From Alphaproteobacteria bacterium (GTDB lineage Bacteria; Pseudomonadota; Alphaproteobacteria; UBA828), in contig JAJDUK010000055.1 in NCBI GenBank assembly GCA_022826665.1, forward strand, positions 1 to 64,000: a stretch of DNA of 64,000 bases, in the 5' to 3' direction. Shown piece by piece: positions 1 to 64,000 of this stretch. The notes below the pieces were generated by a model. That model had not been told where the DNA came from and made no database searches. It saw only the letters and a program-made list of their open reading frames with translations. Position 1 is the stretch's first letter. Each line of letters starts with the position of its first letter. A program made the position numbers and the translations under genes.

Positions 1-11
1 CCGCCGCATAA

Positions 12-270
12 AGCTCCACGCCGTACATCTCCCGCCCCTCGCCAAAACAGACAAGGGGACATGAGTGGCGCATTCTTGCGCCGCCGCGACCGGACCAACC
101 GGCCGCTCCGCGTGGACCATTATTCCGCCGCCCTTAACACTCGTGCCCTCGACGTCTGCGCGCGCGAAACGCCGCACGAGGAGAGTCCTTTGGCCGGTCA
201 TAGCTATCGTTGTTGGAGCCCGCTGGACGCGACCCTAAGCGGATCGTCAGCGGCGGCACCGACCTCATGA
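12..270 (+). pseudogene. Decayed C-terminal remnant of an OppD/DppD-type ABC ATPase
   Basis: Two reading frames together spell the C-terminal oligopeptide-transporter (oligo_HPY) tail. Frame 3 (about 12-140) gives a stretch ending APRGPLFRR, resembling the usual LPPGCPFxPRC. Frame 1 (about 150-270) gives ALDVCARETP and GHSYRCWSPLD, resembling the family's last cysteine motif and GHxxxC end. The switch requires a frameshift near 130-150, and several cysteine positions look mutated. It ends in a TGA that overlaps the ATG of the next ATPase gene (ATGA at 267-270), the coupling expected of oppD-oppF. The part left of the window is unseen, so this may be the end of a longer broken gene. Confidence 0.5.
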
Positions 271-1310
271 GCGGCCCCGACATTCACGTGAGCGTCAAGG
301 AGCTGCGCATGCTGTTCCCGGTGAAGCGCGGGCTGCGGGACAGGGTGCTGGGCGTCAAGCAGTGGGTGCACGCCGTCGACGGTGTCAGCCTCGATCTCCA
401 TCGGGGCGAGTGCCTCGCGCTCGTCGGGGAAAGCGGCTCGGGCAAGACCACTCTCGCCAATTGCATCGCGGGCTCGCTCGTACCCGTCGCGGGAGAGATC
501 TGGCTCGATGACGTCATGCTCGCGCGTGCCGGCGCGCTCACCGGCCCGAACGCTCGGGAGCGCGCGAAGCTGGTGCAGGTGATCTTTCAGGACCCGACGT
601 CGGCGCTCAACCGGCGTCTGCGGGTCGGCGGCGTGCTCGCCGAGCCGTTCCTCGTGCACAAGATTTGCGACAGGGCAGAGGCGACGGCGCGGGTTGAAGC
701 GCTGCTGGCACGGGTCGGCCTGCCGCCCGAAACGGCCGAGCACTACTCCCACGAACTCAATGCCAGCCAGCGGCAGCGGGTGGTCATTGCCCGCGCGCTG
801 GCGCTGGAGCCCAAGGTTCTGATCGCCGACGAGCCGATCGCCAAGCTCGATGTCTCGATGCAAGGCCAGATTCTCAACCTCATCGACCAACTGAGGCGGG
901 AGCTCGATCTCAGCGTCATCTTCATCACGCATGACCTGAGCGTGGTGCGGCAGATCGCTACCCGTGTCGCCGTGCTTTATCTGGGTCAACTCATGGAGCT
1001 GCAGGAGACAGAGGCCTTCTTCGGATCGGAGGGGCACCCCTACAGCCAGGCGCTGCTCAAGTCGACCCCGCGCCTTCGGGTTGGTGCCGGAGATAGCGCG
1101 CTGCACACCATCAAGGGCGAAATTCCGAGCCCGATCGACGTGCCGCCGGGCTGTCCGTTCTTGAGCCGCTGCCCGGAAGGCGACCACGATTGCGAGCGAA
1201 GTCGGCCGCCTCTACAGGTGAGCTCGGCGGGCGGGCTCGTCGCGTGCTTCAAGCGCGACGCCGCCGATCTCGCGGCAGAGGGTGGAGCCGCCGCCAGCAG
1301 TCACGGCTGA
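267..1310 (+). CDS. Oligopeptide/dipeptide-type ABC transporter ATP-binding protein (OppF-like) with altered signature
   Basis: 347 aa, the usual OppF/DppF length. It should energise import of peptides or similar solutes from the cytoplasmic face. Visible: Walker A GESGSGKTT (residues 54-62), Q-loop FQDPTSALN, Walker B LIADEP (about D188-E189), switch His in FITHD (about H222) and the C-terminal oligo_HPY region with PPGCPFLSRCP. The ABC signature, normally LSGGQ, reads LNASQ (164-168), so ATP hydrolysis may be impaired. The start at 267 was chosen because it overlaps the upstream stop and gives a family-like N-terminus; an in-frame start at 210 is possible. It converges on livM with a 21-bp gap. 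Confidence 0.85.
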   Translation: MSGPDIHVSVKELRMLFPVKRGLRDRVLGVKQWVHAVDGVSLDLHRGECLALVGESGSGKTTLANCIAGSLVPVAGEIWLDDVMLARAGALTGPNARERAKLVQVIFQDPTSALNRRLRVGGVLAEPFLVHKICDRAEATARVEALLARVGLPPETAEHYSHELNASQRQRVVIARALALEPKVLIADEPIAKLDVSMQGQILNLIDQLRRELDLSVIFITHDLSVVRQIATRVAVLYLGQLMELQETEAFFGSEGHPYSQALLKSTPRLRVGAGDSALHTIKGEIPSPIDVPPGCPFLSRCPEGDHDCERSRPPLQVSSAGGLVACFKRDAADLAAEGGAAASSHG

Positions 1311-1331
1311 CCCCTGCACGCGGTGTGGAGC

Positions 1332-2393
1332 CTATCCGGTCGCCTTGTCGTTGGTCGCCGAGGCGCCAGCCGTCCGCGCACCGCGCAAAGCCAACAGGCG
1401 CTCCCATAGCTGCTCGATGAGGCCCGCGACGCCCTGGCGGAACACGATGATGAAGAGGATGGTGATCGCCCCCGTGCCGACCGTGCGCCACTCCGCATAG
1501 ACTTTCAGTTGATCGTCGATGAACATCAGAATGATACAGCCCAAGAGCGGGCCCCAAGCGCGGCCCAGCCCACCGACGACCATCATCGAGAGCAGTAGCA
1601 GCAGGACTGATAGATCGAGCATCGTCGGGCCGATGGTCTTGTAATGCCCGGCATAGAATGCGCCGGAAAGCCCGGTGAAGAACCCCGACAGAGCAAACAC
1701 GAGGATCTGATACTTGACCCGATTGATGCCCTGCGAGCTGGCGCAGTTGGCATTATCGCGAAGCGCTCGGAACGCGTAGCCGAAGGGGCCACGCATGATC
1801 ACCAGCGCGAAGATCGTTCCAAGCACCAGGAGAAAGAGTGCGAGATAATACTTGCCGACAAGGCTCTGCTTGTAGCCGAGCCAGTCGCGGAACCCGAAAT
1901 CTCCGAATTGAGAGAGGCCGCTCGATCCGCCGGTGAAGTTGTAGCAAGTGACGCCGCGATAGAAGAAGCAATCGGAGTCCGTCAGGATCAGCACCTGCAT
2001 CACGACAGCGAAGCCGATGGTGAGAAGCGCGACGTAGGCGCCCCTGAGACGGATGGTCGCCGCGCCGATGATGCCGCTCACGAGCACGGCCATGAAGGCG
2101 CCGAGGAAGCTCGTCAGCCATAGCGACCAGCCCATATAGAGGCTCAGCATGGCGGCGGTGTAGCCCCCCATGGTGAACACGGCCATCTGCGCCAGGGAAA
2201 AGATTCCCGCCACGCCGAAGACGAGATTCCACTGGGTGACGATGCTCGCCCAGATAAACAGCAGGATTACCTGCGTCATCGTCGAGCGGGAGGAATCGAT
2301 GAAGGGAATGGCGATCGCAATTGCGAGGAAAAAGAGGCCGATGGCGATGTCGCGCCTGATCGGGGTCATGCGGATGAAGCCGGCGCCGTTCAT
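1332..2393 (-). CDS. livM: Branched-chain amino acid-type ABC permease, LivM family
   Basis: 353-aa polytopic membrane protein with many hydrophobic segments and the LivM-type central motif GLSGAFYAGH plus a C-terminal GGLGRAWGPLLG segment. With LivH it forms the transmembrane channel of a HAAT-family importer. Its ATG overlaps the livH stop (ATGA at 2390-2393), so translation is coupled. It is the last gene of a seven-gene minus-strand run starting at 8794. Substrates of this family include branched-chain amino acids, amides and urea; the sequence alone does not fix it, but adjacent hydrolases point to a nitrogenous organic compound. Confidence 0.9.
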   Translation of the reverse strand: MNGAGFIRMTPIRRDIAIGLFFLAIAIAIPFIDSSRSTMTQVILLFIWASIVTQWNLVFGVAGIFSLAQMAVFTMGGYTAAMLSLYMGWSLWLTSFLGAFMAVLVSGIIGAATIRLRGAYVALLTIGFAVVMQVLILTDSDCFFYRGVTCYNFTGGSSGLSQFGDFGFRDWLGYKQSLVGKYYLALFLLVLGTIFALVIMRGPFGYAFRALRDNANCASSQGINRVKYQILVFALSGFFTGLSGAFYAGHYKTIGPTMLDLSVLLLLLSMMVVGGLGRAWGPLLGCIILMFIDDQLKVYAEWRTVGTGAITILFIIVFRQGVAGLIEQLWERLLALRGARTAGASATNDKATG

Positions 2394-3271
2394 GACCGTT
2401 CAACGGTCCGTTGGCCGAACAGGCCGTAGGGACGCCAGATGAGGACGACGATTGCCAAGCCCAGCATGGTCGGGAAGCCGAACCGTGCGCTTACCGAATA
2501 CTGGATGCTGCCTTCGATGAAGGCGAGAATTAGCGAGGCGCCCACCGCCGCCGGGATGTTGCCGAGGCCCGCGATGGCGCAAATGAAGAACGCCTTGAGC
2601 ATCGGGTTGGTCCCCGCGTAGGGGGAGAGGTTGGCCACCGACGCGGTCAGCATGACTCCGGAGATGGCGGCAATGATGCCCGCCATGATCATGACCTGGA
2701 GATAGACCCGGGCGACAGGAACGCCCAGGAGCTGTGCGGCATCGCGGCGTTGGGCGGTCGCCCGGATCGCGCGACCAAGCCGGGTCGAGCGCAGCAGCCA
2801 GCCGAGCCCCAGCGTCATGATGCCCGCGACGCTGAGATTGATCAGCGTCTGGAAAGGGAGCTGTATCCCGCCGATGCGGAAGCCCCCCGGCAGTGAAAAC
2901 GGCTGATCGAGGGGATAGCCGGTGAACACGCGGATCATCAGGCTTTCGAGCACGATGGCCGCGCCGACGGTGGCGATGATGATGTTCACCTCGAACGCCG
3001 GGGCGCGGTACATCCAGCGCACCATCACGTGGTAGAAGACCAGCCCCGTGATGAACCCGCCGATAATCGCGGCGGGGAGGCCCAGCGGCCACGGCAGGCC
3101 CAGATAGGTGATCGCGCTGTACGAGGCATAGCCGCCGATCGCCAGCATGACTCCCTGAGACATGTTGAGCATGCCGACCACGCCCCAGAGCAGGGTCAGG
3201 CCGACCGCGCTGAGCGCGTACATGGCGCCGAGCGTCAGGCCGCTGAACAGGATTTGCAGAAAGGCTTCCAC
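2390..3271 (-). CDS. livH: Branched-chain amino acid-type ABC permease, LivH family
   Basis: 293 aa, standard LivH length. Hydrophobic segments are interspersed with the family patterns GAMYALSAVGLTLLWGV near the N-terminus, RRDAAQLLGVP in the cytoplasmic loop and AIAGLGNIPAAVGA in the C-terminal half. It is the second transmembrane subunit of the importer with LivM. It starts 2 bp after the livF stop and overlaps livM by 4 bp, so livF, livH and livM should be made together. Confidence 0.92.
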   Translation of the reverse strand: MEAFLQILFSGLTLGAMYALSAVGLTLLWGVVGMLNMSQGVMLAIGGYASYSAITYLGLPWPLGLPAAIIGGFITGLVFYHVMVRWMYRAPAFEVNIIIATVGAAIVLESLMIRVFTGYPLDQPFSLPGGFRIGGIQLPFQTLINLSVAGIMTLGLGWLLRSTRLGRAIRATAQRRDAAQLLGVPVARVYLQVMIMAGIIAAISGVMLTASVANLSPYAGTNPMLKAFFICAIAGLGNIPAAVGASLILAFIEGSIQYSVSARFGFPTMLGLAIVVLIWRPYGLFGQRTVERS

Positions 3272-3273
3272 GG

Positions 3274-3996
3274 CTACAGGTCCGCGCCCAGATAGGTCTC
3301 GAGGACCTCCTGACGCTCTTCAAACTCGGCCGGCGTGCCGTTCCAAACCAACTCGCCATGGTCGAGCAGGTAGATATCGTCGACCAGGTCGAGCATGCGC
3401 GCCGCGTTTTCCTCCACTAGGAGAATGGTTCTGCCCTCGCGCTTCAGCTCGTTGAGCACCGCATAGATCTGCTCGATGACGATGGGAGCGAGTCCGAGCG
3501 ACGGCTCGTCGATCATCAGCAGCCGGCCGCCGCACATCAGGCCCCGGCCGATGCCGAGCATCCGCCGCTCGCCGCCGGACAGCGTGCTCGCGATCTGATC
3601 CCGTCGCTCGAGGAGAACGGGAAACAGATCATGGACCGCGTTCAGATGCTGCTCGACGTTGGCGTAGGCCGCGGGCATGTATGCGCCCATTAGCAGGTTG
3701 TCGCGCACCGACATGTCCGGAAAGATGAGATCGCCCTGCGGAATATGAATCACCCCAAGCTCGGCGATCTTCTCGATCGCTAACCCCTTCAAAATCCTGT
3801 CCCGGAAGACAATCTGTCCCGAAGACAGCGGAAGCATGCCGGATATGCAGCGCAGCAGCGTCGTCTTGCCGTGGCCGTTTGGTCCGACGATGCCTACCAC
3901 CTTCCCCTCGGGCACGGAGAGCGAGACATCGCGGAGAACCGGCCGTCCGCGATAGCCGGCGGTAATCGCGTCGACGTTCAGCGAAGCCTCAGTCAC
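3274..3996 (-). CDS. livF: Branched-chain amino acid-type ABC ATPase, LivF family
   Basis: 240 aa, typical LivF length. Walker A is GPNGHGKTT (about residues 38-46), the signature LSGGERRML is canonical, and Walker B LLMIDEP is followed by SLGLAP, a LivF hallmark. The switch histidine region reads LLVEENAARML, where LivF proteins normally carry E-x-N in place of the usual H. It pairs with LivG as the cytoplasmic motor. The gene overlaps the end of livG by 8 bp and leads directly into livH. Confidence 0.93.
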   Translation of the reverse strand: MTEASLNVDAITAGYRGRPVLRDVSLSVPEGKVVGIVGPNGHGKTTLLRCISGMLPLSSGQIVFRDRILKGLAIEKIAELGVIHIPQGDLIFPDMSVRDNLLMGAYMPAAYANVEQHLNAVHDLFPVLLERRDQIASTLSGGERRMLGIGRGLMCGGRLLMIDEPSLGLAPIVIEQIYAVLNELKREGRTILLVEENAARMLDLVDDIYLLDHGELVWNGTPAEFEERQEVLETYLGADL

Positions 3997-4795
3997 CGGC
4001 TTCCGCTTCCTCTATCCCGAGGCGAAGACGCTGGGCCAGGCGCTCTCCCAAATAGACCTCGACGACGGTCTTGTCGCGCGCCAATCCGTCCGCCGGCCCT
4101 TCGTAGATCTTCTGGCCGTGATGCATGATCAGGGCGCGATCCGAGAGCGCCACAAGAAAACGCATGACGTGCTCGATGAGCACGATGGTCAGCGCCTGCT
4201 CGTCACGGAACCGACGCAAGATGCCCATCACGAGGTCGATTTCTTGCCGGTTTAGACCGCCGACGGGCTCGTCCAGCAAGAGCAGCCTGGGCTGGCGCGC
4301 GACGGCGGCGGCGAGCATGAGCAGCTTGCGCTGCAGGATGGGCAGTTCGCCCACCACCGTCTCCGTGTCGTCTTCCAGCCCGACGAAGGCGATGGCCTCA
4401 TCGGCGCGCGTGCGGGTCGCGCGATCGAAACGGAACTTGGGGAAGACGACGTTGCGGAAGCCGTAATAGGAGGCGCACAACACGTTTTCCTTGACGGTGA
4501 GCGTGTCATACGCCGCGTTGAGCTGAAACGTGCGCGAGATGCCTGCGTGGCACACGCGGTCCGCGGATTTTCCGGTGAGATCCTGACCGTCAAACGTGAT
4601 CGTGCCGCCGCTGGCGGGGGTCAGGCCCGAAATCACGTCGAACAGAGTCGTCTTACCGGCTCCGTTCGGCCCCCCAACGCCGAGAATCTCGCCATGGCCG
4701 ACGGTGAAACTTAATTCGTCCACCGCCGCCATGGCACCGTAGTGGGCGCAAACGGCGTCGCAAGCCAGCAGCGGCCCGTCTTGCGGACTGTTCAC
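3989..4795 (-). CDS. livG: Branched-chain amino acid-type ABC ATPase, LivG family
   Basis: 268 aa. Walker A is GPNGAGKTT (42-50), Walker B LLLLDEP (171-177), then VGGLN and an H-loop in LIEHVMRFL. The signature segment reads GELPILQRKLLML (149-161) where LivG proteins usually have LPYGQQRR followed by EIARAL, so the central glycine is lost. It is the second ATPase of the importer and lies 39 bp after the binding-protein gene and 8 bp into livF. Overall LivG identity is clear from order and the C-terminal YLGERLAQ-like end. Confidence 0.9.
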   Translation of the reverse strand: MNSPQDGPLLACDAVCAHYGAMAAVDELSFTVGHGEILGVGGPNGAGKTTLFDVISGLTPASGGTITFDGQDLTGKSADRVCHAGISRTFQLNAAYDTLTVKENVLCASYYGFRNVVFPKFRFDRATRTRADEAIAFVGLEDDTETVVGELPILQRKLLMLAAAVARQPRLLLLDEPVGGLNRQEIDLVMGILRRFRDEQALTIVLIEHVMRFLVALSDRALIMHHGQKIYEGPADGLARDKTVVEVYLGERLAQRLRLGIEEAEAGD

Positions 4796-4834
4796 GCTGT
4801 GCCGCGACGCCGCGCCCTCAACCGCTCCCTTCGT

Positions 4835-6187
4835 TTAGGTGAACCACGGCGGGAGGAAGAAATCGCCCGTGTTGTAAGGCGGGGGCGAGATCAGGATGCG
4901 CTCCTGCTTCTCCCAGTCCTTGATCTGGAAGAACAGGTGCGGCATCCCGAGCGACGGGTCGCTCGACAGGTCGGGATACGGAATGGCGGACTGCCAGACC
5001 GGGTGGTACGCGACCGAGCCGTTGACGCCGCGATAGGCGATTCGCTTGAGCTGCGCCGCGACCTTCTCCGCCTGCTCCACGTTGCCCGGCTCCGAAGTGC
5101 CGCCCGCCACCGCGGCGGCGATCGCGAAGTGGTGCATGTTGGGATACGACACCGTCGCGCCCACAGCGCTCGCGGTCGGGCCGAACTTCTCCTTGTAGCG
5201 CCGCCTGAAATCCGTGCCTTTCTCGTCCTGCAGGAGGCCGATCACGGTGGACGTCGTCACGCCGACGCTGTTCTCCTTCCCGATCTCGGTAAACGCCGAG
5301 AGCAGCGGTCCCCATGGGAAGTAGATCAGGGCGTCGATGGGGTTCTGATTGAACTGGATCATGAATTGCGCGATGTCGCCCGCATAGAAGTGCGAGTTCT
5401 GAATCGCCGCCGGGTTGGCCTCGCGGATCTTGGCGAGGATCGGCCCCCACTCCGTGGTCGGCGTCGACACCGTCTCAACGCCGCCCCAAGCGATTTCCCA
5501 TCCGTGATCCGCCGCGACCTGGGCGGCAGCGTTGGAGATCACGGTGCTGTAGGGAAGCGAGCCTGAAACGAGAGCGATCGTGTTGTTCTGCGGTGTCCAC
5601 TGACCGGTATCGCGCAGCCACGAGATGAACTTGATCCAGCCCGGTCCGTACCAGAACTCCGCCGGATCGCTCATGAAGATCGTCGGATACTTGCCCGGGT
5701 TGTTCTCGATCCATTCATCGTGCTGCCGCAATGTATTCGTGTGGATGTACATCACGGACGCATCGGCAACGAGGTCATACTCGGCGTTGTTCGAGCCGAT
5801 GTTGTGGCCGTTGATGATGGCGTGAACCTCGTGGCGATCGATGAGGAGGTTGGCCGCGGAGACCACCTCGTCGGCGCTGCGGTTCTTGCTGTCGCCGAAG
5901 ACCGGCTCGACGGGACGGCCGAGGATGCCGCCCATGGCATTGACTTCCTCGCACGCCATCTCAAGGCCGCGCTTGGCCTCGGCGCCGGACGGCGCGCCCG
6001 GGCCCGTGAGCGGCGTTATGCCGCCGACCATGATCGGCGACCCTTGCGCTTTCGCCCCATCGTTGATGTCGGCCAGCGTGGTTGCACCGGCAACCATCGT
6101 GCCGGCTCCCGCCAGCGCAGCGCCTTTCAAGAATCTGCGGCGTCTTGCATCCACAGTGTTCTTCATCAGCCCTGATTTGATAAGCAT
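4835..6187 (-). CDS. Tat-exported ABC substrate-binding protein, LivK/amide-urea type
   Basis: 450 aa. The N-terminus has a twin-arginine signal (RRRRFLKGAALAGAG) with a cleavage-like region near AKAQG, so the protein should be exported folded to the periplasm. The mature part opens with IMVGGITPLTGPGAPSG, the type-1 periplasmic-binding-protein start, followed by GLEMACEEVNAMGGILGRPV. It would deliver solute to LivHM. Start: ATG at 6187 has a strong ribosome site GGGGAGG 8 nt upstream (6196-6202); a second in-frame ATG at 6166 is possible. Length and early sequence resemble the amide/urea branch of the family, but the ligand is not known. Confidence 0.9.
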   Translation of the reverse strand: MLIKSGLMKNTVDARRRRFLKGAALAGAGTMVAGATTLADINDGAKAQGSPIMVGGITPLTGPGAPSGAEAKRGLEMACEEVNAMGGILGRPVEPVFGDSKNRSADEVVSAANLLIDRHEVHAIINGHNIGSNNAEYDLVADASVMYIHTNTLRQHDEWIENNPGKYPTIFMSDPAEFWYGPGWIKFISWLRDTGQWTPQNNTIALVSGSLPYSTVISNAAAQVAADHGWEIAWGGVETVSTPTTEWGPILAKIREANPAAIQNSHFYAGDIAQFMIQFNQNPIDALIYFPWGPLLSAFTEIGKENSVGVTTSTVIGLLQDEKGTDFRRRYKEKFGPTASAVGATVSYPNMHHFAIAAAVAGGTSEPGNVEQAEKVAAQLKRIAYRGVNGSVAYHPVWQSAIPYPDLSSDPSLGMPHLFFQIKDWEKQERILISPPPYNTGDFFLPPWFT

Positions 6188-6451
6188 CTAGTTTGCCTCC
6201 CCTTTGTCATCGGCACCGATCGTTTCGGCAATTGTCTCCACTATCTTTACCAACACTTATGTTCAGCAGAGGCGCAAGCGTAAACGACCGTTATCTCCTC
6301 CCTCATCGGCGCGGTCGTCTCATGGCCGCACCCATATCCTGATCGGCAAGGATGATACGCGTTCGTCCGCTGCGTTCGCAAACGCTGTTTGTTGGTGTCT
6401 GTCCCTTACGGGCCCTGACGCTCGGGGCAGGACACACGAACGATCGGCACG

Positions 6452-7729
6452 TCAGCCGACCGGTGGTCCGGCAGGCACGATCTGCGCATCGCGATAGGTC
6501 GTGGTCAGTTCGTTCTTGTGAAAGACGCCGCCCTTCATGATTGCCGGAAGTTTTCGTCCCTTCTCGTCGAACACGCTCAAATCACGAAGCGGGTCACCGT
6601 CGACGACCAGGATGTCGGCGAGCGCACCGGGGGCGATCACGCCGAGATCGTCCCGGCCAAGAAGACTGGCGTTTGTCTTTGTCGCAGCGGTAATTACGTC
6701 GTGCGCGCCCTCGACCTCGGCGCGCAGAGTCAGCTCCAGCGGCTGCAGGTGGTGCAGGGGTCCGAGCAGGTCGCAGCCGAACCCAATGGGCACGCCAGCC
6801 TCGGTCGCAAATTCGATGGAGGCGAAGCCCGCCTCCAGAACGGACCGGAGCTTTTGAAGGCTGGCTTCACCCAGACGCAATTCCGCCTTGTGCTGACGCA
6901 TCCCTTCGTAGGTGGAAAGGGTCGGCACGAGGTAAGCCCCTTCCGCCGCCATGAAGGCCGCCGCCTCTCGATCGATCAGATTGCCGTGCTCTATGGAGCG
7001 AACGCCGCAAGAGACCGCGTGAACGGCGGCTTCGGCCGTATAGGCGTGTGCCATCACGTAGGTGCCCCAGGCTTCCGCCTCTCGGACGATTGCGCGAAGC
7101 TCTTCCTTGGAGAACTGGGTTCTTTTGAGCGGATCGTGGGGCGAGGCAACGCCTCCCGAGGCCATGACCTTGATCTGGCAGGCCCCCTTGCGCAGCTCGT
7201 CTCGCGTTGCAGCGACGACCGCCTCTGGCCCATCGGCGATACGCGACGCGAAATGCAGGGGATGCGAACAGAGGCAGGGTTCCCCCGCGTCACTGGTTCT
7301 CCGGCGAAAATCCCCGTGGCCGCCGGTTTGGCTGAGGGCACGCCCTGAGATGAAGAGGCGCGGCCCCGCGAGTAGGCCGTCGTCCACGGCCTTCGCCAGG
7401 CCCCAATCGGCGCCGCCCGCGTCCCGTATGCTGGTGAAGCCCCGGTCGAGCATGCCGCGCATGACTTGTGCCGCCCGCGCGGTCATCAACGTCGGCGCGA
7501 CATCCTCGAGCTCTCTGAGATTGTAGCTGCCGAGAACCACATGCGCGTGGGCATCGATGAGACCCGGCATCAACGTGCGGCCATCGACGGCCACTTCCCA
7601 GGCGCCGTGAACCTCTAGCCGTGTATCCGATACCTCGCGGATACGCTCGTTCTCCACCAGGACATCGTAGCCCTCGCGCGCTTCCGGCAGGGCCGCATCG
7701 ACGATGGTGCAGTTGCGGAAGAGGATCAT
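6452..7729 (-). CDS. Amidohydrolase-superfamily metal-dependent hydrolase (imidazolonepropionase/peptidase-like)
   Basis: 425 aa. Metal-binding HxH lies in GLIDAHAHVVLG (about residue 61). Other family landmarks are GACQIKVMASGG (likely bridging lysine), MAHAYTAEA, SIEHGNLID and a late GFGCDLLG aspartate, then the terminal beta-strand region GALADILVVDGDPL. It resembles enzymes annotated as imidazolonepropionase-like or Xaa-Pro dipeptidase-like that cleave amide bonds of small molecules. It sits between a nitrilase gene and the liv binding protein on the same strand, suggesting it acts on the imported solute. The exact substrate cannot be read from the sequence. Confidence 0.85.
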   Translation of the reverse strand: MILFRNCTIVDAALPEAREGYDVLVENERIREVSDTRLEVHGAWEVAVDGRTLMPGLIDAHAHVVLGSYNLRELEDVAPTLMTARAAQVMRGMLDRGFTSIRDAGGADWGLAKAVDDGLLAGPRLFISGRALSQTGGHGDFRRRTSDAGEPCLCSHPLHFASRIADGPEAVVAATRDELRKGACQIKVMASGGVASPHDPLKRTQFSKEELRAIVREAEAWGTYVMAHAYTAEAAVHAVSCGVRSIEHGNLIDREAAAFMAAEGAYLVPTLSTYEGMRQHKAELRLGEASLQKLRSVLEAGFASIEFATEAGVPIGFGCDLLGPLHHLQPLELTLRAEVEGAHDVITAATKTNASLLGRDDLGVIAPGALADILVVDGDPLRDLSVFDEKGRKLPAIMKGGVFHKNELTTTYRDAQIVPAGPPVG

Positions 7730-7891
7730 GGCGCCGCCGGGCCTTTCGACGAACGCACGGTGCCGAACTGGTCATGCACCACGGTAGATGCCTGGCTCGG
7801 AACGCAGCTACGAGCCGCGCGGGGGACTGGCCCTAAACGTGGAGGCGCCGATCGCAACCGGCCTGCTCGCCGTCGCACCTACGCGCCAAGC

Positions 7892-8794
7892 CTACGCGTT
7901 GATGTGCGAAGGCCACTCTCTGTAGAGATCCGCGCGCCGACGGCGATCCCGGAAGGTTGGAGCGACGCCTTTCTCGCGATTCTCGTAAATCTTGTCGAGG
8001 TCGACCTCGCCGTGCACCACCGTCTCGATGTTGGGCTCCGGCGATTCCGCGACGACGCCGTTCGGGGCGTCCCAAGGGGTGTCGCAAGGGCTCAGGATGG
8101 AACTGCGTGTCCAGCCAGGCGGAAGAGGCCCATCGGACGGCACGTCGGCACCGGTTGCGCAATGCACGAAATACACCTGGTTCTCGATCGCACGGGCCTG
8201 GGCACAGTGACGGACGCGCCAGAATCCGTATTCCGTGAACGTGAAGGAGGGGCACAAGATGATCTCGGCACCTTGCTCGACGAGCGTTGCGGCGCATTCT
8301 GGAATTTCTGTCTCGTAGCACACGTTAAAGCCCACTTTGGCGAACGGGAGCTCGACCATCTCGACCGTATCGCCTTCCTCGGTCGACCATTGCGCCTCGG
8401 CCGGAAAGATGTGGGTCTTGTCGTGCATGTGAATCAGTCCGTCGGGACCGTAAAGATAGGCGACGTTGAGGTATCTTCCGTCCTTCAATTCCAGATGGGA
8501 GCCGGCAACAATGTGCTGTCCTCGTTCCTTGGCCTCGCTCTCGAACAGCTGGCGGTAATCCTCGGTATAATTTGTGTTCCCGTATTGATGAACACGGGTC
8601 AACTCGGAAACGGGTAGATCCTTCCAGTCCGGAAACGTCGTAAACAGTTCGACCGTAAAGAGCTCCGGAAACAGCACTAGATCGGCACCCTTTGCCTGGT
8701 CCAACAGCCCGCGCGCATGAGCCGCAAACTCGTCAAAGCTGCCGACGGGCCTGACAACGAACTGACACGCTGCGATCGAGACGTTCCTGGGCAT
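7892..8794 (-). CDS. Carbon-nitrogen hydrolase (nitrilase superfamily amidase)
   Basis: 300 aa. The Glu-Lys-Cys triad is visible: E in LVLFPELFT (about residue 43), K in MHDKTHIFPAE (about 124) and C in FNVCYETEIPE (about 160). The fold's C-terminal half contains ILCPSFTFTEYGFWRVRHCAQARAI split around a family-like aromatic segment. It should hydrolyse a C-N bond of an amide or carbamoyl compound in the cytoplasm. It is the first gene of the minus-strand run, with 162 bp before the amidohydrolase. The start codon at 8794 is followed by the typical beta-strand NVSIAACQF. Confidence 0.88.
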   Translation of the reverse strand: MPRNVSIAACQFVVRPVGSFDEFAAHARGLLDQAKGADLVLFPELFTVELFTTFPDWKDLPVSELTRVHQYGNTNYTEDYRQLFESEAKERGQHIVAGSHLELKDGRYLNVAYLYGPDGLIHMHDKTHIFPAEAQWSTEEGDTVEMVELPFAKVGFNVCYETEIPECAATLVEQGAEIILCPSFTFTEYGFWRVRHCAQARAIENQVYFVHCATGADVPSDGPLPPGWTRSSILSPCDTPWDAPNGVVAESPEPNIETVVHGEVDLDKIYENREKGVAPTFRDRRRRADLYREWPSHINA

Positions 8795-9276
8795 GGTTCA
8801 ATCTCCCTGTGGACTCTGGGGCCAATCGTTCGTTTCGGCCGCAGGTCTGTCGCTTGGCTTTGGCGCGTGGCCGCGAACTTCGCCTCTCAATCGGAGGTCT
8901 AACCACCAATGCAAAGACATGATGACGCGGGCCGACCCTCCCGACCCATCCTATGCCGCGGCACAGATGAGGATCAAGGGCAGGCTGGGTTACGGAGAGC
9001 TCCAGTGCGCCAACTGACGCCGAGCCAGCCGTCAGGGCCATGTTGGCGGTGAGATGTGCGCGCTTCCGCCGCCAGACCACCTAGGCGGGCCTTCCGCGCC
9101 GCAGTTGTCATTCCAGCTGTGTGGCCTCGTGGTCAGAGGTGCTGCGTCCTTCCGTGGACACCGATTGCGTGCGCACACGTTCTGTAGTGCAATGAACCGC
9201 GGTCGCATAGAGCGGCTCCGAGGAGCGCCCGGACAATCCTGCGGCGCCTGGCCGATTGTTAACCAGGGAGAGACAC
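8795..9276 (+). other. Divergent intergenic region between nitrilase and deacetylase genes
   Basis: This 482-bp stretch separates two divergent genes and must hold both promoters. No ORF with convincing protein character is seen on either strand. The only clear signal is the ribosome-binding sequence AGGGAGAG just before the ATG at 9277. I could not identify convincing -35/-10 pairs or an operator. Confidence 0.4.
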
Positions 9277-10155
9277 ATGCCGGACAAGGACATTCAGGTC
9301 TGCTTCAACGTCCACTTCGACGCCGTGTCGCTTTGGATAGGGTCTTTCGGTGGTGAGGACTCGCCATGCGACATCTCGCGCGGCGTTCACGCAGCCCAAG
9401 TGGGGACGCCTCGTCTGCTCGATCTGCTTGACAAGTACGACATCACGACCACGTGGAACATTACCGGTCATTCGATCGAGAGTTTTCCTAAAGAGTCCGA
9501 GATGGTCGTTCAAGCCGGGCACGAGTTGGGCCTGCATGGATACACCCACGAAAATCCTCTGGCCATGACCAAGGAACAGGAGCAGGCCATCCTGAACAAG
9601 ACATTCGATCTGGTTGTCGATTTGTGCGGCAAACCGCCCAAGGGTTACTCGGCACCTTGGTGGGAGCTGAGCCCCAACACCATCGACTTGCTCCTGGAAA
9701 AGGGCATCGAGTACGACCACAGCCTGATGGAGAACGATCACTCTCCCTATTATCTCCGGCGAGACGATAGCTGGACCAAAATCGACTATTCTCAGCCGGC
9801 GGAAACCTGGATGACGCCGTGGCAAAGGGGGACGGAGACCGACCTAATCGAGATCCCCTGCAGTTGGTATTTGGACGATGCGCCGCCGGTCATGTTCGTG
9901 AAGAAGTTCCCGAACAGCCACGGTTGGGTCAGCCCGCGCTCCATCGGTCAGATGTGGACGGATCAGTTCGACTGGGTGTACCGCAACTGCGATTACGGCA
10001 TTTACAACGCCTGCCTGCACCCCGATGCATCAGGCCATCCGCAAATGCTCATGATGCTGGAGCGGCTGATCGATCACATGCGTTGCCACGACGGCGTGCG
10101 CTTCATGACCCTGAAGCAGATCTGCGACGAGTTCCGAGCGCGCAATCCGCGCTAG
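9277..10155 (+). CDS. NodB-type polysaccharide deacetylase / PuuE-like family protein
   Basis: 292 aa. The NodB-homology catalytic features are present: an early aspartate in NVHFDAVSLW, the His pair in GHELGLHGYTHE (H-x3-H), GYSAPWWELSPNT and a C-terminal CLHPDASGHPQM. Family members remove N-acyl groups from sugars; a close alphaproteobacterial branch acts on cyclic ureides or imides (PuuE-type allantoinase), and the neighbouring amidase genes make that alternative attractive. The ATG at 9277 is preferred over an upstream TTG because of its ribosome site. Confidence 0.82.
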   Translation: MPDKDIQVCFNVHFDAVSLWIGSFGGEDSPCDISRGVHAAQVGTPRLLDLLDKYDITTTWNITGHSIESFPKESEMVVQAGHELGLHGYTHENPLAMTKEQEQAILNKTFDLVVDLCGKPPKGYSAPWWELSPNTIDLLLEKGIEYDHSLMENDHSPYYLRRDDSWTKIDYSQPAETWMTPWQRGTETDLIEIPCSWYLDDAPPVMFVKKFPNSHGWVSPRSIGQMWTDQFDWVYRNCDYGIYNACLHPDASGHPQMLMMLERLIDHMRCHDGVRFMTLKQICDEFRARNPR

Positions 10156-10207
10156 GCAAGCTGAATAGAGTTCGCCAACGGCAGTTTGCTTGTCCGGGCG
10201 TAGTCGA

Positions 10208-10254
10208 GAGGCGGATTCCGCGAGCTGGGTCCTCGCCCATCGCGGGTCCGCCTC
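10208..10254. terminator. Hairpin between convergent genes, possible bidirectional terminator
   Basis: GAGGCGGA (10208-10215) pairs with TCCGCCTC (10247-10254), and CCGCG (10218-10222) pairs with CGCGG (10241-10245) across a small internal loop. It lies between the stops of the convergent genes at 10155 and 10283, where a terminator is expected. No T-run follows, so function is uncertain. Confidence 0.35.
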
Positions 10255-10282
10255 TGCACCCTCGGAACGTCCGTTGGGCCGC

Positions 10283-10633
10283 TTACGCGGTCTCGCTCCG
10301 TGTCACAGGGCCGGCTTCGCCGAGTTGCGAGAGGAGCTGCGGATCGAGCGGGTCGATCGGCTTCAAGGCGATGTCCTCGACGGTCATCCAGATCTGCGGC
10401 AGCTGCTCGACGACTTCCGTCCGTCCGCGATGACTGTGTACCAGGTACTGACCGCCGGCCCAGTCGTCGACCTTGCAGCCGTAGTGACGCAGAATCTTGT
10501 TGATGAGTTTCAGACGATAGGCGCGGTCGACAAATCTCGCATTGCCCACCGGCGCGACCCCGCTGCGCCCTACGTCCGTGCCCGCCTCGGTCCAGTGCGG
10601 CCCGCTCGTGAACATGGTGCAGAACGCGCACAT
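10283..10633 (-). CDS. Small hypothetical protein with N-terminal CxxC
   Basis: 116 aa, no family recognised with certainty. It starts MCAFC, then GPHWTEAG, and has an alpha/beta-looking body with RLKLINKILRHYGCKVDDW and GQYLVHSHRGRTEVVEQLP, ending in DPLDPQLLSQLGEAGP. A good ribosome site (GGGGTGAGG about 10 nt upstream of the ATG) and amino-acid use typical of a real protein support coding. The CxxC plus HW could bind a metal or cofactor, which is inference. It follows the gene at 11127 on the same strand with a 47-bp gap, so the two may be co-transcribed. Confidence 0.65.
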   Translation of the reverse strand: MCAFCTMFTSGPHWTEAGTDVGRSGVAPVGNARFVDRAYRLKLINKILRHYGCKVDDWAGGQYLVHSHRGRTEVVEQLPQIWMTVEDIALKPIDPLDPQLLSQLGEAGPVTRSETA

Positions 10634-10680
10634 GCGTCCGCCTCACCCCATTAGTCTGTCGTTCGCCGGCGGGTGCGACA

Positions 10681-11127
10681 CTACTTCAAGAAGATCACGC
10701 CCCACTGGTTGTCGACCACATCGCCACCGCCGCTTACCGTGAAATTGGAGGTGATGATCCCGGTCGCGCCATCGAAGATCCCGGCGCCGGAATCGACCTG
10801 CCAGCAGATCCCGCCGTGTGTCAGGTTCGAATCCGCGCTCGGCCCCATGGCCCCCGTTCCGCGCGTGCTGAAGGTGAAGCTGTTCCCTCCGCCGAAGTCG
10901 ATCGTACCCGATTCCGTGAAGCTGCCATCCTCATTGGGAAAGACGTCCGATTCGAAGCTCACGCTGTTACCCGCGATGGCCTCGATGGTGGCGTCGACCG
11001 CATCATCGTCCACGGCCGTGGAAATTCTCGACGCCGACCCGCGCGTCGAGGCGCTCAAGACACCTTCCACGCCCTCCTTGGGGCCCGCAGTGCCGCGAAA
11101 CTGGATGACGTAACTGATCTGCTTCAT
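10681..11127 (-). CDS. Hypothetical beta-rich protein, possibly calycin/allene-oxide-cyclase-like barrel
   Basis: 148 aa without a signal peptide. The pattern is a run of short beta strands: SYVIQFRGTAGP, SESGTIDFGG-like, NSFTFSTRGTGAMGP, THGGICWQVDSGAGIFDGA and TGIITSNFTVSGGGDVVD, ending DNQWGVIFLK. The repeated G-S-x-x-G-x-G-x-I and late GxFxGATGxI arrangement is like small lipocalin/DUF3224-type barrels, but this is inference from pattern. A purine-rich AAAGG lies upstream of the ATG. No enzymatic residues can be named. Confidence 0.7.
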   Translation of the reverse strand: MKQISYVIQFRGTAGPKEGVEGVLSASTRGSASRISTAVDDDAVDATIEAIAGNSVSFESDVFPNEDGSFTESGTIDFGGGNSFTFSTRGTGAMGPSADSNLTHGGICWQVDSGAGIFDGATGIITSNFTVSGGGDVVDNQWGVIFLK

Positions 11128-11340
11128 GGTTTGGCCTTTCGTTCCTCGTCGGGCCGCACGCCGATGCGACCGGCCTGCATGGGATGGCTCGGTCCGGATG
11201 TTAGTTGAAGGATGTCAGCAAGGCCATGTCTCAGGCGGCCGCCCTCGGATACCTGAGCCCAGACCGTTTCGAGGAGGAACAGTCCCGCACCTCGGTCAAA
11301 TCGGCCGCATGAAACTTTCCGACCCCAGGGGCCCACTCCA

Positions 11341-11353
11341 ATAGGGGGTCAAT
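11341..11353 (+). repeat. IS21-type terminal motif flanking the IS1595 copy
   Basis: ATAGGGGGTCAAT here recurs exactly in inverted orientation at 18276-18288, inside the terminal region of the IS21 remnant. It lies about 9 bp outside the left end of the IS1595-type element, suggesting that element inserted in or next to an older IS21 end. Confidence 0.45.
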
Positions 11354-11362
11354 ATAAGATCT

Positions 11363-11380
11363 GGGTCTTGCCTAGCTGAG
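11363..11380 (+). repeat. Left terminal inverted repeat of the IS1595-type element
   Basis: 18 bp, perfect complement of 12078-12095. Confidence 0.85.
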
Positions 11381-11408
11381 TCTGTTGTGACGCGTGCTAA
11401 GGCTAGGC

Positions 11409-12086
11409 ATGGCAATGAAGAACAAGTACGCGAGGCGTTCGAGGATCTCGGAAGGCAAGGTCCGCGAGCTGGTTCGTTACTTCGCCGCCGATCTGACCGC
11501 CCTCCAGGCGGCGACGCTGAGCGGTCTGAACCGCAACACCGTGAACCGGTTCTACCGCAGCTTGCGCGAACGCATCCTGGTCGCCTGTGAGGCCCAGCGT
11601 CCGCTGTTCGGGATCGTCGAGGTCGACGAGAGCTTCTTCGGGGCGCGCCGGGTCAAGGGCAGGCGCGGGCGCGGTGCCTACGGCAAGACCGTCGTCTTCG
11701 GCATCTTCGAGCGCCAGGGCCAAGTCTACACCGAGATTGTGCCTGACTGCTCGAGGCCGACCCTGCAGGGCATCATCCGCGGCCGGGTGGACCCCAGCAC
11801 CGACATCAACTCCGATGGCTGGCGCGGCTACAACGGGCTGGTCGACCTCGGCTACGGTCACTTCCGCGTCGATCATTCCAAGGACGAGTTCACCAACGGC
11901 ACCACCCACATCAACGGCATCGAAGGCTTCTGGGGCTTGGCAAAGGTCCGCCTGACGAAGTTCAAGGGCCTCCCCCGGCACACCTTCCATCTGCACCTCA
12001 AGGAAACCGAATGGCGGTTCAACCACCGCAAAGCCGACAAGTACAAAATCCTACTACGCTACCTCCGCCAAAATCCCCTCAGCTAG
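11409..12086 (+). CDS. IS1595-family transposase (ISXO2-like DDE domain)
   Basis: 225 aa. The ISXO2-like catalytic core is visible: first Asp in GIVEVDESFFGARRVKG, second Asp in INSDGWRGYNG, and the third acidic/Asn position in THINGIEGFWGLAK, followed by the H-L-H-L-K-E-x-E-W-R-F-N-H segment typical of the family. An N-terminal helix-turn-helix (SGLNRNTVNRFYRSLRE) replaces the zinc ribbon found in longer members. The stop TAG (12084-12086) lies inside the right inverted repeat. The ATG at 11409 was taken; 11415 is a second choice. The ORF is intact, so the element may still move. Confidence 0.9.
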   Translation: MAMKNKYARRSRISEGKVRELVRYFAADLTALQAATLSGLNRNTVNRFYRSLRERILVACEAQRPLFGIVEVDESFFGARRVKGRRGRGAYGKTVVFGIFERQGQVYTEIVPDCSRPTLQGIIRGRVDPSTDINSDGWRGYNGLVDLGYGHFRVDHSKDEFTNGTTHINGIEGFWGLAKVRLTKFKGLPRHTFHLHLKETEWRFNHRKADKYKILLRYLRQNPLS

Positions 12087-12095
12087 GCAAGACCC
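12078..12095 (+). repeat. Right terminal inverted repeat of the IS1595-type element
   Basis: 18 bp, perfect complement of 11363-11380; contains the transposase stop codon. Confidence 0.85.
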
Positions 12096-12173
12096 TTAAA
12101 TCTGCTTATCCGTGACACTCCGTCACTAATGGCATATGTTCTCAATATGTTCTGCTATACGAAGGTCACGGAT

Positions 12174-12445
12174 ATGGCGTTCAAGGTGGCATCGCGGGTG
12201 CGCGGATTGAGCGACGAGGTCTTTCGCGAAGCTTTCGGTACGGAGGAGCAGTGCCGCAAGGCGCTGGTTCGGCTGCGCTGGCCGGGCGGCTTCGTCTGCC
12301 CCGCTTGCGGTCATCGCGGTCATCGCGAGTTGGCGGGTCGGGGGCTTTACCAATTGCAACCACTGCAAGAAGCAAACCTCGCCCACGGCGGGCCCGATCT
12401 TCCATTCGACCAAGCTGCCGCTGAGGTGTTGTTCGGCGCGCAAAT
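12174..12445 (+). pseudogene. Truncated, frameshifted IS1595-family transposase N-terminus (zinc-ribbon type)
   Basis: The frame from 12174 encodes GLSDEVFREAFGTEEQCRKA, then LRWPGGFVCPACGHRGHRE, the N-terminal zinc-ribbon region of IS1595 transposases. Near 12350 the frame breaks: the next frame continues as CNHCKKQTSPTAGPIFHSTK, which supplies the second CxxC and the expected continuation. Homology stops after about 12420 and the catalytic domain is absent. This is a different member from the intact element 80 bp upstream. Confidence 0.8.
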
Positions 12446-12771
12446 TGGACGCCGATCGGTGTGGTAACGCTCTGATTCCCTTTGATTCTGAGGGGCTACA
12501 GGAAGACGCCGAACAACACGCAGCGGGCCAGACCGGTCAACAGGGCCCGGCCGCCCCGGCCCGACTTACGCGAGGCGCGCCTCTTCATGTGGGCGTTCTC
12601 AAACAGCGTCCGCTGGTTCTCCTCGAAACACTCCCAGGTGATTGCCATGGCACTGGCACGAGCCATGGGTGTATAGTGGCGAGATTGACAACAACGCAGG
12701 CTGCGCCGCGAAAACAGGCGGCTGTCGGGCACGTTTCAGTTTATGTGGCGAACCGCAGTGGGAGGCTGAGC
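12446..12771 (+). other. Intergenic region after the transposase remnant
   Basis: 326 bp between the transposase remnant and the binding-protein gene. A TTGACA at 12685-12690 is present but lacks a good -10 at standard spacing. A 50-codon antisense frame (12496-12648) exists without supporting evidence. The ribosome site GGGAGGC lies just before the ATG at 12772. Nothing else was recognised. Confidence 0.35.
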
Positions 12772-13965
12772 ATGAGCGAAAAGTTGCGTATTCCGGACAT
12801 ATCGCGCCGCGACGTGCTTAAGGGCACGGCGGCTGCCGCGACTCTGGCGGCCGCTGGATCGCTGGCAACGACGCGCGCGGCGCAGGCGGCGTCCACGACG
12901 GTGAAGGGCTACGGCGTCACCACGTCGCAGCTCAAGGACTGGTCCATCATGGAGAAGGCCATCGGCATCACGATGGAATTCACCGGGACCAACGCCGACA
13001 TCGGCACCTACATGCGTGACGTGATCTCGAACGACCTCGGCGAGACGCACGATATCTTCATCTTCGACGGCGGGACCGAGGACATCCTGGGTCCCCAGGG
13101 CTACTACGCTACCGTCATCGAGGATCACCCGAACCTCGAGCTCTGGGGGCGCACCTCCGACGATTGGAAGCGCACCGACCTGCTGCAGGACTACGACGGC
13201 AACCAGTACGGCGTGCCCGTCATCGGTAATGCGGACAGCTTCGGCTACTTCCCCGAGGCCATCGGCGCCAACCCGGAGGGTCTCGACGAGATCCCCTGGA
13301 GCAAGATGTTCGAGGACGAGGACACCAAGGGCCGCGTCTCGCTCGACCGCAGCTGGCTGCTGTCGAGCCCCGAGGTCGGCCTTTACCTCAAGGCCAACGG
13401 TCGGGCCGAGATCGAAGACGTCGCCAACATGACCGGTGAGGAGGCCCGCGTGGTCGCGGACTTCGCGGCCGACCGCAAGCGTGCCGGGCAGTTCCGCTCA
13501 CTCCACGCAGCCTTCGAGGAGCAGGTGCAGCTTCTCAGCAACAAGGAGATCGACCTGATCAACTGCTGGGAGCCGGCCACCAAGGAGGCCAACAACATCC
13601 TCGGCCCCGGCACGGTGATCTACGCCTTCACGGTCGAGGGCTATTACAAGTGGGGCCACGGCGCCTACATGCACACCAAGGCCGGCGAGCGCGACAACGT
13701 CGACAACATCTACAAGGTGCTCAACTACTACATGACCGGCGAGTATCGCGCCTATCAGGCGATCCAGCGCGGCTACGCCGGGCCCAACATGGACCTCGGC
13801 GTCAAGTACGCGGAGGAGAACGGCTGGCCGCAGGAGCAGATCGACGAGCTCAAGTGGACCGAGGTGAAGGTCAACAAGAAGTTCGAGAAGCCCTTCTTCG
13901 GCAAGCCCGCGGCGCCGAACTCCGATGTCATGGAAGAGGAGTGGCAGCGGTTCCTAAACGCCTGA
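12772..13965 (+). CDS. Tat-exported ABC substrate-binding protein, spermidine/putrescine (PotD) type
   Basis: 397 aa. A twin-arginine signal (SRRDVLKGTAAAATLAAAG) ends near RAAQAAS. The mature protein has the family-1 extracellular solute-binding pattern: DIFIFDGGTEDIL, YGVPVIGNADSFGYFPEAI, INCWEPATKEANN and a C-terminal GEYRAYQAIQRGYAGPNMD. It should bind a polyamine-like or other small cationic solute in the periplasm. Start is set at 12772 by the ribosome site GGGAGGC; the open frame extends upstream to 12445 without coding character. Two permease genes follow, but no ATPase gene is present. Confidence 0.88.
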   Translation: MSEKLRIPDISRRDVLKGTAAAATLAAAGSLATTRAAQAASTTVKGYGVTTSQLKDWSIMEKAIGITMEFTGTNADIGTYMRDVISNDLGETHDIFIFDGGTEDILGPQGYYATVIEDHPNLELWGRTSDDWKRTDLLQDYDGNQYGVPVIGNADSFGYFPEAIGANPEGLDEIPWSKMFEDEDTKGRVSLDRSWLLSSPEVGLYLKANGRAEIEDVANMTGEEARVVADFAADRKRAGQFRSLHAAFEEQVQLLSNKEIDLINCWEPATKEANNILGPGTVIYAFTVEGYYKWGHGAYMHTKAGERDNVDNIYKVLNYYMTGEYRAYQAIQRGYAGPNMDLGVKYAEENGWPQEQIDELKWTEVKVNKKFEKPFFGKPAAPNSDVMEEEWQRFLNA

Positions 13966-13989
13966 CCGCGCCATTCGCGATGTGACGAC

Positions 13990-14043
13990 AGCCCCGGTGC
14001 GCCCCGCGAACACCTTCGCACGGCGCGCCGGGGCTCTTTCTTT
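13990..14043 (+). terminator. Strong intrinsic terminator/attenuator between binding-protein and permease genes
   Basis: AGCCCCGGTGCGCC (13990-14003) pairs with GGCGCGCCGGGGCT (14022-14035): 14 bp with one G-U pair, followed by CTTTCTTT. It ends only 11 nt before the permease ATG at 14055. Likely effects are partial termination and protection of the upstream binding-protein message, giving more binding protein than permease. Confidence 0.85.
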
Positions 14044-14054
14044 GTCGGCGAGCG

Positions 14055-14975
14055 ATGACTGACTCGGCGGGAAGCGGCTTCCTCGACGATCTCCGCGCCG
14101 GCTACACCCGGATGTTCTCGGGCAACTGGGTGGTGCCGGTATTCGTCGCGGTGTGGGTGGTCATCGTCATCCTGCCACTACTGGTCATGGTGGCGCACTC
14201 GTTCTTCGAGATGAAGAACTACCAGGTGTCCTACGACGCCTCGTTCAAGACATGGAACTCGCTGATCGACTCCGGCCGCTGGATCGCGGCGGTGCGCACG
14301 CTCCGGGTCGTGCTGATGATGACGGTGGTCGAGTTCCTGATCGCCTTCCCCTTCGCGCTGTGGCTCGCCAAGACCTGCAAGTCGAAGGTGACCAAGGCGG
14401 TCATCATCACGCTGCTCACCATCCCGTTCTTCCTCGACCCCTCCTCGCGCACGATCATCTGGCGTGCCATCCTGGGCAAGAACGGAATCATCAACACGGT
14501 CCTCATGGAGCTCGGCATCATCAGCGAGCCCATGGAATGGATGCTGTTTTCGGAATTTGCGGTCCACTTCGGGATGCTCGCGCCCTACTTCCCGACGATG
14601 GTGTTCCCCATCTTCCTGGTCGTGAGCCTCATCGACGACCACTACCTGGAGGCGAGCCGCGACCTCGGCGCGAGCAAGCTGCACACGCTCTTTTACATCA
14701 TCCTGCCGCTCTCGCTGCCGGGCATCGTCGCCGGCGCCGTCTTCACCATGGTGCCGCTCATGGCGACCTGGGTAGAGCCGGAGATGCTGGGCGGCGGCTT
14801 CGTCAACCTGCTCGGGCCATCGGTGGAGGCCGCGATTCGGAATCTGAAGTACCCGACCGCGGCCGCGCTCTCAGTCTTCGTCATCATCGTGCTGGCGCTG
14901 CTGCTCACGCTGCTGATCCTGGCGACGCGGCGGCTCGGCTCCATCGGCGACGTCTTCCAGACGTTGAGGCGGTGA
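14055..14975 (+). CDS. ABC permease, PotB/spermidine-putrescine family
   Basis: 306 aa with about six transmembrane segments. The cytoplasmic EAA loop is seen as DHYLEASRDLGASKLHTLFY followed by IILPLSLPGIVAG, which docks an ATPase. It forms the channel with the next permease. No obvious ribosome site precedes the ATG at 14055 because the terminator stem occupies that position. A 4-bp gap separates it from the next gene. Confidence 0.9.
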   Translation: MTDSAGSGFLDDLRAGYTRMFSGNWVVPVFVAVWVVIVILPLLVMVAHSFFEMKNYQVSYDASFKTWNSLIDSGRWIAAVRTLRVVLMMTVVEFLIAFPFALWLAKTCKSKVTKAVIITLLTIPFFLDPSSRTIIWRAILGKNGIINTVLMELGIISEPMEWMLFSEFAVHFGMLAPYFPTMVFPIFLVVSLIDDHYLEASRDLGASKLHTLFYIILPLSLPGIVAGAVFTMVPLMATWVEPEMLGGGFVNLLGPSVEAAIRNLKYPTAAALSVFVIIVLALLLTLLILATRRLGSIGDVFQTLRR

Positions 14976-14979
14976 GACG

Positions 14980-15855
14980 ATGAGCGAGCGGACGCAGCAC
15001 AGGATGGCGGCGACCATCGACGACCAGATCGGCCACGGCGGTGCGCTCTTCTGGCGGCGCCTCTCGGCGTGGCGGTTCTGGACCGCGATCGCCAAGTGGC
15101 TCGGGCTGATCGTCATCTTGCTGATGTACATCCCGCTGGTCTGGCTGGCGGTGATGTCGTTCAGCGGCCGGCCGCTCTCGGGCATCCCCTACCCGCTCAC
15201 CATGGAGCACTACGACGAGCTCATGGGCGCGTTCAACAAGTGGGGGGAGCCGCTTTACGAGAGCGTCGCCATGGGCGTGGTGGTCGGCATCGTCTGCATG
15301 ATCGTGGCGACCGCCGTGGGCCGCGCCATGCCCCGGATGCGCAAGCCGGGCGGGGTAATCCTGATCGCGCTCATCCCCCTCTTCGTGCCGGGGCTCACCA
15401 TGGGGGCGGCGCTCTTCATCTCGGTCCGCTCCTTCCTCGACCTCCGGCTCGGGCTCTGGTCGATCTTCCTCGGCCATATGGTGTGGTCGCTGCCGTTCTC
15501 GCTCCTGCTCGTGCTGATCATCGCGACCCGCTTCGACCACCGCCTGCTGGAGGCTGCGCAGGACCTCGGCGCCACCGGCTGGCGCCGCTTCTGGGACATC
15601 GAGTTCCCGATCCTGCGCCCCGGCATCGTCGGCGCCGGCATTTTCGGCTTCCTGCTCTCCTTCAACGAGCTGCTGCGCTCGATCTTCCTGCGCGGCTCGG
15701 AGACGACGATGCCGATCTACAACTGGACCATGACAGCGTCGCACCAGTCGCAAGTGCCGATCATCTTCTCGCTCTCGACGATCATTCTGGCCGTCACACT
15801 GCCGATCCTCGGTGGCTTCTTCTGGCTGCTGTTTGCCAAGCTGGATCGCGGCTGA
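14980..15855 (+). CDS. ABC permease, PotC/spermidine-putrescine family
   Basis: 291 aa with about six transmembrane segments and the EAA loop LLEAAQDLGATGWRRFW then DIEFPILRPGIVGAG. It is the second channel subunit. It begins 5 bp after the previous gene's stop. An ATPase (PotA) normally completes such cassettes; none follows before the convergent oxygenase gene, so an ATPase must act in trans or has been lost. Confidence 0.9.
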   Translation: MSERTQHRMAATIDDQIGHGGALFWRRLSAWRFWTAIAKWLGLIVILLMYIPLVWLAVMSFSGRPLSGIPYPLTMEHYDELMGAFNKWGEPLYESVAMGVVVGIVCMIVATAVGRAMPRMRKPGGVILIALIPLFVPGLTMGAALFISVRSFLDLRLGLWSIFLGHMVWSLPFSLLLVLIIATRFDHRLLEAAQDLGATGWRRFWDIEFPILRPGIVGAGIFGFLLSFNELLRSIFLRGSETTMPIYNWTMTASHQSQVPIIFSLSTIILAVTLPILGGFFWLLFAKLDRG

Positions 15856-16166
15856 GCGCCGACCTGCCGCCGCCCTTTCGGCAGCGGGGCGATTTGGCGT
15901 GAATCGGGATCTGGACGAGCGAAGGCTGTGTCGATGCCGGGTCGCGCTGTTGGCTGGAACTCCTGTTCGCAGCAATTCGAGATGGTGTCGGGGTTCGACA
16001 CCGACTTGTGGCCCAGAGTGAACACGGCCTCCGAACGGTTGAGTATCGGGCGGCAGCAGCCGCGCCGGTCGATGGGCGGCCACGCTCGATAAGCCGTGGC
16101 GTTCGAGCAAGCGGTTGTTGGATCCTGCCTGCGTCCCAGCAGACATTGAGCGTGGAGACGAGGGCG
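15856..16166. other. Intergenic region without recognisable gene
   Basis: 311 bp after the permease gene. Frames on both strands are short or have arginine/proline-rich shadow composition. No terminator with a T-run, repeat or RNA gene was seen. Confidence 0.4.
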
Positions 16167-16280
16167 TCAGGCGCCCGCGCGCTCTCGGTCCCCCACAATC
16201 AAGTGGTGTTCGAAGTCCGGGTGACGCAGGCGCAAATTATAGTGCGCACCCTGAGGCAAATCCTTTTGCTCGCCCATCAT
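16167..16280 (-). CDS. Possible 37-aa small protein downstream of the TPR/oxygenase gene
   Basis: ATG at 16280 opens a 37-codon frame ending at TGA 16169-16167. It begins MMGEQKDLPQGAHYNLRLRH and ends DFEHHLIVGDRERAGA. The composition (D, E, H, L, few R/P-rich shadows) is unlike the surrounding shadow frames, and it follows the oxygenase stop by 30 bp on the same strand. No ribosome site is convincing and no family is recognised. It could be a genuine small protein or the tail of a decayed gene. Confidence 0.35.
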   Translation of the reverse strand: MMGEQKDLPQGAHYNLRLRHPDFEHHLIVGDRERAGA

Positions 16281-16310
16281 CCGCGTGCCCCCGTGGTTCG
16301 ACCGATGAGG

Positions 16311-17780
16311 TCACTCTGTCCGCAGCACGTCGAAGGCGATGCTGACGCGCTCGCCCGCACCGCGGAAGGGCAGAGTGCGGTGAAACATGTAGGAAGGAAA
16401 GAGCAGCATCAGCCCCTCCTCCGGCTTGATCAGACGGGTCTCCAGTTCCGCCCGAATTCGGAAGTCCCAATAAGGTCGGCCGAACTCGATCCACCCTGCC
16501 GTCCCCTCGTCGTCGGCGCCGAGGCCGGGAGGAAGTGCCACGTAGTAGACGCCACTGAGCCAGGCCGACGGGTGGATGTGGGGCACCTGATAGGCACCTT
16601 CGTCGAGGATGACCCCCCAGGCCGTGATCTTGATCCGATCCGGAATGTTGCCCAGGAACGGATGACGAGTGTCTTGCGGCATCGCGTTACGGTAAAGGTC
16701 CACCGCTCGCGCTACCAGTTCGCCGAATGCCGCCGCCGCGCCGCGGCCGGGCATCAGTTCGCCAGTGCTCTGTCCCCGCTCCATGGAGTAGCTTTCCGGT
16801 GCCTCTCGCAACGTCGGATGATTCCGGACAAGGCTGGACAAGGCCGAATTGAAGGCCGCCAGGTCGGCGAAGCTCTCCGGTGGTGCGCAGCGCTCGCTGC
16901 GCAGGAGGCGATCGAAGTCGAGAAGCGTTCGCGCCGATTCCCGCTCGCCCGCCTCCCAGAGTGCAACCGCCTTCATCGCTAGCGCCCCGCTCTGGCCCGC
17001 ATGCCGTGCCAGAAGATCGTTGCACGCCGCCACCGCAGCGCGCGGATCACCACGATCGAGATGGGCGTGGACGTGGCGGGGTTTGCCTACCTCGAACGAG
17101 GCGTCGAGGATACTGGCATCGAGCGCAGCCGCCTTCGCATAGGCTTCAACGGCCTCATCCAGCTCGCCTTGAGCGTAGAGAACGTTACCGAGGGCGAAAC
17201 AGGCTTCGGCACTAGCGGGATCGATGGCGAGGGTACGTCGGAAGGCGTGCGCGGCCCCGTTGAGGTCGCCCTTGGCGTGATGAACCAACCCGATGCGAAG
17301 CGTGGTTCCGGAGTGGTCGGGACGGAGTTCGGCCGCCCGCCCCAAAGCTTGCGCGGCCCCGTCGAGGTCGCCCTTGGTCTGCAGCGTCTGGCCGAGATTG
17401 ACATGGACCTCAGCTCTTTCCGGGTCGATCTCAATCGAGCGGCGGTAGGCTGCGAGCGCCCCCTCAACTCGACCGGTGGCTTGGAGCGCGATGCCGAGAT
17501 CGTTGTTAGCACCGGCGTCTCCGTCGTCGAGCGCGACCGCCCGTTGTAGGAGCGCCGCCGCCTCGTCCACCGCATTCAGCCTGAAGGCGACGAGGGCGCA
17601 GGCTTTCAATGCTCCCCGGTGATTGGGGCGGGCGGCGAGAACGGAACGGTAAACGTCGTGCGCCTCCGCGACGCGCCCGGCCCGCGCGTAACGTGCAGCG
17701 CGGCGCATCGCCTCGCGGACGCGAGTCGGCGACAGTCTCGGTCCCTTCTCTCTTTCTGCCCCGCGCCCGCTAGCCGCCAT
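16311..17780 (-). CDS. TPR-repeat protein with C-terminal 2OG-Fe(II) oxygenase domain
   Basis: 489 aa. Residues about 20-260 hold six to seven 34-residue TPR units (for example AGANNDLGIALQATGRVEGA and AEACFALGNVLYAQGELDEA). After a helical linker the C-terminal 110 residues form a putative 2OG-Fe(II) oxygenase: HxH in VPHIHPSAWLSGVYYVALP, distal His in LLLFPSYMFHRTLPF and a 2OG-binding Arg in ERVSIAFDV. Such proteins hydroxylate protein or small-molecule targets, with the TPRs likely presenting a protein partner. It converges on the polyamine-type cassette and lies beside an IS110 remnant. Confidence 0.85.
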   Translation of the reverse strand: MAASGRGAEREKGPRLSPTRVREAMRRAARYARAGRVAEAHDVYRSVLAARPNHRGALKACALVAFRLNAVDEAAALLQRAVALDDGDAGANNDLGIALQATGRVEGALAAYRRSIEIDPERAEVHVNLGQTLQTKGDLDGAAQALGRAAELRPDHSGTTLRIGLVHHAKGDLNGAAHAFRRTLAIDPASAEACFALGNVLYAQGELDEAVEAYAKAAALDASILDASFEVGKPRHVHAHLDRGDPRAAVAACNDLLARHAGQSGALAMKAVALWEAGERESARTLLDFDRLLRSERCAPPESFADLAAFNSALSSLVRNHPTLREAPESYSMERGQSTGELMPGRGAAAAFGELVARAVDLYRNAMPQDTRHPFLGNIPDRIKITAWGVILDEGAYQVPHIHPSAWLSGVYYVALPPGLGADDEGTAGWIEFGRPYWDFRIRAELETRLIKPEEGLMLLFPSYMFHRTLPFRGAGERVSIAFDVLRTE

Positions 17781-17999
17781 TTGCTCGTCTCCGTCGCTGA
17801 CCGACCGAAATGCGAGGGGATTCTACCACGAACGCTGCTGTCCTGAGCCGTACTCGGCTCTCGGCATCCTCTGTGGATATTGTTGGAGGCCGCCAACGCA
17901 TTCGGCCAACAAGCCGTGCCACATGCAACATCGAGAACCGCGTCCCGGCGAGGGGACACCGGTGGATCGCCACCTTCAAGCGCGGCTCTTCCCTCCTCT

Positions 18000-18257
18000 T
18001 GTTGCTGACTGCCGATGGGATGCAGCCGCGCCCATGCCGTCTGAAGCGCCATCGCCTGCTCGCGCGCGAAGCGGAACTCGGTGCCATCCCTCCACATCCG
18101 GTAAAGCACCACACCAATACGCCGGGCCAAGGCAACGGTCGCGCGCTTCTTGCCCCGGAGCTTCGACAGACGCTGCGTCCAGGCCTTCAGCCAGTTCGGC
18201 TCGCCACTGTTCAGCGTCACCGTGCGGCCTGAAAGAGCGCCAAGTGCGGTCTCGCGT
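18000..18257 (-). pseudogene. C-terminal remnant of an IS110/IS116-family transposase
   Basis: The minus-strand frame from about 18257 reads GEPNWLKAWTQRLSKLRGKK, then RATVALARRIGVVLYRMW and RDGTEFRFARE, the conserved C-terminus of IS110/IS116/IS902 transposases (alanine- and lysine-rich helix, then HRMWxDGTEFRW in relatives). The catalytic N-terminal part is missing. Its upstream side stops at the end of the IS21 remnant (18258), suggesting disruption by that element. The lower boundary is approximate. Confidence 0.7.
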
Positions 18258-18640
18258 TGTCAATCGGCTTTGAAGATTGACCCCCTATCGGCGTGCAATA
18301 ATGACCCCCCTGAGCGGCACGGCGGAGGTTGTCCCGGTAGCCAATAGGGGCGACCCGCGCGGCTTTGTGTAGCGCCTCCCGCTACGCGAAGCGAAGCCGC
18401 GTGGGGGGTGCCTGTTGGCCCACCGGGACAACCGGGCCGCAGGGGAGGCCGGCGCCGGGTCAAGATCGGTTCTTGAAGCGCCAGCTCTCGTTGCCGGTCT
18501 CGACGATCTCGCAGTGACGGGTGAGCCGGTCGAGCAGGGCCGTGGTCATCTTGGGGTCGCCGAAGACGGACGGCCACTCGCCGAAGGCGAGGTTGGTTGT
18601 GATGATGACCGAGGTTCTCTCGCAGAGCCGGCTCATGAGG
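18258..18640 (-). mobile_element. Terminal fragment of an IS21-family element
   Basis: On the minus strand the fragment carries the 3' part of istB and the element's terminal region. The end shows TGTCAATCGG at 18258 and internal GGGGGTCA-type motifs (as TTGACCCCCTAT and AATGACCCCCC on the plus strand, 18277-18310) characteristic of IS21 multiple terminal repeats. The istA side is absent: the sequence switches to a relaxase gene near 18640. Confidence 0.75.
18460..18640 (-). pseudogene. istB: IstB C-terminal fragment (IS21 helper ATPase)
   Basis: The minus frame reads [20 protein letters not shown], then [20 protein letters not shown] and [13 protein letters not shown] before TGA (18462-18460). 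This is the conserved end of IstB, an AAA+ helper of IS21 transposition. About 60 residues remain of about 250; the Walker A part is missing. It is antisense to the start of the open frame of the relaxase fragment. Confidence 0.85.
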
Positions 18641-19621
18641 CTGCTGGCCCATCCCGACGGCAGGGAGCGCCGAATCGACCCGACCGGTTACATCCGCTAC
18701 CGGCTCGACCTCTATGAGACCCGGCAGATGGTGCTCAGGGCGGGCGACCAAGTGCGCTGGACCCGCAACGATACCGGCCGCGGCCTGATCAACGGCGAGC
18801 ATGCACGGGTGCTCTCCATCGGGCCGGTGAACGTGCGCATGCGGACGCAGGACGGGCGCGAGATCGCCATGCCGCGCGACGACCCGCAGCTTCACCACCT
18901 GGACCACGCATACTCCTCGACCGTGCACGCGGCCCAGGGTCTCACCTGCGACCGCGTGATCGCGGTGCTGGATACGGACCGCGCTCCGGCCGACCAGGCG
19001 ATGTTCTACGTGGAGCTTACCCGCGCCCGCGACAACGTGGTGCTGCTGACCGACGACCGCGAGGCGCTGATCGAGGCGCTGGAGACGGCGCCCGCCGAGG
19101 AGCTGTCGGCGTTGAAGGCGATCGGCGAGCAGTTCGAGACCTCGCAGGGGGCGGCGGCACAGCGCCCGCCGCCTGACAGGGACGTGGTGCTGGACGACAG
19201 GACACGGGAGCGGCGCAGGACAGCGGAGCGCTTCGTCGCTCAGACCCTGTCGGCAGCGGCGGCCTCGCTCCGGGAGCGTGACGAACGCGCCCGCGAAGCC
19301 CATTCGCATGACGCCCACGTCAGCCTGGCGCGCGGCTATGCCGCGTGGCGCGAGAGCGCCCGGCGCGTGGTGGCCGACTGCCGCAATATCCTCGACGACC
19401 CCGAGACCTTCGGCAGGCATCTCGACCGCCGCCCCGGCGCGGCTGACGAGTTGAAGCGACTGTCGGTGCGGATCGAGACCGACCTGTCAGGGGACAAGGC
19501 CGAGATCGAGCGTCGCCGGCAGCAGGAGCAGCAGAGGCAGGAACGGCAGAGGCGGGAGCGCGAAGAGCGGGAGCGCCGGAAGGCCAAGACACGCGATCGC
19601 GGCGGGGGTCTCTCCATGTGA
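18641..19621 (+). pseudogene. 5'-truncated MobF relaxase/helicase (TraA/TrwC-like), C-terminal part
   Basis: About 326 residues remain. The helicase C-terminus is clear: AGDQVRWTRNDTGRGLINGE, HAAQGLTCDRVIAVLDTD (motif V-like) and FYVELTRARDNVVLLTDD (motif VI-like), then a charged Q/R/E coiled tail ending KTRDRGGGLSM. The relaxase active site and Walker A, which should lie upstream, are absent because the frame runs into the antisense istB fragment near 18640. The intact version would nick and unwind conjugative DNA. This marks a former integrative or plasmid element. Confidence 0.8.
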
Positions 19622-19646
19622 CCCGGCCCGCCGGGCGCTCCTTCAG

Positions 19647-20130
19647 TTACGGCGAGTCCAGGCCCTCCGTGTCCATGCGAGACTGGAGCCGCTCGACTGT
19701 CGCTGCCGCCGCGCGCTCCCCGAACAGGTCCGTCAGCAGCGCTTTCAGTTCGTACTCGCGGGCGTCGCGCATCATCTCCCGCATCCTCGCTTCCACCAGG
19801 AAGGCGAGAGCGTTGCGGACGCGCATCAGCACCGCTTCTTCCGACTCCGCCGCCGTGCGCTCGGCAATCCCGGTTACGCTGTCGAGCAGGCGCCGCTGCT
19901 CCGCCCCGTCCAGCACGAGACGCGGCGGCTTCGGCGCTTCCGTCGTCGGGTCCACGGTGAGCCCGCACTCGACCATGTAGCGCGAGATCGACAGCCCCCG
20001 CCGCATCCGCCCGCTCCCGCACCGTCTGCCAGTCGCTGTCGGTCGCCATCACGGCGCGCTGCCGCGCCCCTCTGCCCCGCCCATACCCTCCGCCTCCCGT
20101 GGTTCCTGCCGCTCTGCGATCACCCGGCAT
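19647..20130 (-). pseudogene. Ribbon-helix-helix (MobC-like) relaxosome accessory protein split by a frameshift
   Basis: Two overlapping minus frames make one protein. The first (from 20130) has a basic Gly/Arg-rich leader then VMATDSDWQTVRERADAAG. Deleting one G from the GGGGG run near 20016-20020 continues as GLSISRYMVECGL, the second half of a ribbon-helix-helix motif, and on through a helical C-terminus to 19647. The joined product is about 160 aa. It follows the relaxase fragment tail-to-tail, fitting a relaxosome accessory protein. Loss by mutation and a sequencing error are both possible. Confidence 0.65.
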
Positions 20131-20562
20131 CGATACAAATGTGAAGCTCCGCGTGCGCGAAGCGCTCCGTCAGAAGCCACAAATCACCTACGGAACGCAT
20201 ATGCGCTCTGTAGCCCTGTCGCATATATTGTGCATATATTATAGCGCGTGTAACGAAGATGTTGCCTGCCACTAATGAGGTGATCGTAGCCTGACGCTAC
20301 GCGCTACGACACGTCCGAAAAAATCCCCTAATGCAACTGTGAAGCCAAGCGGACTTGCGACTTATGGCATCTGAGCTCGGTAGTCGCGCTCTCGACGCGG
20401 CGCCCAACCTATTGTATCAAACTGAGTATCAGGAGGATCGCTGTAGAGAAATATACTGACAGGACGTCTTTCCTTTGGCTCGTCATACCCCGTACTGGTT
20501 CGGATTCCTGCGCGAGTCATAAGAGCCCCGCGACCAAGCCGCAAGCGCGCCGTCCGATAACC
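20131..20562. other. AT-richer intergenic region upstream of the RHH gene
   Basis: 432 bp with visibly lower GC than its surroundings. It contains the GCATAT-type repeats described separately. A 60-codon minus frame (20362-20544) is present but has no supporting feature. No origin or attachment site could be proven. Confidence 0.4.
20196..20243 (-). promoter_or_regulatory. Repeated GCATAT boxes, candidate operator/promoter for the RHH gene
   Basis: CGCATATGCG (20196-20205) is a perfect palindrome; GCATATATT occurs at 20221-20229 and again at 20232-20240, spaced 11 bp (one helical turn). TATAAT on the minus strand lies at 20243-20238. The block is about 65-110 bp upstream of the RHH start. 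Helically phased repeats are typical RHH binding sites; the assignment is inference. Confidence 0.4.
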
Positions 20563-21294
20563 TTACTCCTTTGATCGATCGGCTGAGGGTGCGGGGCTTT
20601 CGGCTTCGGAGTCTTCTACCTTAGCTCCGGGCCTGGCATCGGGCGGGCTGACGATGCCGCCGGAGATCACGAGCTTGACGCCTTCCTCCACCGTCATGTC
20701 GAGCGGGATGCAATCCTTTCGCGGCACGAACAGGAGGAAGCCCGAGGTGGGATTGGGCGTGGTCGGCAGGAAGACGTTGACCATCTCCTCCTCCGTGACC
20801 CGTTGCACCTCGCCCCGTGTAGGGCTGGTGATGAAGCCGATGACCCAGATGCCCCGGCGCGGATACTCGATCAGCACGACTTCGCGGAAGGCGTTGGCGG
20901 ACTGCGCCAGGACCGCGTCGAAGATCTGCTTGAGCACGCCATAGATCGTGCGCACCACGGGCACACGGGCGACCAGGCTTTCGCCGAAGCGGACCAGGAA
21001 GCGGCCGGCCACGTTGGCGAACAGGGCACCGACCAGCGTGACCAGGATCAGCACGATCACGATGCCGACGCCGGGGACGTTCCGGCCTAAAACATCGGAC
21101 GGGTTGTAGGCGTCGGGGATCAGCGGAACCACCGCGCGGTCGAAGAGATCGACCACCAGCCAGAGCAGCCATAGAGTGATGCCGATCGGCGCGGTGACGA
21201 CGACGCCGGTGAAGAAGTAGGTCCTGAGGCGCGCGAAGAGGCCGCGCCTGCGCGGCGGCTGGATGAGACGAGGGGGCGGCGTGCTCTCGTTCAT
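20563..21294 (-). CDS. DUF502-family membrane protein
   Basis: 243 aa. After a basic N-terminus (RRRGLFARLRTYFFTGVVV) come two strong transmembrane segments, TAPIGITLWLLWLVVDLFDR and PGVGIVIVLILVTLVGALFA, then the DUF502 soluble region with VPVVRTIYGVLKQ and FLPTTPNPTSGFLLFVP. The family is widespread and of unknown biochemical role; plant relatives (COV) affect vascular patterning. The C-terminus is charged and disordered. It is divergent from the carbamoylase gene. Confidence 0.9.
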   Translation of the reverse strand: MNESTPPPRLIQPPRRRGLFARLRTYFFTGVVVTAPIGITLWLLWLVVDLFDRAVVPLIPDAYNPSDVLGRNVPGVGIVIVLILVTLVGALFANVAGRFLVRFGESLVARVPVVRTIYGVLKQIFDAVLAQSANAFREVVLIEYPRRGIWVIGFITSPTRGEVQRVTEEEMVNVFLPTTPNPTSGFLLFVPRKDCIPLDMTVEEGVKLVISGGIVSPPDARPGAKVEDSEAESPAPSADRSKE

Positions 21295-21584
21295 CTCGGG
21301 AGGTGACGCCGGCGCCCCGGCCTATCGGGGTGGTCGAGCGTTCTCGTCATGATCCCGCGGCCCCGCTTGTACAGTTCTCTGTGTACCTGCCACTCAGCGC
21401 TGTCGCCAGATTATTCGTTGTGGGGCAGCGCCGAGCTTGACACGCTGTCCGACCATCTGGGGCTGCTTGGCGGGGTGCGACGCGGCGCCTATCATGACGC
21501 CATACGGCGCGCCTTCGCGTGGCCGCCGGCGCGGTTGAGCCCGTAAGCCGGCAAGGACCGCGCGCAGCTAGGGAGGAAGAGCCG

Positions 21585-22532
21585 ATGTCCAGACAACTCA
21601 CCGTCGCCGCGGCCCAAATGGGGCCCGTTGCGCGCGCCGAGACGCGCACGCAAGTGGTCGACCGGCTGATCGCGATGCTGCGCGCCGCGCACCAGGCGGG
21701 CGCCACGCTCGTGGTCTTCCCGGAACTGGCGCTAACCACCTTCTTTCCGCGTTGGGTCATCGACGATCCCGAAGAACTCGACAGCTACTTCGAGACCGAG
21801 ATGCCGAACAACGAGACCCAGCCGCTCTTCGCTGCCGCGCAGGAGCTCGGTGTCGGATTCCACCTCGGCTACGCTGAGATGGTCATCGAGGACGACGGTG
21901 CAAAGCGCTATTTCAATACCGCCATCATCGTCGACCGCGAGGGGCAGATCGCCGGGAAGTACCGCAAGGTTCATATCCCCGGACATGCCGAACCGCAGCC
22001 CGGCCAGGTGCATCAGCATCTCGAGAAGCGCTATTTCGAGCCCGGCGACCTGGGTTTCCCCGTGTTTCGCACCATGGACGGCGTGATGGGGATGTGCATC
22101 TGCAACGACCGGCGTTGGCCCGAGACCTACCGGGTGATGGGCCTCCAGGGCGTCGAGATGGTCATGCTCGGCTACAACACGCCGAGCACCAATCCCTTCG
22201 CCAAGGGGCAGGAGGCGCCGCATCTCGGCATGTTCCACAACCACCTCTCCATGCAGGCCGGCGCCTATCAGAACGGCACCTGGGTGGTTGCCTCGGCCAA
22301 GGCCGGCATGGAGGAGGGCATTCACCATATGGGCGGGAGCTGCATCATCGCGCCGACCGGTGAGATCGTGGCTCAGGCCCAGACCGAGGGCGACGAGGTC
22401 ATCGCCGCGCCGATCGATTTGGAACGGGGAGTCTATATTCGCGAGACCATCTTCAACTTCGCCGCGCACCGGCGGATCGAGCATTACGGCCTCATCTCCA
22501 GCCAGACCGGCGTGGAGCCGCCGCCCGCCTGA
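21585..22532 (+). CDS. N-carbamoyl-D-amino acid hydrolase (D-carbamoylase)
   Basis: 315 aa, close in length and motif spacing to characterised D-carbamoylases of Agrobacterium. Catalytic residues align by position: E47 in VVFPELALTTFFPRW, K128 in GKYRKVHIPGH and C173 in MGMCICNDRRWPE. It hydrolyses N-carbamoyl-D-amino acids to the D-amino acid, CO2 and ammonia, the last step of hydantoin use. The start at 21585 follows GGGAGGA; the frame extends to 21519 without need. No hydantoinase gene is in the window. Confidence 0.92.
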   Translation: MSRQLTVAAAQMGPVARAETRTQVVDRLIAMLRAAHQAGATLVVFPELALTTFFPRWVIDDPEELDSYFETEMPNNETQPLFAAAQELGVGFHLGYAEMVIEDDGAKRYFNTAIIVDREGQIAGKYRKVHIPGHAEPQPGQVHQHLEKRYFEPGDLGFPVFRTMDGVMGMCICNDRRWPETYRVMGLQGVEMVMLGYNTPSTNPFAKGQEAPHLGMFHNHLSMQAGAYQNGTWVVASAKAGMEEGIHHMGGSCIIAPTGEIVAQAQTEGDEVIAAPIDLERGVYIRETIFNFAAHRRIEHYGLISSQTGVEPPPA

Positions 22533-22540
22533 GCGACGCC

Positions 22541-23512
22541 TCACACGGTGAGGACGATCTTGCCGAAGTGCGCGTTGGCGCGCATGTGAGCCTGCGCCTC
22601 CGCCGCCCGCTCCAGCGGAAATGTGCGATCGATCGGCAGGCTCAGCGTGCCGTCTTCGACTGCCTCCCATAGGTCGGCACGCATGGCAGCGTTGATCGCG
22701 CGCACTTCCTCCACCGAGCGGGTGCGGAAGGTCACGCCGATATAGTCGATGCGCTTCAGCGCATGCAGGTCGAAGTCGAACTCGGCGGTGAAGCCGCCGA
22801 GGCGGCCCACGTTGACGATGCGCCCCAGCACGGCCGCCGCCTGCATGGTCTGGTTGGCGAGCGCGCCCGAGACCTGGTCGATGGTGAGGTCGACGCCCTT
22901 GCCGCCGGTCGCTTCGCGCGCCTGTTCCACCCAGCCGGGGTCGCCAGGGTCCAGCACCACGTCCGCACCGACCTTGGCGAGCCGCGCGCGCCGGCCGGCG
23001 TCGCGTGAAGTGGCGAGCACCGGGCCTGCGCCCTTCAGGCGGGCGATCTGAATCGCCATGATCCCCACGCCCGAACTCGCGCCCTGGATCAGGACGGAGT
23101 CACCAGCGGCGAGGCGGCCGTTGGTGATGAGCGCGTCGTGCATGGTCTGGAGCGCGATGGGCAGCGTTGCCGCCTCGACCGGATTGGCCGCGGCCTTGGG
23201 CACGGGGCAGACCCGGCCCCAGTCGGTGACGGCGTACTCCGCATATCCCCCGGCGCCCGAGCACATGACGTGATCGCCCGGCCGGAACTCCGGCACTTCG
23301 GCGCCCACAGCCGCGACCTCGCCGGCCCATTCGAGGCCCGCGATCGCGCCCGCGCCGCCGAGAGACCCGTGGGGCCGCCCTGCCGCCATGATCAGGTCCG
23401 CCCGGTTCAGGCCGCTGGCGGCGACCTTGACCAGGACCTCGTTGGGCTTCGGTTCGGGCACCGGTACGTCGCGGACCGCCAGACCGTCTTCGCCAAGCAC
23501 CACTGCCTTCAT
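22541..23512 (-). CDS. Zinc-independent MDR oxidoreductase, quinone oxidoreductase-like
   Basis: 323 aa. The MDR N-terminus MKAVVLGEDGLAVRDVPVPE is followed by ASGLNRADLIMAAG, GLEWAGEVAAVG and the NADPH-binding VLIQGASSGVGIMAIQIARL. The zinc-binding cysteine of classical alcohol dehydrogenases is absent from the substrate region, as in NADPH:quinone reductases. The start was moved to 23512 because AGGAGA lies 8 nt upstream. It converges on the carbamoylase gene with an 8-bp gap. Confidence 0.88.
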   Translation of the reverse strand: MKAVVLGEDGLAVRDVPVPEPKPNEVLVKVAASGLNRADLIMAAGRPHGSLGGAGAIAGLEWAGEVAAVGAEVPEFRPGDHVMCSGAGGYAEYAVTDWGRVCPVPKAAANPVEAATLPIALQTMHDALITNGRLAAGDSVLIQGASSGVGIMAIQIARLKGAGPVLATSRDAGRRARLAKVGADVVLDPGDPGWVEQAREATGGKGVDLTIDQVSGALANQTMQAAAVLGRIVNVGRLGGFTAEFDFDLHALKRIDYIGVTFRTRSVEEVRAINAAMRADLWEAVEDGTLSLPIDRTFPLERAAEAQAHMRANAHFGKIVLTV

Positions 23513-23725
23513 TTGTCGTCTCCTATCAGCATGGCTACGTTGGTTTAGCGCCATCGCGAGCGGTTCACGCGCCGTAGAGCGAATTGGAAGTGTCCGTCAG
23601 AGCGTATCTCTCTCCACAGTTCTTATACCCTGTGTTGCCTCCGTGCGCCGATGAGTCGCACCGCTTGCAACGGAGTCATGCGCGACTTACCTAATCGGTG
23701 CTTGCCGGTTGGAGGTTCTCTTGGG

Positions 23726-26266
23726 ATGCGAAGCCTGTGTCGCCGCATGACGAGACTGGCCCGGGTCGCAATCCTGGTGTTGGCCATCGCGGGGTTGGTC
23801 TCCGCGTGCGGCGGCGGGAGTGGCGACGCTAACCCGCAGACAACGATCCCGCCCACGCCAGACCCTCCACCCACGCCGGATCCGCCACCCGAGCCGGACC
23901 CGCCGCCCACGCCGGATCCTCCGCCCGAGCCGGATCCTCCACCCGAGCCGGATCCACCCCCCGAGCCAGACCCGCCGCCTGTGCCGGAGCCGGAGCCTCC
24001 GGTTGTCTCGCCGGCGTGCGTCGAGACCGTCATCGGGTGTCTGGTGCCGGAGCGATATGAAGTGGAGCGCCAAACAATTGCGGATGCGCATAGCGGCAAG
24101 GTCGACTTCAAGAACCAGTGGGGTTTGACGCTGATCCAGGCCGACGTTGCGTACGCGCAACTCCAGCTAGAGTACGGTATCGGTAGTGACGTCGGCAGTG
24201 GCCAGACCGTCGGTCTGATTGACACCGGAATCGATGCAGGACACCCGGTGTTCGCCGGCAAGACGATAAGCGAACACATATCCGGAAACGCACAGGACGA
24301 GACCGGCGAATCCTTCTCCCACGGCACTGCGGTCGCAAGCGTGATCGCGGCACGGCGGGGAGCGACGTTCAACTACGTCGGTGCGGAGCCCGCGCACGGA
24401 GTCGCTTGGGGCGCCGATATCGCGATGTTGGCTATCCCGACCGGCTCAGGAGGCGGCACCTACGTTCCAGTTACTGTGACCGGGCAAACCAGCGCTGACG
24501 GTCGGTGGGCGTCCAGGCTCAGTCACATGACCAACTGGACGATTGGCGGACGTACGCTCGATTTCGTCAACGTCAGCGTTGGGTATCACGGGATCATCGA
24601 CCAATACAGCGAGCAGGAAATTCGCGATAGCTTCGGCGCTTCGGTCGCGGCGATCGCGCAGGCGGGTGTGGCCGACAAGACGGTCTTCGTTTGGGCCGCT
24701 GGCAACGCGCACGGGGACCCGTGCTTAGCGACCGACTTCGCGAACAACCCGGACTTGTGTGTGAACGAGACGATCAACGCCAAGTCGGTCGAATTCATGC
24801 CCGGCTGGCCGGCGCGGATCGCCGAGCTGCGCGGGCACCTCATCTCCGTCGTGGCCGTCGCGCCTGACAGTGACATGGATGGCGACTACGAGATCGCCGA
24901 CTTCTCCAATCGCTGCGGCATTGCCAAGGACTGGTGCATCGCTGCACCGGGCGAGGACGTCCGGGTGGCCTATTTCGGACCCTACGAGGGGACAGCGGGA
25001 GCGCGGCGCAACGGCACTGGCGGCGGAACATCGTTTGCCGCGCCTGTGGTGACGGGCGCGCTCGTGGTGATGAAGGACTATTTCCGCGACGAGCTGTACA
25101 ACACCGATCTCGTTGCGCGGCTTATGGCGACCGCCAACAAGAGCGGCATTTATGCCGACGCGGATGTCTATGGCCAGGGCCTGCTGGACCTCGCGGCCGC
25201 GACATCACCCGCCGGCACGCTCAGCATTGCACTCGATCAGCGGGTCGAGGGCGTCGGCGTCAGTCTGGCGGCGACCGGGCTTGGGCTGGGCGGTGCCCTC
25301 GGCGACGGGCTCACGTGGGCGCTCGCTGGGAAAGAAGTGGCGGCCTTCGACGAACTCGGCGCGCCATTCTGGTATTCGCTCGGCTCTCTCACCGAGATTG
25401 CGCACCGCCCCTCGGCAGGTGCACGGCTTCGAAGATTCATGGCGCAAGCGCAGGAAGGACGTGAGCCCATCCCCTGGCACCCAACTCTCGGTGCACTCGA
25501 AGATGTCGATGGAGATGGCGTCTCCGCCCCGCCGCGGCTGGGCTTCCTCGGCACGTCGGTGCTGGGAGCCGCCGGCGGGCATCTCTCCCTCGCTGGGCCG
25601 GCGCTAACGATCAGCGCCGCGGGGGAGCGCGGTGTCAGCGCCGCGGCCTTCTCGACAGAGGGCCTGGACGGGCAGTCGCCGGTTTCGGGGGCCACGATCG
25701 CCTGGCGGCCGGAGGGAGCATTGTTCGGTCTGCGCGGCGGCTGGGTTGGCGAGCGAGAGGGCCTTCTCGGCTCCAGCGCGACCGGCGCCTTCGGGCGCAT
25801 GGCGGCTGCATCAGCCTTCGCCGGTGTCGAGACGAGCGAGCAGGTCGGTGCGTGGCATCTCGGTGCCAACGCCGAGATCGGCACGGTCAACGCGTCGGCG
25901 CGCGGCGGGCTGATCGGCGATGTCTCACCGCTGACTACGAGCGCCTTCGCCCTCCACGCGACGCGGACTTGGGCCGACGCGGGCACGCTCACTCTTTCGC
26001 TCTTGCAGCCTCTTCGCGTCGAGGCCGGCAAAGTACGTCTCTCGATCCCGATCGGTCGCACGAAGGATGGTTACGTGCGCCGCAGTTCGGTGACGGCCGA
26101 CCTCGTGCCCACGGGCCGGCAGATCGAAGTCGCGGCCCTGTGGCGGCAGCGGCTTGAGACTGGCGGCGAGCTGCGCTTCGGCGCGATCTGGACCCGCCAT
26201 CCCGGGCATGCCGCTGCGGCAGACCCCGATCTCATGTTGCTGGCGGGTTGGCGCCAGACCTTCTGA
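23726..26266 (+). CDS. Subtilisin-family (S8) serine protease autotransporter with lipobox and Pro-rich spacer
   Basis: 846 aa. A signal with a lipobox-like LVSAC is followed by seven PDPPPx repeats. The S8 triad is visible: Asp in VGLIDTGIDAGHPVF, His in SFSHGTAVASVIAA, Ser in GTGGGTSFAAPVVTGAL, with an oxyanion-type FVWAAGNAHGD. The last about 300 residues are a glycine/alanine-rich strand pattern ending LLAGWRQTF, consistent with an outer-membrane beta-barrel closing on Phe. The domain order resembles SphB1-type lipidated autotransporter proteases that mature other surface proteins. The start at 23726 has GGAGG 10 nt upstream; the frame opens at 23651. Confidence 0.85.
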   Translation: MRSLCRRMTRLARVAILVLAIAGLVSACGGGSGDANPQTTIPPTPDPPPTPDPPPEPDPPPTPDPPPEPDPPPEPDPPPEPDPPPVPEPEPPVVSPACVETVIGCLVPERYEVERQTIADAHSGKVDFKNQWGLTLIQADVAYAQLQLEYGIGSDVGSGQTVGLIDTGIDAGHPVFAGKTISEHISGNAQDETGESFSHGTAVASVIAARRGATFNYVGAEPAHGVAWGADIAMLAIPTGSGGGTYVPVTVTGQTSADGRWASRLSHMTNWTIGGRTLDFVNVSVGYHGIIDQYSEQEIRDSFGASVAAIAQAGVADKTVFVWAAGNAHGDPCLATDFANNPDLCVNETINAKSVEFMPGWPARIAELRGHLISVVAVAPDSDMDGDYEIADFSNRCGIAKDWCIAAPGEDVRVAYFGPYEGTAGARRNGTGGGTSFAAPVVTGALVVMKDYFRDELYNTDLVARLMATANKSGIYADADVYGQGLLDLAAATSPAGTLSIALDQRVEGVGVSLAATGLGLGGALGDGLTWALAGKEVAAFDELGAPFWYSLGSLTEIAHRPSAGARLRRFMAQAQEGREPIPWHPTLGALEDVDGDGVSAPPRLGFLGTSVLGAAGGHLSLAGPALTISAAGERGVSAAAFSTEGLDGQSPVSGATIAWRPEGALFGLRGGWVGEREGLLGSSATGAFGRMAAASAFAGVETSEQVGAWHLGANAEIGTVNASARGGLIGDVSPLTTSAFALHATRTWADAGTLTLSLLQPLRVEAGKVRLSIPIGRTKDGYVRRSSVTADLVPTGRQIEVAALWRQRLETGGELRFGAIWTRHPGHAAAADPDLMLLAGWRQTF
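23858..23983 (+). repeat. Seven 18-bp tandem units encoding PDPPPx
   Basis: The 126-bp tract is exactly seven 18-nt units, each encoding PDPPP followed by T, E or V. Synonymous differences among units show it is not a fresh duplication. It encodes a rigid polyproline spacer between the lipidated N-terminus and the protease domain. Confidence 0.9.
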
Positions 26267-26332
26267 CGTGAATTTGAATCAATTGAATGGACGCATCGCC
26301 AATTGAGAAGGCAGAGCATGTCGTGCCGTTGC

Positions 26333-26360
26333 GCTGGTCAGTGGCATGCTGCTGACCAGC
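26333..26360. other. Perfect 9-bp stem-loop downstream of the autotransporter gene
   Basis: GCTGGTCAG (26333-26341) pairs with CTGACCAGC (26352-26360) with a 10-nt loop, 67 bp after the autotransporter stop. It lacks a T-run. It may terminate or stabilise that message. Confidence 0.4.
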
Positions 26361-26442
26361 TGCGACAGTTCAATGACAGTGCCGCGATGGTGCTATAACG
26401 ATTCGGTAACCGTTGACGCTTTTCATGGTCACGCTCAAACTT

Positions 26443-26470
26443 TTGTCGTCGAGTCGTTATTCGCGATAAT
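26443..26470 (+). promoter_or_regulatory. Candidate sigma-70-type promoter of the HU gene
   Basis: TTGTCG (26443-26448) and GATAAT (26465-26470) are separated by 16 bp, with the -10 ending 36 bp before the HU start. The -10 matches 5 of 6 consensus positions and the -35 four. Confidence 0.35.
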
Positions 26471-26506
26471 CGGTATCGAACCCCAAGAGTGAAATGGGAG
26501 CGAGCA

Positions 26507-26782
26507 ATGAACAAGGCTGAGCTGATCAGGGCTGTCGCAAGCGACGCGGACATTTCCAACGCCGACGCTGCGCGCGCGGTGGACAGTGTGTTCGGCGCCA
26601 TTACCGACACGCTGCGGAGCGGCTCCGACGTCAGGCTGGCGGGGTTTGGTTCGTTCAGCGTCGTCGAACGGAAGGCCACGACCGGACGAAACCCCCGCAC
26701 AGGCGAAACGATTGCGATCGCCGCCTCCAAGCAGCCGAAGTTCAAGGCCGGCAAGACGCTCAAGGACGCGGTCAACGCCTGA
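26507..26782 (+). CDS. hup: HU-family DNA-binding protein
   Basis: 91 aa, typical HU size. It starts MNKAELIRAVASDADISNAD and has the DNA-binding arm signature GFGSFSVVERKATTGRNPRT, then a C-terminal PKFKAGKTLKDAVN. HU dimers bend DNA and compact the nucleoid. The start at 26507 follows GGGAG; an in-frame ATG at 26489 lies further up. In many alphaproteobacteria HU follows lon and precedes tRNAs and nuoA; here the tRNA and nuo part is kept, with an autotransporter gene on the other side. Confidence 0.95.
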   Translation: MNKAELIRAVASDADISNADAARAVDSVFGAITDTLRSGSDVRLAGFGSFSVVERKATTGRNPRTGETIAIAASKQPKFKAGKTLKDAVNA

Positions 26783-26803
26783 CAGCTGCCGCGCTGGCCG
26801 GGC

Positions 26804-26876
26804 GGGCGGTTAGCTCAGCTGGGAGAGCGCTTGGTTTACACCCAAGAGGTCGGCGGTTCGATCCCGTCACCGCCCA
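26804..26876 (+). tRNA. tRNA-Val (anticodon UAC)
   Basis: A complete cloverleaf: acceptor GGGCGGT pairs with ACCGCCC, anticodon stem CTTGG/CCAAG encloses TTTACAC (anticodon TAC), and the T-arm has GGTTCGATCCC-type sequence. The 3' CCA is not encoded (ACCGG follows). Confidence 0.95.
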
Positions 26877-27049
26877 CCGGGCGTCGGTTGTTCCAGGGGT
26901 GCGGAGAGGTAGAGGCTTAGCCGAGGAGGCCGGGCCCCGCAGCGCGCGGTCCCTTCCGCTCCGACTCTCAGCCAAGCAACTTGACCGCGCCGGACCCCTG
27001 CTCTACATGGAGGCGGCCGGCGCGGCGACGGCACGCCGCCGGACCTGTC

Positions 27050-27128
27050 GGGGGTGTAGCTCAGCCTGGTTTAGAGCGCCGGCCTGTCACGCCGGAGGTC
27101 GCGGGTTCGAGTCCCGTCACTCCCGCCA
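27050..27128 (+). tRNA. tRNA-Asp (anticodon GUC)
   Basis: A complete cloverleaf: acceptor GGGGGTG pairs with CACTCCC (one G-T pair), anticodon stem CCGGC/GCCGG encloses CTGTCAC (anticodon GTC), discriminator G, and CCA encoded at 27126-27128. Confidence 0.95.
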
Positions 27129-27137
27129 CTCCCGCCA
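27120..27137 (+). repeat. Tandem duplication of the tRNA-Asp 3' end
   Basis: CTCCCGCCA at 27120-27128, the tRNA 3' end, is repeated at once at 27129-27137. Such duplications can be left by slippage or by past site-specific integration at a tRNA end; no integrase is nearby. Confidence 0.6.
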
Positions 27138-27309
27138 CTTCCCCGGGGCGCCGTTCTTGAGCACCGGGACGAGAAGAGCTGCAACGGGGTGCCGTTTTGA
27201 TGCAGGCTGCGGGATTCGGGGGTGGCCGGGGATGGCTGCGGCGCGAATGCCGCAGGGATTCCGCCGGCGAACCGTTGGCCGCACGAGGCCGATCGGTAGG
27301 TGATCGCTG

Positions 27310-27684
27310 ATGACTGCATCGACTGATCTTCTCCTCGAATATCTGCCCATCGTCATCTTTCTCGGTATCGCCGGTGTGATGGCGATTGCCGCCATCGCGG
27401 GCTCCTACGTGCTCGCGCCGCAACGGCCCGATCGCGACAAGATCGCCGCCTACGAGTGCGGCTTCGACGCCTTCGAAGATGCGCGCGGCCGCTTCGACGT
27501 GCGCTTCTATCTCGTCGCCATTCTCTTCATCATCTTCGACCTCGAGGTCGCCTACCTGTTTCCGTGGGCGGTGTCGTTTAGCGAGATCGGGCTCTACGGC
27601 TTCTGGTCGATGATCGTGTTCCTCGGGCTGCTGACCATCGGCTTCGTCTACGAGTGGAAGAAAGGCGCGCTCGAATGGGAGTAG
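27310..27684 (+). CDS. nuoA: NADH-quinone oxidoreductase subunit A
   Basis: 124 aa with three transmembrane segments and the NuoA hallmark loop [20 protein letters not shown], followed by [19 protein letters not shown]. It is a small membrane subunit at the junction of the peripheral and membrane arms of complex I. It opens a complete nuoA-N operon and overlaps nuoB by 10 bp. Confidence 0.97.
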
Positions 27685-28229
27685 AGAGCACGACCGTCGG
27701 CCTGCCGGGCAAGCCGCTGGCGGCGGGTGAGGCCCAGGATCAGGCGCTCGCGCTGGTCAGCGACGAGCTGAACGACAAGGGCTTCGTCGTCGCCCAGCTC
27801 GACAGCGTCATCAACTGGGCGCGCACCGGCTCGCTCTGGCCGATGACGTTTGGCCTCGCGTGCTGCGCGGTCGAGTTCATGCAGACCATCGCGTCCCGCT
27901 ACGACATCGACCGCATCGGCATGGTGCCGCGCGCAAGCCCGCGCCAATCGGACGTAATGATCGTCGCCGGCACGCTCTGCAACAAGATGGCGCCCGCCTT
28001 CCGGCGGGTCTACGACCAGATGCCGGAGCCACGCTACGTCATCTCCATGGGCAGCTGCGCCAATGGTGGCGGCTACTATCACTATTCCTATTCGGTGGTG
28101 CGGGGCTGCGATCGTGTCGTGCCGGTGGATGTCTACGTCCCCGGCTGTCCGCCCACGGCCGAAGCGCTGCTCTACGGCATCATGCAATTGCAGCGGAAGA
28201 TCCGGCGCGAAGGGACCATCGCCCGCTAG
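27675..28229 (+). CDS. nuoB: NADH-quinone oxidoreductase subunit B
   Basis: 184 aa. Cysteine ligands of Fe-S cluster N2 are present: tandem CC in [14 protein letters not shown] in [16 protein letters not shown] and C in [16 protein letters not shown]. It passes electrons to quinone. The start was placed at 27675 (ATG GGA GTA), overlapping the nuoA stop; the frame also opens at 27654. Confidence 0.97.
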
Positions 28230-28253
28230 CGCGCGGGCAGAGCGGGCGAGGGG

Positions 28254-28883
28254 ATGGACACGGCCGGATTACGCGACCTGGGCGAACACGTCGCGACCAG
28301 TCTCAGCGACTACGTGTTCGCGGCCGAGGTGACCCGCGACGAGCTGACCGTGGACGCGCGTGCGGACCAGGTGGTGCGTGTGCTCAAGTTCCTGAAGGAC
28401 GATCCGCGCTGCCGCTTCGAGCAGCTGACCGACCTCTGCGGCGTCGATTACCCGGAACGCGACCCGCGCTTCGATGTCGTCTATCACCTGCTCAGTTTGA
28501 GCCACAATTGCCGGTTGCGCCTCAAGGTCGGGGTCAACGAGGATCAACCGGTGCCGTCGGCGACCGAGATCTACCCCTCCGCCGGCTGGTGGGAGCGCGA
28601 GACCTGGGACCTCTACGGCATCTACTTCGCCGGCAATCCGGATCTGCGCCGCCTGCTCACGGACTACGGCTTCGACGGTCATCCGCTGCGCAAGGATTTC
28701 CCGCTCACGGGCTATGTCGAGCTGCGCTACGACTCAGAGCAGAAGCGGGTTGTGTACGAGCCGGTGAAGCTCACCCAGGAGTTCCGCCGCTTCGACTTCC
28801 TGAGCCCCTGGGAAGGCGCGTCTTACCCGCTGCCGGGCGACGAGAAGGCGGATGAAGCGGGCGAGGACGGGCGCGAGTCATGA
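28254..28883 (+). CDS. nuoC: NADH-quinone oxidoreductase subunit C
   Basis: 209 aa, the 30-kDa subunit of the peripheral arm. Family motifs are [26 protein letters not shown] and [18 protein letters not shown]. It is encoded separately from NuoD, unlike the fused enterobacterial form, and overlaps nuoD by 4 bp. The C-terminus carries an acidic extension. Confidence 0.97.
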
Positions 28884-30058
28884 GCGAGCGCCAAATCCGC
28901 AACATGACCGTGAACTTCGGGCCGCAGCATCCGGCGGCGCACGGCGTGCTGCGCCTGGTGCTGGAGATGGATGGCGAGGTGGTGGAGCGCGCCGACCCGC
29001 ACATCGGCCTGCTCCATCGCGGCACCGAGAAGCTGATCGAGTACAAGACCTACCTGCAGGCAGTGCCCTACTTCGACCGGCTCGACTACGTCGCGCCGAT
29101 GAACCAGGAGCACGCCTACGCGCTCGCCGTCGAGGCCCTGCTCGGACTCGAGATTCCCAGGCGGGCGCAGTACATCCGGGTGCTCTACAGCGAGATTTCG
29201 CGCATCGCCAACCACTTGATGAACATCTGCACCATGGCGCTCGACGTCGGCGCGATGACGCCCTTCTTCTGGGGCTTCGAGGAGCGTGAGCTGACCATGG
29301 AGTTCTACGAGCGGGCCTCGGGCTCGCGCCTCCATGCCGCCTACTTCCGCCCCGGCGGTGTCGCCTACGATCTCGCTCCGGAGCTGCTCTCGGACATCGG
29401 CGCGTGGAACGAGAAGTTCCCCAAGGTCATCGACGACATCGAGAACGTGCTGACCGAGAACCGCATCTTCAAGCAGCGGACGGTGGACATCGGTATTCTG
29501 AGCCCGCAGGAGGCCTTCGATTGGGGGCTTACCGGGCCGGTGCTGCGCGGCTCCGGCGTCTCCTGGGACCTGCGCCGCAACCAGCCCTACGAGGTCTACA
29601 GCGAGCTCGACTTCGGGGTGCCCGTCGGCTCCAACGGCGATTGCTACGAGCGCTATCTCGTCCGCATGGAGGAGATGAGACAGTGTGTCAAGATAATCGC
29701 GCAATGCCTTGAAAAAATACCGGAAGGGCCGGTCAAGGTTCAGGACAACAAGATCACGCCGCCGGCCAGGGCCGAGATGAAGGAATCGATGGAGGCGCTG
29801 ATCCATCACTTCAAGCTCTACACCGAGGGCTACCACGTGCCGGCGGGCGAGGCCTATCGCGCTGTGGAGGCGCCGAAGGGCGAGTTCGGGGTCTATCTCG
29901 TGGCCGACGGCACCAACCGGCCCTATCGCTGCAAGATCAGGGCGCCGGGCTTTGCGCACCTTCAGGTGCTCGACCACATGAGCAAGGGCCACATGCTGGC
30001 GGACACGGTGGCCAACCTCGCGAGCATGGATATCGTGTTCGGGGAGATCGACCGGTGA
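28880..30058 (+). CDS. nuoD: NADH-quinone oxidoreductase subunit D
   Basis: 392 aa, the 49-kDa subunit that lines the quinone pocket with NuoB. The opening [19 protein letters not shown] carries the conserved quinone-site histidine region, and the end [11 protein letters not shown] is standard. It overlaps nuoC and nuoE by 4 bp each, so these three are translationally coupled. Confidence 0.97.
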
Positions 30059-30648
30059 CGGGCACGGCGGCCAACGGCGGCGAGAGCTTCGCCTTTACGC
30101 CCGAAAACCGGGCCAAGGCGGATGCGGTGATCGCCAAGTACCCGGCGGGCTGCCAGGCCAGCGCAGTGCTGCCTCTGCTCGACCTTGCGCAGCGCCAGAA
30201 TGGCGGCTGGATCTCCCAGGCGGTGATGGAGCACGTGGCCGAGCTGCTCGACATGGCGTCGATCCGAATCTACGAGGTCGCGACCTTCTACACGATGCTG
30301 AACCTGGAGCCGGTCGGCCGCCATCACGTCCAGCTTTGCCGCACGACGCCCTGCTGGCTGCGGGGCTCGGACGCGCTGCGCGACGCCTGCCGGGAGGAGC
30401 TCGGCATCGGCCTTGGTGGGACCACCGATGACGGGCTTTTCACTCTGACCGAAGTCGAGTGCCTCGGTGCTTGCGTCAACGCGCCCATGGTGCAGATCGA
30501 CGACCACTTCTACGAGGACCTGGACCCGGCGCGCATGAAGGAGATTCTGCGTGCCTTCCGGGCTGGGAACCCGCCCGAGTCGGGCCCGCAGACCGGCCGC
30601 CAGACTTCGGCGCCTGCCTCCGGCCTGACGACACTGACCGAGCTTTGA
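30055..30648 (+). CDS. nuoE: NADH-quinone oxidoreductase subunit E
   Basis: 197 aa, the 24-kDa subunit with a thioredoxin-like [2Fe-2S] domain. Ligands lie in [12 protein letters not shown] and [11 protein letters not shown]. It begins with GTG overlapping the nuoD stop. A Ser/Thr/Pro-rich tail follows the domain. It is part of the NADH-oxidising module with NuoF and NuoG. Confidence 0.95.
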
Positions 30649-30650
30649 GC

Positions 30651-31961
30651 ATGCTCAGCGATTCCGACCGCATCTTCACCAACCTCTACGGCGCCCAGGA
30701 CCCGGGTCTGGCCGGCGCTCGCGCGCGGGGCGACTGGGACGGCACGGCGGCGCTGATGGCCAAGGGCCACGACTGGATCATCGATCAGGTCAAAGAGTCC
30801 GGCCTGCGCGGGCGCGGCGGCGCTGGCTTCCCGACCGGGCTGAAGTGGTCCTTCATGCCGAAGGAGGAGGCCCCAGGCCGCCCGCATTACCTCGTGGTCA
30901 ATGCCGACGAGAGCGAGCCCGGCACCTGCAAGGACCGGGACATGATGCGGCACGACCCGCACAAGCTGATCGAGGGATGCCTGATCTCGGGCTTCGCCAT
31001 GCGGGCGCACGCGGCCTACATCTACATTCGCGGCGAGTTCTACGACGAGGCGGTCGCGCTGCAGGCGGCGATCGACGAAGCCTATGACGCGGGCCTCATC
31101 GGCAAGACCCCCTGCGGCACCGACTGGCCCTTCGATGTCTACCTGCATCGGGGCGCCGGTGCCTACATCTGCGGCGAGGAGACAGGGCTGCTCGAGAGCC
31201 TGGAGGGCAAGCCGGGGCGGCCCCGCCTCAAGCCGCCCTTCCCGGCGGCGGTCGGGCTCTACGGCTGTCCGTCGACGGTCAACAATGTCGAAACGATTGC
31301 GGTCGTGCCCACCATCCTGCGGCGCGGCGCCGACTGGTTCGCCGCTCTCGGCCGGCCCAAGAACACCGGCACCAAGGTCTTCTGCATCTCCGGCCACGTG
31401 AACCAGCCGTGCAACGTGGAAGAGGAGATGGGTATCCCCATGCGCGAGCTGATCGAGAAGCACGCGGGCGGGGTGTGCGGCGGCTGGGACAACCTGCAGG
31501 CGGTGATTCCCGGTGGTGCCTCGGTGCCGCTGCTGCCCAAGTCGATCTGCGACGACGTGCTGATGGACTTCGATTCGCTGATGGCGGAGAAATCCGGTCT
31601 CGGTACGGCGGCGGTGATCGTGATGGACAAGTCGGCCGACGTGGTCGAGGCCATCGCCCGGCTCTCGCACTTCTACATGCACGAGAGCTGCGGCCAGTGC
31701 ACGCCCTGCCGCGAGGGCACCGGCTGGGTCTACCGCGTGATGCTGCGGCTGATCAGGGGCGAGGCGTCGGTCGAAGAGATCGACATGCTGTGGGACGTGG
31801 TGGGACAGATCGAGGGCCACACCATCTGCGCCCTCGGCGATGCCGCCGCGTGGCCGGTGCAGGGGCTGATCCGCCACTTCCGGCCCGAGCTCGAGCGGCG
31901 CATCCTGGCCGAGAAGGTCGGCGGTGGTGGTACTGACGCCGCAGCGGCGGCTGCGGCCTGA
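30651..31961 (+). CDS. nuoF: NADH-quinone oxidoreductase subunit F
   Basis: 436 aa, the 51-kDa subunit that binds NADH, FMN and one [4Fe-4S] cluster. Visible: glycine-rich [28 protein letters not shown] and the cluster motif [15 protein letters not shown]. The ATG at 30651, 2 bp after nuoE, was chosen over a long 5' extension of the frame. The C-terminal alanine-rich tail is slightly longer than usual. Confidence 0.97.
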
Positions 31962-31972
31962 GGACGCAAGCG

Positions 31973-34033
31973 ATGACGACGCTCACCATCGACGGCGCCG
32001 AGATCACGGTGGAGCCCGGCTCGACCGTGATGCAGGCCTGCATCGAGGCCGGCAAGGAGATTCCGCACTTCTGTTTCCACGACCGGCTCTCCATCGCCGG
32101 CAACTGCCGCATGTGCCTGGTGGAGATGGAGCGCTCGCCGAAGCCCATCGCCTCCTGCGCGATGCCGGCGGCGGACGGCATGGTGATCCGCACCGACACG
32201 CCGCAGGTAAAAAAGGCGCGGGAAGGGGTGATGGAGTTCCTGCTCATCAATCACCCGCTCGACTGCCCGATCTGCGACCAGGGCGGCGAGTGCGACCTGC
32301 AGGACCAGGCCATGGCCTATGGCCGGCACTTCAGCCGCTTCGACGAGGGCAAGCGCGCGGTGCGCGACAAGGACGTCGGGCCGCTGATCGAGACCATCAT
32401 GACGCGCTGCATCCACTGCACGCGCTGCATCCGCTTCGCCGACGAGATCGCGGGGGTCGAGGAGTTCGGCGCGGTCTTCCGCGGCGAGCACATGGAAATC
32501 GGCACCTATGTCGAGAAGGCTGTGAGTTCCGAACTCAGCGGCAACATGATCGACCTGTGTCCCGTCGGCGCGCTGACTTCCAAGCCCTACGCATTCGTCG
32601 CGCGCTCGTGGGAGCTCCGGACCACCGAGACGGTCGACGTGCTCGATGCGGTCGGCTCCAACATCCGGGTCGATGCGCGGGGGACCGAAGTATTGCGGGT
32701 CGTGCCGCGCCTCCACGACGACATCAACGAGGAGTGGCTCTCCGACAAGAGCCGGTTCGCCTACGACGGGCTGCGCCGGCGCCGGCTCGACCGCTGCTAC
32801 GTGCGCCGCAACGGCGCGCTGGAAGCCGCGAGCTGGGCCGAGGCGTTCGACGCCATCGCGGCGGCAGCAGACGGCTTAGACGGAAGCCAAATCGCGGCGC
32901 TCGCCGGCGACACGGCGGACTGCGAATCCATGACCGCGCTTGCCGACCTCATGGCGGCGCTGGGCTCGCCCAACCTCGATTGCCGGCAGGACGGCGCCAG
33001 GCTCGATGCGACGAGCCGGGTCTCCTACCTGTTCAACACCACCATCGCCGGGATCGAGGAAGCGGATGCGATCCTCCTGGTCGGCACCAACCCGCGCTGG
33101 GAGGCGTCGCTGGTCAACGCGCGCATCCGCAAGCGCTGGCGCCGGGGCGGGCTGAAAGTCGGCGTGATCGGCCCGCAGATGGACCTGACCTACCCCTACC
33201 ATCATCTGGGAGACGGGCCGCAGAGCCTCGCCACGCTCGCGAAGGGGGGCGACGCCTTCGCCGACGTTCTGAAGATGGCCGAGAAGCCCATGCTGATCGT
33301 CGGAATGGGCGCGCTGACACGGCCCGATGGCGCCCAGGTGCTGGCGCACGCCAGGGCGGTCGCAGAGGCGACGGGCATGGTCGCCGACGGCTGGAACGGC
33401 TTCAACGTGTTGCACACGGCCGCCGCCCGCGTCGGCGGGCTCGACCTCGGCTTCGTGCCGGGGGAGGGGGGCTGCGACACGGCGGCCATCTGCGAGGGCG
33501 CCGCGAGCGGCGGGATCAAGCTGCTCTATCTGCTTGGCGCCGACGAGATTGCGCTGGAGCGGCCGGAGAACTGCTTCGTCGTCTATCAAGGCCACCACGG
33601 CGATGCCGGGGCGCGGCTCGCTGACGTGATCCTGCCGGGCGCTGCATACACCGAGAAGGACGGCACCTACGTCAACCTGGAAGGCCGGCCGCAGCGGGCC
33701 TACGCGGCATCCGCACCGCTCGGCGATGCGCGGGAGGACTGGCGCATCCTGCGCGCGCTCTCCGCCCGTCTCGGCAAGCCGCTCGCTTACGACACGCTGG
33801 ACGAGCTGCGCGTCCGGATGGTGGAGCGGGCGCCGGCGCTTGCCGCCATCGGCGAGATTACACCGGCGCCGTGGGGCGAATTCGGTGCCGCCGGCGCCAT
33901 GGATGACGCGCCATTCGCGTGCCCCATCGGCGACTTCTACCTGACCGACCCGATTACCCGCGCGTCCCAGACCATGACCGAGTGCAGCGCCGCGTTCGTC
34001 GCTGCGGCAGAAGAGGCCCGCGCCGATGGCTGA
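31973..34033 (+). CDS. nuoG: NADH-quinone oxidoreductase subunit G
   Basis: 686 aa, the 75-kDa subunit. The N-terminus has a [2Fe-2S] ferredoxin domain ([11 protein letters not shown]), then [17 protein letters not shown] and [13 protein letters not shown] for [4Fe-4S] clusters. The remainder is a molybdopterin-oxidoreductase-like domain that lacks cofactor function in complex I. It overlaps nuoH by 8 bp. Confidence 0.96.
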
Positions 34034-35042
34034 AGCGGGCGTCTGGAGCACCTACTTCTACCCGTTGTTCCTGACCATCGGGTACATCCTCGCGATCGTG
34101 GTGCCGCTGCTGCTGGTGCTCGCCTTCATCACGTATTTCGAGCGCAAGGTGTGGGCGGCGATCCAGCTCCGCAAAGGGCCCAACGTGGTGGGACCCTTCG
34201 GCCTGCTCCAGCCGGTGGCGGACGGGATCAAGTGCCTGTTCAAGGAGACCATCGTCCCGGCCGGCGCCAACCGCATGCTCTTCGTGCTGGCGCCGATGGT
34301 CACCTTCAGCCTGGGTCTCATCGGCTGGGCGGTGATCCCCTTCGACCAGCACCTCGTGCTCGCCGACCTGAACGTCGGACTGCTCTACCTCTTCGCGGTG
34401 TCTTCGCTCGGGGTCTACGGCATCATCATCGCGGGCTGGGCCAGCAATTCGAAGTACGCCTTTCTCGGCGCGCTGCGCTCGGCGGCGCAGATGGTCTCCT
34501 ACGAGGTCTCCATCGGCTTCGTGCTGGTGACGGTGCTGCTCTGCGTCGGCTCGCTCAACCTCAACGACATCGTCGAGGCGCAGAAGGGACTCTGGTTCTT
34601 CATCCCGCTGTTCCCGATGTTCGTGATCTACGTGGTCTCTGCGCTGGCCGAGACCAACCGCACCCCCTTCGACCTGCCGGAGGCCGAAGGCGAACTGGTT
34701 GCCGGCTACCAGGTGGAATACTCGTCGATGACCTGGCTGCTCTTCATGATGGGGGAATACGCCAACATCGTCCTCTTGAGCGGGCTCAGCGTGATCCTGT
34801 TCCTTGGCGGCTGGCTGCCGCCCTTCCACGTCGAGCCGCTGATGGCGGTTCCCGGCGTGGTCTGGTTCCTGCTGAAGACCGCGGTGGTCGTGTTCTTCTT
34901 CACGTGGACCCGCGCGACGCTGCCGCGCTACCGCTACGATCAGCTCATGCGGCTTGGCTGGAAGGTGTTCCTGCCGGCCTCTCTCGCCATGGTCGTGATC
35001 GTGGCCGGCGCGCTGCACGCGTTCGACTGGTTGCCGAGGTAG
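34026..35042 (+). CDS. nuoH: NADH-quinone oxidoreductase subunit H
   Basis: 338 aa, about eight transmembrane helices. Family motifs include [29 protein letters not shown] and [20 protein letters not shown]. It forms the quinone-entry part of the membrane arm. A 64-bp gap follows, ending in the nuoI ribosome site. Confidence 0.97.
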
Positions 35043-35106
35043 GTCACTGTGGCGACAGTCAGCGGCCTGTGCTATGGCCGCGCCCGGCGCCGACAAGGAG
35101 GTCGCT

Positions 35107-35595
35107 ATGCCAGCGATTGAGCAGACGGTTCGATCCTTGCTCCTGACCGAGCTGGCGGTCGGGCTCGGCGTGACCTTCAAGTCGATATTCAAGCGCAAGG
35201 CGACGCTCAACTACCCCTACGAAAAGGGCATGCTGAGCCCGCGCTTCCGCGGCGAGCACGCGCTGCGCCGTTATCCCAACGGCGAGGAGCGCTGCATCGC
35301 CTGCAAGCTGTGCGAAGCGATCTGCCCCGCGCAGGCCATCACCATCGAGGCGGAGCCGAGGGAGGACGGCAGCCGGCGGACCACGCGCTACGACATCGAC
35401 ATGGTGAAGTGCATCTATTGCGGCTTCTGTCAGGAGGCCTGCCCGGTCGACGCCATCGTCGAGGGGCCGAACTTCGAATTTGCCGCCGAGACCCGCGAGG
35501 AGCTGCTCTACAACAAGGAGAAGCTGCTCGATAACGGCGACCGCTGGGAGCGGGAGATCGCCGCCAACCTGAGCGCGGAGGCACCTTACCGCTGA
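35107..35595 (+). CDS. nuoI: NADH-quinone oxidoreductase subunit I
   Basis: 162 aa with two [4Fe-4S] ferredoxin motifs: [15 protein letters not shown] and [15 protein letters not shown]. These clusters (N6a and N6b) link NuoG to NuoB. The start at 35107 is fixed by an excellent AAGGAGG a few bases upstream; the open frame from 35074 is not needed. Confidence 0.97.
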
Positions 35596-35644
35596 GCCGG
35601 GATCGGCAGGGGCGGAACGGTAAGCCAAGCGGGACCACGGCACG

Positions 35645-36274
35645 ATGATCATCCAGACGATCATGTTCTATGTCCTCGCCGTGGTGACGGTGGGGGCGGG
35701 CGTCATGGTGATCGCCTCGCGCAACCCGGTTCACTCGGTGCTGTTCCTGATCCTGGCGTTCTTCAACTCGGCCGGGCTCTTCGTGATGATGGGGGCCGAA
35801 TTCCTGGCGATGATCCTGATCATCGTCTACGTCGGCGCGGTCGCCGTGCTCTTCCTCTTCGTCGTGATGATGCTGAACATCAACTTCGCGGAGTTGCGCG
35901 CGGGTTTCCTGCAATACCTGCCCATCGGCGGCGTCATCGGGATCATATTGCTGGCCGAGCTGGTGCTGGTCTTCGCCTCGGGCGCCATCGACATCGAGGT
36001 GCCGACGACGGTGGCATCGCCCACGCCGCCGGCCGACGAGATCACCAACACGCAGGCGCTGGGCGACGTGCTCTACACGCACTACGCCTACCTCTTCCAG
36101 GGCGCGGGCTTCATCCTCCTGATCGCGATGGTGGGCGCCATCGTGCTCACCCACCGGCGCCGCGCCGACGTCAGGCGCCAGCGCATCACCGATCAGGTGG
36201 CGCGCGATCCCAAGGCAACCGTTCAGGTCACCGACATCGAGCCGGGCGCGGAGGGGACATGGAAATCGGACTGA
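35645..36274 (+). CDS. nuoJ: NADH-quinone oxidoreductase subunit J
   Basis: 209 aa with five transmembrane segments, including [20 protein letters not shown] and the glycine-containing third helix around [18 protein letters not shown] soluble C-terminal tail of about 40 residues follows. It overlaps nuoK by 16 bp. Confidence 0.95.
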
Positions 36275-36567
36275 CCCATTACCTCACCGTGGCCGCGGTC
36301 CTGTTCACCCTCGGCGTCGTCGGCATCTTCCTCAACCGCAAGAACGTCATCATCATCCTGATGGCGATCGAGCTTATGCTGCTTGCGGTCAACATCAACC
36401 TGGTCGCTTTCTCGACCTTCCTCAACGACATGGTGGGCCAGGTCTTCGCCATGCTCGTGCTCACGGTCGCGGCCGCCGAGGCTGCGATTGGTCTCGCCAT
36501 CCTGGTCGTCTACTTCCGCAATCGCGGCAGCATCGCCGTCGAGGACGTCAACGTGATGAAGGGTTAG
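36259..36567 (+). CDS. nuoK: NADH-quinone oxidoreductase subunit K
   Basis: 102 aa, three transmembrane helices, with the conserved glutamates in [20 protein letters not shown] and [14 protein letters not shown] that serve proton transfer. The start overlaps the end of nuoJ; nuoL begins 6 bp after its stop. Confidence 0.97.
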
Positions 36568-36573
36568 GCGCCG

Positions 36574-38502
36574 GTGCTCTATTACGCCGCGCCCATTTTC
36601 CTGCCGCTCTTCGGGGCGGTAATCGCCGGCCTGTTCGGCCGGGTGATTGGCGCGCGCGGTGCCCAGCTCGTCACCTGCGGCGCGATGGGCGTCGCCGCGG
36701 TGATGGCGATCGTGGTCTTCACCGAGGTCGTGCTCCAGGGCGAGACCGCGACCATCGTCCTCTTCGACTGGTTCGCCTCCGGCGATCTCGACGTCGACTG
36801 GCTGCTCAGATTCGACGAGCTGACCGGGGTGATGGTCTTCGTCGTCTGCGTGGTCTCGTTCCTGATCCACGTCTATTCCATCGGCTACATGGCGCACGAC
36901 CCCCATGTGCCGCGCTTCTTCGCCTACCTCTCGCTCTTCACCTTCTTCATGCTGGCGCTGGTCAGCGCCGACAACTTCCTCCAAATGTTCTTCGGCTGGG
37001 AGGGCGTCGGCCTGGTTTCCTATCTGCTGATCGGCTTCTGGTACAAGCGGCCGTCGGCAAATGCCGCGGCGATCAAGGCCTTCATCGTCAACCGGGTGGG
37101 CGACTTCGGCTTCGCGCTGGGCATCCTCGCGATCTTCCTGATGTTCGACACCGTCTCGTTCGACGCGGTGTTCTCCGGCGCGCCGGGCATGGTGGATGCC
37201 GAGGTCACCTTCCTCGGCCACTCCTTCGACTTCCTGGAGGTCGCCTGCATCCTGCTCTTCGTCGGCGCCATGGGGAAGTCGGCGCAGTTCCTGCTGCACA
37301 CCTGGCTGCCGGACGCGATGGAAGGTCCGACGCCGGTCTCCGCGCTGATTCATGCCGCGACCATGGTGACCGCCGGCGTCTTCATGGTGGCGCGTCTCTC
37401 GCCGATCTTCGAATACGCGCCAATCGCGCTCTCGGTGGTGACCTTCTTCGGCGCGACGACGGCGATCTTCGCGGCGACCATCGCGATCACCCAGAACGAC
37501 ATCAAGCGGGTAATCGCCTATTCGACCTGCAGCCAGCTGGGCTACATGTTCTTCGCCTGTGGTGTGTCGGCCTACGGCGCGGGCATCTTCCACCTGACCA
37601 CGCATGCCTTTTTCAAGGCGCTGCTCTTCCTCGGGGCGGGCGCGGTGATCCACGCCATGTCGGACGAGCAGGACATGCGCAAGATGGGCGGCATCTGGCG
37701 CATGATCCCGGTGACCTACGTGCTGATGTGGATCGGCAACCTGGCGCTCGCCGGAATCTTCCCGTTCTCTGGCTTCTTCTCGAAGGACATCATCCTGGAA
37801 TCCGCCTTCGCCTCGCACACCGGGCTCGGCATGTATGCCTTTGGGCTGGGCATCCTGGCGGCGTTCCTGACCGCTTTCTATTCGTGGCGGCTGCTCTTCT
37901 TGACCTTCCACGGCAAGCCGCGCGCCGACGAGAGGGTGATGGCCCACGTGCACGAGGCGCCGCCCGTGATGTGGGTGCCGCTGGTGGGGCTCGCCATCGG
38001 TGCGGTCGTGATCGGCTACCTGATGCTGCCGATGGTGGCGACGGACATCGACTTCTGGGGCACGTCCATCCTCGTGCTGCCGATCCACAACGCGCTGGAG
38101 GAGGCGCACCACGTCGACTTCTGGGTCAAGGCGCTGCCCATGGCGGTGGGCGTGCTCGGGATCGGGGGCGCCTTCCTGTTCTACGTGTTGAAGCCGGAGC
38201 TTCCCGGCCAGCTCGCCACCCGCGCGCGGCCGGTCTATCTGTTCCTGCTCAACAAGTGGTACTTCGACGAGCTCTACGACATCCTCTTCGTGCGTTCCGC
38301 CAAGTATCTCGGGCGCAACCTCTGGAGGCAGGGGGACGGTGCCGTGATCGACGGCATCGGGCCGGATGGGATCGCCGCCGCGACGCTCTCGGTCGCGCGC
38401 CGCGCCGTCCGGCTCCAGTCGGGCTACGTCTATCACTACGCCTTCGCGATGCTGCTGGGGCTGGCGGCCATTGTCACCTGGTATCTGATCGCCGGCAGGT
38501 AG
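36574..38502 (+). CDS. nuoL: NADH-quinone oxidoreductase subunit L
   Basis: 642 aa antiporter-like proton-pumping subunit at the tip of the membrane arm. It contains GWEGVGLVSYLLIGFWYKRP, the lysine helix KSAQFLLHTWLPDAMEGPTP and a C-terminal amphipathic/transmembrane extension. It starts with GTG at 36574. Codon use and GC match the operon. Confidence 0.97.
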   Translation: MLYYAAPIFLPLFGAVIAGLFGRVIGARGAQLVTCGAMGVAAVMAIVVFTEVVLQGETATIVLFDWFASGDLDVDWLLRFDELTGVMVFVVCVVSFLIHVYSIGYMAHDPHVPRFFAYLSLFTFFMLALVSADNFLQMFFGWEGVGLVSYLLIGFWYKRPSANAAAIKAFIVNRVGDFGFALGILAIFLMFDTVSFDAVFSGAPGMVDAEVTFLGHSFDFLEVACILLFVGAMGKSAQFLLHTWLPDAMEGPTPVSALIHAATMVTAGVFMVARLSPIFEYAPIALSVVTFFGATTAIFAATIAITQNDIKRVIAYSTCSQLGYMFFACGVSAYGAGIFHLTTHAFFKALLFLGAGAVIHAMSDEQDMRKMGGIWRMIPVTYVLMWIGNLALAGIFPFSGFFSKDIILESAFASHTGLGMYAFGLGILAAFLTAFYSWRLLFLTFHGKPRADERVMAHVHEAPPVMWVPLVGLAIGAVVIGYLMLPMVATDIDFWGTSILVLPIHNALEEAHHVDFWVKALPMAVGVLGIGGAFLFYVLKPELPGQLATRARPVYLFLLNKWYFDELYDILFVRSAKYLGRNLWRQGDGAVIDGIGPDGIAAATLSVARRAVRLQSGYVYHYAFAMLLGLAAIVTWYLIAGR

Positions 38503-38506
38503 CGGC

Positions 38507-40045
38507 ATGACCGATTGGCCGATCCTGTCCACCGTCACGTTCCTGCCGTTGGTGGGCGTCTTCTTCATCCTCCTGATCCGGGGGGACGAGCGGCAGATCG
38601 CGGCCAACTCGCGGCACGTGGCGCTCTGGACCTCGGTAGTCACGTTCGCGCTCTCGATCGTGCTGATCGCCGACTTCGACACCACGACGGCCGAGTTCCA
38701 GTTCGTCGAGTTCGTGCCGTGGCTGCCCGAGCACAATATCGGCTACCACTTGGGCGTGGACGGGATCTCGATCTTCTTCCTGATCCTGACCACGTTCCTG
38801 ATCCCGCTCTGCATCCTCGCCTCGTGGGAGGCGATCGCGACGCGCGTGCGCGAATTCATGATCGCCTTCCTGGTGATGGAGACGCTGATCGTCGGCGTCT
38901 TCTGCTCCCTCGACTTCGTGATGTTCTACATCTTCTTCGAGGGGCAGCTGATCCCGATGTTCCTGATCATCGGCATCTGGGGCGGTGCGCGGCGGGTCTA
39001 TTCGGCGTTCAAGTTCTTCCTCTACACGCTGGTGGGCTCGGTGCTGTTCCTGCTGGCGATCCTGTTCATGTATCTCGACGCCGGCACCACCGACATCCCG
39101 ATGCTGCTCGTGCACGAGTTCGCGCCGGCGATACAGACCTGGCTCTGGCTCGCGCTCTTCGCCTCCTTCGCGGTCAAGCTGCCGATGTGGCCGTTCCACA
39201 CCTGGCTGCCGGACGCGCACGTCGAGGCGCCGACGGCGGGCTCGGTGATCCTCGCCGGCATCCTGCTGAAGATGGGCGGCTATGGTTTCCTGCGCTTCTC
39301 GCTGCCGATGCTGCCGGAGGCGAGCGCCTTCTTCGTGCCCTTCATCTATTCGCTGAGCGTGGTCGCGATCATCTACACCTCGCTGGTCGCGCTCATGCAG
39401 CAGGACATGAAGAAGCTGATCGCCTACTCCTCGGTCGCCCACATGGGGATCGTCACCATCGGCATCTTCACCTTCACCGGCCAAGGCATCGAGGGCGGCA
39501 TCATCCAGATGCTGAGCCACGGCATCGTCTCGGCGGCGCTCTTCCTCTGCGTCGGCGTGGTCTACGACCGCACCCACACCCGTGAGATCGCGGACTACGG
39601 CGGGCTGGTGCACCGCATGCCGATGTACGCCTTCGTGCTCATGGTGTTCACACTGGCGGCCATCGGCCTGCCCGGCACCAGCGGTTTCGTCGGCGAGTTC
39701 ATGGTGCTGGTGGGGGCCTTCCAGTCCAACACCTGGGTCGCCATGCTGGCGCTCACCGGCGTGATCCTCGGCGCCGCCTACATGCTCTGGCTCTACCGGC
39801 GCGTGATCTTCGGCGATCTGACCAAGGAGAACCTGAAATCGATCACCGACCTCAACTGGCGCGAGGTCGGCATCTTCGCGCCGCTGGTCTCACTGGCGCT
39901 GGTGCTCGGGCTCTACCCTGAGCCCTTCCTCGACGTGCTCCACGTCTCCGTCGAGAATCTGATCGCCCAGACCAACGGGGCGCCCGGTCTACCTATTGCT
40001 GAGACTGAGAGCGTGCCCGTGCCCACGCTCGCGGCGCTGAACTAG
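38507..40045 (+). CDS. nuoM: NADH-quinone oxidoreductase subunit M
   Basis: 512 aa antiporter-like subunit. Motifs include the helix-5 glutamate region [35 protein letters not shown] and [20 protein letters not shown]. It starts 4 bp after nuoL. Confidence 0.97.
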
Positions 40046-40055
40046 GGGCCGGGCG

Positions 40056-41516
40056 ATGCAACCCTTCGTCGAGCCGGACTATCTGCCCGCCCTGCCGGAG
40101 CTCTTCCTCGCAGGAGCCTCGGTCACGCTGCTGATGGCGGGCGTCTTCATCGGCGACCGCTCGACCCGGCTGATGACCTGGCTCGCCTGCGTCGCCATGG
40201 CTGCCGCCTTCGTCATGGTGTTGGTGCTCCCCGACGAGCGGACGACGACCTTCTTCGGCCTCTTCGTGACCGACCGCTTCGCCGCCTTTATGAAGTGCCT
40301 GGTGCTGGTGGGTGCGGCAGTGACGCTGATCGTGGGCCTCGGCTATGTCAAGCGGGAGGGGATGAACCGCTTCGAGTTCCCGGTGCTGATTGTCTTCGCC
40401 ACCCTCGGCATGCTGCTGATGATCTCAGCGAACGATCTGATCGCGCTCTACGTCGGGCTGGAACTGCAGAGCCTTTCGCTCTACATCGTCGCCGCCTTCC
40501 GCCGGGATTCGCTGCGCTCCACCGAAGCCGGGCTCAAGTACTTCGTGCTGGGTGCGATCTCGTCGGGCCTGCTGCTTTACGGCTGCTCCATGGTCTACGG
40601 CTTCACCGGCGTGACCGGCTTCGAGGGGATCGCCGAGGCGCTGGCCACCACCGTGCCGGGCAACGTGGCGGCGGAGACGGGCGTGCTGATCGGGCTCGTG
40701 TTCATCGCCGCAGCATTGGCCTTCAAGGTCTCGGCGGTGCCCTTCCACATGTGGACGCCCGACGTCTACGAGGGCGCGCCGACTCCGGTCACCGCCTTCT
40801 TCGCGGCGGCGCCCAAGGTCGCCGCGATGGCGCTGCTGCTCCGGGTCTTCCTCGGTCCCTTCCACGAGCTTGCCGGCCAGTGGGACCAGATCATCATCTT
40901 CGTCTCGATCGCCTCCATGGGGCTCGGCGCCTTCGCTGCCATCGGCCAGAAGAACATCAAGCGGCTGATGGCCTACAGCTCCATCGGCCATGTCGGCTAC
41001 GCGCTGGTCGGGCTCTCGGCGGGCACGCCTGAAGGCATCCGGGGCGTGCTCGTCTACATGCTGATCTACATGGTGATGACCCTCGGCGGCTTCGCCTGCA
41101 TCCTTGCCATGCGCCAGCGCGGTCAGATGGTGGAGGAGATCAGCGATCTCTCCGGTCTCTCCAAGACCAACCCGTCGCTGGCGTTGGCACTCGCCATCTT
41201 CATGTTCTCGATGGCGGGCATCCCACCGCTCGCCGGCTTCTTCGGCAAGCTCTACGTGTTCCTGGCGGCGGTGGACGAGGGGCTCTACGGACTCGCCATC
41301 TTCGGCGTGCTGGCGAGCGTGGTGGGCGCTTACTACTACATCAGGATCGTCAAGGTGATGTACTTCGACCAGCCGGCGGAAGGCTTCGACCGCCCGGTCG
41401 GCGTGGAGCTTTCCGCCGTGCTCGCGGGCACGGGCATCATCACACTGTTCTTCTTCGCCTACCCGGCGCCGATTCTGGCCGGGGCGGAAGCCGCTGCCGC
41501 GGCGCTCATGCCCTGA
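40056..41516 (+). CDS. nuoN: NADH-quinone oxidoreductase subunit N
   Basis: 486 aa antiporter-like subunit and the last nuo gene. Visible: [40 protein letters not shown] and [19 protein letters not shown]. It is 10 bp after nuoM and 23 bp before birA, so the downstream genes are probably transcribed with the operon. Confidence 0.97.
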
Positions 41517-41539
41517 CCGCGACCGCCGCCACCGCGCCG

Positions 41540-42328
41540 ATGCCGCCGGCGACACTGCCGCCGGGCTACGCTCTGATTGCCCTCGAAGAGGCCGGCAGCA
41601 CCAACGACGAGGCCAAGACGCGTGCGGAGACGGGCGCGCCCGATGGCACGGTGGTCTGGGCGCGGCAGCAGCGGGCGGGGCGCGGCAGAAGGGGCCGCGC
41701 CTGGGTCTCGCCGCCGGGCAATCTCTACCTATCGGCGATCCTCCGCCCCGCCTGCGAGGCGCGGAGCGTGGCGCAGCTCTCGTTCGTCGCCGCGCTCGCG
41801 GTGCTCGACCTGGTGGACGGGCCGCTGCCCGGCCGGGCGCGCTGCAAGTGGCCGAACGATGTGCTCGTGGATGGCGGCAAGGTCGCCGGCATTCTTCTGG
41901 AATCGGCGCTTGGGCCGGGCGGGCGTGTGGACTGGGTGGTGCTCGGGATCGGGGTGAACCTCGCGTGCCATCCCGGCATTGGTGGCCCCATCCCGTCGAC
42001 GAGCCTTGTCGACGCCGGTGCTCCGCTGCTTGCGCCGGACGATGCGTTGCCCGCGGTGCTGGCGGCCCTCGCCCGGCGCAGGCAAGAATGGGAGACGCAG
42101 GGCTTCGCGGTGACGCGCAGCGCCTGGCTCGCGCGTGCCCAAGGGCTCGGCGGTTCGGTGACGGTGACGAACGGCGGGCGGAGACTCACGGGCGTGTTCG
42201 AAGGACTCGACGAGGAGGGCGCGCTGGTGCTCGCGCGGCCGGGCGCAGGCCCGCTCGCCATCTCGGCCGGCGATGTAACATTCGGCGATGTCGCCGATGC
42301 GGAGGCGGCGCATGCTGCTCGCGGTTGA
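41540..42328 (+). CDS. birA: Biotin-[acetyl-CoA-carboxylase] ligase
   Basis: 262 aa, the short form without the N-terminal DNA-binding domain, so it ligates biotin but should not repress biotin genes. The biotinyl-AMP loop is GRGRRGRAW, followed by [20 protein letters not shown] with the catalytic lysine. The nuoN-birA-coaX-rnj order is common in alphaproteobacteria. It overlaps coaX by 17 bp. Confidence 0.94.
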
Positions 42329-43097
42329 CGCCGGAAACACCAATACCGTCTTCGCCGTGTTCGACGGCGACGGGGAAGACGCGCCGCGCGGCCAATGGCG
42401 GGCCATGACCGACGCCCGGCGCACGAGCGACGAATATGCGGTCTGGCTGGGTCAGCTCCTGGCACAGAAGGGCCTCAGCCTCGCCGATATCGACGAGGCT
42501 ATCGTCTCCAGCGTGGTGCCGCAGGGGATCGGCGCGTTGAAGTCCCTCTGCGCGGATCATTGCGGCTGCGCGGCGCAGGTGGTTGGCGAGCCGGGGGTGG
42601 AGCTCGGCATCGCGGTCAACGTGCCCCGGCCCGAGGAGGTGGGGGCGGACCGGCTGGTCAACACGGTCGGCGCGCATATCCGCCATCCGGGCGCGCTCAT
42701 CATCCTCGACTTCGGCACCGCGACCACCTTCGATTCCGTGAGCGCAGACGGCGCCTACGAAGGCGGCATCATCGCGCCGGGCATCGGGCTTTCACTGGAG
42801 GCGTTGCACCGGGCCGCGGCGCAACTGCCGCGCATCGACGTGAAGCGCCCGGAGAAGGTGATTGCCAAGGCGACGGTGCCGGCCATGCAGTCGGGCATCT
42901 ACTGGGGCTACGTCGGGCTGATCGAGGGGATCGTCGCGCGCATGAAGGCCGAGATCGCGGCGTCCGTCACGACGGTCGCAACCGGCGGGCTCGCCAGCCT
43001 CTTCGGCGATGCCACGGACGCAATCGACCGGGTCGATTCTGACCTGACCATCCGGGGCCTGCGCGAGGTTCACCGGCGCAACCTGAGGGCGCCATGA
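42312..43097 (+). CDS. coaX: Type III pantothenate kinase
   Basis: 261 aa of the ASKHA fold. The phosphate-binding [14 protein letters not shown] opens the protein, followed by [22 protein letters not shown] and [20 protein letters not shown]. It phosphorylates pantothenate, the first step of CoA synthesis. The start at 42312 is chosen because the conserved strand begins there; the frame opens at 42288. Confidence 0.94.
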
Positions 43098-44779
43098 ACG
43101 CGCCCGAGAGGACCGCCGCGCCCAGCGTTCAGCGCGACGCGCTGCACTTCCTGCCCCTCGGCGGGGCCGGCGAGATCGGCATGAACCTCAACCTCTATGC
43201 TTGCCAGGGCCAGTGGCTGATGGTCGATCTCGGGATTACCTTCGCGGGCGACACGCTGCCCGGCATCGACGTGATCCTGCCGGACCCAGCGTTCATCGAG
43301 GAGCGCAGGAAGGACCTGCTCGCCATCGTGCTGACCCACGCGCACGAGGACCATCTGGGCGCGGTCGCCTATCTCTGGCCGAGGCTGCGCTGTCCCGTGT
43401 ACGCGACCCCGTTCGCCGCCGCGGTGCTGCGCGAGAAGCTGGCGGACACGAAGCTGCTCTCGGAGGTGCCGCTGACCGAGGTGGCGCTCTCCAGCCGGCT
43501 CGATCTCGGGCCGTTCGCACTCACCTTCATCTCACTCACCCATTCGATTCCGGAGCCGAACGCGCTGCTGATCGAGACGCCCTACGGGCGTGTCATGCAC
43601 ACCGGCGACTGGAAGATCGACCCCGACCCCTTGGTCGGCGATCCCCTGGACGAGGCCGCGCTGCGGCAGGCGGGCGAAGCCGGCGTGCTCGCGCTGGTGG
43701 GCGATTCCACCAACGCGACTGTCGAGGGCGAGTCGGGATCGGAAGGCGAAGTGCGCGAGACGCTCACGCGCCTGATCGCCGAGCGCGAGCGCGGCCTTGC
43801 TGTCACCCTCTTCGCCTCCAACGTCGCCCGGCTCGAATCGGTGGCACTGGCGGCGCGGGATGCGGGTCGGGAGCCGGTGCTGGTCGGGCGCTCGCTCCAT
43901 CGCTACGTGCGGGCGGCGCGCGCCTGCGGCTATCTCGAAGACGTGCGGCTGCTCACGGAGGACGAGGGCGCGCCGCTCCACAGCAGCCAGGTGGTCTATC
44001 TCTGCACCGGTTGCCAGGGCGAGCCGCGTGCCGCCATGTCCCGGATTGGCTCCGATAACCATCCGCGGGTGAGCCTCGGCGAAGGCGATACGGTGATCTT
44101 TTCCTCGAAGATCATCCCCGGCAACGAGCGGACGATTGGCGACCTGCATAACAGGCTGCTGCGGCGCGGTATCGAGGTCATCACGGAGAACGACGCAGGC
44201 GTGCACGTCTCCGGCCATCCCTGCCGGGGCGAGCTGCGCCAGATGTACCAGTGGATCCGGCCGCAGATCGCGGTGCCGGTGCACGGCGAGGCGCGCCACA
44301 TGCAGGCGCATGGCGCATTGGCCCGCGCGCTGCAGGTGCCGGAGCCGGTCTTCGTCGAGAACGGCGATCTGCTGCGCCTCGCACCGGGGCCGGCCACGGT
44401 GATCGGCCAGGCGCCGGCCGGGCGACTCGCGCTGGACGGCGAGCAGATCGTCGCGACCGATCACGTCTCCATCGGCGCGCGCCGCAAGCTGATGCACAAT
44501 GGCGCGGTCTTCGTCTCGGTCGTGGTCGACCGCAGCGGGCGCACGCTCGTCTCGCCCCAGGTCTCGGGCCGGGGCATCCTGGACGGTGAGGACGAGGAGG
44601 CGACGCGGGAGGCAATCGCAGCGGACGTGGCCGACGCGGTGGACTCCCTGCCACGGGCGCAGGCACGCGAGGAGGGCCCGATCGAGGAGGCGGCGCGGCG
44701 TGCCATCCGGCGCGTGCTGCGCGAGAGCCACGGCAAGCGCCCGGTGATCGACGTGCAGATCGCACGGGTGCCGGGCTGA
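43094..44779 (+). CDS. rnj: Ribonuclease J
   Basis: 561 aa metallo-beta-lactamase/beta-CASP nuclease. The zinc motif is [16 protein letters not shown], with later [12 protein letters not shown] and the beta-CASP segment [18 protein letters not shown]. It degrades and matures RNA, acting as 5' exonuclease and endonuclease. It overlaps coaX by 4 bp. Confidence 0.95.
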
Positions 44780-44792
44780 GCGGAGCCAGACC

Positions 44793-45197
44793 ATGATTGG
44801 ACGCCTGAACCATGTCGCCATCGCCGTGCCCGACCTCGCGGCGGCGAGCGCGCTCTATCGCGGGACGCTCGGCGCCGAGGTCTCCGATCCCCTGGACTTG
44901 CCGGAGCACGGTGTGACCACGGTCTTCGTCACGTTGCCCAACACCAAGCTGGAACTACTGCACCCGCTGGGCGAGGGCTCGCCGATCGCAGGCTTCCTCG
45001 CCAAGAACCCGGCGGGCGGCATCCATCATCTCTGCTACGAGGTGGACGACATCCGCGCGGCGCGCGACCGCCTGGTGGCGGAAGGCGCGCGGGTGCTGGG
45101 CGACGGCGAGCCACGCACAGGCGCCCACGGCAAGCCCGTGATCTTCCTCCACCCCAAGGATTTTTGCGGCACGCTGATCGAGCTGGAGCAGGTCTGA
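44793..45197 (+). CDS. mce: Methylmalonyl-CoA epimerase
   Basis: 134 aa VOC-fold enzyme. NHVAIAVPDLAAASALYRG, KLELLHPLGEGSPIAGFL, GGIHHLCYEVDDI and a late IELEQ supply the metal ligands His, His and Glu. It interconverts the stereoisomers of methylmalonyl-CoA in propionate metabolism. It is 13 bp after rnj. Confidence 0.94.
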   Translation: MIGRLNHVAIAVPDLAAASALYRGTLGAEVSDPLDLPEHGVTTVFVTLPNTKLELLHPLGEGSPIAGFLAKNPAGGIHHLCYEVDDIRAARDRLVAEGARVLGDGEPRTGAHGKPVIFLHPKDFCGTLIELEQV

Positions 45198-45207
45198 GGC
45201 TGCGGTC

Positions 45208-45450
45208 ATGGACGCCTTCGGCATCATCGTCGTCTTCGTGATCGCCTGGTGGCTCTCCTTCTTCGTCGCACTGCCCTTCGGGATCAGGCCCATCGAGAAT
45301 CCGGAGCCCGGCCACGCGCCCGGCGCCCCTCAGCGTCCGCGGCTCTGGCGCAAGGCGGCCATCGCGACGGTGGCGGGCAGCGTGATTACCGGCGCCATCG
45401 TCGGCATCGTCGAAGCCGGCTGGCTCTCGCTCGAGACCTTCGCGGAATAG
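45208..45450 (+). CDS. DUF1467-family small membrane protein
   Basis: 80 aa with two transmembrane segments: FGIIVVFVIAWWLSFFVALP and IATVAGSVITGAIVGIVE. The PFGIRPIENPEPGHAPGAP segment is a DUF1467 signature. In relatives this gene commonly sits between mce and proS; here about 16.5 kb of other genes intervenes. Function unknown. Confidence 0.9.
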   Translation: MDAFGIIVVFVIAWWLSFFVALPFGIRPIENPEPGHAPGAPQRPRLWRKAAIATVAGSVITGAIVGIVEAGWLSLETFAE

Positions 45451-45467
45451 GGGTGGGGCAGGGGGCC

Positions 45468-46004
45468 GTGACGAGCTACTGCGATATCGCGCCGGGGCAT
45501 CCCTTCCACGGGCCCTATCACGACCGGGTATACGGCTTCCCGGTGCGGGACGACGACCGGCTGTTCGAACGCCTCATTCTGGAGATCAACCAGGCCGGAC
45601 TCTCCTGGCTCACGATCCTGAAGAAGCAGGAGGCCTTCGTGGCCGCCTTCGAGGAGTTCGAGATCGCGCGGGTTGCGGCCTACGGCGATGAGGAGCGGGC
45701 CCGGCTGCTGGCCGATGCGGGCATCATCCGCAACCGGCTCAAGGTCGATGCCGCCATCGAGAACGCCAAGCGCATCCAGGCGTTACAAGAGTCTCACGGC
45801 TCCTTCGTTGCCTGGCTCGACGCGCATCATCCGAGGCTGCACGCGGATTGGGTGAAGCTTTTCAAGGCTCACTTCAAGTTTACGGGCGGCGAAATCTGTC
45901 GCGAGTTTCTGCTGTCGACCGGCTATCTGGAAGGCGCCCATCGGCCGGATTGCCCGGTCTACGACGAGATTATGAAACAAGCGCCACCCTGGTCTCGTGC
46001 CTGA
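45468..46004 (+). CDS. tag: DNA-3-methyladenine glycosylase I
   Basis: 178 aa. It begins with a CDIAP zinc-ligand region, contains the catalytic EINQAGLSWLTILKKQEAF and ends with the His/Cys pair GAHRPDCPVYDEI. It removes 3-methyladenine from alkylated DNA. GTG at 45468 is the likely start, with another in-frame GTG at 45453; a longer frame from 45249 overlaps the DUF1467 gene and is rejected. Confidence 0.92.
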   Translation: MTSYCDIAPGHPFHGPYHDRVYGFPVRDDDRLFERLILEINQAGLSWLTILKKQEAFVAAFEEFEIARVAAYGDEERARLLADAGIIRNRLKVDAAIENAKRIQALQESHGSFVAWLDAHHPRLHADWVKLFKAHFKFTGGEICREFLLSTGYLEGAHRPDCPVYDEIMKQAPPWSRA

Positions 46005-46010
46005 CCCAAA

Positions 46011-47186
46011 TTAGACGGCGATTTCGTCCACTCTCACCCAGCGCCGCTCGGCGTTCGAGAGGATGCAGGCATCTATTACCCGCTGGACCTCCGCCGCAAA
46101 TCTGAAATCGGGATAGGCCGGCTTGCCGGCGGCAACGGCTTCGATGAGGTCCTGAACCTCCATCACCTTGAAGTCGTTGTAGCCGGCGCCAATGCCCGGA
46201 ACCGGGTAAAACGCCCCGTAGCGCGGGTCGGTCGGCCCCGTCGAGACGTGCTTGAAGCCACTCGTACCCGGATCGCCGTCCTCCTTGTAGACTTGCAGGT
46301 CGTTGATGCGGTCGTAGAAATAGCGGATTGCGCCCTGGGTGCCGGTCAGCTCGTAGCCGATATCCATGCGCTTACCGACCGAGACGCGGCTCATCTCCAT
46401 GTGTCCGTTCAGGCCGCCGGCGGTCTTGAACATTGCGGTCGCGAGGTCGTCCGTGTCGACCTGCATCATCTGGCCGCTGCTACCGCCGGAATCCATGCTG
46501 AAGCCGCCGTGAGCCTCCGGTGCCGGGCGTTCCGGGATGACGATTTCGAGGTTGCACACCACCTCCACGACCGGTTGATCGATGAGGTGCTGCAGATAGG
46601 CGAAGCAATGCGCCCCGATGTCGCCGATCACGCCGGAGCCGGCCTGCGCCTTGTCGTTGCGCCAGGAGAACGGAATCTCCGGCCGGCCGAGGAAGTCGGC
46701 GCTGAACGAGCCGCGGTAGTAGCTCGGCGCGCCGATCTCGCCGTCCGCGACCAGCCACCGGGCGAGGGTCTGGACCGGATTCTTGATGTAGTTGAAGCCG
46801 ACCATGGTAATGACGCCGGCCTTCTCGGCCGCCTCCGCCATCGCGAACGCTTCCTTTGCGTCGTTGGCGAGGGGCTTCTCGCAATAGACATGCTTGCCGG
46901 CGGCGATCGCGGCCATCGCCATCTCGTGATGGAGGTCGTTCGGCGTGTCGATGTCGACGATGTCGATGGTCGGGTCGTCGATAATCTCCCGCCAATCCGC
47001 CGTGTGGCGGCGGAAACCAAGCTCTCGGGCCGCGCGGCTCGCGATCTCCTCGTTCACTTCGGCCACGGCTTCCAGCACGGGAACCGCCGGCTCGCCGCCG
47101 AAGGCGAGCGGCTGGGCGCGATAGCACATGGCGTGGGTCTTGCCCATCCAGCCGGCACCGATGAGGCCGATCTTCAACTCTCTCAT
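46011..47186 (-). CDS. Gfo/Idh/MocA-family oxidoreductase
   Basis: 391 aa. The Rossmann motif KIGLIGAGWMGKTHAM is followed by DIVDIDTPNDLHHEMA and the catalytic EKPLANDAKEAFAMAEAA. The C-terminal domain carries HMEMSRVSVGKR and other substrate-domain strands. Such enzymes oxidise sugars or inositol-like alcohols with NAD(P). It converges on tag with a 6-bp gap and is divergent from the SDR gene. Confidence 0.9.
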   Translation of the reverse strand: MRELKIGLIGAGWMGKTHAMCYRAQPLAFGGEPAVPVLEAVAEVNEEIASRAARELGFRRHTADWREIIDDPTIDIVDIDTPNDLHHEMAMAAIAAGKHVYCEKPLANDAKEAFAMAEAAEKAGVITMVGFNYIKNPVQTLARWLVADGEIGAPSYYRGSFSADFLGRPEIPFSWRNDKAQAGSGVIGDIGAHCFAYLQHLIDQPVVEVVCNLEIVIPERPAPEAHGGFSMDSGGSSGQMMQVDTDDLATAMFKTAGGLNGHMEMSRVSVGKRMDIGYELTGTQGAIRYFYDRINDLQVYKEDGDPGTSGFKHVSTGPTDPRYGAFYPVPGIGAGYNDFKVMEVQDLIEAVAAGKPAYPDFRFAAEVQRVIDACILSNAERRWVRVDEIAV

Positions 47187-47461
47187 AATTCATTCCAATC
47201 TCAGGGTTATTCGTTGGCGGAGAGGCCACGAGGGAAGCAATAGGAGGAGGCCGAAGAGCACAGAACCGCCCGGCGGCGGCATCCTATCAAGGGCCTCGAA
47301 ACCGAGCCAGACTCAGCCGGCGAATGGCGCTGGCCTTGGCACCCGCGATCGGTCACCATGCCGCGCAGCGCAGGCCCCGGTGGCGCACCAAGCAGTCGCG
47401 CGTGCTGAGCAGGGGAAAAGATGCGGCGCCCGGGTGGCGCCAAAGACCAGGGAGATGACAC

Positions 47462-48223
47462 ATGGATCTCGGATTGAAGGGCAGGAAGTCGCTGGTGACG
47501 GGCGGCACCAAAGGTATCGGCCGCGCAATCGCGAACGAGCTGGCGGCAGAGGGCTCCGACGTTGCGATCTGTGCGCGCACCGAAGCCGATGTGGAGGAGG
47601 CGGTCTCCGCGCTCGCCGCGACCGGCGTTCGCGCGTCGGGCCGCGCGCTCGATGTCGGCGACGGGCCGGCGGTACGTCAGTGGGTCGACGACGTGGCCGC
47701 CGAGTTCGGCGGGCTCGACATCGTGGTGCCCAATGTCAGCGCGCTTGCGGCCAGCCCGGACCTCGAGTCCTGGCAGAAGGAATTCAATGTCGACATGATG
47801 CATACCGTGCACGCGGTGGAGGCAGCGCTGCCGCACCTTGAGAAGTCCGATGCGGGCTCCATCGTGGTCATTTCGAGCGTCTCGGGTATCGAGATCGACT
47901 TCGCCGCCGGTCCCTACGGCGTTTTCAAGGCGGCGCTGATCCACTATGCCGCCGGCCTTGCTCGCCAGCTCGCACCCAAGGGCATCCGCGCTAACTCGGT
48001 CTCGCCCGGCAACACCTACTTCGAGGGTGGCTTCTGGCAGGACATCGAGAAAGGCAATCCGGATCTGTTCAATCTGGCCTTGAGCCTCAACAAGACGGGG
48101 CGCATGGCGACCGCCGAAGAGGTGGCCAACGCGACGGTGTTCCTTGCGAGCCCGAGGGCGAGCTTCATCACCGGCACCAATATCAAGGTGGACGGCGCGC
48201 TCACCGACGGCGTGCAGTACTAA
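47462..48223 (+). CDS. Short-chain dehydrogenase/reductase (SDR)
   Basis: 253 aa classical SDR. Cofactor motif SLVTGGTKGIGRAIANELA, NVSAL in place of NNAG, catalytic Ser in VVISSVSGIE and Y-x3-K in GPYGVFKAALIHYAAGLA. The C-terminus ITGTNIKVDGALTDGVQY is typical. Substrate unknown. It begins a plus-strand run with ytoQ, a GDCCVxC protein and a cupin. Confidence 0.92.
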   Translation: MDLGLKGRKSLVTGGTKGIGRAIANELAAEGSDVAICARTEADVEEAVSALAATGVRASGRALDVGDGPAVRQWVDDVAAEFGGLDIVVPNVSALAASPDLESWQKEFNVDMMHTVHAVEAALPHLEKSDAGSIVVISSVSGIEIDFAAGPYGVFKAALIHYAAGLARQLAPKGIRANSVSPGNTYFEGGFWQDIEKGNPDLFNLALSLNKTGRMATAEEVANATVFLASPRASFITGTNIKVDGALTDGVQY

Positions 48224-48254
48224 GCCGATCAGGCGGCGATCGGGGGAGGCGGCG

Positions 48255-48725
48255 ATGGCGGAAACGGAGTGGACGGTCTACCTCTCCGGCGAGATCCATA
48301 CCGACTGGCGCGATCGGGTCCGCGATGGGGCCAAGGCGGAGGACCTCGATATCGCCTTCGTCTCCCCGGTCACCGACCACGCGGCGAGCGACGATTGCGG
48401 GGTCGCCATCCTTGGTGCCGAGGAGAGACCATTCTGGAAGGACCACAAGGGCGCGCGGGTCAACGCGATCCGCAATCGCACGCTGATCCGGCGCGCGGAT
48501 ATCGTGGTGGTGCGCTTCGGCGACAAGTACCGGCAGTGGAACGCGGCCTTCGATGCCGGCTACGCTGCCGCACTCGACAAACCCATCATCACGCTGCACG
48601 AGCCGGCTCTGACCCATGCGCTGAAGGAGGTGGACGGTGCAGCGCTTGCCGTGGCCGAGACGCCCGAGCAAGTGGTCGAGCTGTTGCGCTACGCGATGAC
48701 CGGCACCTTGCCTTCGGCCGCATGA
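48255..48725 (+). CDS. ytoQ: YtoQ-family protein
   Basis: 156 aa. Family features are WTVYLSGEIHTDWRDRV, DIAFVSPVTDH and ADIVVVRFGDKYRQWNAAFD. The fold resembles nucleoside 2-deoxyribosyltransferase-like proteins, but the activity is not established. It starts 32 bp after the SDR gene and overlaps the next gene by 4 bp. Confidence 0.9.
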   Translation: MAETEWTVYLSGEIHTDWRDRVRDGAKAEDLDIAFVSPVTDHAASDDCGVAILGAEERPFWKDHKGARVNAIRNRTLIRRADIVVVRFGDKYRQWNAAFDAGYAAALDKPIITLHEPALTHALKEVDGAALAVAETPEQVVELLRYAMTGTLPSAA

Positions 48726-48970
48726 ATACCCTTGGGATGGCAGCCGAGACATCGCCAGCCGCGCTGCCGATCGAGCGCTATTCGGTTCTCACCTGCCCTG
48801 CCTGCGGGCATCGGGCGCGGGAGGAGATGCCGGGCGACGCGTGCGCCTTCTTTCATGAGTGCGCCGGCTGCGGCGAACGGCTGCGACCTCTGCCGGGCCA
48901 TTGCTGCGTTTTCTGCTCCTACGGCACGGTACCGTGCCTGGCGAAGCAGACCGGGTGCTGTTCCGCCTGA
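48722..48970 (+). CDS. Small Cys-rich GDCCVxC-type protein
   Basis: 82 aa with a zinc-ribbon-like N-terminus LTCPACGHRAREEMP, CAGCGERLRPL and the signature GHCCVFCSYGTVPC (usual form GDCCVxCSYG), ending in a CC pair. It probably binds zinc or another metal; the family role is unknown. Its ATG overlaps the ytoQ stop. Confidence 0.85.
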   Translation: MNTLGMAAETSPAALPIERYSVLTCPACGHRAREEMPGDACAFFHECAGCGERLRPLPGHCCVFCSYGTVPCLAKQTGCCSA

Positions 48971-48984
48971 CAGGAGCCGAGACC

Positions 48985-49446
48985 ATGCCCAAGATCGACA
49001 TCGACAGGGTGCCGGTGAAGACCGGCTCGCTTTATCCGCCGCCCTACAACGTGATGGCGGACGGACGCATCAAGCAGGCGCTGGGCGATGCAGGCGGGTT
49101 GACCCAATTCGGGGTCAACCTGACGCGCCTGCCGCCCGGTGCCGCCAGCGCACAGCGCCATTGGCACGAAGCCGAGGATGAGTTGGTCTTCGTCGTCTCG
49201 GGCGAGCTGGTGCTGATCGAAGAGGGCGGCGAAACCCCGCTCAGGGCAGGGGAGGCGGCGACGTTCAAGGCCGGCCATGCCGACGGCCACTACCTGTTGA
49301 ACCGCTCCATGGAGGATGCCGTGGTGCTGGAGATCGGGACCCGCGCCAGCGAGGAGCGCTGCCAGTATCCGGACATCGATCTCGTCTACGAGAAGCGCGG
49401 CGGCACGGTCCACTTCACCAACAGGGCGGGCGACCCTTACGACTGA
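48985..49446 (+). CDS. Cupin-domain protein
   Basis: 153 aa with a single cupin barrel. Motif 1 HWHEAEDELVFVVSGELVL supplies two His and a Glu; motif 2 lies around AGHADGHYLLN. It likely binds a divalent metal and may be an isomerase-like or sensor protein. It is 14 bp after the GDCCVxC gene and ends convergent with the binding protein/VOC gene. Confidence 0.88.
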   Translation: MPKIDIDRVPVKTGSLYPPPYNVMADGRIKQALGDAGGLTQFGVNLTRLPPGAASAQRHWHEAEDELVFVVSGELVLIEEGGETPLRAGEAATFKAGHADGHYLLNRSMEDAVVLEIGTRASEERCQYPDIDLVYEKRGGTVHFTNRAGDPYD

Positions 49447-49470
49447 TCCGCGCCGGGGAGCAGCCCCGGC

Positions 49471-51360
49471 CTATTCGCCGATGGCCGGTCGGTAGGTCCC
49501 GAAGTTCCAGAGGTGGCCTTCCGGGTCGCGTGCCGAATAGTCGCGGGAGCCGTAGGGCGTGTTCTCCAACTCGCGAACGATCTCGGCTCCGGCCTCGACG
49601 GCGCGCTCGTAGTGGGTGTCCGCATCCTCGACCACGATATAGATCGACTGAGTGACGCCGCCGAGGTCGCAGGGCGTCCGCATCTGGAGCTCGTCGTCTC
49701 GTATCGAGCCCACCATGACCACGCCGCCATCGAACGCGAGCTGGGCATGGGCAATCGTGTCGTCGGGACCCGGAACAACGAAGTTCTCGCTGAAGCCGAA
49801 GGCCTTCTTGAGCCATTCAATCGCCGCGGGCGCGTCTCGGTAGCTAAGGCATGGAATGATGGAGGGACCTGTCTCGGTCATGGCGGCATCCTTCATGCTC
49901 TGTAGTAAGGGGTGCTCGGCGGGGCGTTCGGCCTCGACCTGCGCTTCTGGGGCTGGCGGCGGAGGCTGCTCCTCCGCCTCCGGCTGTATGGGCTCCGCCA
50001 CCGTCTCCGGCCGCTCGGGCTGGACTTCGGCTTCGAGCAGGGCGTGTTCGAAGCAGCGCGCAGTGTTGCGGCCCGGTGGGCCGAGGGCGAGGAACGCATC
50101 GTACGGCAGGCCGAGGGTCTGGCCGACCTCCTCCACCTCTTCAACCGTCCGCAGTTCAAGGAAGCCCTCGTCCGCCTCTGCGACTTCGACGATGAAGGTG
50201 GTGGTCACGGCCTGCCGGTTTTCGTCCAGCACCACCGGCCCACCGAACGGCGTGTCGAATTCCAGCTCGGAGAGGGCTTCGCGCAGGCTTTCGTGACCCT
50301 CCCCGAGCTCACCGTCAGTCTCTTCCAGGGCGAGAAACAGCGCCTTGGCATTGACGTAATAGGAGAGCGCGAAAAGGCTCGGCGCCGGGTCTGCGTCCGG
50401 GGAGCCCTCCCGGTAGCGCTCTGTGAACGCCTCCCAGTCGTCGTTGTCGTCGCTCTCCGATACCGGCAGCGCCGAAATCGCACCCTCCAGCAAGGGGCGG
50501 ATGGCGTCGCCCGCGCGCAAGAGGCTGCCGCTGAGCGTCGTCGAGCTCGCCACGATGGCGGCCTGACCACCGGCCTTGCCATAGGCTTCGAGGAAGCTCT
50601 TCGCCGTGCGGGGGTCCAGCGCCAGGAGCAGCGCGTCCGTCTCGGCACGGGCGACCCTCTCTGCGAGACGCGTGGTATCGCTCGCGCCGGGGGAGACCCA
50701 GTGGTTCCCCAGCACGTGGCCGCCTGCGGCGCAATAATCCAGCATGAAGCCCATGAGCTGGGTGTAGGGCAGGGAATAGTCCTCTCCCACCGTCACGATC
50801 GTGCGGATGTCCTTCTCGTCGTAAGCGTAGCGACCGAGTCCCCCGATCCACTGCATGCTGTCGGGGTTGAAGCGGAAGAAGTTTTCGGCCGGCGCGCGCA
50901 AGGTGGCATCCTGCGCGGCCGACGCCCCGTTGATGAAAGTCACGTCCGGCACGCTCTTGGCGAATTCGCGGATCGCGATTCCTTCGATGCCGGCGAGGGG
51001 GCCGATGACGATGCTGGCGCCGCCATCGATCAGCAGGCGCGCTTTCGCGACCACCGAGTCCGGCGTCCCGTCCGTGGACTCGATGAGGGTCTCGATGGGC
51101 CGCTCGCCGTCGCCCTCCTCGTGCTCCTGCACGGCAATTTCGTAGCCGCGCAGGGCATCCCGGCCGAGCGGCTCGAACGCCCCTTCAAGGGTCGCGAGCA
51201 CGCCGATCTTTAGGGTGTCCGTTTCGGCGTTCGCCTGAGCGCCGATCAGGAAAGGTGTGGCGAGCAGGACGGCCCACGCCATGCGGCGAAGAGCGCATGG
51301 CGTGGGACCGCGGACTCGCCCAGGTCGTCCGCTTGCTGAGCGTGGCGGTGCCTTCGTCAC
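49471..51360 (-). CDS. Exported leucine/amide-binding-type periplasmic protein fused to a VOC (glyoxalase-like) domain
   Basis: 629 aa in one uninterrupted frame. Residues about 27-45 form a signal peptide (WAVLLATPFLIGAQANA). Residues about 50-420 are a type-1 periplasmic binding domain (LKIGVLATLEGAFEPLGRDA, then LLIDGGASIVIGPLAGIEG). A Pro/Glu-rich linker leads to a VOC domain (about 494-629: IIPCLSYRDAPAAIEWLKKA through DPEGHLWNFGTYRP). The VOC part has its own ATG at 49881 with AAGGA 9 nt upstream, so separate translation is possible. The GTG start at 51360 lacks a ribosome site; ATG 51282 gives a compact signal peptide. Function of the fusion is unknown. Confidence 0.8.
   Translation of the reverse strand: MTKAPPRSASGRPGRVRGPTPCALRRMAWAVLLATPFLIGAQANAETDTLKIGVLATLEGAFEPLGRDALRGYEIAVQEHEEGDGERPIETLIESTDGTPDSVVAKARLLIDGGASIVIGPLAGIEGIAIREFAKSVPDVTFINGASAAQDATLRAPAENFFRFNPDSMQWIGGLGRYAYDEKDIRTIVTVGEDYSLPYTQLMGFMLDYCAAGGHVLGNHWVSPGASDTTRLAERVARAETDALLLALDPRTAKSFLEAYGKAGGQAAIVASSTTLSGSLLRAGDAIRPLLEGAISALPVSESDDNDDWEAFTERYREGSPDADPAPSLFALSYYVNAKALFLALEETDGELGEGHESLREALSELEFDTPFGGPVVLDENRQAVTTTFIVEVAEADEGFLELRTVEEVEEVGQTLGLPYDAFLALGPPGRNTARCFEHALLEAEVQPERPETVAEPIQPEAEEQPPPPAPEAQVEAERPAEHPLLQSMKDAAMTETGPSIIPCLSYRDAPAAIEWLKKAFGFSENFVVPGPDDTIAHAQLAFDGGVVMVGSIRDDELQMRTPCDLGGVTQSIYIVVEDADTHYERAVEAGAEIVRELENTPYGSRDYSARDPEGHLWNFGTYRPAIGE
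51273..51306. promoter_or_regulatory. Perfect 13-bp stem-loop at the 5' end of the binding protein/VOC gene
   Basis: CCCACGCCATGCG (51273-51285) is perfectly complementary to CGCATGGCGTGGG (51294-51306), with an 8-nt loop. It covers the internal ATG at 51282. In RNA it could hide that start; in DNA it could be an operator in the divergent region with the gene at 51624. Confidence 0.55.
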
Positions 51361-51623
51361 GCTATGCCGATCATGTCAAATGTATGCCACTCAAAACATT
51401 GGAAGTTTGGCGGAGCGTCCCAGCGCTCGCGCGACACCGGAGCAAGCCCTTATAGCCGCCTGCACCGGCCAACGCCATGCGCGCGTCGCAAGGCACGGCA
51501 GGAGCGTCCGCTCGATTCCGGTCGTGACCGCTCTGGCCTCAGAGGCTAGGCTATCAGCCAGCGGGTAGCCGGCGCTTGGCTTCGTGAGTCCGGCCCGGCG
51601 CCCTGAAAAGGGAGGAAGCAAAC

Positions 51624-52922
51624 ATGGCTAAGACTAAGGAGCATCGGAGTCTGGGACCGAGCCGGCGCTCGGTCCTCAAGGGCGCTGCCGCAGTGGCCGG
51701 CGTCGCGGCCGGCACCAAGGCGCTCGGCGGATTTCCGACAATCTGGGCGCAGGACACGAAAGACATCGTGATCAACCATTCCGGCATGTCGTATTCGACG
51801 ATCATTCAGATCGCCGAGCAGGCGACTGTGGATCTGCCGTTTACGGTGGAGATGTCCGTTACCGATCACGCCGGCATGCTCAACCGGCTGACCACGCAGT
51901 CCGATTCCATCGATGTCGCCGACATCGAGCTCTGGATGCGGGTCATCACCGTGCCGCGCGGCATCTACCAGGCGGTCGAGCCAGCCAAGATCACGCATTG
52001 GGACAAGGCAACCACGATCTATCGGGACGGCCAGCTAGAGGGCAAGCAGATCTCGCGTCAGGGGGTCTCGCCCCATGAGGTGATGTATTTCACCGATGCT
52101 GACGCGAATGCGCTCGCCGACGGCAACACCGACTATGCGACCATGATTCCGGGCGTGTTCAACGCCGATACGCTCGGCATCCAGCCGGTCGAGATCGGCC
52201 GCCCCATCAACAATTGGCATGAGCTCTTCAACGACGAGTTCAACGGCCGCGCGGCGGGCATGGACATCCCGCCGATCATGATCATGGATGCGGCGCTCGC
52301 CATCGAATCCACCGGCGAATACACCTATGCCGACAAGGGCAACATGACCAAGGAAGAGATCACGATGACCGTGGACCGGCTCATCGATCTCAAGAAGAAG
52401 GGTCATTGGCGGGCGCTTTGGGGCACCTTCGACCAGTCGGTGCAGCTGATGACCTCAGGCGAGGTGGTGATCCAGTCCATGTGGTCGCCGGCGGTGACCG
52501 CCGTGCGCGCCCAGGGCGTGCCCTGCGTCTATCAGCCGCTCGCCGAGGGCTACCGGGGCTGGGGCAACGGGCTCAGCCTGATGAGCCACCTCGAAGGCAA
52601 GAGGCTCGGCGCGGCCTACGACTACCTCAACTGGTACTACAGCGGCTGGATGGGCGCCTTCATCGCGAAGCAGGGCTACTATCTCGGCGTCTCAGAGACC
52701 GCGAAGGCCTTCATGGAGCCCTTCGAGTGGGATTACTGGTATGAGGGCAAGCCGGCTGAGGATACGATCCACGATCCCTACGGCACCCCGATGGAGAAAG
52801 CGGGGCACGTGCGCGACGGCGGCTCGTTCTCGCAGCGGTTCGGCAACATGGCGTGTTGGAACACGCTGATGGACAACCACCAGTTCCTGCTCAAGAAGTG
52901 GACCGAGCTGCAGACGGCCTAA
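51624..52922 (+). CDS. Tat-exported ABC substrate-binding protein, spermidine/putrescine type
   Basis: 432 aa. A twin-arginine signal (SRRSVLKGAAAVAGVAAG) ends near TIWAQD. The mature region has the family-1 solute-binding pattern: DVADIELWMRVITVPRGIYQ, GEVVIQSMWSPAVTAVRAQG and YDYLNWYYSGWMGAFIAKQG. It would deliver a polyamine-like or other small solute to the next two permeases. A ribosome site (GGGAGGA) lies upstream of the ATG. No ATPase gene is adjacent. Confidence 0.9.
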   Translation: MAKTKEHRSLGPSRRSVLKGAAAVAGVAAGTKALGGFPTIWAQDTKDIVINHSGMSYSTIIQIAEQATVDLPFTVEMSVTDHAGMLNRLTTQSDSIDVADIELWMRVITVPRGIYQAVEPAKITHWDKATTIYRDGQLEGKQISRQGVSPHEVMYFTDADANALADGNTDYATMIPGVFNADTLGIQPVEIGRPINNWHELFNDEFNGRAAGMDIPPIMIMDAALAIESTGEYTYADKGNMTKEEITMTVDRLIDLKKKGHWRALWGTFDQSVQLMTSGEVVIQSMWSPAVTAVRAQGVPCVYQPLAEGYRGWGNGLSLMSHLEGKRLGAAYDYLNWYYSGWMGAFIAKQGYYLGVSETAKAFMEPFEWDYWYEGKPAEDTIHDPYGTPMEKAGHVRDGGSFSQRFGNMACWNTLMDNHQFLLKKWTELQTA

Positions 52923-52938
52923 GTATCGTTATCCGCGC

Positions 52939-52974
52939 GGGCGGGGCTGGTGAACTAGCCCCGCCCCGATCTTT
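52939..52974 (+). terminator. Stem-loop between binding-protein and permease genes
   Basis: GGGCGGGGCT (52939-52948) pairs perfectly with AGCCCCGCCC (52957-52966), 8-nt loop, followed by CGATCTTTCG. The stem ends 14 nt before the permease ATG at 52981. It is likely a partial terminator or mRNA-stabilising element, as in the other cassette. Confidence 0.75.
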
Positions 52975-52980
52975 CGCTCG

Positions 52981-53874
52981 ATGCGACTCAGACTTTCATT
53001 GAGCAACGGCACCGGCGCCACGCGGAGGCCGGGGGTGAAGGCGGTGCCGCTCGGCTTCGCTCTGGGGGTCTTCTTCATCCTGCCGCTGGGTGTGCTGCTG
53101 GCGGTCAGCTTCTTCGAGAACGACATGATCTTCGGCATGCGGCCCGCGCTTACGCCGGAGAGTTATGTCGAGCTGTTCACCACCATGAACACGCTCTGGC
53201 TCTATCTGAGCACGTTGAAATTCGCGGCGATCGTCTGGGCCGTTACGCTGCTGATCGGTTTCACCATTGCCTATTTTCTGGTGTTCCACGTCCGCTCGCT
53301 CTTGATCGCGATCGGTCTCTTTCTGCTTTGTACCGTTCCGTTCTGGACCTCCAACATCATCCGGATGATTTCGTGGATACCGCTGCTGGGTAAGCAGGGG
53401 CTGGTCAACCAGGCGCTGATGGGTCTTGGTATCGTCGACGATCCGGTGGAGTGGCTGCTCTTCTCGGACTTCTCGGTGGTGGTGAGCTACGTCCACCTGT
53501 TCACGCTGTTCATGATCGTGCCGATCTTCAACTCGATGGCGCGCATCGACAAAGCGCTGATCGAGGCGGCGCGGGACGCGGGTGCGAGCTCTCTTCGCAT
53601 CATGTGGGAGGTCATCGTTCCGCTCTCCCGCAGCGGCATCGCCTTGGGCTCGATCTTCGTCATCGTGCTCGTGATGGGCGACTTCTTCGTCATCAAGGTG
53701 ATGAGCGGCGGGCGCAGCGCCTCCGTCGTCTCCTCCATTTTCGAGGACATCAACGTGCTGCTGTACCCGTCCGGGGCGGCGAGTGCCGTGGTGCTGCTGA
53801 TCGTCGTGGTGATGATGGTGATGGGTGTGCTGCGGGTGGTCAACATCCGCAGGGAACTCGCGGGCAGTTCGTAG
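52981..53874 (+). CDS. ABC permease, PotB/spermidine-putrescine family
   Basis: 297 aa with six transmembrane segments. The EAA loop is ALIEAARDAGASSLRIMWEV followed by IVPLSRSGIALG. It lacks a visible ribosome site since the stem-loop lies just upstream. A 10-bp gap precedes the partner permease. Confidence 0.9.
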   Translation: MRLRLSLSNGTGATRRPGVKAVPLGFALGVFFILPLGVLLAVSFFENDMIFGMRPALTPESYVELFTTMNTLWLYLSTLKFAAIVWAVTLLIGFTIAYFLVFHVRSLLIAIGLFLLCTVPFWTSNIIRMISWIPLLGKQGLVNQALMGLGIVDDPVEWLLFSDFSVVVSYVHLFTLFMIVPIFNSMARIDKALIEAARDAGASSLRIMWEVIVPLSRSGIALGSIFVIVLVMGDFFVIKVMSGGRSASVVSSIFEDINVLLYPSGAASAVVLLIVVVMMVMGVLRVVNIRRELAGSS

Positions 53875-53884
53875 GAGCGGAGGC

Positions 53885-54739
53885 ATGGCGCGATCGGCGA
53901 AGACCCATAAGCCTCGGCCCTGGACCTTCTATCCGCTGGCGGTGTTCTTTGGGTTGTTCGTGCTGTTCCTCTACGGCCCGATGTTCTGCATCTACATCCT
54001 TTCGTTCCAGGGGCCGAACGCCTCGCTGGTGTTCCCCATGCAGGGCCTCTCGCTGCACTGGTTCGAGGCTCTGTTCGGCCAGGCGCGGACCGGCGACGTG
54101 GGCGGCGCGTTCGCGCGCTCGTTGCCGCTCTCGCTCATCATCCTGGGTATCACCGTGCTCTTCTCGGTAGCGGCGGGGCTCGCGTTCCGCAGCCGGTTCT
54201 TCGGCAACTCGGTGATCTTCTACACGGCGATCGGGAGCCTCGTGGTGCCGGGCCTCGTGCTCGGCGTCGGCATCACGCTGCTGCTCCAGCTAATGGGCTG
54301 GAACGCACATTGGTACTCCTCCGCGCTCGGCGCGCACCTCACCTGGACGCTGCCCTTCGGGCTGCTGATCATGTTCGCCGTGTTGAGCCGCTTCGATCCG
54401 CGCGTGGAGGAGGCGGCGCGCGATCTCGGCGCGAGCAACCTGCAGTCCCTGCGCTACGTGATGATCCCGATCCTGCTGCCGGGCATCATCGCGGTGGCGC
54501 TCTTCGGCTTCACGCTCTCCTACGACGAGTTCCCGCGCAGCACGTTTACCGTCGGCGCCCGCAACACGCTGCCGCTGGAAATCTGGAGCATGACCACCAA
54601 CATCACCTCGCCGGCGCTCTATGCTCTCGGCACCGTGACGACGGCGATCTCCTTCTTCATCATCCTCATCTCGCTGACCGCCATCGGCTTGATCCAGGCG
54701 CGGCGCCAGCGCTCCCAGCGGCAGGGGCCGGGAGGGTAG
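53885..54739 (+). CDS. ABC permease, PotC/spermidine-putrescine family
   Basis: 284 aa with six transmembrane segments and the EAA loop VEEAARDLGASNLQSLRYV then MIPILLPGIIAVALFGF. It starts at 53885, 10 bp after its partner; the open frame upstream overlaps that gene. The cassette ends here without an ATPase gene, convergent with a DUF3830 gene. Confidence 0.9.
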   Translation: MARSAKTHKPRPWTFYPLAVFFGLFVLFLYGPMFCIYILSFQGPNASLVFPMQGLSLHWFEALFGQARTGDVGGAFARSLPLSLIILGITVLFSVAAGLAFRSRFFGNSVIFYTAIGSLVVPGLVLGVGITLLLQLMGWNAHWYSSALGAHLTWTLPFGLLIMFAVLSRFDPRVEEAARDLGASNLQSLRYVMIPILLPGIIAVALFGFTLSYDEFPRSTFTVGARNTLPLEIWSMTTNITSPALYALGTVTTAISFFIILISLTAIGLIQARRQRSQRQGPGG

Positions 54740-54758
54740 GCGTGCGTCGCGGGGCCGA

Positions 54759-55298
54759 TCAGGCCCGTTGACGCGTCACCATCCGCTTGGTGCCCTCGTA
54801 GCGGAGGCTCTTGCAGAGGCGGGCGAAGCCGTCGAGGTTCTCCACGATCCGCGCGAAGATGCAGCCCTGGTTGGGGTGCGGCGTATCGCCGTACCAGAGC
54901 CTGGTGGGGAAGCGCATCCCGGCGTGGCGGCCGTAGGCGAAGGTGACCTCCTTGAGCCAGGGGTCCCAGATGAAGTCGCCGGGGGCCATCCTCGTCTGCC
55001 GGTTTTCCAGCTCGTAGCCGAGCGTCGGCACCATGTCGACGCGGTCCAGATAGAACGCCGCGTGGCCGAAGAAGGCGCAATGGATGATGTAGGCGTCGAT
55101 CGGCATCATGTCCCAGAAGGCATCGCAGGTCTTGGGCGCGGCGGTCTCCAGCAGCGCGCCGACGCAGACCTCGCCGTCGATCTCGATCTCGAAGCGGCGG
55201 AAGTTGTCGGAGATGTCGTTGGGGATCTCGAACTGGTCGTACCACCACTCGTCCCACATCTCACGCTGAGCAACCGTATCGACCGATTTATCCGCCAT
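54759..55298 (-). CDS. DUF3830-family protein (cyclophilin-like fold)
   Basis: 179 aa. It reads MADKSVDTVAQREMWDEWWY, then FRRFEIEIDGEVCVGALLET, DAFWDMMPIDAYIIHCAFFG and a long region including GDFIWDPWLKEVTFAYG and RLWYGDTPHPNQGCIFARIV. DUF3830 proteins often accompany ABC importers and amidases; their role is unproven, and binding or isomerisation of a small metabolite is only a suggestion. Start at 55298 follows GGAGG. Confidence 0.85.
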   Translation of the reverse strand: MADKSVDTVAQREMWDEWWYDQFEIPNDISDNFRRFEIEIDGEVCVGALLETAAPKTCDAFWDMMPIDAYIIHCAFFGHAAFYLDRVDMVPTLGYELENRQTRMAPGDFIWDPWLKEVTFAYGRHAGMRFPTRLWYGDTPHPNQGCIFARIVENLDGFARLCKSLRYEGTKRMVTRQRA

Positions 55299-55432
55299 GA
55301 ATGCCTCCTTCGTTTTGGCGCCGTGCGTCCGGGGAGCGACGGTAATGATACGAAATCGTTGCCGGCACCAGGCAACCTCTTTGCCGTGCAGTCCGGAAGG
55401 AGCAGGAGCGCGTCTGCGAACCGGTGTCAGCG

Positions 55433-55472
55433 TGGACAAGGGCGTGCTGTTGAGCTACATTGTAGCCCAACA
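55433..55472 (+). promoter_or_regulatory. Promoter and 25-bp palindromic operator of the dinJ/yafQ-type operon
   Basis: TGGACA (55433-55438) and TACATT (55456-55461) form a 17-bp-spaced promoter. The near-perfect palindrome at 55448-55472 (half-sites TGTTGAGCTACA and TGTAGCCCAACA around a central T) covers the -10, so antitoxin or complex binding there should block transcription. Confidence 0.65.
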
Positions 55473-55494
55473 ATGCATCCTCGAGGATCGGATC

Positions 55495-55752
55495 ATGAAC
55501 ACCGTCGTCCGTGCCCGTATAGACGAAAAGACCAAGGACGAGGCCGCTGCCGTGCTGGCCGCGATCGGCCTTACGGTGTCCGACGCCTTTCGCTTGATGA
55601 TGGTACGGATCGCCGCTGAGAAGCGACTGCCCTTCGAGCCCCTGGTGCCCAATGACGAGACGATCGAAGCCATGAGAGCTGCTCGGCGCGGCGACTTGAT
55701 CGCCGTCGGCGGCGTGTCTGAACTGATGGCCGATCTGAATGCGGACGATTAG
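55495..55752 (+). CDS. dinJ: RelB/DinJ-family antitoxin
   Basis: 85 aa. N-terminal ribbon-helix-helix MNTVVRARIDEKTKDEAAAV and LAAIGLTVSDAFRLMMVRIA is the DinJ DNA-binding and dimerisation part; the C-terminus (VSELMADLNADD) wraps the toxin. It should neutralise the downstream nuclease and repress the operon. It overlaps the toxin gene by 14 bp. Confidence 0.92.
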   Translation: MNTVVRARIDEKTKDEAAAVLAAIGLTVSDAFRLMMVRIAAEKRLPFEPLVPNDETIEAMRAARRGDLIAVGGVSELMADLNADD

Positions 55753-56020
55753 ACGGACCGCCGCGTTCAAACGAGACTACAGACGCGAGAAGAAAGGCCG
55801 CTTCGCCAAGACCCTCGACCTGGAGGTCGAGAACGTTGTAGCCGATCTGGCATCCGATCGGCCCCTACCGCAACGTCATCACGATCACGCGTTGACCGGG
55901 CCGTGGAAGGACCATCGCGACTGCCACGTTCGGCCCGATCTGGTTTTAATCTATCGCAAGCCGGATACCGACCATCTCGACCTCGTACGTTTGGGCTCCC
56001 ACAGCGAGCTCGGTCTTTGA
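55739..56020 (+). CDS. yafQ: YafQ-family mRNA interferase toxin
   Basis: 93 aa RelE-fold toxin. Typical features are RTAAFKRDYRREKKG, HALTGPWKDHRDCHVRPDLV and the C-terminal LVRLGSHSELGL with a catalytic histidine. YafQ-type toxins cleave ribosome-bound mRNA. The gene overlaps the antitoxin frame, the usual antitoxin-first arrangement. Confidence 0.93.
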   Translation: MRTIRRTAAFKRDYRREKKGRFAKTLDLEVENVVADLASDRPLPQRHHDHALTGPWKDHRDCHVRPDLVLIYRKPDTDHLDLVRLGSHSELGL

Positions 56021-56148
56021 CCGGAGCGGTTGTCGGGTGCAACGAGTCCTCTCTCGATGAAGCCGGTATTGGGGTGTGGGAGCCGACCGCCGATGGTGGA
56101 AAGGGCGGGGCCGTTCGGCATCGCGAGAGCCTGATATAATACCGCCCC

Positions 56149-57531
56149 ATGAATCTTCATCGGATGCTTGAGGAACGCGCGCGCGCCGGCAAGCCCGTGC
56201 GCGTCGGACTGATCGGGGCCGGCAAGTTCGGCACCATGTTCTTGGCCCAGGCGCAGCGCACGCCCGGCCTTCACGTGATGGCGGTGGCGGACCTCGATCC
56301 CGCCCGCGCCGATGCCGCGCTCGCCCGCGCCGGCTGGGAGGAGGACGAGCGCCGCGCGCGCTCCTTCGCCCAGGCCATGCAGAGCGGTGGCACCCACGTC
56401 TGCGACGATGCCTTCGCGCTGATTGGGGCGGACGGCCTCGAAGTCGTTATCGACGCGACCGGGCATCCGGCCGCAGGCATCGCCCATGCCCGCGCCTGCT
56501 TTGCTGCCGGGCGGCACGTGGTGATGGTCAACGTCGAGGCCGACTGCCTTGCCGGGCCGCTGCTCGCCAAAGAAGCGGCGGAGGCCGGCGTGGTTTATTC
56601 GCTCGCCTACGGCGACCAGCCGGCGCTGATCGCGGAGATGGTGGACTGGGCGCGGGCTTCGGGCCTCGATGTCGTCGCCGCCGGCAAGGGCACGCGCTAC
56701 CAGCCGGGCTTTCACCACGTGACGCCGGACGATGTCTGGACCCACTACGGGCTCACGCCGGCGGAGGCGGAGGCCGGCGGCATGAACCCGCAGATGTTCA
56801 ACTCCTTCCTGGACGGCACCAAGTCGGCGATCGAGATGACCGCCGTCGCCAATGCCACCGGGCTCACGCCGGCGCCCGAAGGGCTCCGCTTCCCGCCCTG
56901 CGGGGTCGACGACCTGCCGACAGTGCTCCGGCCGCGCGAGGAGGGCGGCACGCTGCACCACAAGGGCCAGGTCGAGGTAATCGCGAGCGAGGCGCGGGAC
57001 GGCAGCGCGCTCAACGGGCACTTGCGCTGGGGCGTCTATGCGGTGTTCGAGGCCGGCACCGACTATGTTGCGGCCTGCTTCCGCGAGTACGGGCTCTGTA
57101 CCGATTCCACGGGGCGCTACGCTTCGATGTACAAGCCCTATCACCTGATCGGGCTGGAGCTCGGCATCTCGGTGGCGTCCGTCGCGTTGCGCGGCGAGGC
57201 GACTGGCGCGCCGACCGGGTTCCTCGCCGACGCGGTGGCCTGCACCAAGGCGCATCTGCAGGCCGGCACGCGGCTGGACGGGGAAGGGGGCTACACCGTC
57301 TACGGCCGGCTGATGCCGGCTGCGGCGAGCCTCGCTGGCGGCCATCTGCCCATCGGCCTCGCCCACGGCATCAGATTGACCCGTGCCGTCGAGCCCGACA
57401 CGCCGCTCACCTGGGACGACGTGACCGCCGACGAGAACGATACGGCGGCGGAGGCGGTGCGAACCCGGCGCGCGATGGAGGCAGCGTTCAAACACGAAGA
57501 GTCGGCGGCGCAGGCGGCTAAGCCTGCTTGA
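56149..57531 (+). CDS. NAD(P)-binding oxidoreductase with C-terminal SAF-type domain
   Basis: 460 aa. Rossmann motif VRVGLIGAGKFGTMFLAQAQ is followed by VVIDATGHPAAGIAHARACF and KEAAEAGVVYSLAYGDQPAL, resembling homoserine dehydrogenase-like proteins. The C-terminal part, from about VYGRLMPAA, contains a SAF-like segment, so relatives are sometimes misnamed FlgA. Substrate is unknown. It heads a plus-strand catabolic group. Confidence 0.85.
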   Translation: MNLHRMLEERARAGKPVRVGLIGAGKFGTMFLAQAQRTPGLHVMAVADLDPARADAALARAGWEEDERRARSFAQAMQSGGTHVCDDAFALIGADGLEVVIDATGHPAAGIAHARACFAAGRHVVMVNVEADCLAGPLLAKEAAEAGVVYSLAYGDQPALIAEMVDWARASGLDVVAAGKGTRYQPGFHHVTPDDVWTHYGLTPAEAEAGGMNPQMFNSFLDGTKSAIEMTAVANATGLTPAPEGLRFPPCGVDDLPTVLRPREEGGTLHHKGQVEVIASEARDGSALNGHLRWGVYAVFEAGTDYVAACFREYGLCTDSTGRYASMYKPYHLIGLELGISVASVALRGEATGAPTGFLADAVACTKAHLQAGTRLDGEGGYTVYGRLMPAAASLAGGHLPIGLAHGIRLTRAVEPDTPLTWDDVTADENDTAAEAVRTRRAMEAAFKHEESAAQAAKPA

Positions 57532-57542
57532 GGGGGAGGATG

Positions 57543-58367
57543 ATGCCCACGCACCTTTCCGCCGAGGCTGTCGCCCAATACGAGCGCGACGGCTTCCACT
57601 TCCCGGTCCAGGCGATCTCGGCGGCGGAGGCGCGCGCCGTCCGGGCCGACGTGGAGGCCGCCGAGCGGCATTTCGCCGAGCGGGGTGAGCGGCTGCGCCA
57701 TCGGCCCCACCTGCTGGTGACGGCGCTCGATCGCCTGATCCGCAACGAGACGGTGCTCGACGCGGTGGAGGACCTGCTCGGTCCCAACCTTCTCTGCTGG
57801 ACCTCGCTTTTCTTCACCAAGGACGCGCACGATCCGGCCTACGTCTCCTGGCACCAGGATTCGACCTATTGGGGCCTGAGCAGTCTTGAGGTGGTGACCG
57901 CCTGGATCGCGCTCTCGCCCAGCACGGTGGAATCGGGTGCCATGCGGGTCGCGCCCGGCACCCATAAGCTGGATCAGATCTCCCACCGCGACGCTTACGG
58001 CGAGCACAACATGCTCACGCGCGGCCAGATCGTGGAGCACGATGTAGACGAGGACGCGGCTGTCGATGTCGTGCTGCAGCCGGGCGAGGCCTCGCTGCAC
58101 CACGTGCGCCTGATCCACGGCTCCGGCCCCAACAACTCGAACGACCGGCGCATCGGATTCGCCATCCGCTACATCCCCACGCATGTACGCAACGTCGTCG
58201 GGCGCGACTACGCGGCGCTGGTGCGAGGCGTCGACGAATACGGCTATTTCAATATCGAGCGCCGGCCCGAGCGCGACCTGGAACCAGAGGCGTTGGCGGC
58301 CTACGAAGCCGCGAACGCGAGCCACAACGCCGTGCTCTACGCGGGCGCGGAACAGATGCGCGGCTGA
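57543..58367 (+). CDS. Phytanoyl-CoA dioxygenase (PhyH)-family 2OG-Fe(II) oxygenase
   Basis: 274 aa. The iron-binding H-x-D is in YVSWHQDSTYWG and the distal histidine in VRLIHGSGPNNS, with the 2OG-binding R in DRRIGFAIRY. It hydroxylates an unidentified small molecule. The ATG at 57543 is preferred over 57540 for spacing from the AGGGGG ribosome site. Confidence 0.88.
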   Translation: MPTHLSAEAVAQYERDGFHFPVQAISAAEARAVRADVEAAERHFAERGERLRHRPHLLVTALDRLIRNETVLDAVEDLLGPNLLCWTSLFFTKDAHDPAYVSWHQDSTYWGLSSLEVVTAWIALSPSTVESGAMRVAPGTHKLDQISHRDAYGEHNMLTRGQIVEHDVDEDAAVDVVLQPGEASLHHVRLIHGSGPNNSNDRRIGFAIRYIPTHVRNVVGRDYAALVRGVDEYGYFNIERRPERDLEPEALAAYEAANASHNAVLYAGAEQMRG

Positions 58368-58418
58368 TCCGTAACCAACCACATCCTGTCCCCCTCCCCG
58401 GAGGAAAGGCCTAACGCG

Positions 58419-60454
58419 ATGGCCGGCGACTCGCTGCTCTGGACGCCGTTTCGGCTGCGCGGACTCGAGCTTCGCAACCGCTTCGTTCTGCTGGCCCACT
58501 GGAACGGGCTCGATGCGCCGGACGGGACCCCGACGGAGGACCTCGCCGCTTATTACGCGACGCGGGCGCGGGGCGGGGCCGGTCTCATCGTGACCGGCAG
58601 CCACGCCATGCATCCGGTTGGCCAGATGAGCCCGAACTACGGCCGGGCGTGGGACCGGGAGGCAATTCCGGCCTACCGACGGATCGTCGATGCGGTCCAT
58701 CCCCACGGCGCGCACGTCTTTGCCCAGCTCAGCCACGCCGGGCACACCAGCCTCAGCCATCCGCCACGGGAGCTCTGGGCACCCTCGCAGATGCCCGAGC
58801 CGTACTCGCGCTACAACACGGTCGAGATGGGGCCGGCGGAGCTCAAGGCGGTGATCGAGGGATTCGCGGCGTCGGCGGTCAACATGCGCGAGGCGGGCTA
58901 CGACGGGGTCGAGATCAAGGTCGGTCACGACGGCCTCCTGCGCAGCTTCGTCTCGCCGTTCTTCAACCGCAGGCAAGACGCCTACGGCGGCTCGTTCGAG
59001 AACCGCATGCGCCTTCCACTCGAAGTGCTCGCGGCGATGCGGGACGCGGTTGGCCCCGACTGGCCCATCTCGGTCCGCCTCTGCCTGCATGAGTACACCC
59101 CGTTCGGCTACGGCCTGGACTACGGTCTTGAAGTGGGCCGGGCGCTCGCGGCAAGCGGGCACGTCGATCTCTTCAGCTCGGACGCGGGATCGTTCAGCAG
59201 CTTCTGGATGGAGGTCCCGCCGGCAGCGGTGCCTCAGCTCGCCTTCAACGACCTGAACGCCGCCCTCAGGCGCGCGACTCCGCTGCCGGTGGTCGCCTTC
59301 GGGCGGATCAAGAAACCGGCGGACGCGGAGCGCATACTCCAAGAGGGCGATGCGGACCTCATCGGCATGGCGCGCCCGCTCATCGCGGACCCGGAGCTGC
59401 CGAACAAGGTGCGCGAGGGCCGGCTGCGCGAGGTGCGCCCGTGCATCGCCTGCAACGACGCCTGCATCCTGCAGGTCATGCAGCGAGACCCGATCCGCTG
59501 CGTGTCGAACCCGGCGGCCGGGCGTGAGCTGCAGCGCGGCGCCTTAAGCCCCGCTGCGATGCCCCGCCACGTTGTGGTGGCGGGAGGCGGCCCGGCCGGG
59601 CTGAGCGCCGCGGTGACCCTGGCCCGGCGCGGCCATCGCGTGACCCTGTTCGAACGCGAGAACGAGCCGGGTGGCCTCATCCGGCTCGCCGCCCGCCAGC
59701 CGCTTCACGCCGAAATCGGGGAATCAGTGCTGCATCTCGCCTCTGAGGCGGAACGTCTCGGGGTCGATGTGCGGCTGGGTGAGGAGGCGAGTTCGGACGC
59801 GATCGAGACGCTCGGCCCCGACGCCACGATCATCGCCACCGGCTCGCGTCTTTACATGCCGGGGCGCGACACACGCGACGGGGCGAGCCCGCCTGTCGCA
59901 ACCGAGGGTCTCTGGGCCTCGATGGGCGGTCTCGTCCCCGGCGTGGCCAACGACTCCAGGGTGGTCTCCACCGACGACGTGATGTCGGGACACGTCGAAG
60001 CCGGGCAAGGCGTCGTGGTGCTCGACCGCAACGCGCACTGGAGGCGTGCGGCACCGCCGAGTATCTGCTCGAGGCGGGTCGGCAGGTCGAGTTCGTGACG
60101 CCGCTCGGGGTGGCCGGGGCCGACCTCGAACCGAGCAACGCCGCTCTCTTCTACCAGCGCGTCCGTCCGAATGGGCTGCGCGTCGCCACGCACACGGACA
60201 TCCGCGCGATCGAGCCGGACGGCGTGGTCCTGATCGACGTCCACACCAACGAGGAGCGGGTCCTCCGCGATGTCGATACGATCGTGCTCGCCATCGGGCG
60301 CCGGTCGAACGACGCACTCTTCTGGGCGTTGCGGGAGCGGCTGCCCACCTTCCGCATCGGAGACTGCCGCGCGCCGCGCTTGCTCCAGCACGCGATCTAC
60401 GACGGGGACACCATCGGGCGCGAGCTGGACGCGCGGCTCGCCGCGGCCGAATGA
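58419..60454 (+). pseudogene. Frameshifted NADH:flavin oxidoreductase / FAD-dependent oxidoreductase (2,4-dienoyl-CoA reductase-like)
   Basis: About 678 residues if one base is restored. The N-terminal old-yellow-enzyme barrel (FAQLSHAGHTS, EIKVGHDGLLRSFVSPFFNR) is followed by an iron-sulphur motif CIACNDACILQVMQRD and the FAD-binding VVVAGGGPAGLSAAVTLARR. At 60040-60041, inside GCACTGGAGGCG, the frame breaks after DRNAHW; the next frame resumes EACGTAEYLLEAGRQVEFVT and runs to 60454 with the expected C-terminus. A single missing G explains it. This may be a real null allele or a sequencing error. Confidence 0.8.
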
Positions 60455-60497
60455 CGGTGGTCACGGTGCAGGCGGTCGCCTCAGGACGGAGGAATTC

Positions 60498-61910
60498 ATG
60501 ACAGATTTGTCCCTCGCCTACACACCGGCGACGACGCTTGCCGGACTGATCAGGGAGAAGAAGGTCTCGCCCGTCGACGTGGTGCGGAACAGTCTCGCCC
60601 GCATCGAGGAGGTGAACGGCGCGCTCAATGCCTTCTGCTTCACCTATCCGGAGGAGGCGCTCGCTCAGGCGCGGGAAGCCGAGCGCGCGGTCATGGCTGG
60701 AGAGACGTTTGGGCCGCTCCACGGCGTGCCCATCGCCATCAAGGACCTGACGCCGACCAGGGGGAAGCGCACCACGCTCGGCTCCCTGATCTACGAGAAC
60801 TGGGTGCCGGACTTCGACGTGCCCATCGTCGAGCGCCTGCGCGCCGCAGGCAGCATCCTGGTGGGCAAGACCACGACGCCCGAGTTCGCCTATGCCGGCT
60901 TCTGCAAGAGCGCGCTCTGGGGCGACACCAACAATCCCTGGGATACGACGCGCTCGCCGGGCGGCTCGTCCGGCGGATCGGGCGCTGCCGTTGCGACCGG
61001 CTGCGTGCCGCTCGCCGAAGGCACGGATGCAGGAGGCTCGGTCCGCATCCCGGCGGCCTTCTGCGGCACCGTCGGACTGAAACCGACGTTCGGACGCATC
61101 CCGCTGCAGATGCTGCCGACCGCGTTCGACGACCTGCTTCACTTCGGCCCGCTCTCGCGAACGGTTGCGGACGCGGCGCTCTTCCTGAGCGTGACTCAGG
61201 GCCCCGATGATCGAGATTTTCTCTCGTTGCCCGCGGGCCCCGAGATCCAGGTGCCGCCGCCGTCGGATGTTCGGGGTCTCAAGCTCGCGGTGAACTACGA
61301 CTTCGGCTTCTACGCCATCGACGACGACGTGCGCGCCCAGACCCGGGAGGCCGCGCGCGCGCTCGAGGACGCCGGCGCCACGGTCGAAGAGGTGGAGATT
61401 GCCTGGACCCGCGACGTTATCGATCGCTGGGTCGATCACTGGGGCGTGCTGCAGGCCGCCTGCTTCGGCCGGCATCTTGGTGAGTGGCGCGACCGGATGG
61501 ATCCGGTCCTGGTCTCCTACATGGACAGAGGCCTCGCCATGGGCGCGGTCGATTTCAAGAACATCGAAATCTTTCGCACGCAAATGTGGGAGGACCTGCG
61601 GCCGATCTTCGCCGAGTACGATGCGCTGCTGACGCCCACCTGCGCGCAGCCGCCCCCGCCGAACGGCACGCTCGATCCGGACTATTACCGCCTGGACGAG
61701 CAGGGGCGCTTCTGCGGGCTCTACATGACCTATCCGTTCAACTTTCTGCATCAGTGCCCGGCGCTGGCGGTGCCCTCCGGGGTCACGAGATCGGGGCTGC
61801 CGACCAGCCTGCAGATCGTCGGCCGGCGCCACGACGACAACGGCGTGCTGCGGGTGGGCGCCGCGCTCGAGGCGGTCCGTCCCTGGGCCGCGCGCACGCC
61901 GCCGTTGTGA
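60498..61910 (+). CDS. Amidase-signature family amidase
   Basis: 470 aa. The Ser-cisSer-Lys triad is visible: K in PIAIKDLTPT, cis-Ser in SPGGSSGGSGAA and nucleophile Ser in GTDAGGSVRIPAAFCG. It hydrolyses an amide of unknown identity. GGAGG lies upstream of the ATG at 60498. It ends the catabolic group before proS. Confidence 0.92.
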   Translation: MTDLSLAYTPATTLAGLIREKKVSPVDVVRNSLARIEEVNGALNAFCFTYPEEALAQAREAERAVMAGETFGPLHGVPIAIKDLTPTRGKRTTLGSLIYENWVPDFDVPIVERLRAAGSILVGKTTTPEFAYAGFCKSALWGDTNNPWDTTRSPGGSSGGSGAAVATGCVPLAEGTDAGGSVRIPAAFCGTVGLKPTFGRIPLQMLPTAFDDLLHFGPLSRTVADAALFLSVTQGPDDRDFLSLPAGPEIQVPPPSDVRGLKLAVNYDFGFYAIDDDVRAQTREAARALEDAGATVEEVEIAWTRDVIDRWVDHWGVLQAACFGRHLGEWRDRMDPVLVSYMDRGLAMGAVDFKNIEIFRTQMWEDLRPIFAEYDALLTPTCAQPPPPNGTLDPDYYRLDEQGRFCGLYMTYPFNFLHQCPALAVPSGVTRSGLPTSLQIVGRRHDDNGVLRVGAALEAVRPWAARTPPL

Positions 61911-61992
61911 TCCTCCGGCCCTTGCCCGCATTGCGCTTTGACGCAGCCTTGGGCATAAACGCGGCGCGTTCGTTGGGAGCGAGGCGACGGTC

Positions 61993-63309
61993 ATGCGGCG
62001 CTCACGTTACTTCCTGCCGACACTGAGAGAGAACCCGGCCGAGGCGCAGATCGTCTCGCACCGGCTGATGCTGCGCGCCGGCATGATCCGGCAGTCGAGC
62101 GCCGGCATCTACAGCTGGCTGCCGCTCGGCCACCGGGTGCTGCGCAAGATCGAGCAGGTGGTGCGCGAGGAGATGGACGCCGCCGGCTGCCAGGAGCTTC
62201 TGATGCCGGCGATACAGCCGGCCGAGCTCTGGGAGGAGAGCGGCCGCTACCACGACTACGGCAAGGAGATGCTGCGCATCACCGACCGGCACGAGCGCCC
62301 CATGCTGTTCGGCCCGACCCACGAAGAGGTCGTGACCGACATCTTCCGGGGCTCGGTGCGCAGCTACCGCGACCTGCCGCAAAATCTCTATCAGATTCAG
62401 TGGAAGTTCAGGGACGAGCTGCGACCGCGCTTCGGCATCATGCGGGGCCGCGAGTTCTACATGAAGGACAACTACTCCTTCGACATCGACCATGCCGGCG
62501 CCGTGCGCTCCTACAACAAGATGTTCGTGGCCTACCTGCGCACCTTCGCTCGGCTCGGGCTCACCTCGATCCCCATGCAGGCTGAGAGCGGGGCCATCGG
62601 CGGCGACTACAGCCACGAGTTCATTGTGCTGGCGGATACGGGCGAGAGCGCCGTCTATTGCGACCGCGCCTGGCTCGATACCGACCCGCTGGCACTGGGG
62701 ATCGACTACGAGGCAGACCTGCAACCCATCGTGGACGAGTGGACCCGGCTCTACGCCGCCACCGACGACAAGCACGATGCCGCTGCCTGTCCGGTGGCCG
62801 CGGACGCGCTCTACCAGGGGCGGGGCATCGAGGTCGGCCACATTTTCTACTTCGGCACCAAGTACTCGAAGGCGATGGGCGCCACGGTGACCGATCCGGA
62901 CGGCGCCGAGGTCGCGGTCGAGATGGGCTCCTACGGCATCGGCGTCTCGCGCCTCGCGGGCGCGATCATCGAGGCGAGCCACGACGATGCGGGCATCATC
63001 TGGCCCGAGGTCGCGGCCCCGTTCAAGGTGGGCCTGATCAACCTGCGCGCGGGCGATGCGGCCTGCGACGAGGCCTGCGAGGCGCTCTACGGGCAGCTCG
63101 TCCAGGCGGGGGTCGAGGTGCTTTACGACGATCGCGACGAGCGCGCGGGCGTCAAGTTCGCCGAGATGGAGCTGATCGGGCTGCCTTGGCAGGTCGCGGT
63201 CGGCCCGCGCGGCGTCAAGGCAGGCACGGCGGAGCTGAAGGCGCGGGCCGGCGGTGAGGCCGAGGCGCTCTCGTTCGAGTCGGTGTCGGCGCGCTTGATC
63301 GGGGGCTAA
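61993..63309 (+). CDS. proS: Prolyl-tRNA synthetase, short alphaproteobacterial form
   Basis: 438 aa class II synthetase. Motifs are [20 protein letters not shown], the motif-2 segment [20 protein letters not shown] and motif 3 [14 protein letters not shown], followed by the anticodon-binding domain. The editing insertion of the longer bacterial form is absent, as in alphaproteobacteria. It charges tRNA-Pro. lolC/E follows by 12 bp. Confidence 0.96.
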
Positions 63310-63321
63310 CGGCCGGCGCGC

Positions 63322-64000
63322 ATGTTCTCGGCGTTCGAACGCCTCGTCGCGTTTCGCTACCTGCGCGCCCGCCGGCAGGAAGGCCTGGTCTCGGTCATCG
63401 CGGCATTCTCCCTGATCGGAATCTTCCTCGGCGTCGCCACGCTCATCATCGTCATGTCGGTGATGAACGGCTTTCGGGAGGAGCTGCTGACCCGGATTCT
63501 CGGGCTAAACGGCCACATGACCACCTATGCCTTCGAGGACGGCTTTGCCGACTACGATGCGCTCGTGGGGCGTATCGAAGGGGTGGACGGCGTCGTCACC
63601 GTCTCCCCCATCGTCACCGGGCAGGTGATCGCGGCAGCGAACGGCAGAGCCACCTTCGGCCAGGTGCGTGGCGTGCGCGAGGCACACCTGGAGGCGCGGC
63701 CGTTGCTGACGGAGAACGTGCTCGCGGGCACGCTCGACGGTTTTGCCGCCGGTGAAGGCGTCGTGATCGGCAACCGCATGGCCCGCAGGATCGGTGTCGG
63801 CGTCGGCGATTCGATCACGCTTCTCTCGCCGGAGGGCCGTACCACCCTGATGGGGTCGGTGCCGCGCTCGCGCGCCTATCCGGTGGCGGCGATCTTCGAA
63901 ATCGGCATGTTCGAGTACGACAACACGTTCGTCTTCATGCCGCTCGACCTGGCCCAGATCTACTTCAGGAAGAAGGGCGCGGTCACCGCCATCGAAATGA
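63322..64000 (+). CDS. lolC: Lipoprotein-releasing system permease LolC/LolE, partial
   Basis: The first 226 residues of a transmembrane protein that extends past the window. The N-terminus FERLVAFRYLRARRQEGLVS, a membrane segment and SVMNGFREELLTRILGLNGH are hallmarks of LolC/E, which extracts lipoproteins from the inner membrane with the LolD ATPase. A periplasmic domain begins thereafter. Only the start is visible, so LolC cannot be told from LolE. Confidence 0.9.
   Translation, partial: MFSAFERLVAFRYLRARRQEGLVSVIAAFSLIGIFLGVATLIIVMSVMNGFREELLTRILGLNGHMTTYAFEDGFADYDALVGRIEGVDGVVTVSPIVTGQVIAAANGRATFGQVRGVREAHLEARPLLTENVLAGTLDGFAAGEGVVIGNRMARRIGVGVGDSITLLSPEGRTTLMGSVPRSRAYPVAAIFEIGMFEYDNTFVFMPLDLAQIYFRKKGAVTAIEM

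Follow-up and report, generated by a model that had tools for sequence, protein, structure and literature searches.

Comparison of related genomes indicates that, in a small group of uncultured alphaproteobacteria, a VOC domain is joined in frame to a periplasmic nutrient-binding protein; VOC proteins are normally cytoplasmic and encoded separately. The gene was found in the window, a 64,000-nucleotide stretch of DNA, where it occupies 51360..49471 of the minus strand as a single open frame, 629 codons long, with a GTG start and a TAG stop. We consider it somewhat more probable than the alternatives taken together that this is a selectively kept and exported fusion of a solute-binding protein (SBP) and a VOC domain, with the VOC domain possibly also made as a second, cytoplasmic product.

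Results

The fusion gene

The initial annotation had read the frame as a signal peptide, a binding domain, a Pro/Glu-rich linker and a complete VOC domain, and both the open reading frame and Pfam agree with this reading (Table 1), with matches in one frame to Peripla_BP_6 (aa 49-394, E 1.2e-44) and to Glyoxalase (PF00903, aa 506-620, E 4.8e-13). On the side that also carries YtoQ, the gene converges with a cupin gene; on the other it diverges from the operon of a different ABC transporter that has its own SBP (SBP_bac_8), encoded by the first gene. Liv-type ABC permease and ATPase genes, usual though not strictly defining partners, are absent next to the fusion gene, and the SBP is an orphan in this genus. 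The GTG start in the window has no clear Shine-Dalgarno (SD) sequence. A five-codon mini-ORF lies out of frame at this point (ATG ATC GGC ATA GCG TGA, window 51357-51374, minus strand), its TGA overlapping the GTG start of the fusion (GTGA), and is found at the same place in L004-L009; all seven genomes retain its ATG and the GTGACGAA amid variable surroundings. Its role could be that of a leader in translational coupling or of a promoter element.

Table 1. Positions in the window of the fusion gene and its parts
Feature	Position	Strand	Basis
Complete fusion ORF, 629 aa	49471..51360	-	ORF and Pfam; kept in 7 genomes
Signal-peptide-like N-terminus, aa 1-45, ending ...QANA	51226..51360	-	By eye
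Peripla_BP_6 solute-binding domain, aa 46-436, up to conserved Cys436	50053..51225	-	Pfam, orthologues, structure prediction
Pro/Glu/Asp/Ala-rich linker, aa 437-493 (~57 residues); 446-496 predicted disordered	49882..50052	-	Composition, AlphaFold
Shine-Dalgarno-like GAAGGAT, upstream of internal ATG	49888..49894	-	Sequence comparison
Internal ATG (Met494), invariant in 7/7, at start point of separate VOC proteins	49879..49881	-	
VOC domain (TioX-like), aa 494-629, without GloA-type metal ligands; invariant cysteines at 504 and 564	49474..49881	-	

Distribution across genomes

A full-length open fusion is present in seven of eight same-genus genomes (its own included), with copies 64-87% identical to the window copy over the whole length; the eighth genome, which is 67% complete, gave no full-length match. 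Relatives found by name are metagenome-assembled genomes labelled Alphaproteobacteria or Rhodospirillales. The conservation of the frame across the genus, with six other genomes showing it at full length, refutes the explanation that a stop-codon loss, a frameshift or an assembly error joined the two parts recently and only in the window genome. The lost stop codon or local accident that had initially been allowed for thus has a negligible probability, and on sequence grounds the joined frame is real and conserved, and it predates the divergence of the genus members sampled. Most neighbouring proteins at the same loci change more slowly than the fusion protein; the neighbours are roughly 70-98% identical, most of them >90%.

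Elsewhere in the family, several genera have an SBP orthologue without a VOC domain behind it, and the rest gave weak matches or none. No second fusion of a periplasmic binding protein (PBP) to a VOC domain was found in 385 genomes of the class and 398 of the phylum (~780; the sets overlap slightly), which bears out the earlier impression of an unusual domain order. SBP orthologues and VOC homologues are both present in these sets and never share one frame; within the genomes searched, the fusion is therefore restricted to the genus. A literature search, with most subscription papers outside its coverage, returned no paper on such a PBP-VOC fusion. The combination of domains is new, and both families are already known. 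Long open frames at five separate VOC genes (G658, G760, G589, G701, G250) were considered as candidates and rejected, as their extra stretches look unrelated or antisense. Another architecture, with the opposite domain order from the fusion, occurs in L134 (1229-2200, plus strand), where an N-terminal TioX-like VOC domain precedes a single hydrophobic segment that resembles a transmembrane helix and a tail that is rich in Ala and Pro and resembles a coiled coil.

The two domains

The solute-binding part matches PF13458 over the whole domain (153.8 bits against a cutoff of 31.7, positions 1-339 of 343), and a Foldseek search with the predicted model identified a type-1 PBP fold (4zpj, E 4.5e-24, TM by target 0.88), with further structural matches to aromatic-acid and amino-acid binding proteins. 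Its dN/dS of 0.14-0.41 indicates purifying selection. Liv/Amide-type binding proteins (PF13458; 4zpj, 4ey3/4eyg) resemble aa 46-430 of the fusion in sequence and fold, and their orthologous members share Cys210 and the C-terminal Cys436 with it; they end within a few residues of Cys436, whereas the fusion runs on into the linker and the VOC domain. In four distant members of the class the orthologue examined sits in a Liv-type ABC operon (one annotated: G049, L097), in contrast to the orphan SBP of the fusion. The L097 operon contains an in-frame fusion of an ABC ATPase with both UPF0261 domains (8106-10481), followed by a gene for a PEP-hydrolase-like TIM-barrel protein, and by sequence similarity L098, L099 and L100 have the same gene order; plant Tm-1-like proteins consist of UPF0261 plus a TIM-barrel domain (PMC5028733). 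In the window genome, a PEP-hydrolase-like gene lies ~4 kb from a distant SBP paralogue (22%; G000:C57:6726-7523 and 11913-12938), so a replacement of the operon-type SBP may have left the orthologue an orphan.

The C-terminal part matches PF00903 with 50 bits against 20.6 (positions 8-121 of 121), its predicted order of strands and helices fits paired beta-alpha-beta-beta-beta modules, and its dN/dS of 0.07-0.37 again indicates purifying selection. The nearest PDB entry is TioX (3itw, E 1.9e-20), with bleomycin-binding proteins much weaker, and the VOC fold is that of TioX/bleomycin-resistance-type proteins (3itw, 1byl, 2zhp; PF00903). VOC homologues in the class and phylum are short, separate genes, whereas the VOC domain of the fusion is tethered behind a predicted exported domain and has two invariant cysteines. 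The initial annotation had proposed a metal-binding VOC fold. The metal ligands of Escherichia coli GloA, H5, E56, H74 and E122, correspond to Ile502 (with the edge of the profile alignment extended by two residues), Val550 (by eye), and Ser572 and Asn619 (both by profile alignment). None of these four positions in the fusion carries a usual metal ligand, so metal binding is unsupported, and by analogy with its structural relatives the domain is more likely a binding module than a metal enzyme.

The junction and the linker

Separate SBP orthologues stop at the cysteine that corresponds to C436 or a few residues from it (...NPEC-stop, ...PSCP-stop), and it is there that the linker begins. At the other end, separate VOC genes have their start codon 3-13 residues ahead of the motif proline (P503), and Met494 of the fusion lies 9 ahead; some separate VOC proteins even open with near-identical residues (MTDTAPNIYPCLRY in L110 and MPEHGSTIIPCLRY in L131, against MTETGPSIIPCLSY in the fusion). 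Met494 is thus the counterpart of the VOC start codon, and by these alignments the linker is the sole new stretch of the fusion.

Measured from where the LGPP(G/S)R motif ends, the linker spans 60-68 codons across the seven sequences. None of the seven has an in-frame stop there, against a total of 13 stops in the other two forward frames; a stop-free linker would be expected by chance with a probability of ~0.0015 (dinucleotide model, the seven treated as independent). GC content by codon position (~0.83/0.50/0.82) follows the pattern of coding DNA. Amino acid identity is just 20-65%, yet proline (11-19%) and Asp+Glu (24-34%) are maintained, in keeping with the Pro/Glu-rich linker first described. 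The dN/dS of 0.37-1.5 is near-neutral, which alone could also suit a poorly constrained stretch. In the AlphaFold model, computed from a 45-sequence alignment (a 7-sequence alignment gave a pLDDT of 47), the linker has pLDDT <50 and both domains are mostly >90. With its fast change and its fixed frame and composition, the linker behaves in sequence and model as a disordered tether.

Cysteines and export

By eye, the N-terminus resembles a Sec signal peptide, with a basic n-region, a hydrophobic AWAVLLATPFLIGA and an AxA-like end at A45; the segment is fast-evolving, with the hydrophobic core and A43/A45 retained in all seven copies. The mature protein would have exactly four cysteines, all invariant in the seven sequences, of which C210 and C436 lie in the SBP and C504 and C564 in the VOC domain; C22, which is the window's own, falls in the signal peptide. 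Among 37 separate VOC proteins C564 occurs in none and C504 in six, which weakens the notion that both VOC cysteines came with the fusion and leaves only C564 as unique. Other cysteines, common in separate VOC proteins, are absent from the fused one. Even cysteine numbers are favoured in exported proteins (PMC7678975), and the four-cysteine pattern fits export and supports a putative disulfide in an exported VOC domain. The claim of an exported SBP-VOC fusion is supported to this extent, and the whole chain is probably exported.

An internal start at Met494

An SD-like GAAGGA(C/T/A) or GAGGAG lies 7-9 nt upstream of Met494 in all seven genomes (five relatives carry GAAGGA and L008 carries GAGGAG). 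Predicted anti-SD duplex energies at Met494 range from -5.4 to -8.8 kcal/mol, and in every one of the seven sequences no other internal Met pairs as strongly; for the weaker five (-5.4 to -5.7 kcal/mol), ~15% of the internal ATGs of neighbouring genes pair equally well. Nucleotide identity jumps at codon 490, that is, at the SD and ahead of the VOC fold. Because a start codon of separate genes and an SD-like sequence are kept in every copy, a short cytoplasmic VOC protein may be made, and we judge the chances of internal initiation at Met494 to be about even. An internal ribosome-binding site is known in the endolysin LysIME-EF1 (PMC7098653) and in Cas11b (PMC11899642), with a further precedent elsewhere (PMC4777826). 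As in the fusion gene, LysIME-EF1, the CTP1L endolysin and Cas11b have an internal ATG and SD-like site at a domain boundary; the two putative products of the fusion gene would, unlike theirs, lie in different compartments.

The same observations could be read as a nested gene, in which the long frame past Cys436 is a tolerated extension, the VOC domain that ends the exported chain has no useful role, and the VOC that functions is a short cytoplasmic product from Met494. The invariant ATG where separate VOC genes naturally start, the SD-like sequence in every copy, the conserved block that opens before the fold and the precedents of LysIME-EF1 and Cas11b would all suit such an arrangement. We nevertheless think it quite unlikely, as the frame and composition of the linker have been kept over a long divergence, for which a reason would be needed if the long chain were useless, and as the four-cysteine pattern suits an oxidising periplasm, as does C564, which is new in the fused VOC.

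A sub-case of our main explanation, without the second product, is that the long exported protein is the sole product and that Met494 and its SD-like sequence are relics of a captured VOC gene. Here the invariance of Ala493 and Pro499, which have no role in initiation and are as invariant as Met494, tempers the argument from the conservation of the start codon, and SD pairing, moderate in five of the seven, is below that of most separate VOC genes. A mere relic is harder to reconcile with L008, in which the SD sits at a different position but is just as good, and with the almost complete turnover of the linker residues flanking the SD and Met494. We regard the relic as a tentative possibility, somewhat short of even. 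Since a VOC start and a ribosome-binding-like sequence are retained within the frame, the readings of two proteins and of a fusion need not exclude each other and may both apply.

Discussion

In the explanation that we prefer, that of a selectively kept, exported fusion, an orphan Liv-type periplasmic SBP would be joined in frame, by a disordered acidic and proline-rich linker, to a TioX-like VOC domain, and a Sec-type signal would export the whole chain as a periplasmic two-module binder. The SBP would capture one small molecule, and the tethered, non-metal VOC domain would bind or sequester a second or the same compound; we infer that the most likely role of the VOC domain is to sequester a compound related to the SBP ligand. 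From the ancestral VOC start and ribosome-binding-like sequence inside the frame, a cytoplasmic VOC of 136 aa may arise as a second product. In its fullest form, which we think rather unlikely, one gene would yield a disulfide-bonded exported SBP-VOC protein and an identical cytoplasmic VOC, acting on the same compound in both compartments.

A fixed, exported VOC domain tethered to a solute-binding protein would equip a transport receptor with a second binding or protective function in a new way. The seven orthologues are a ready comparative set. Should the internal start prove functional, the gene would also be a clean natural case of a single frame from which one domain is made in both exported and cytoplasmic versions.
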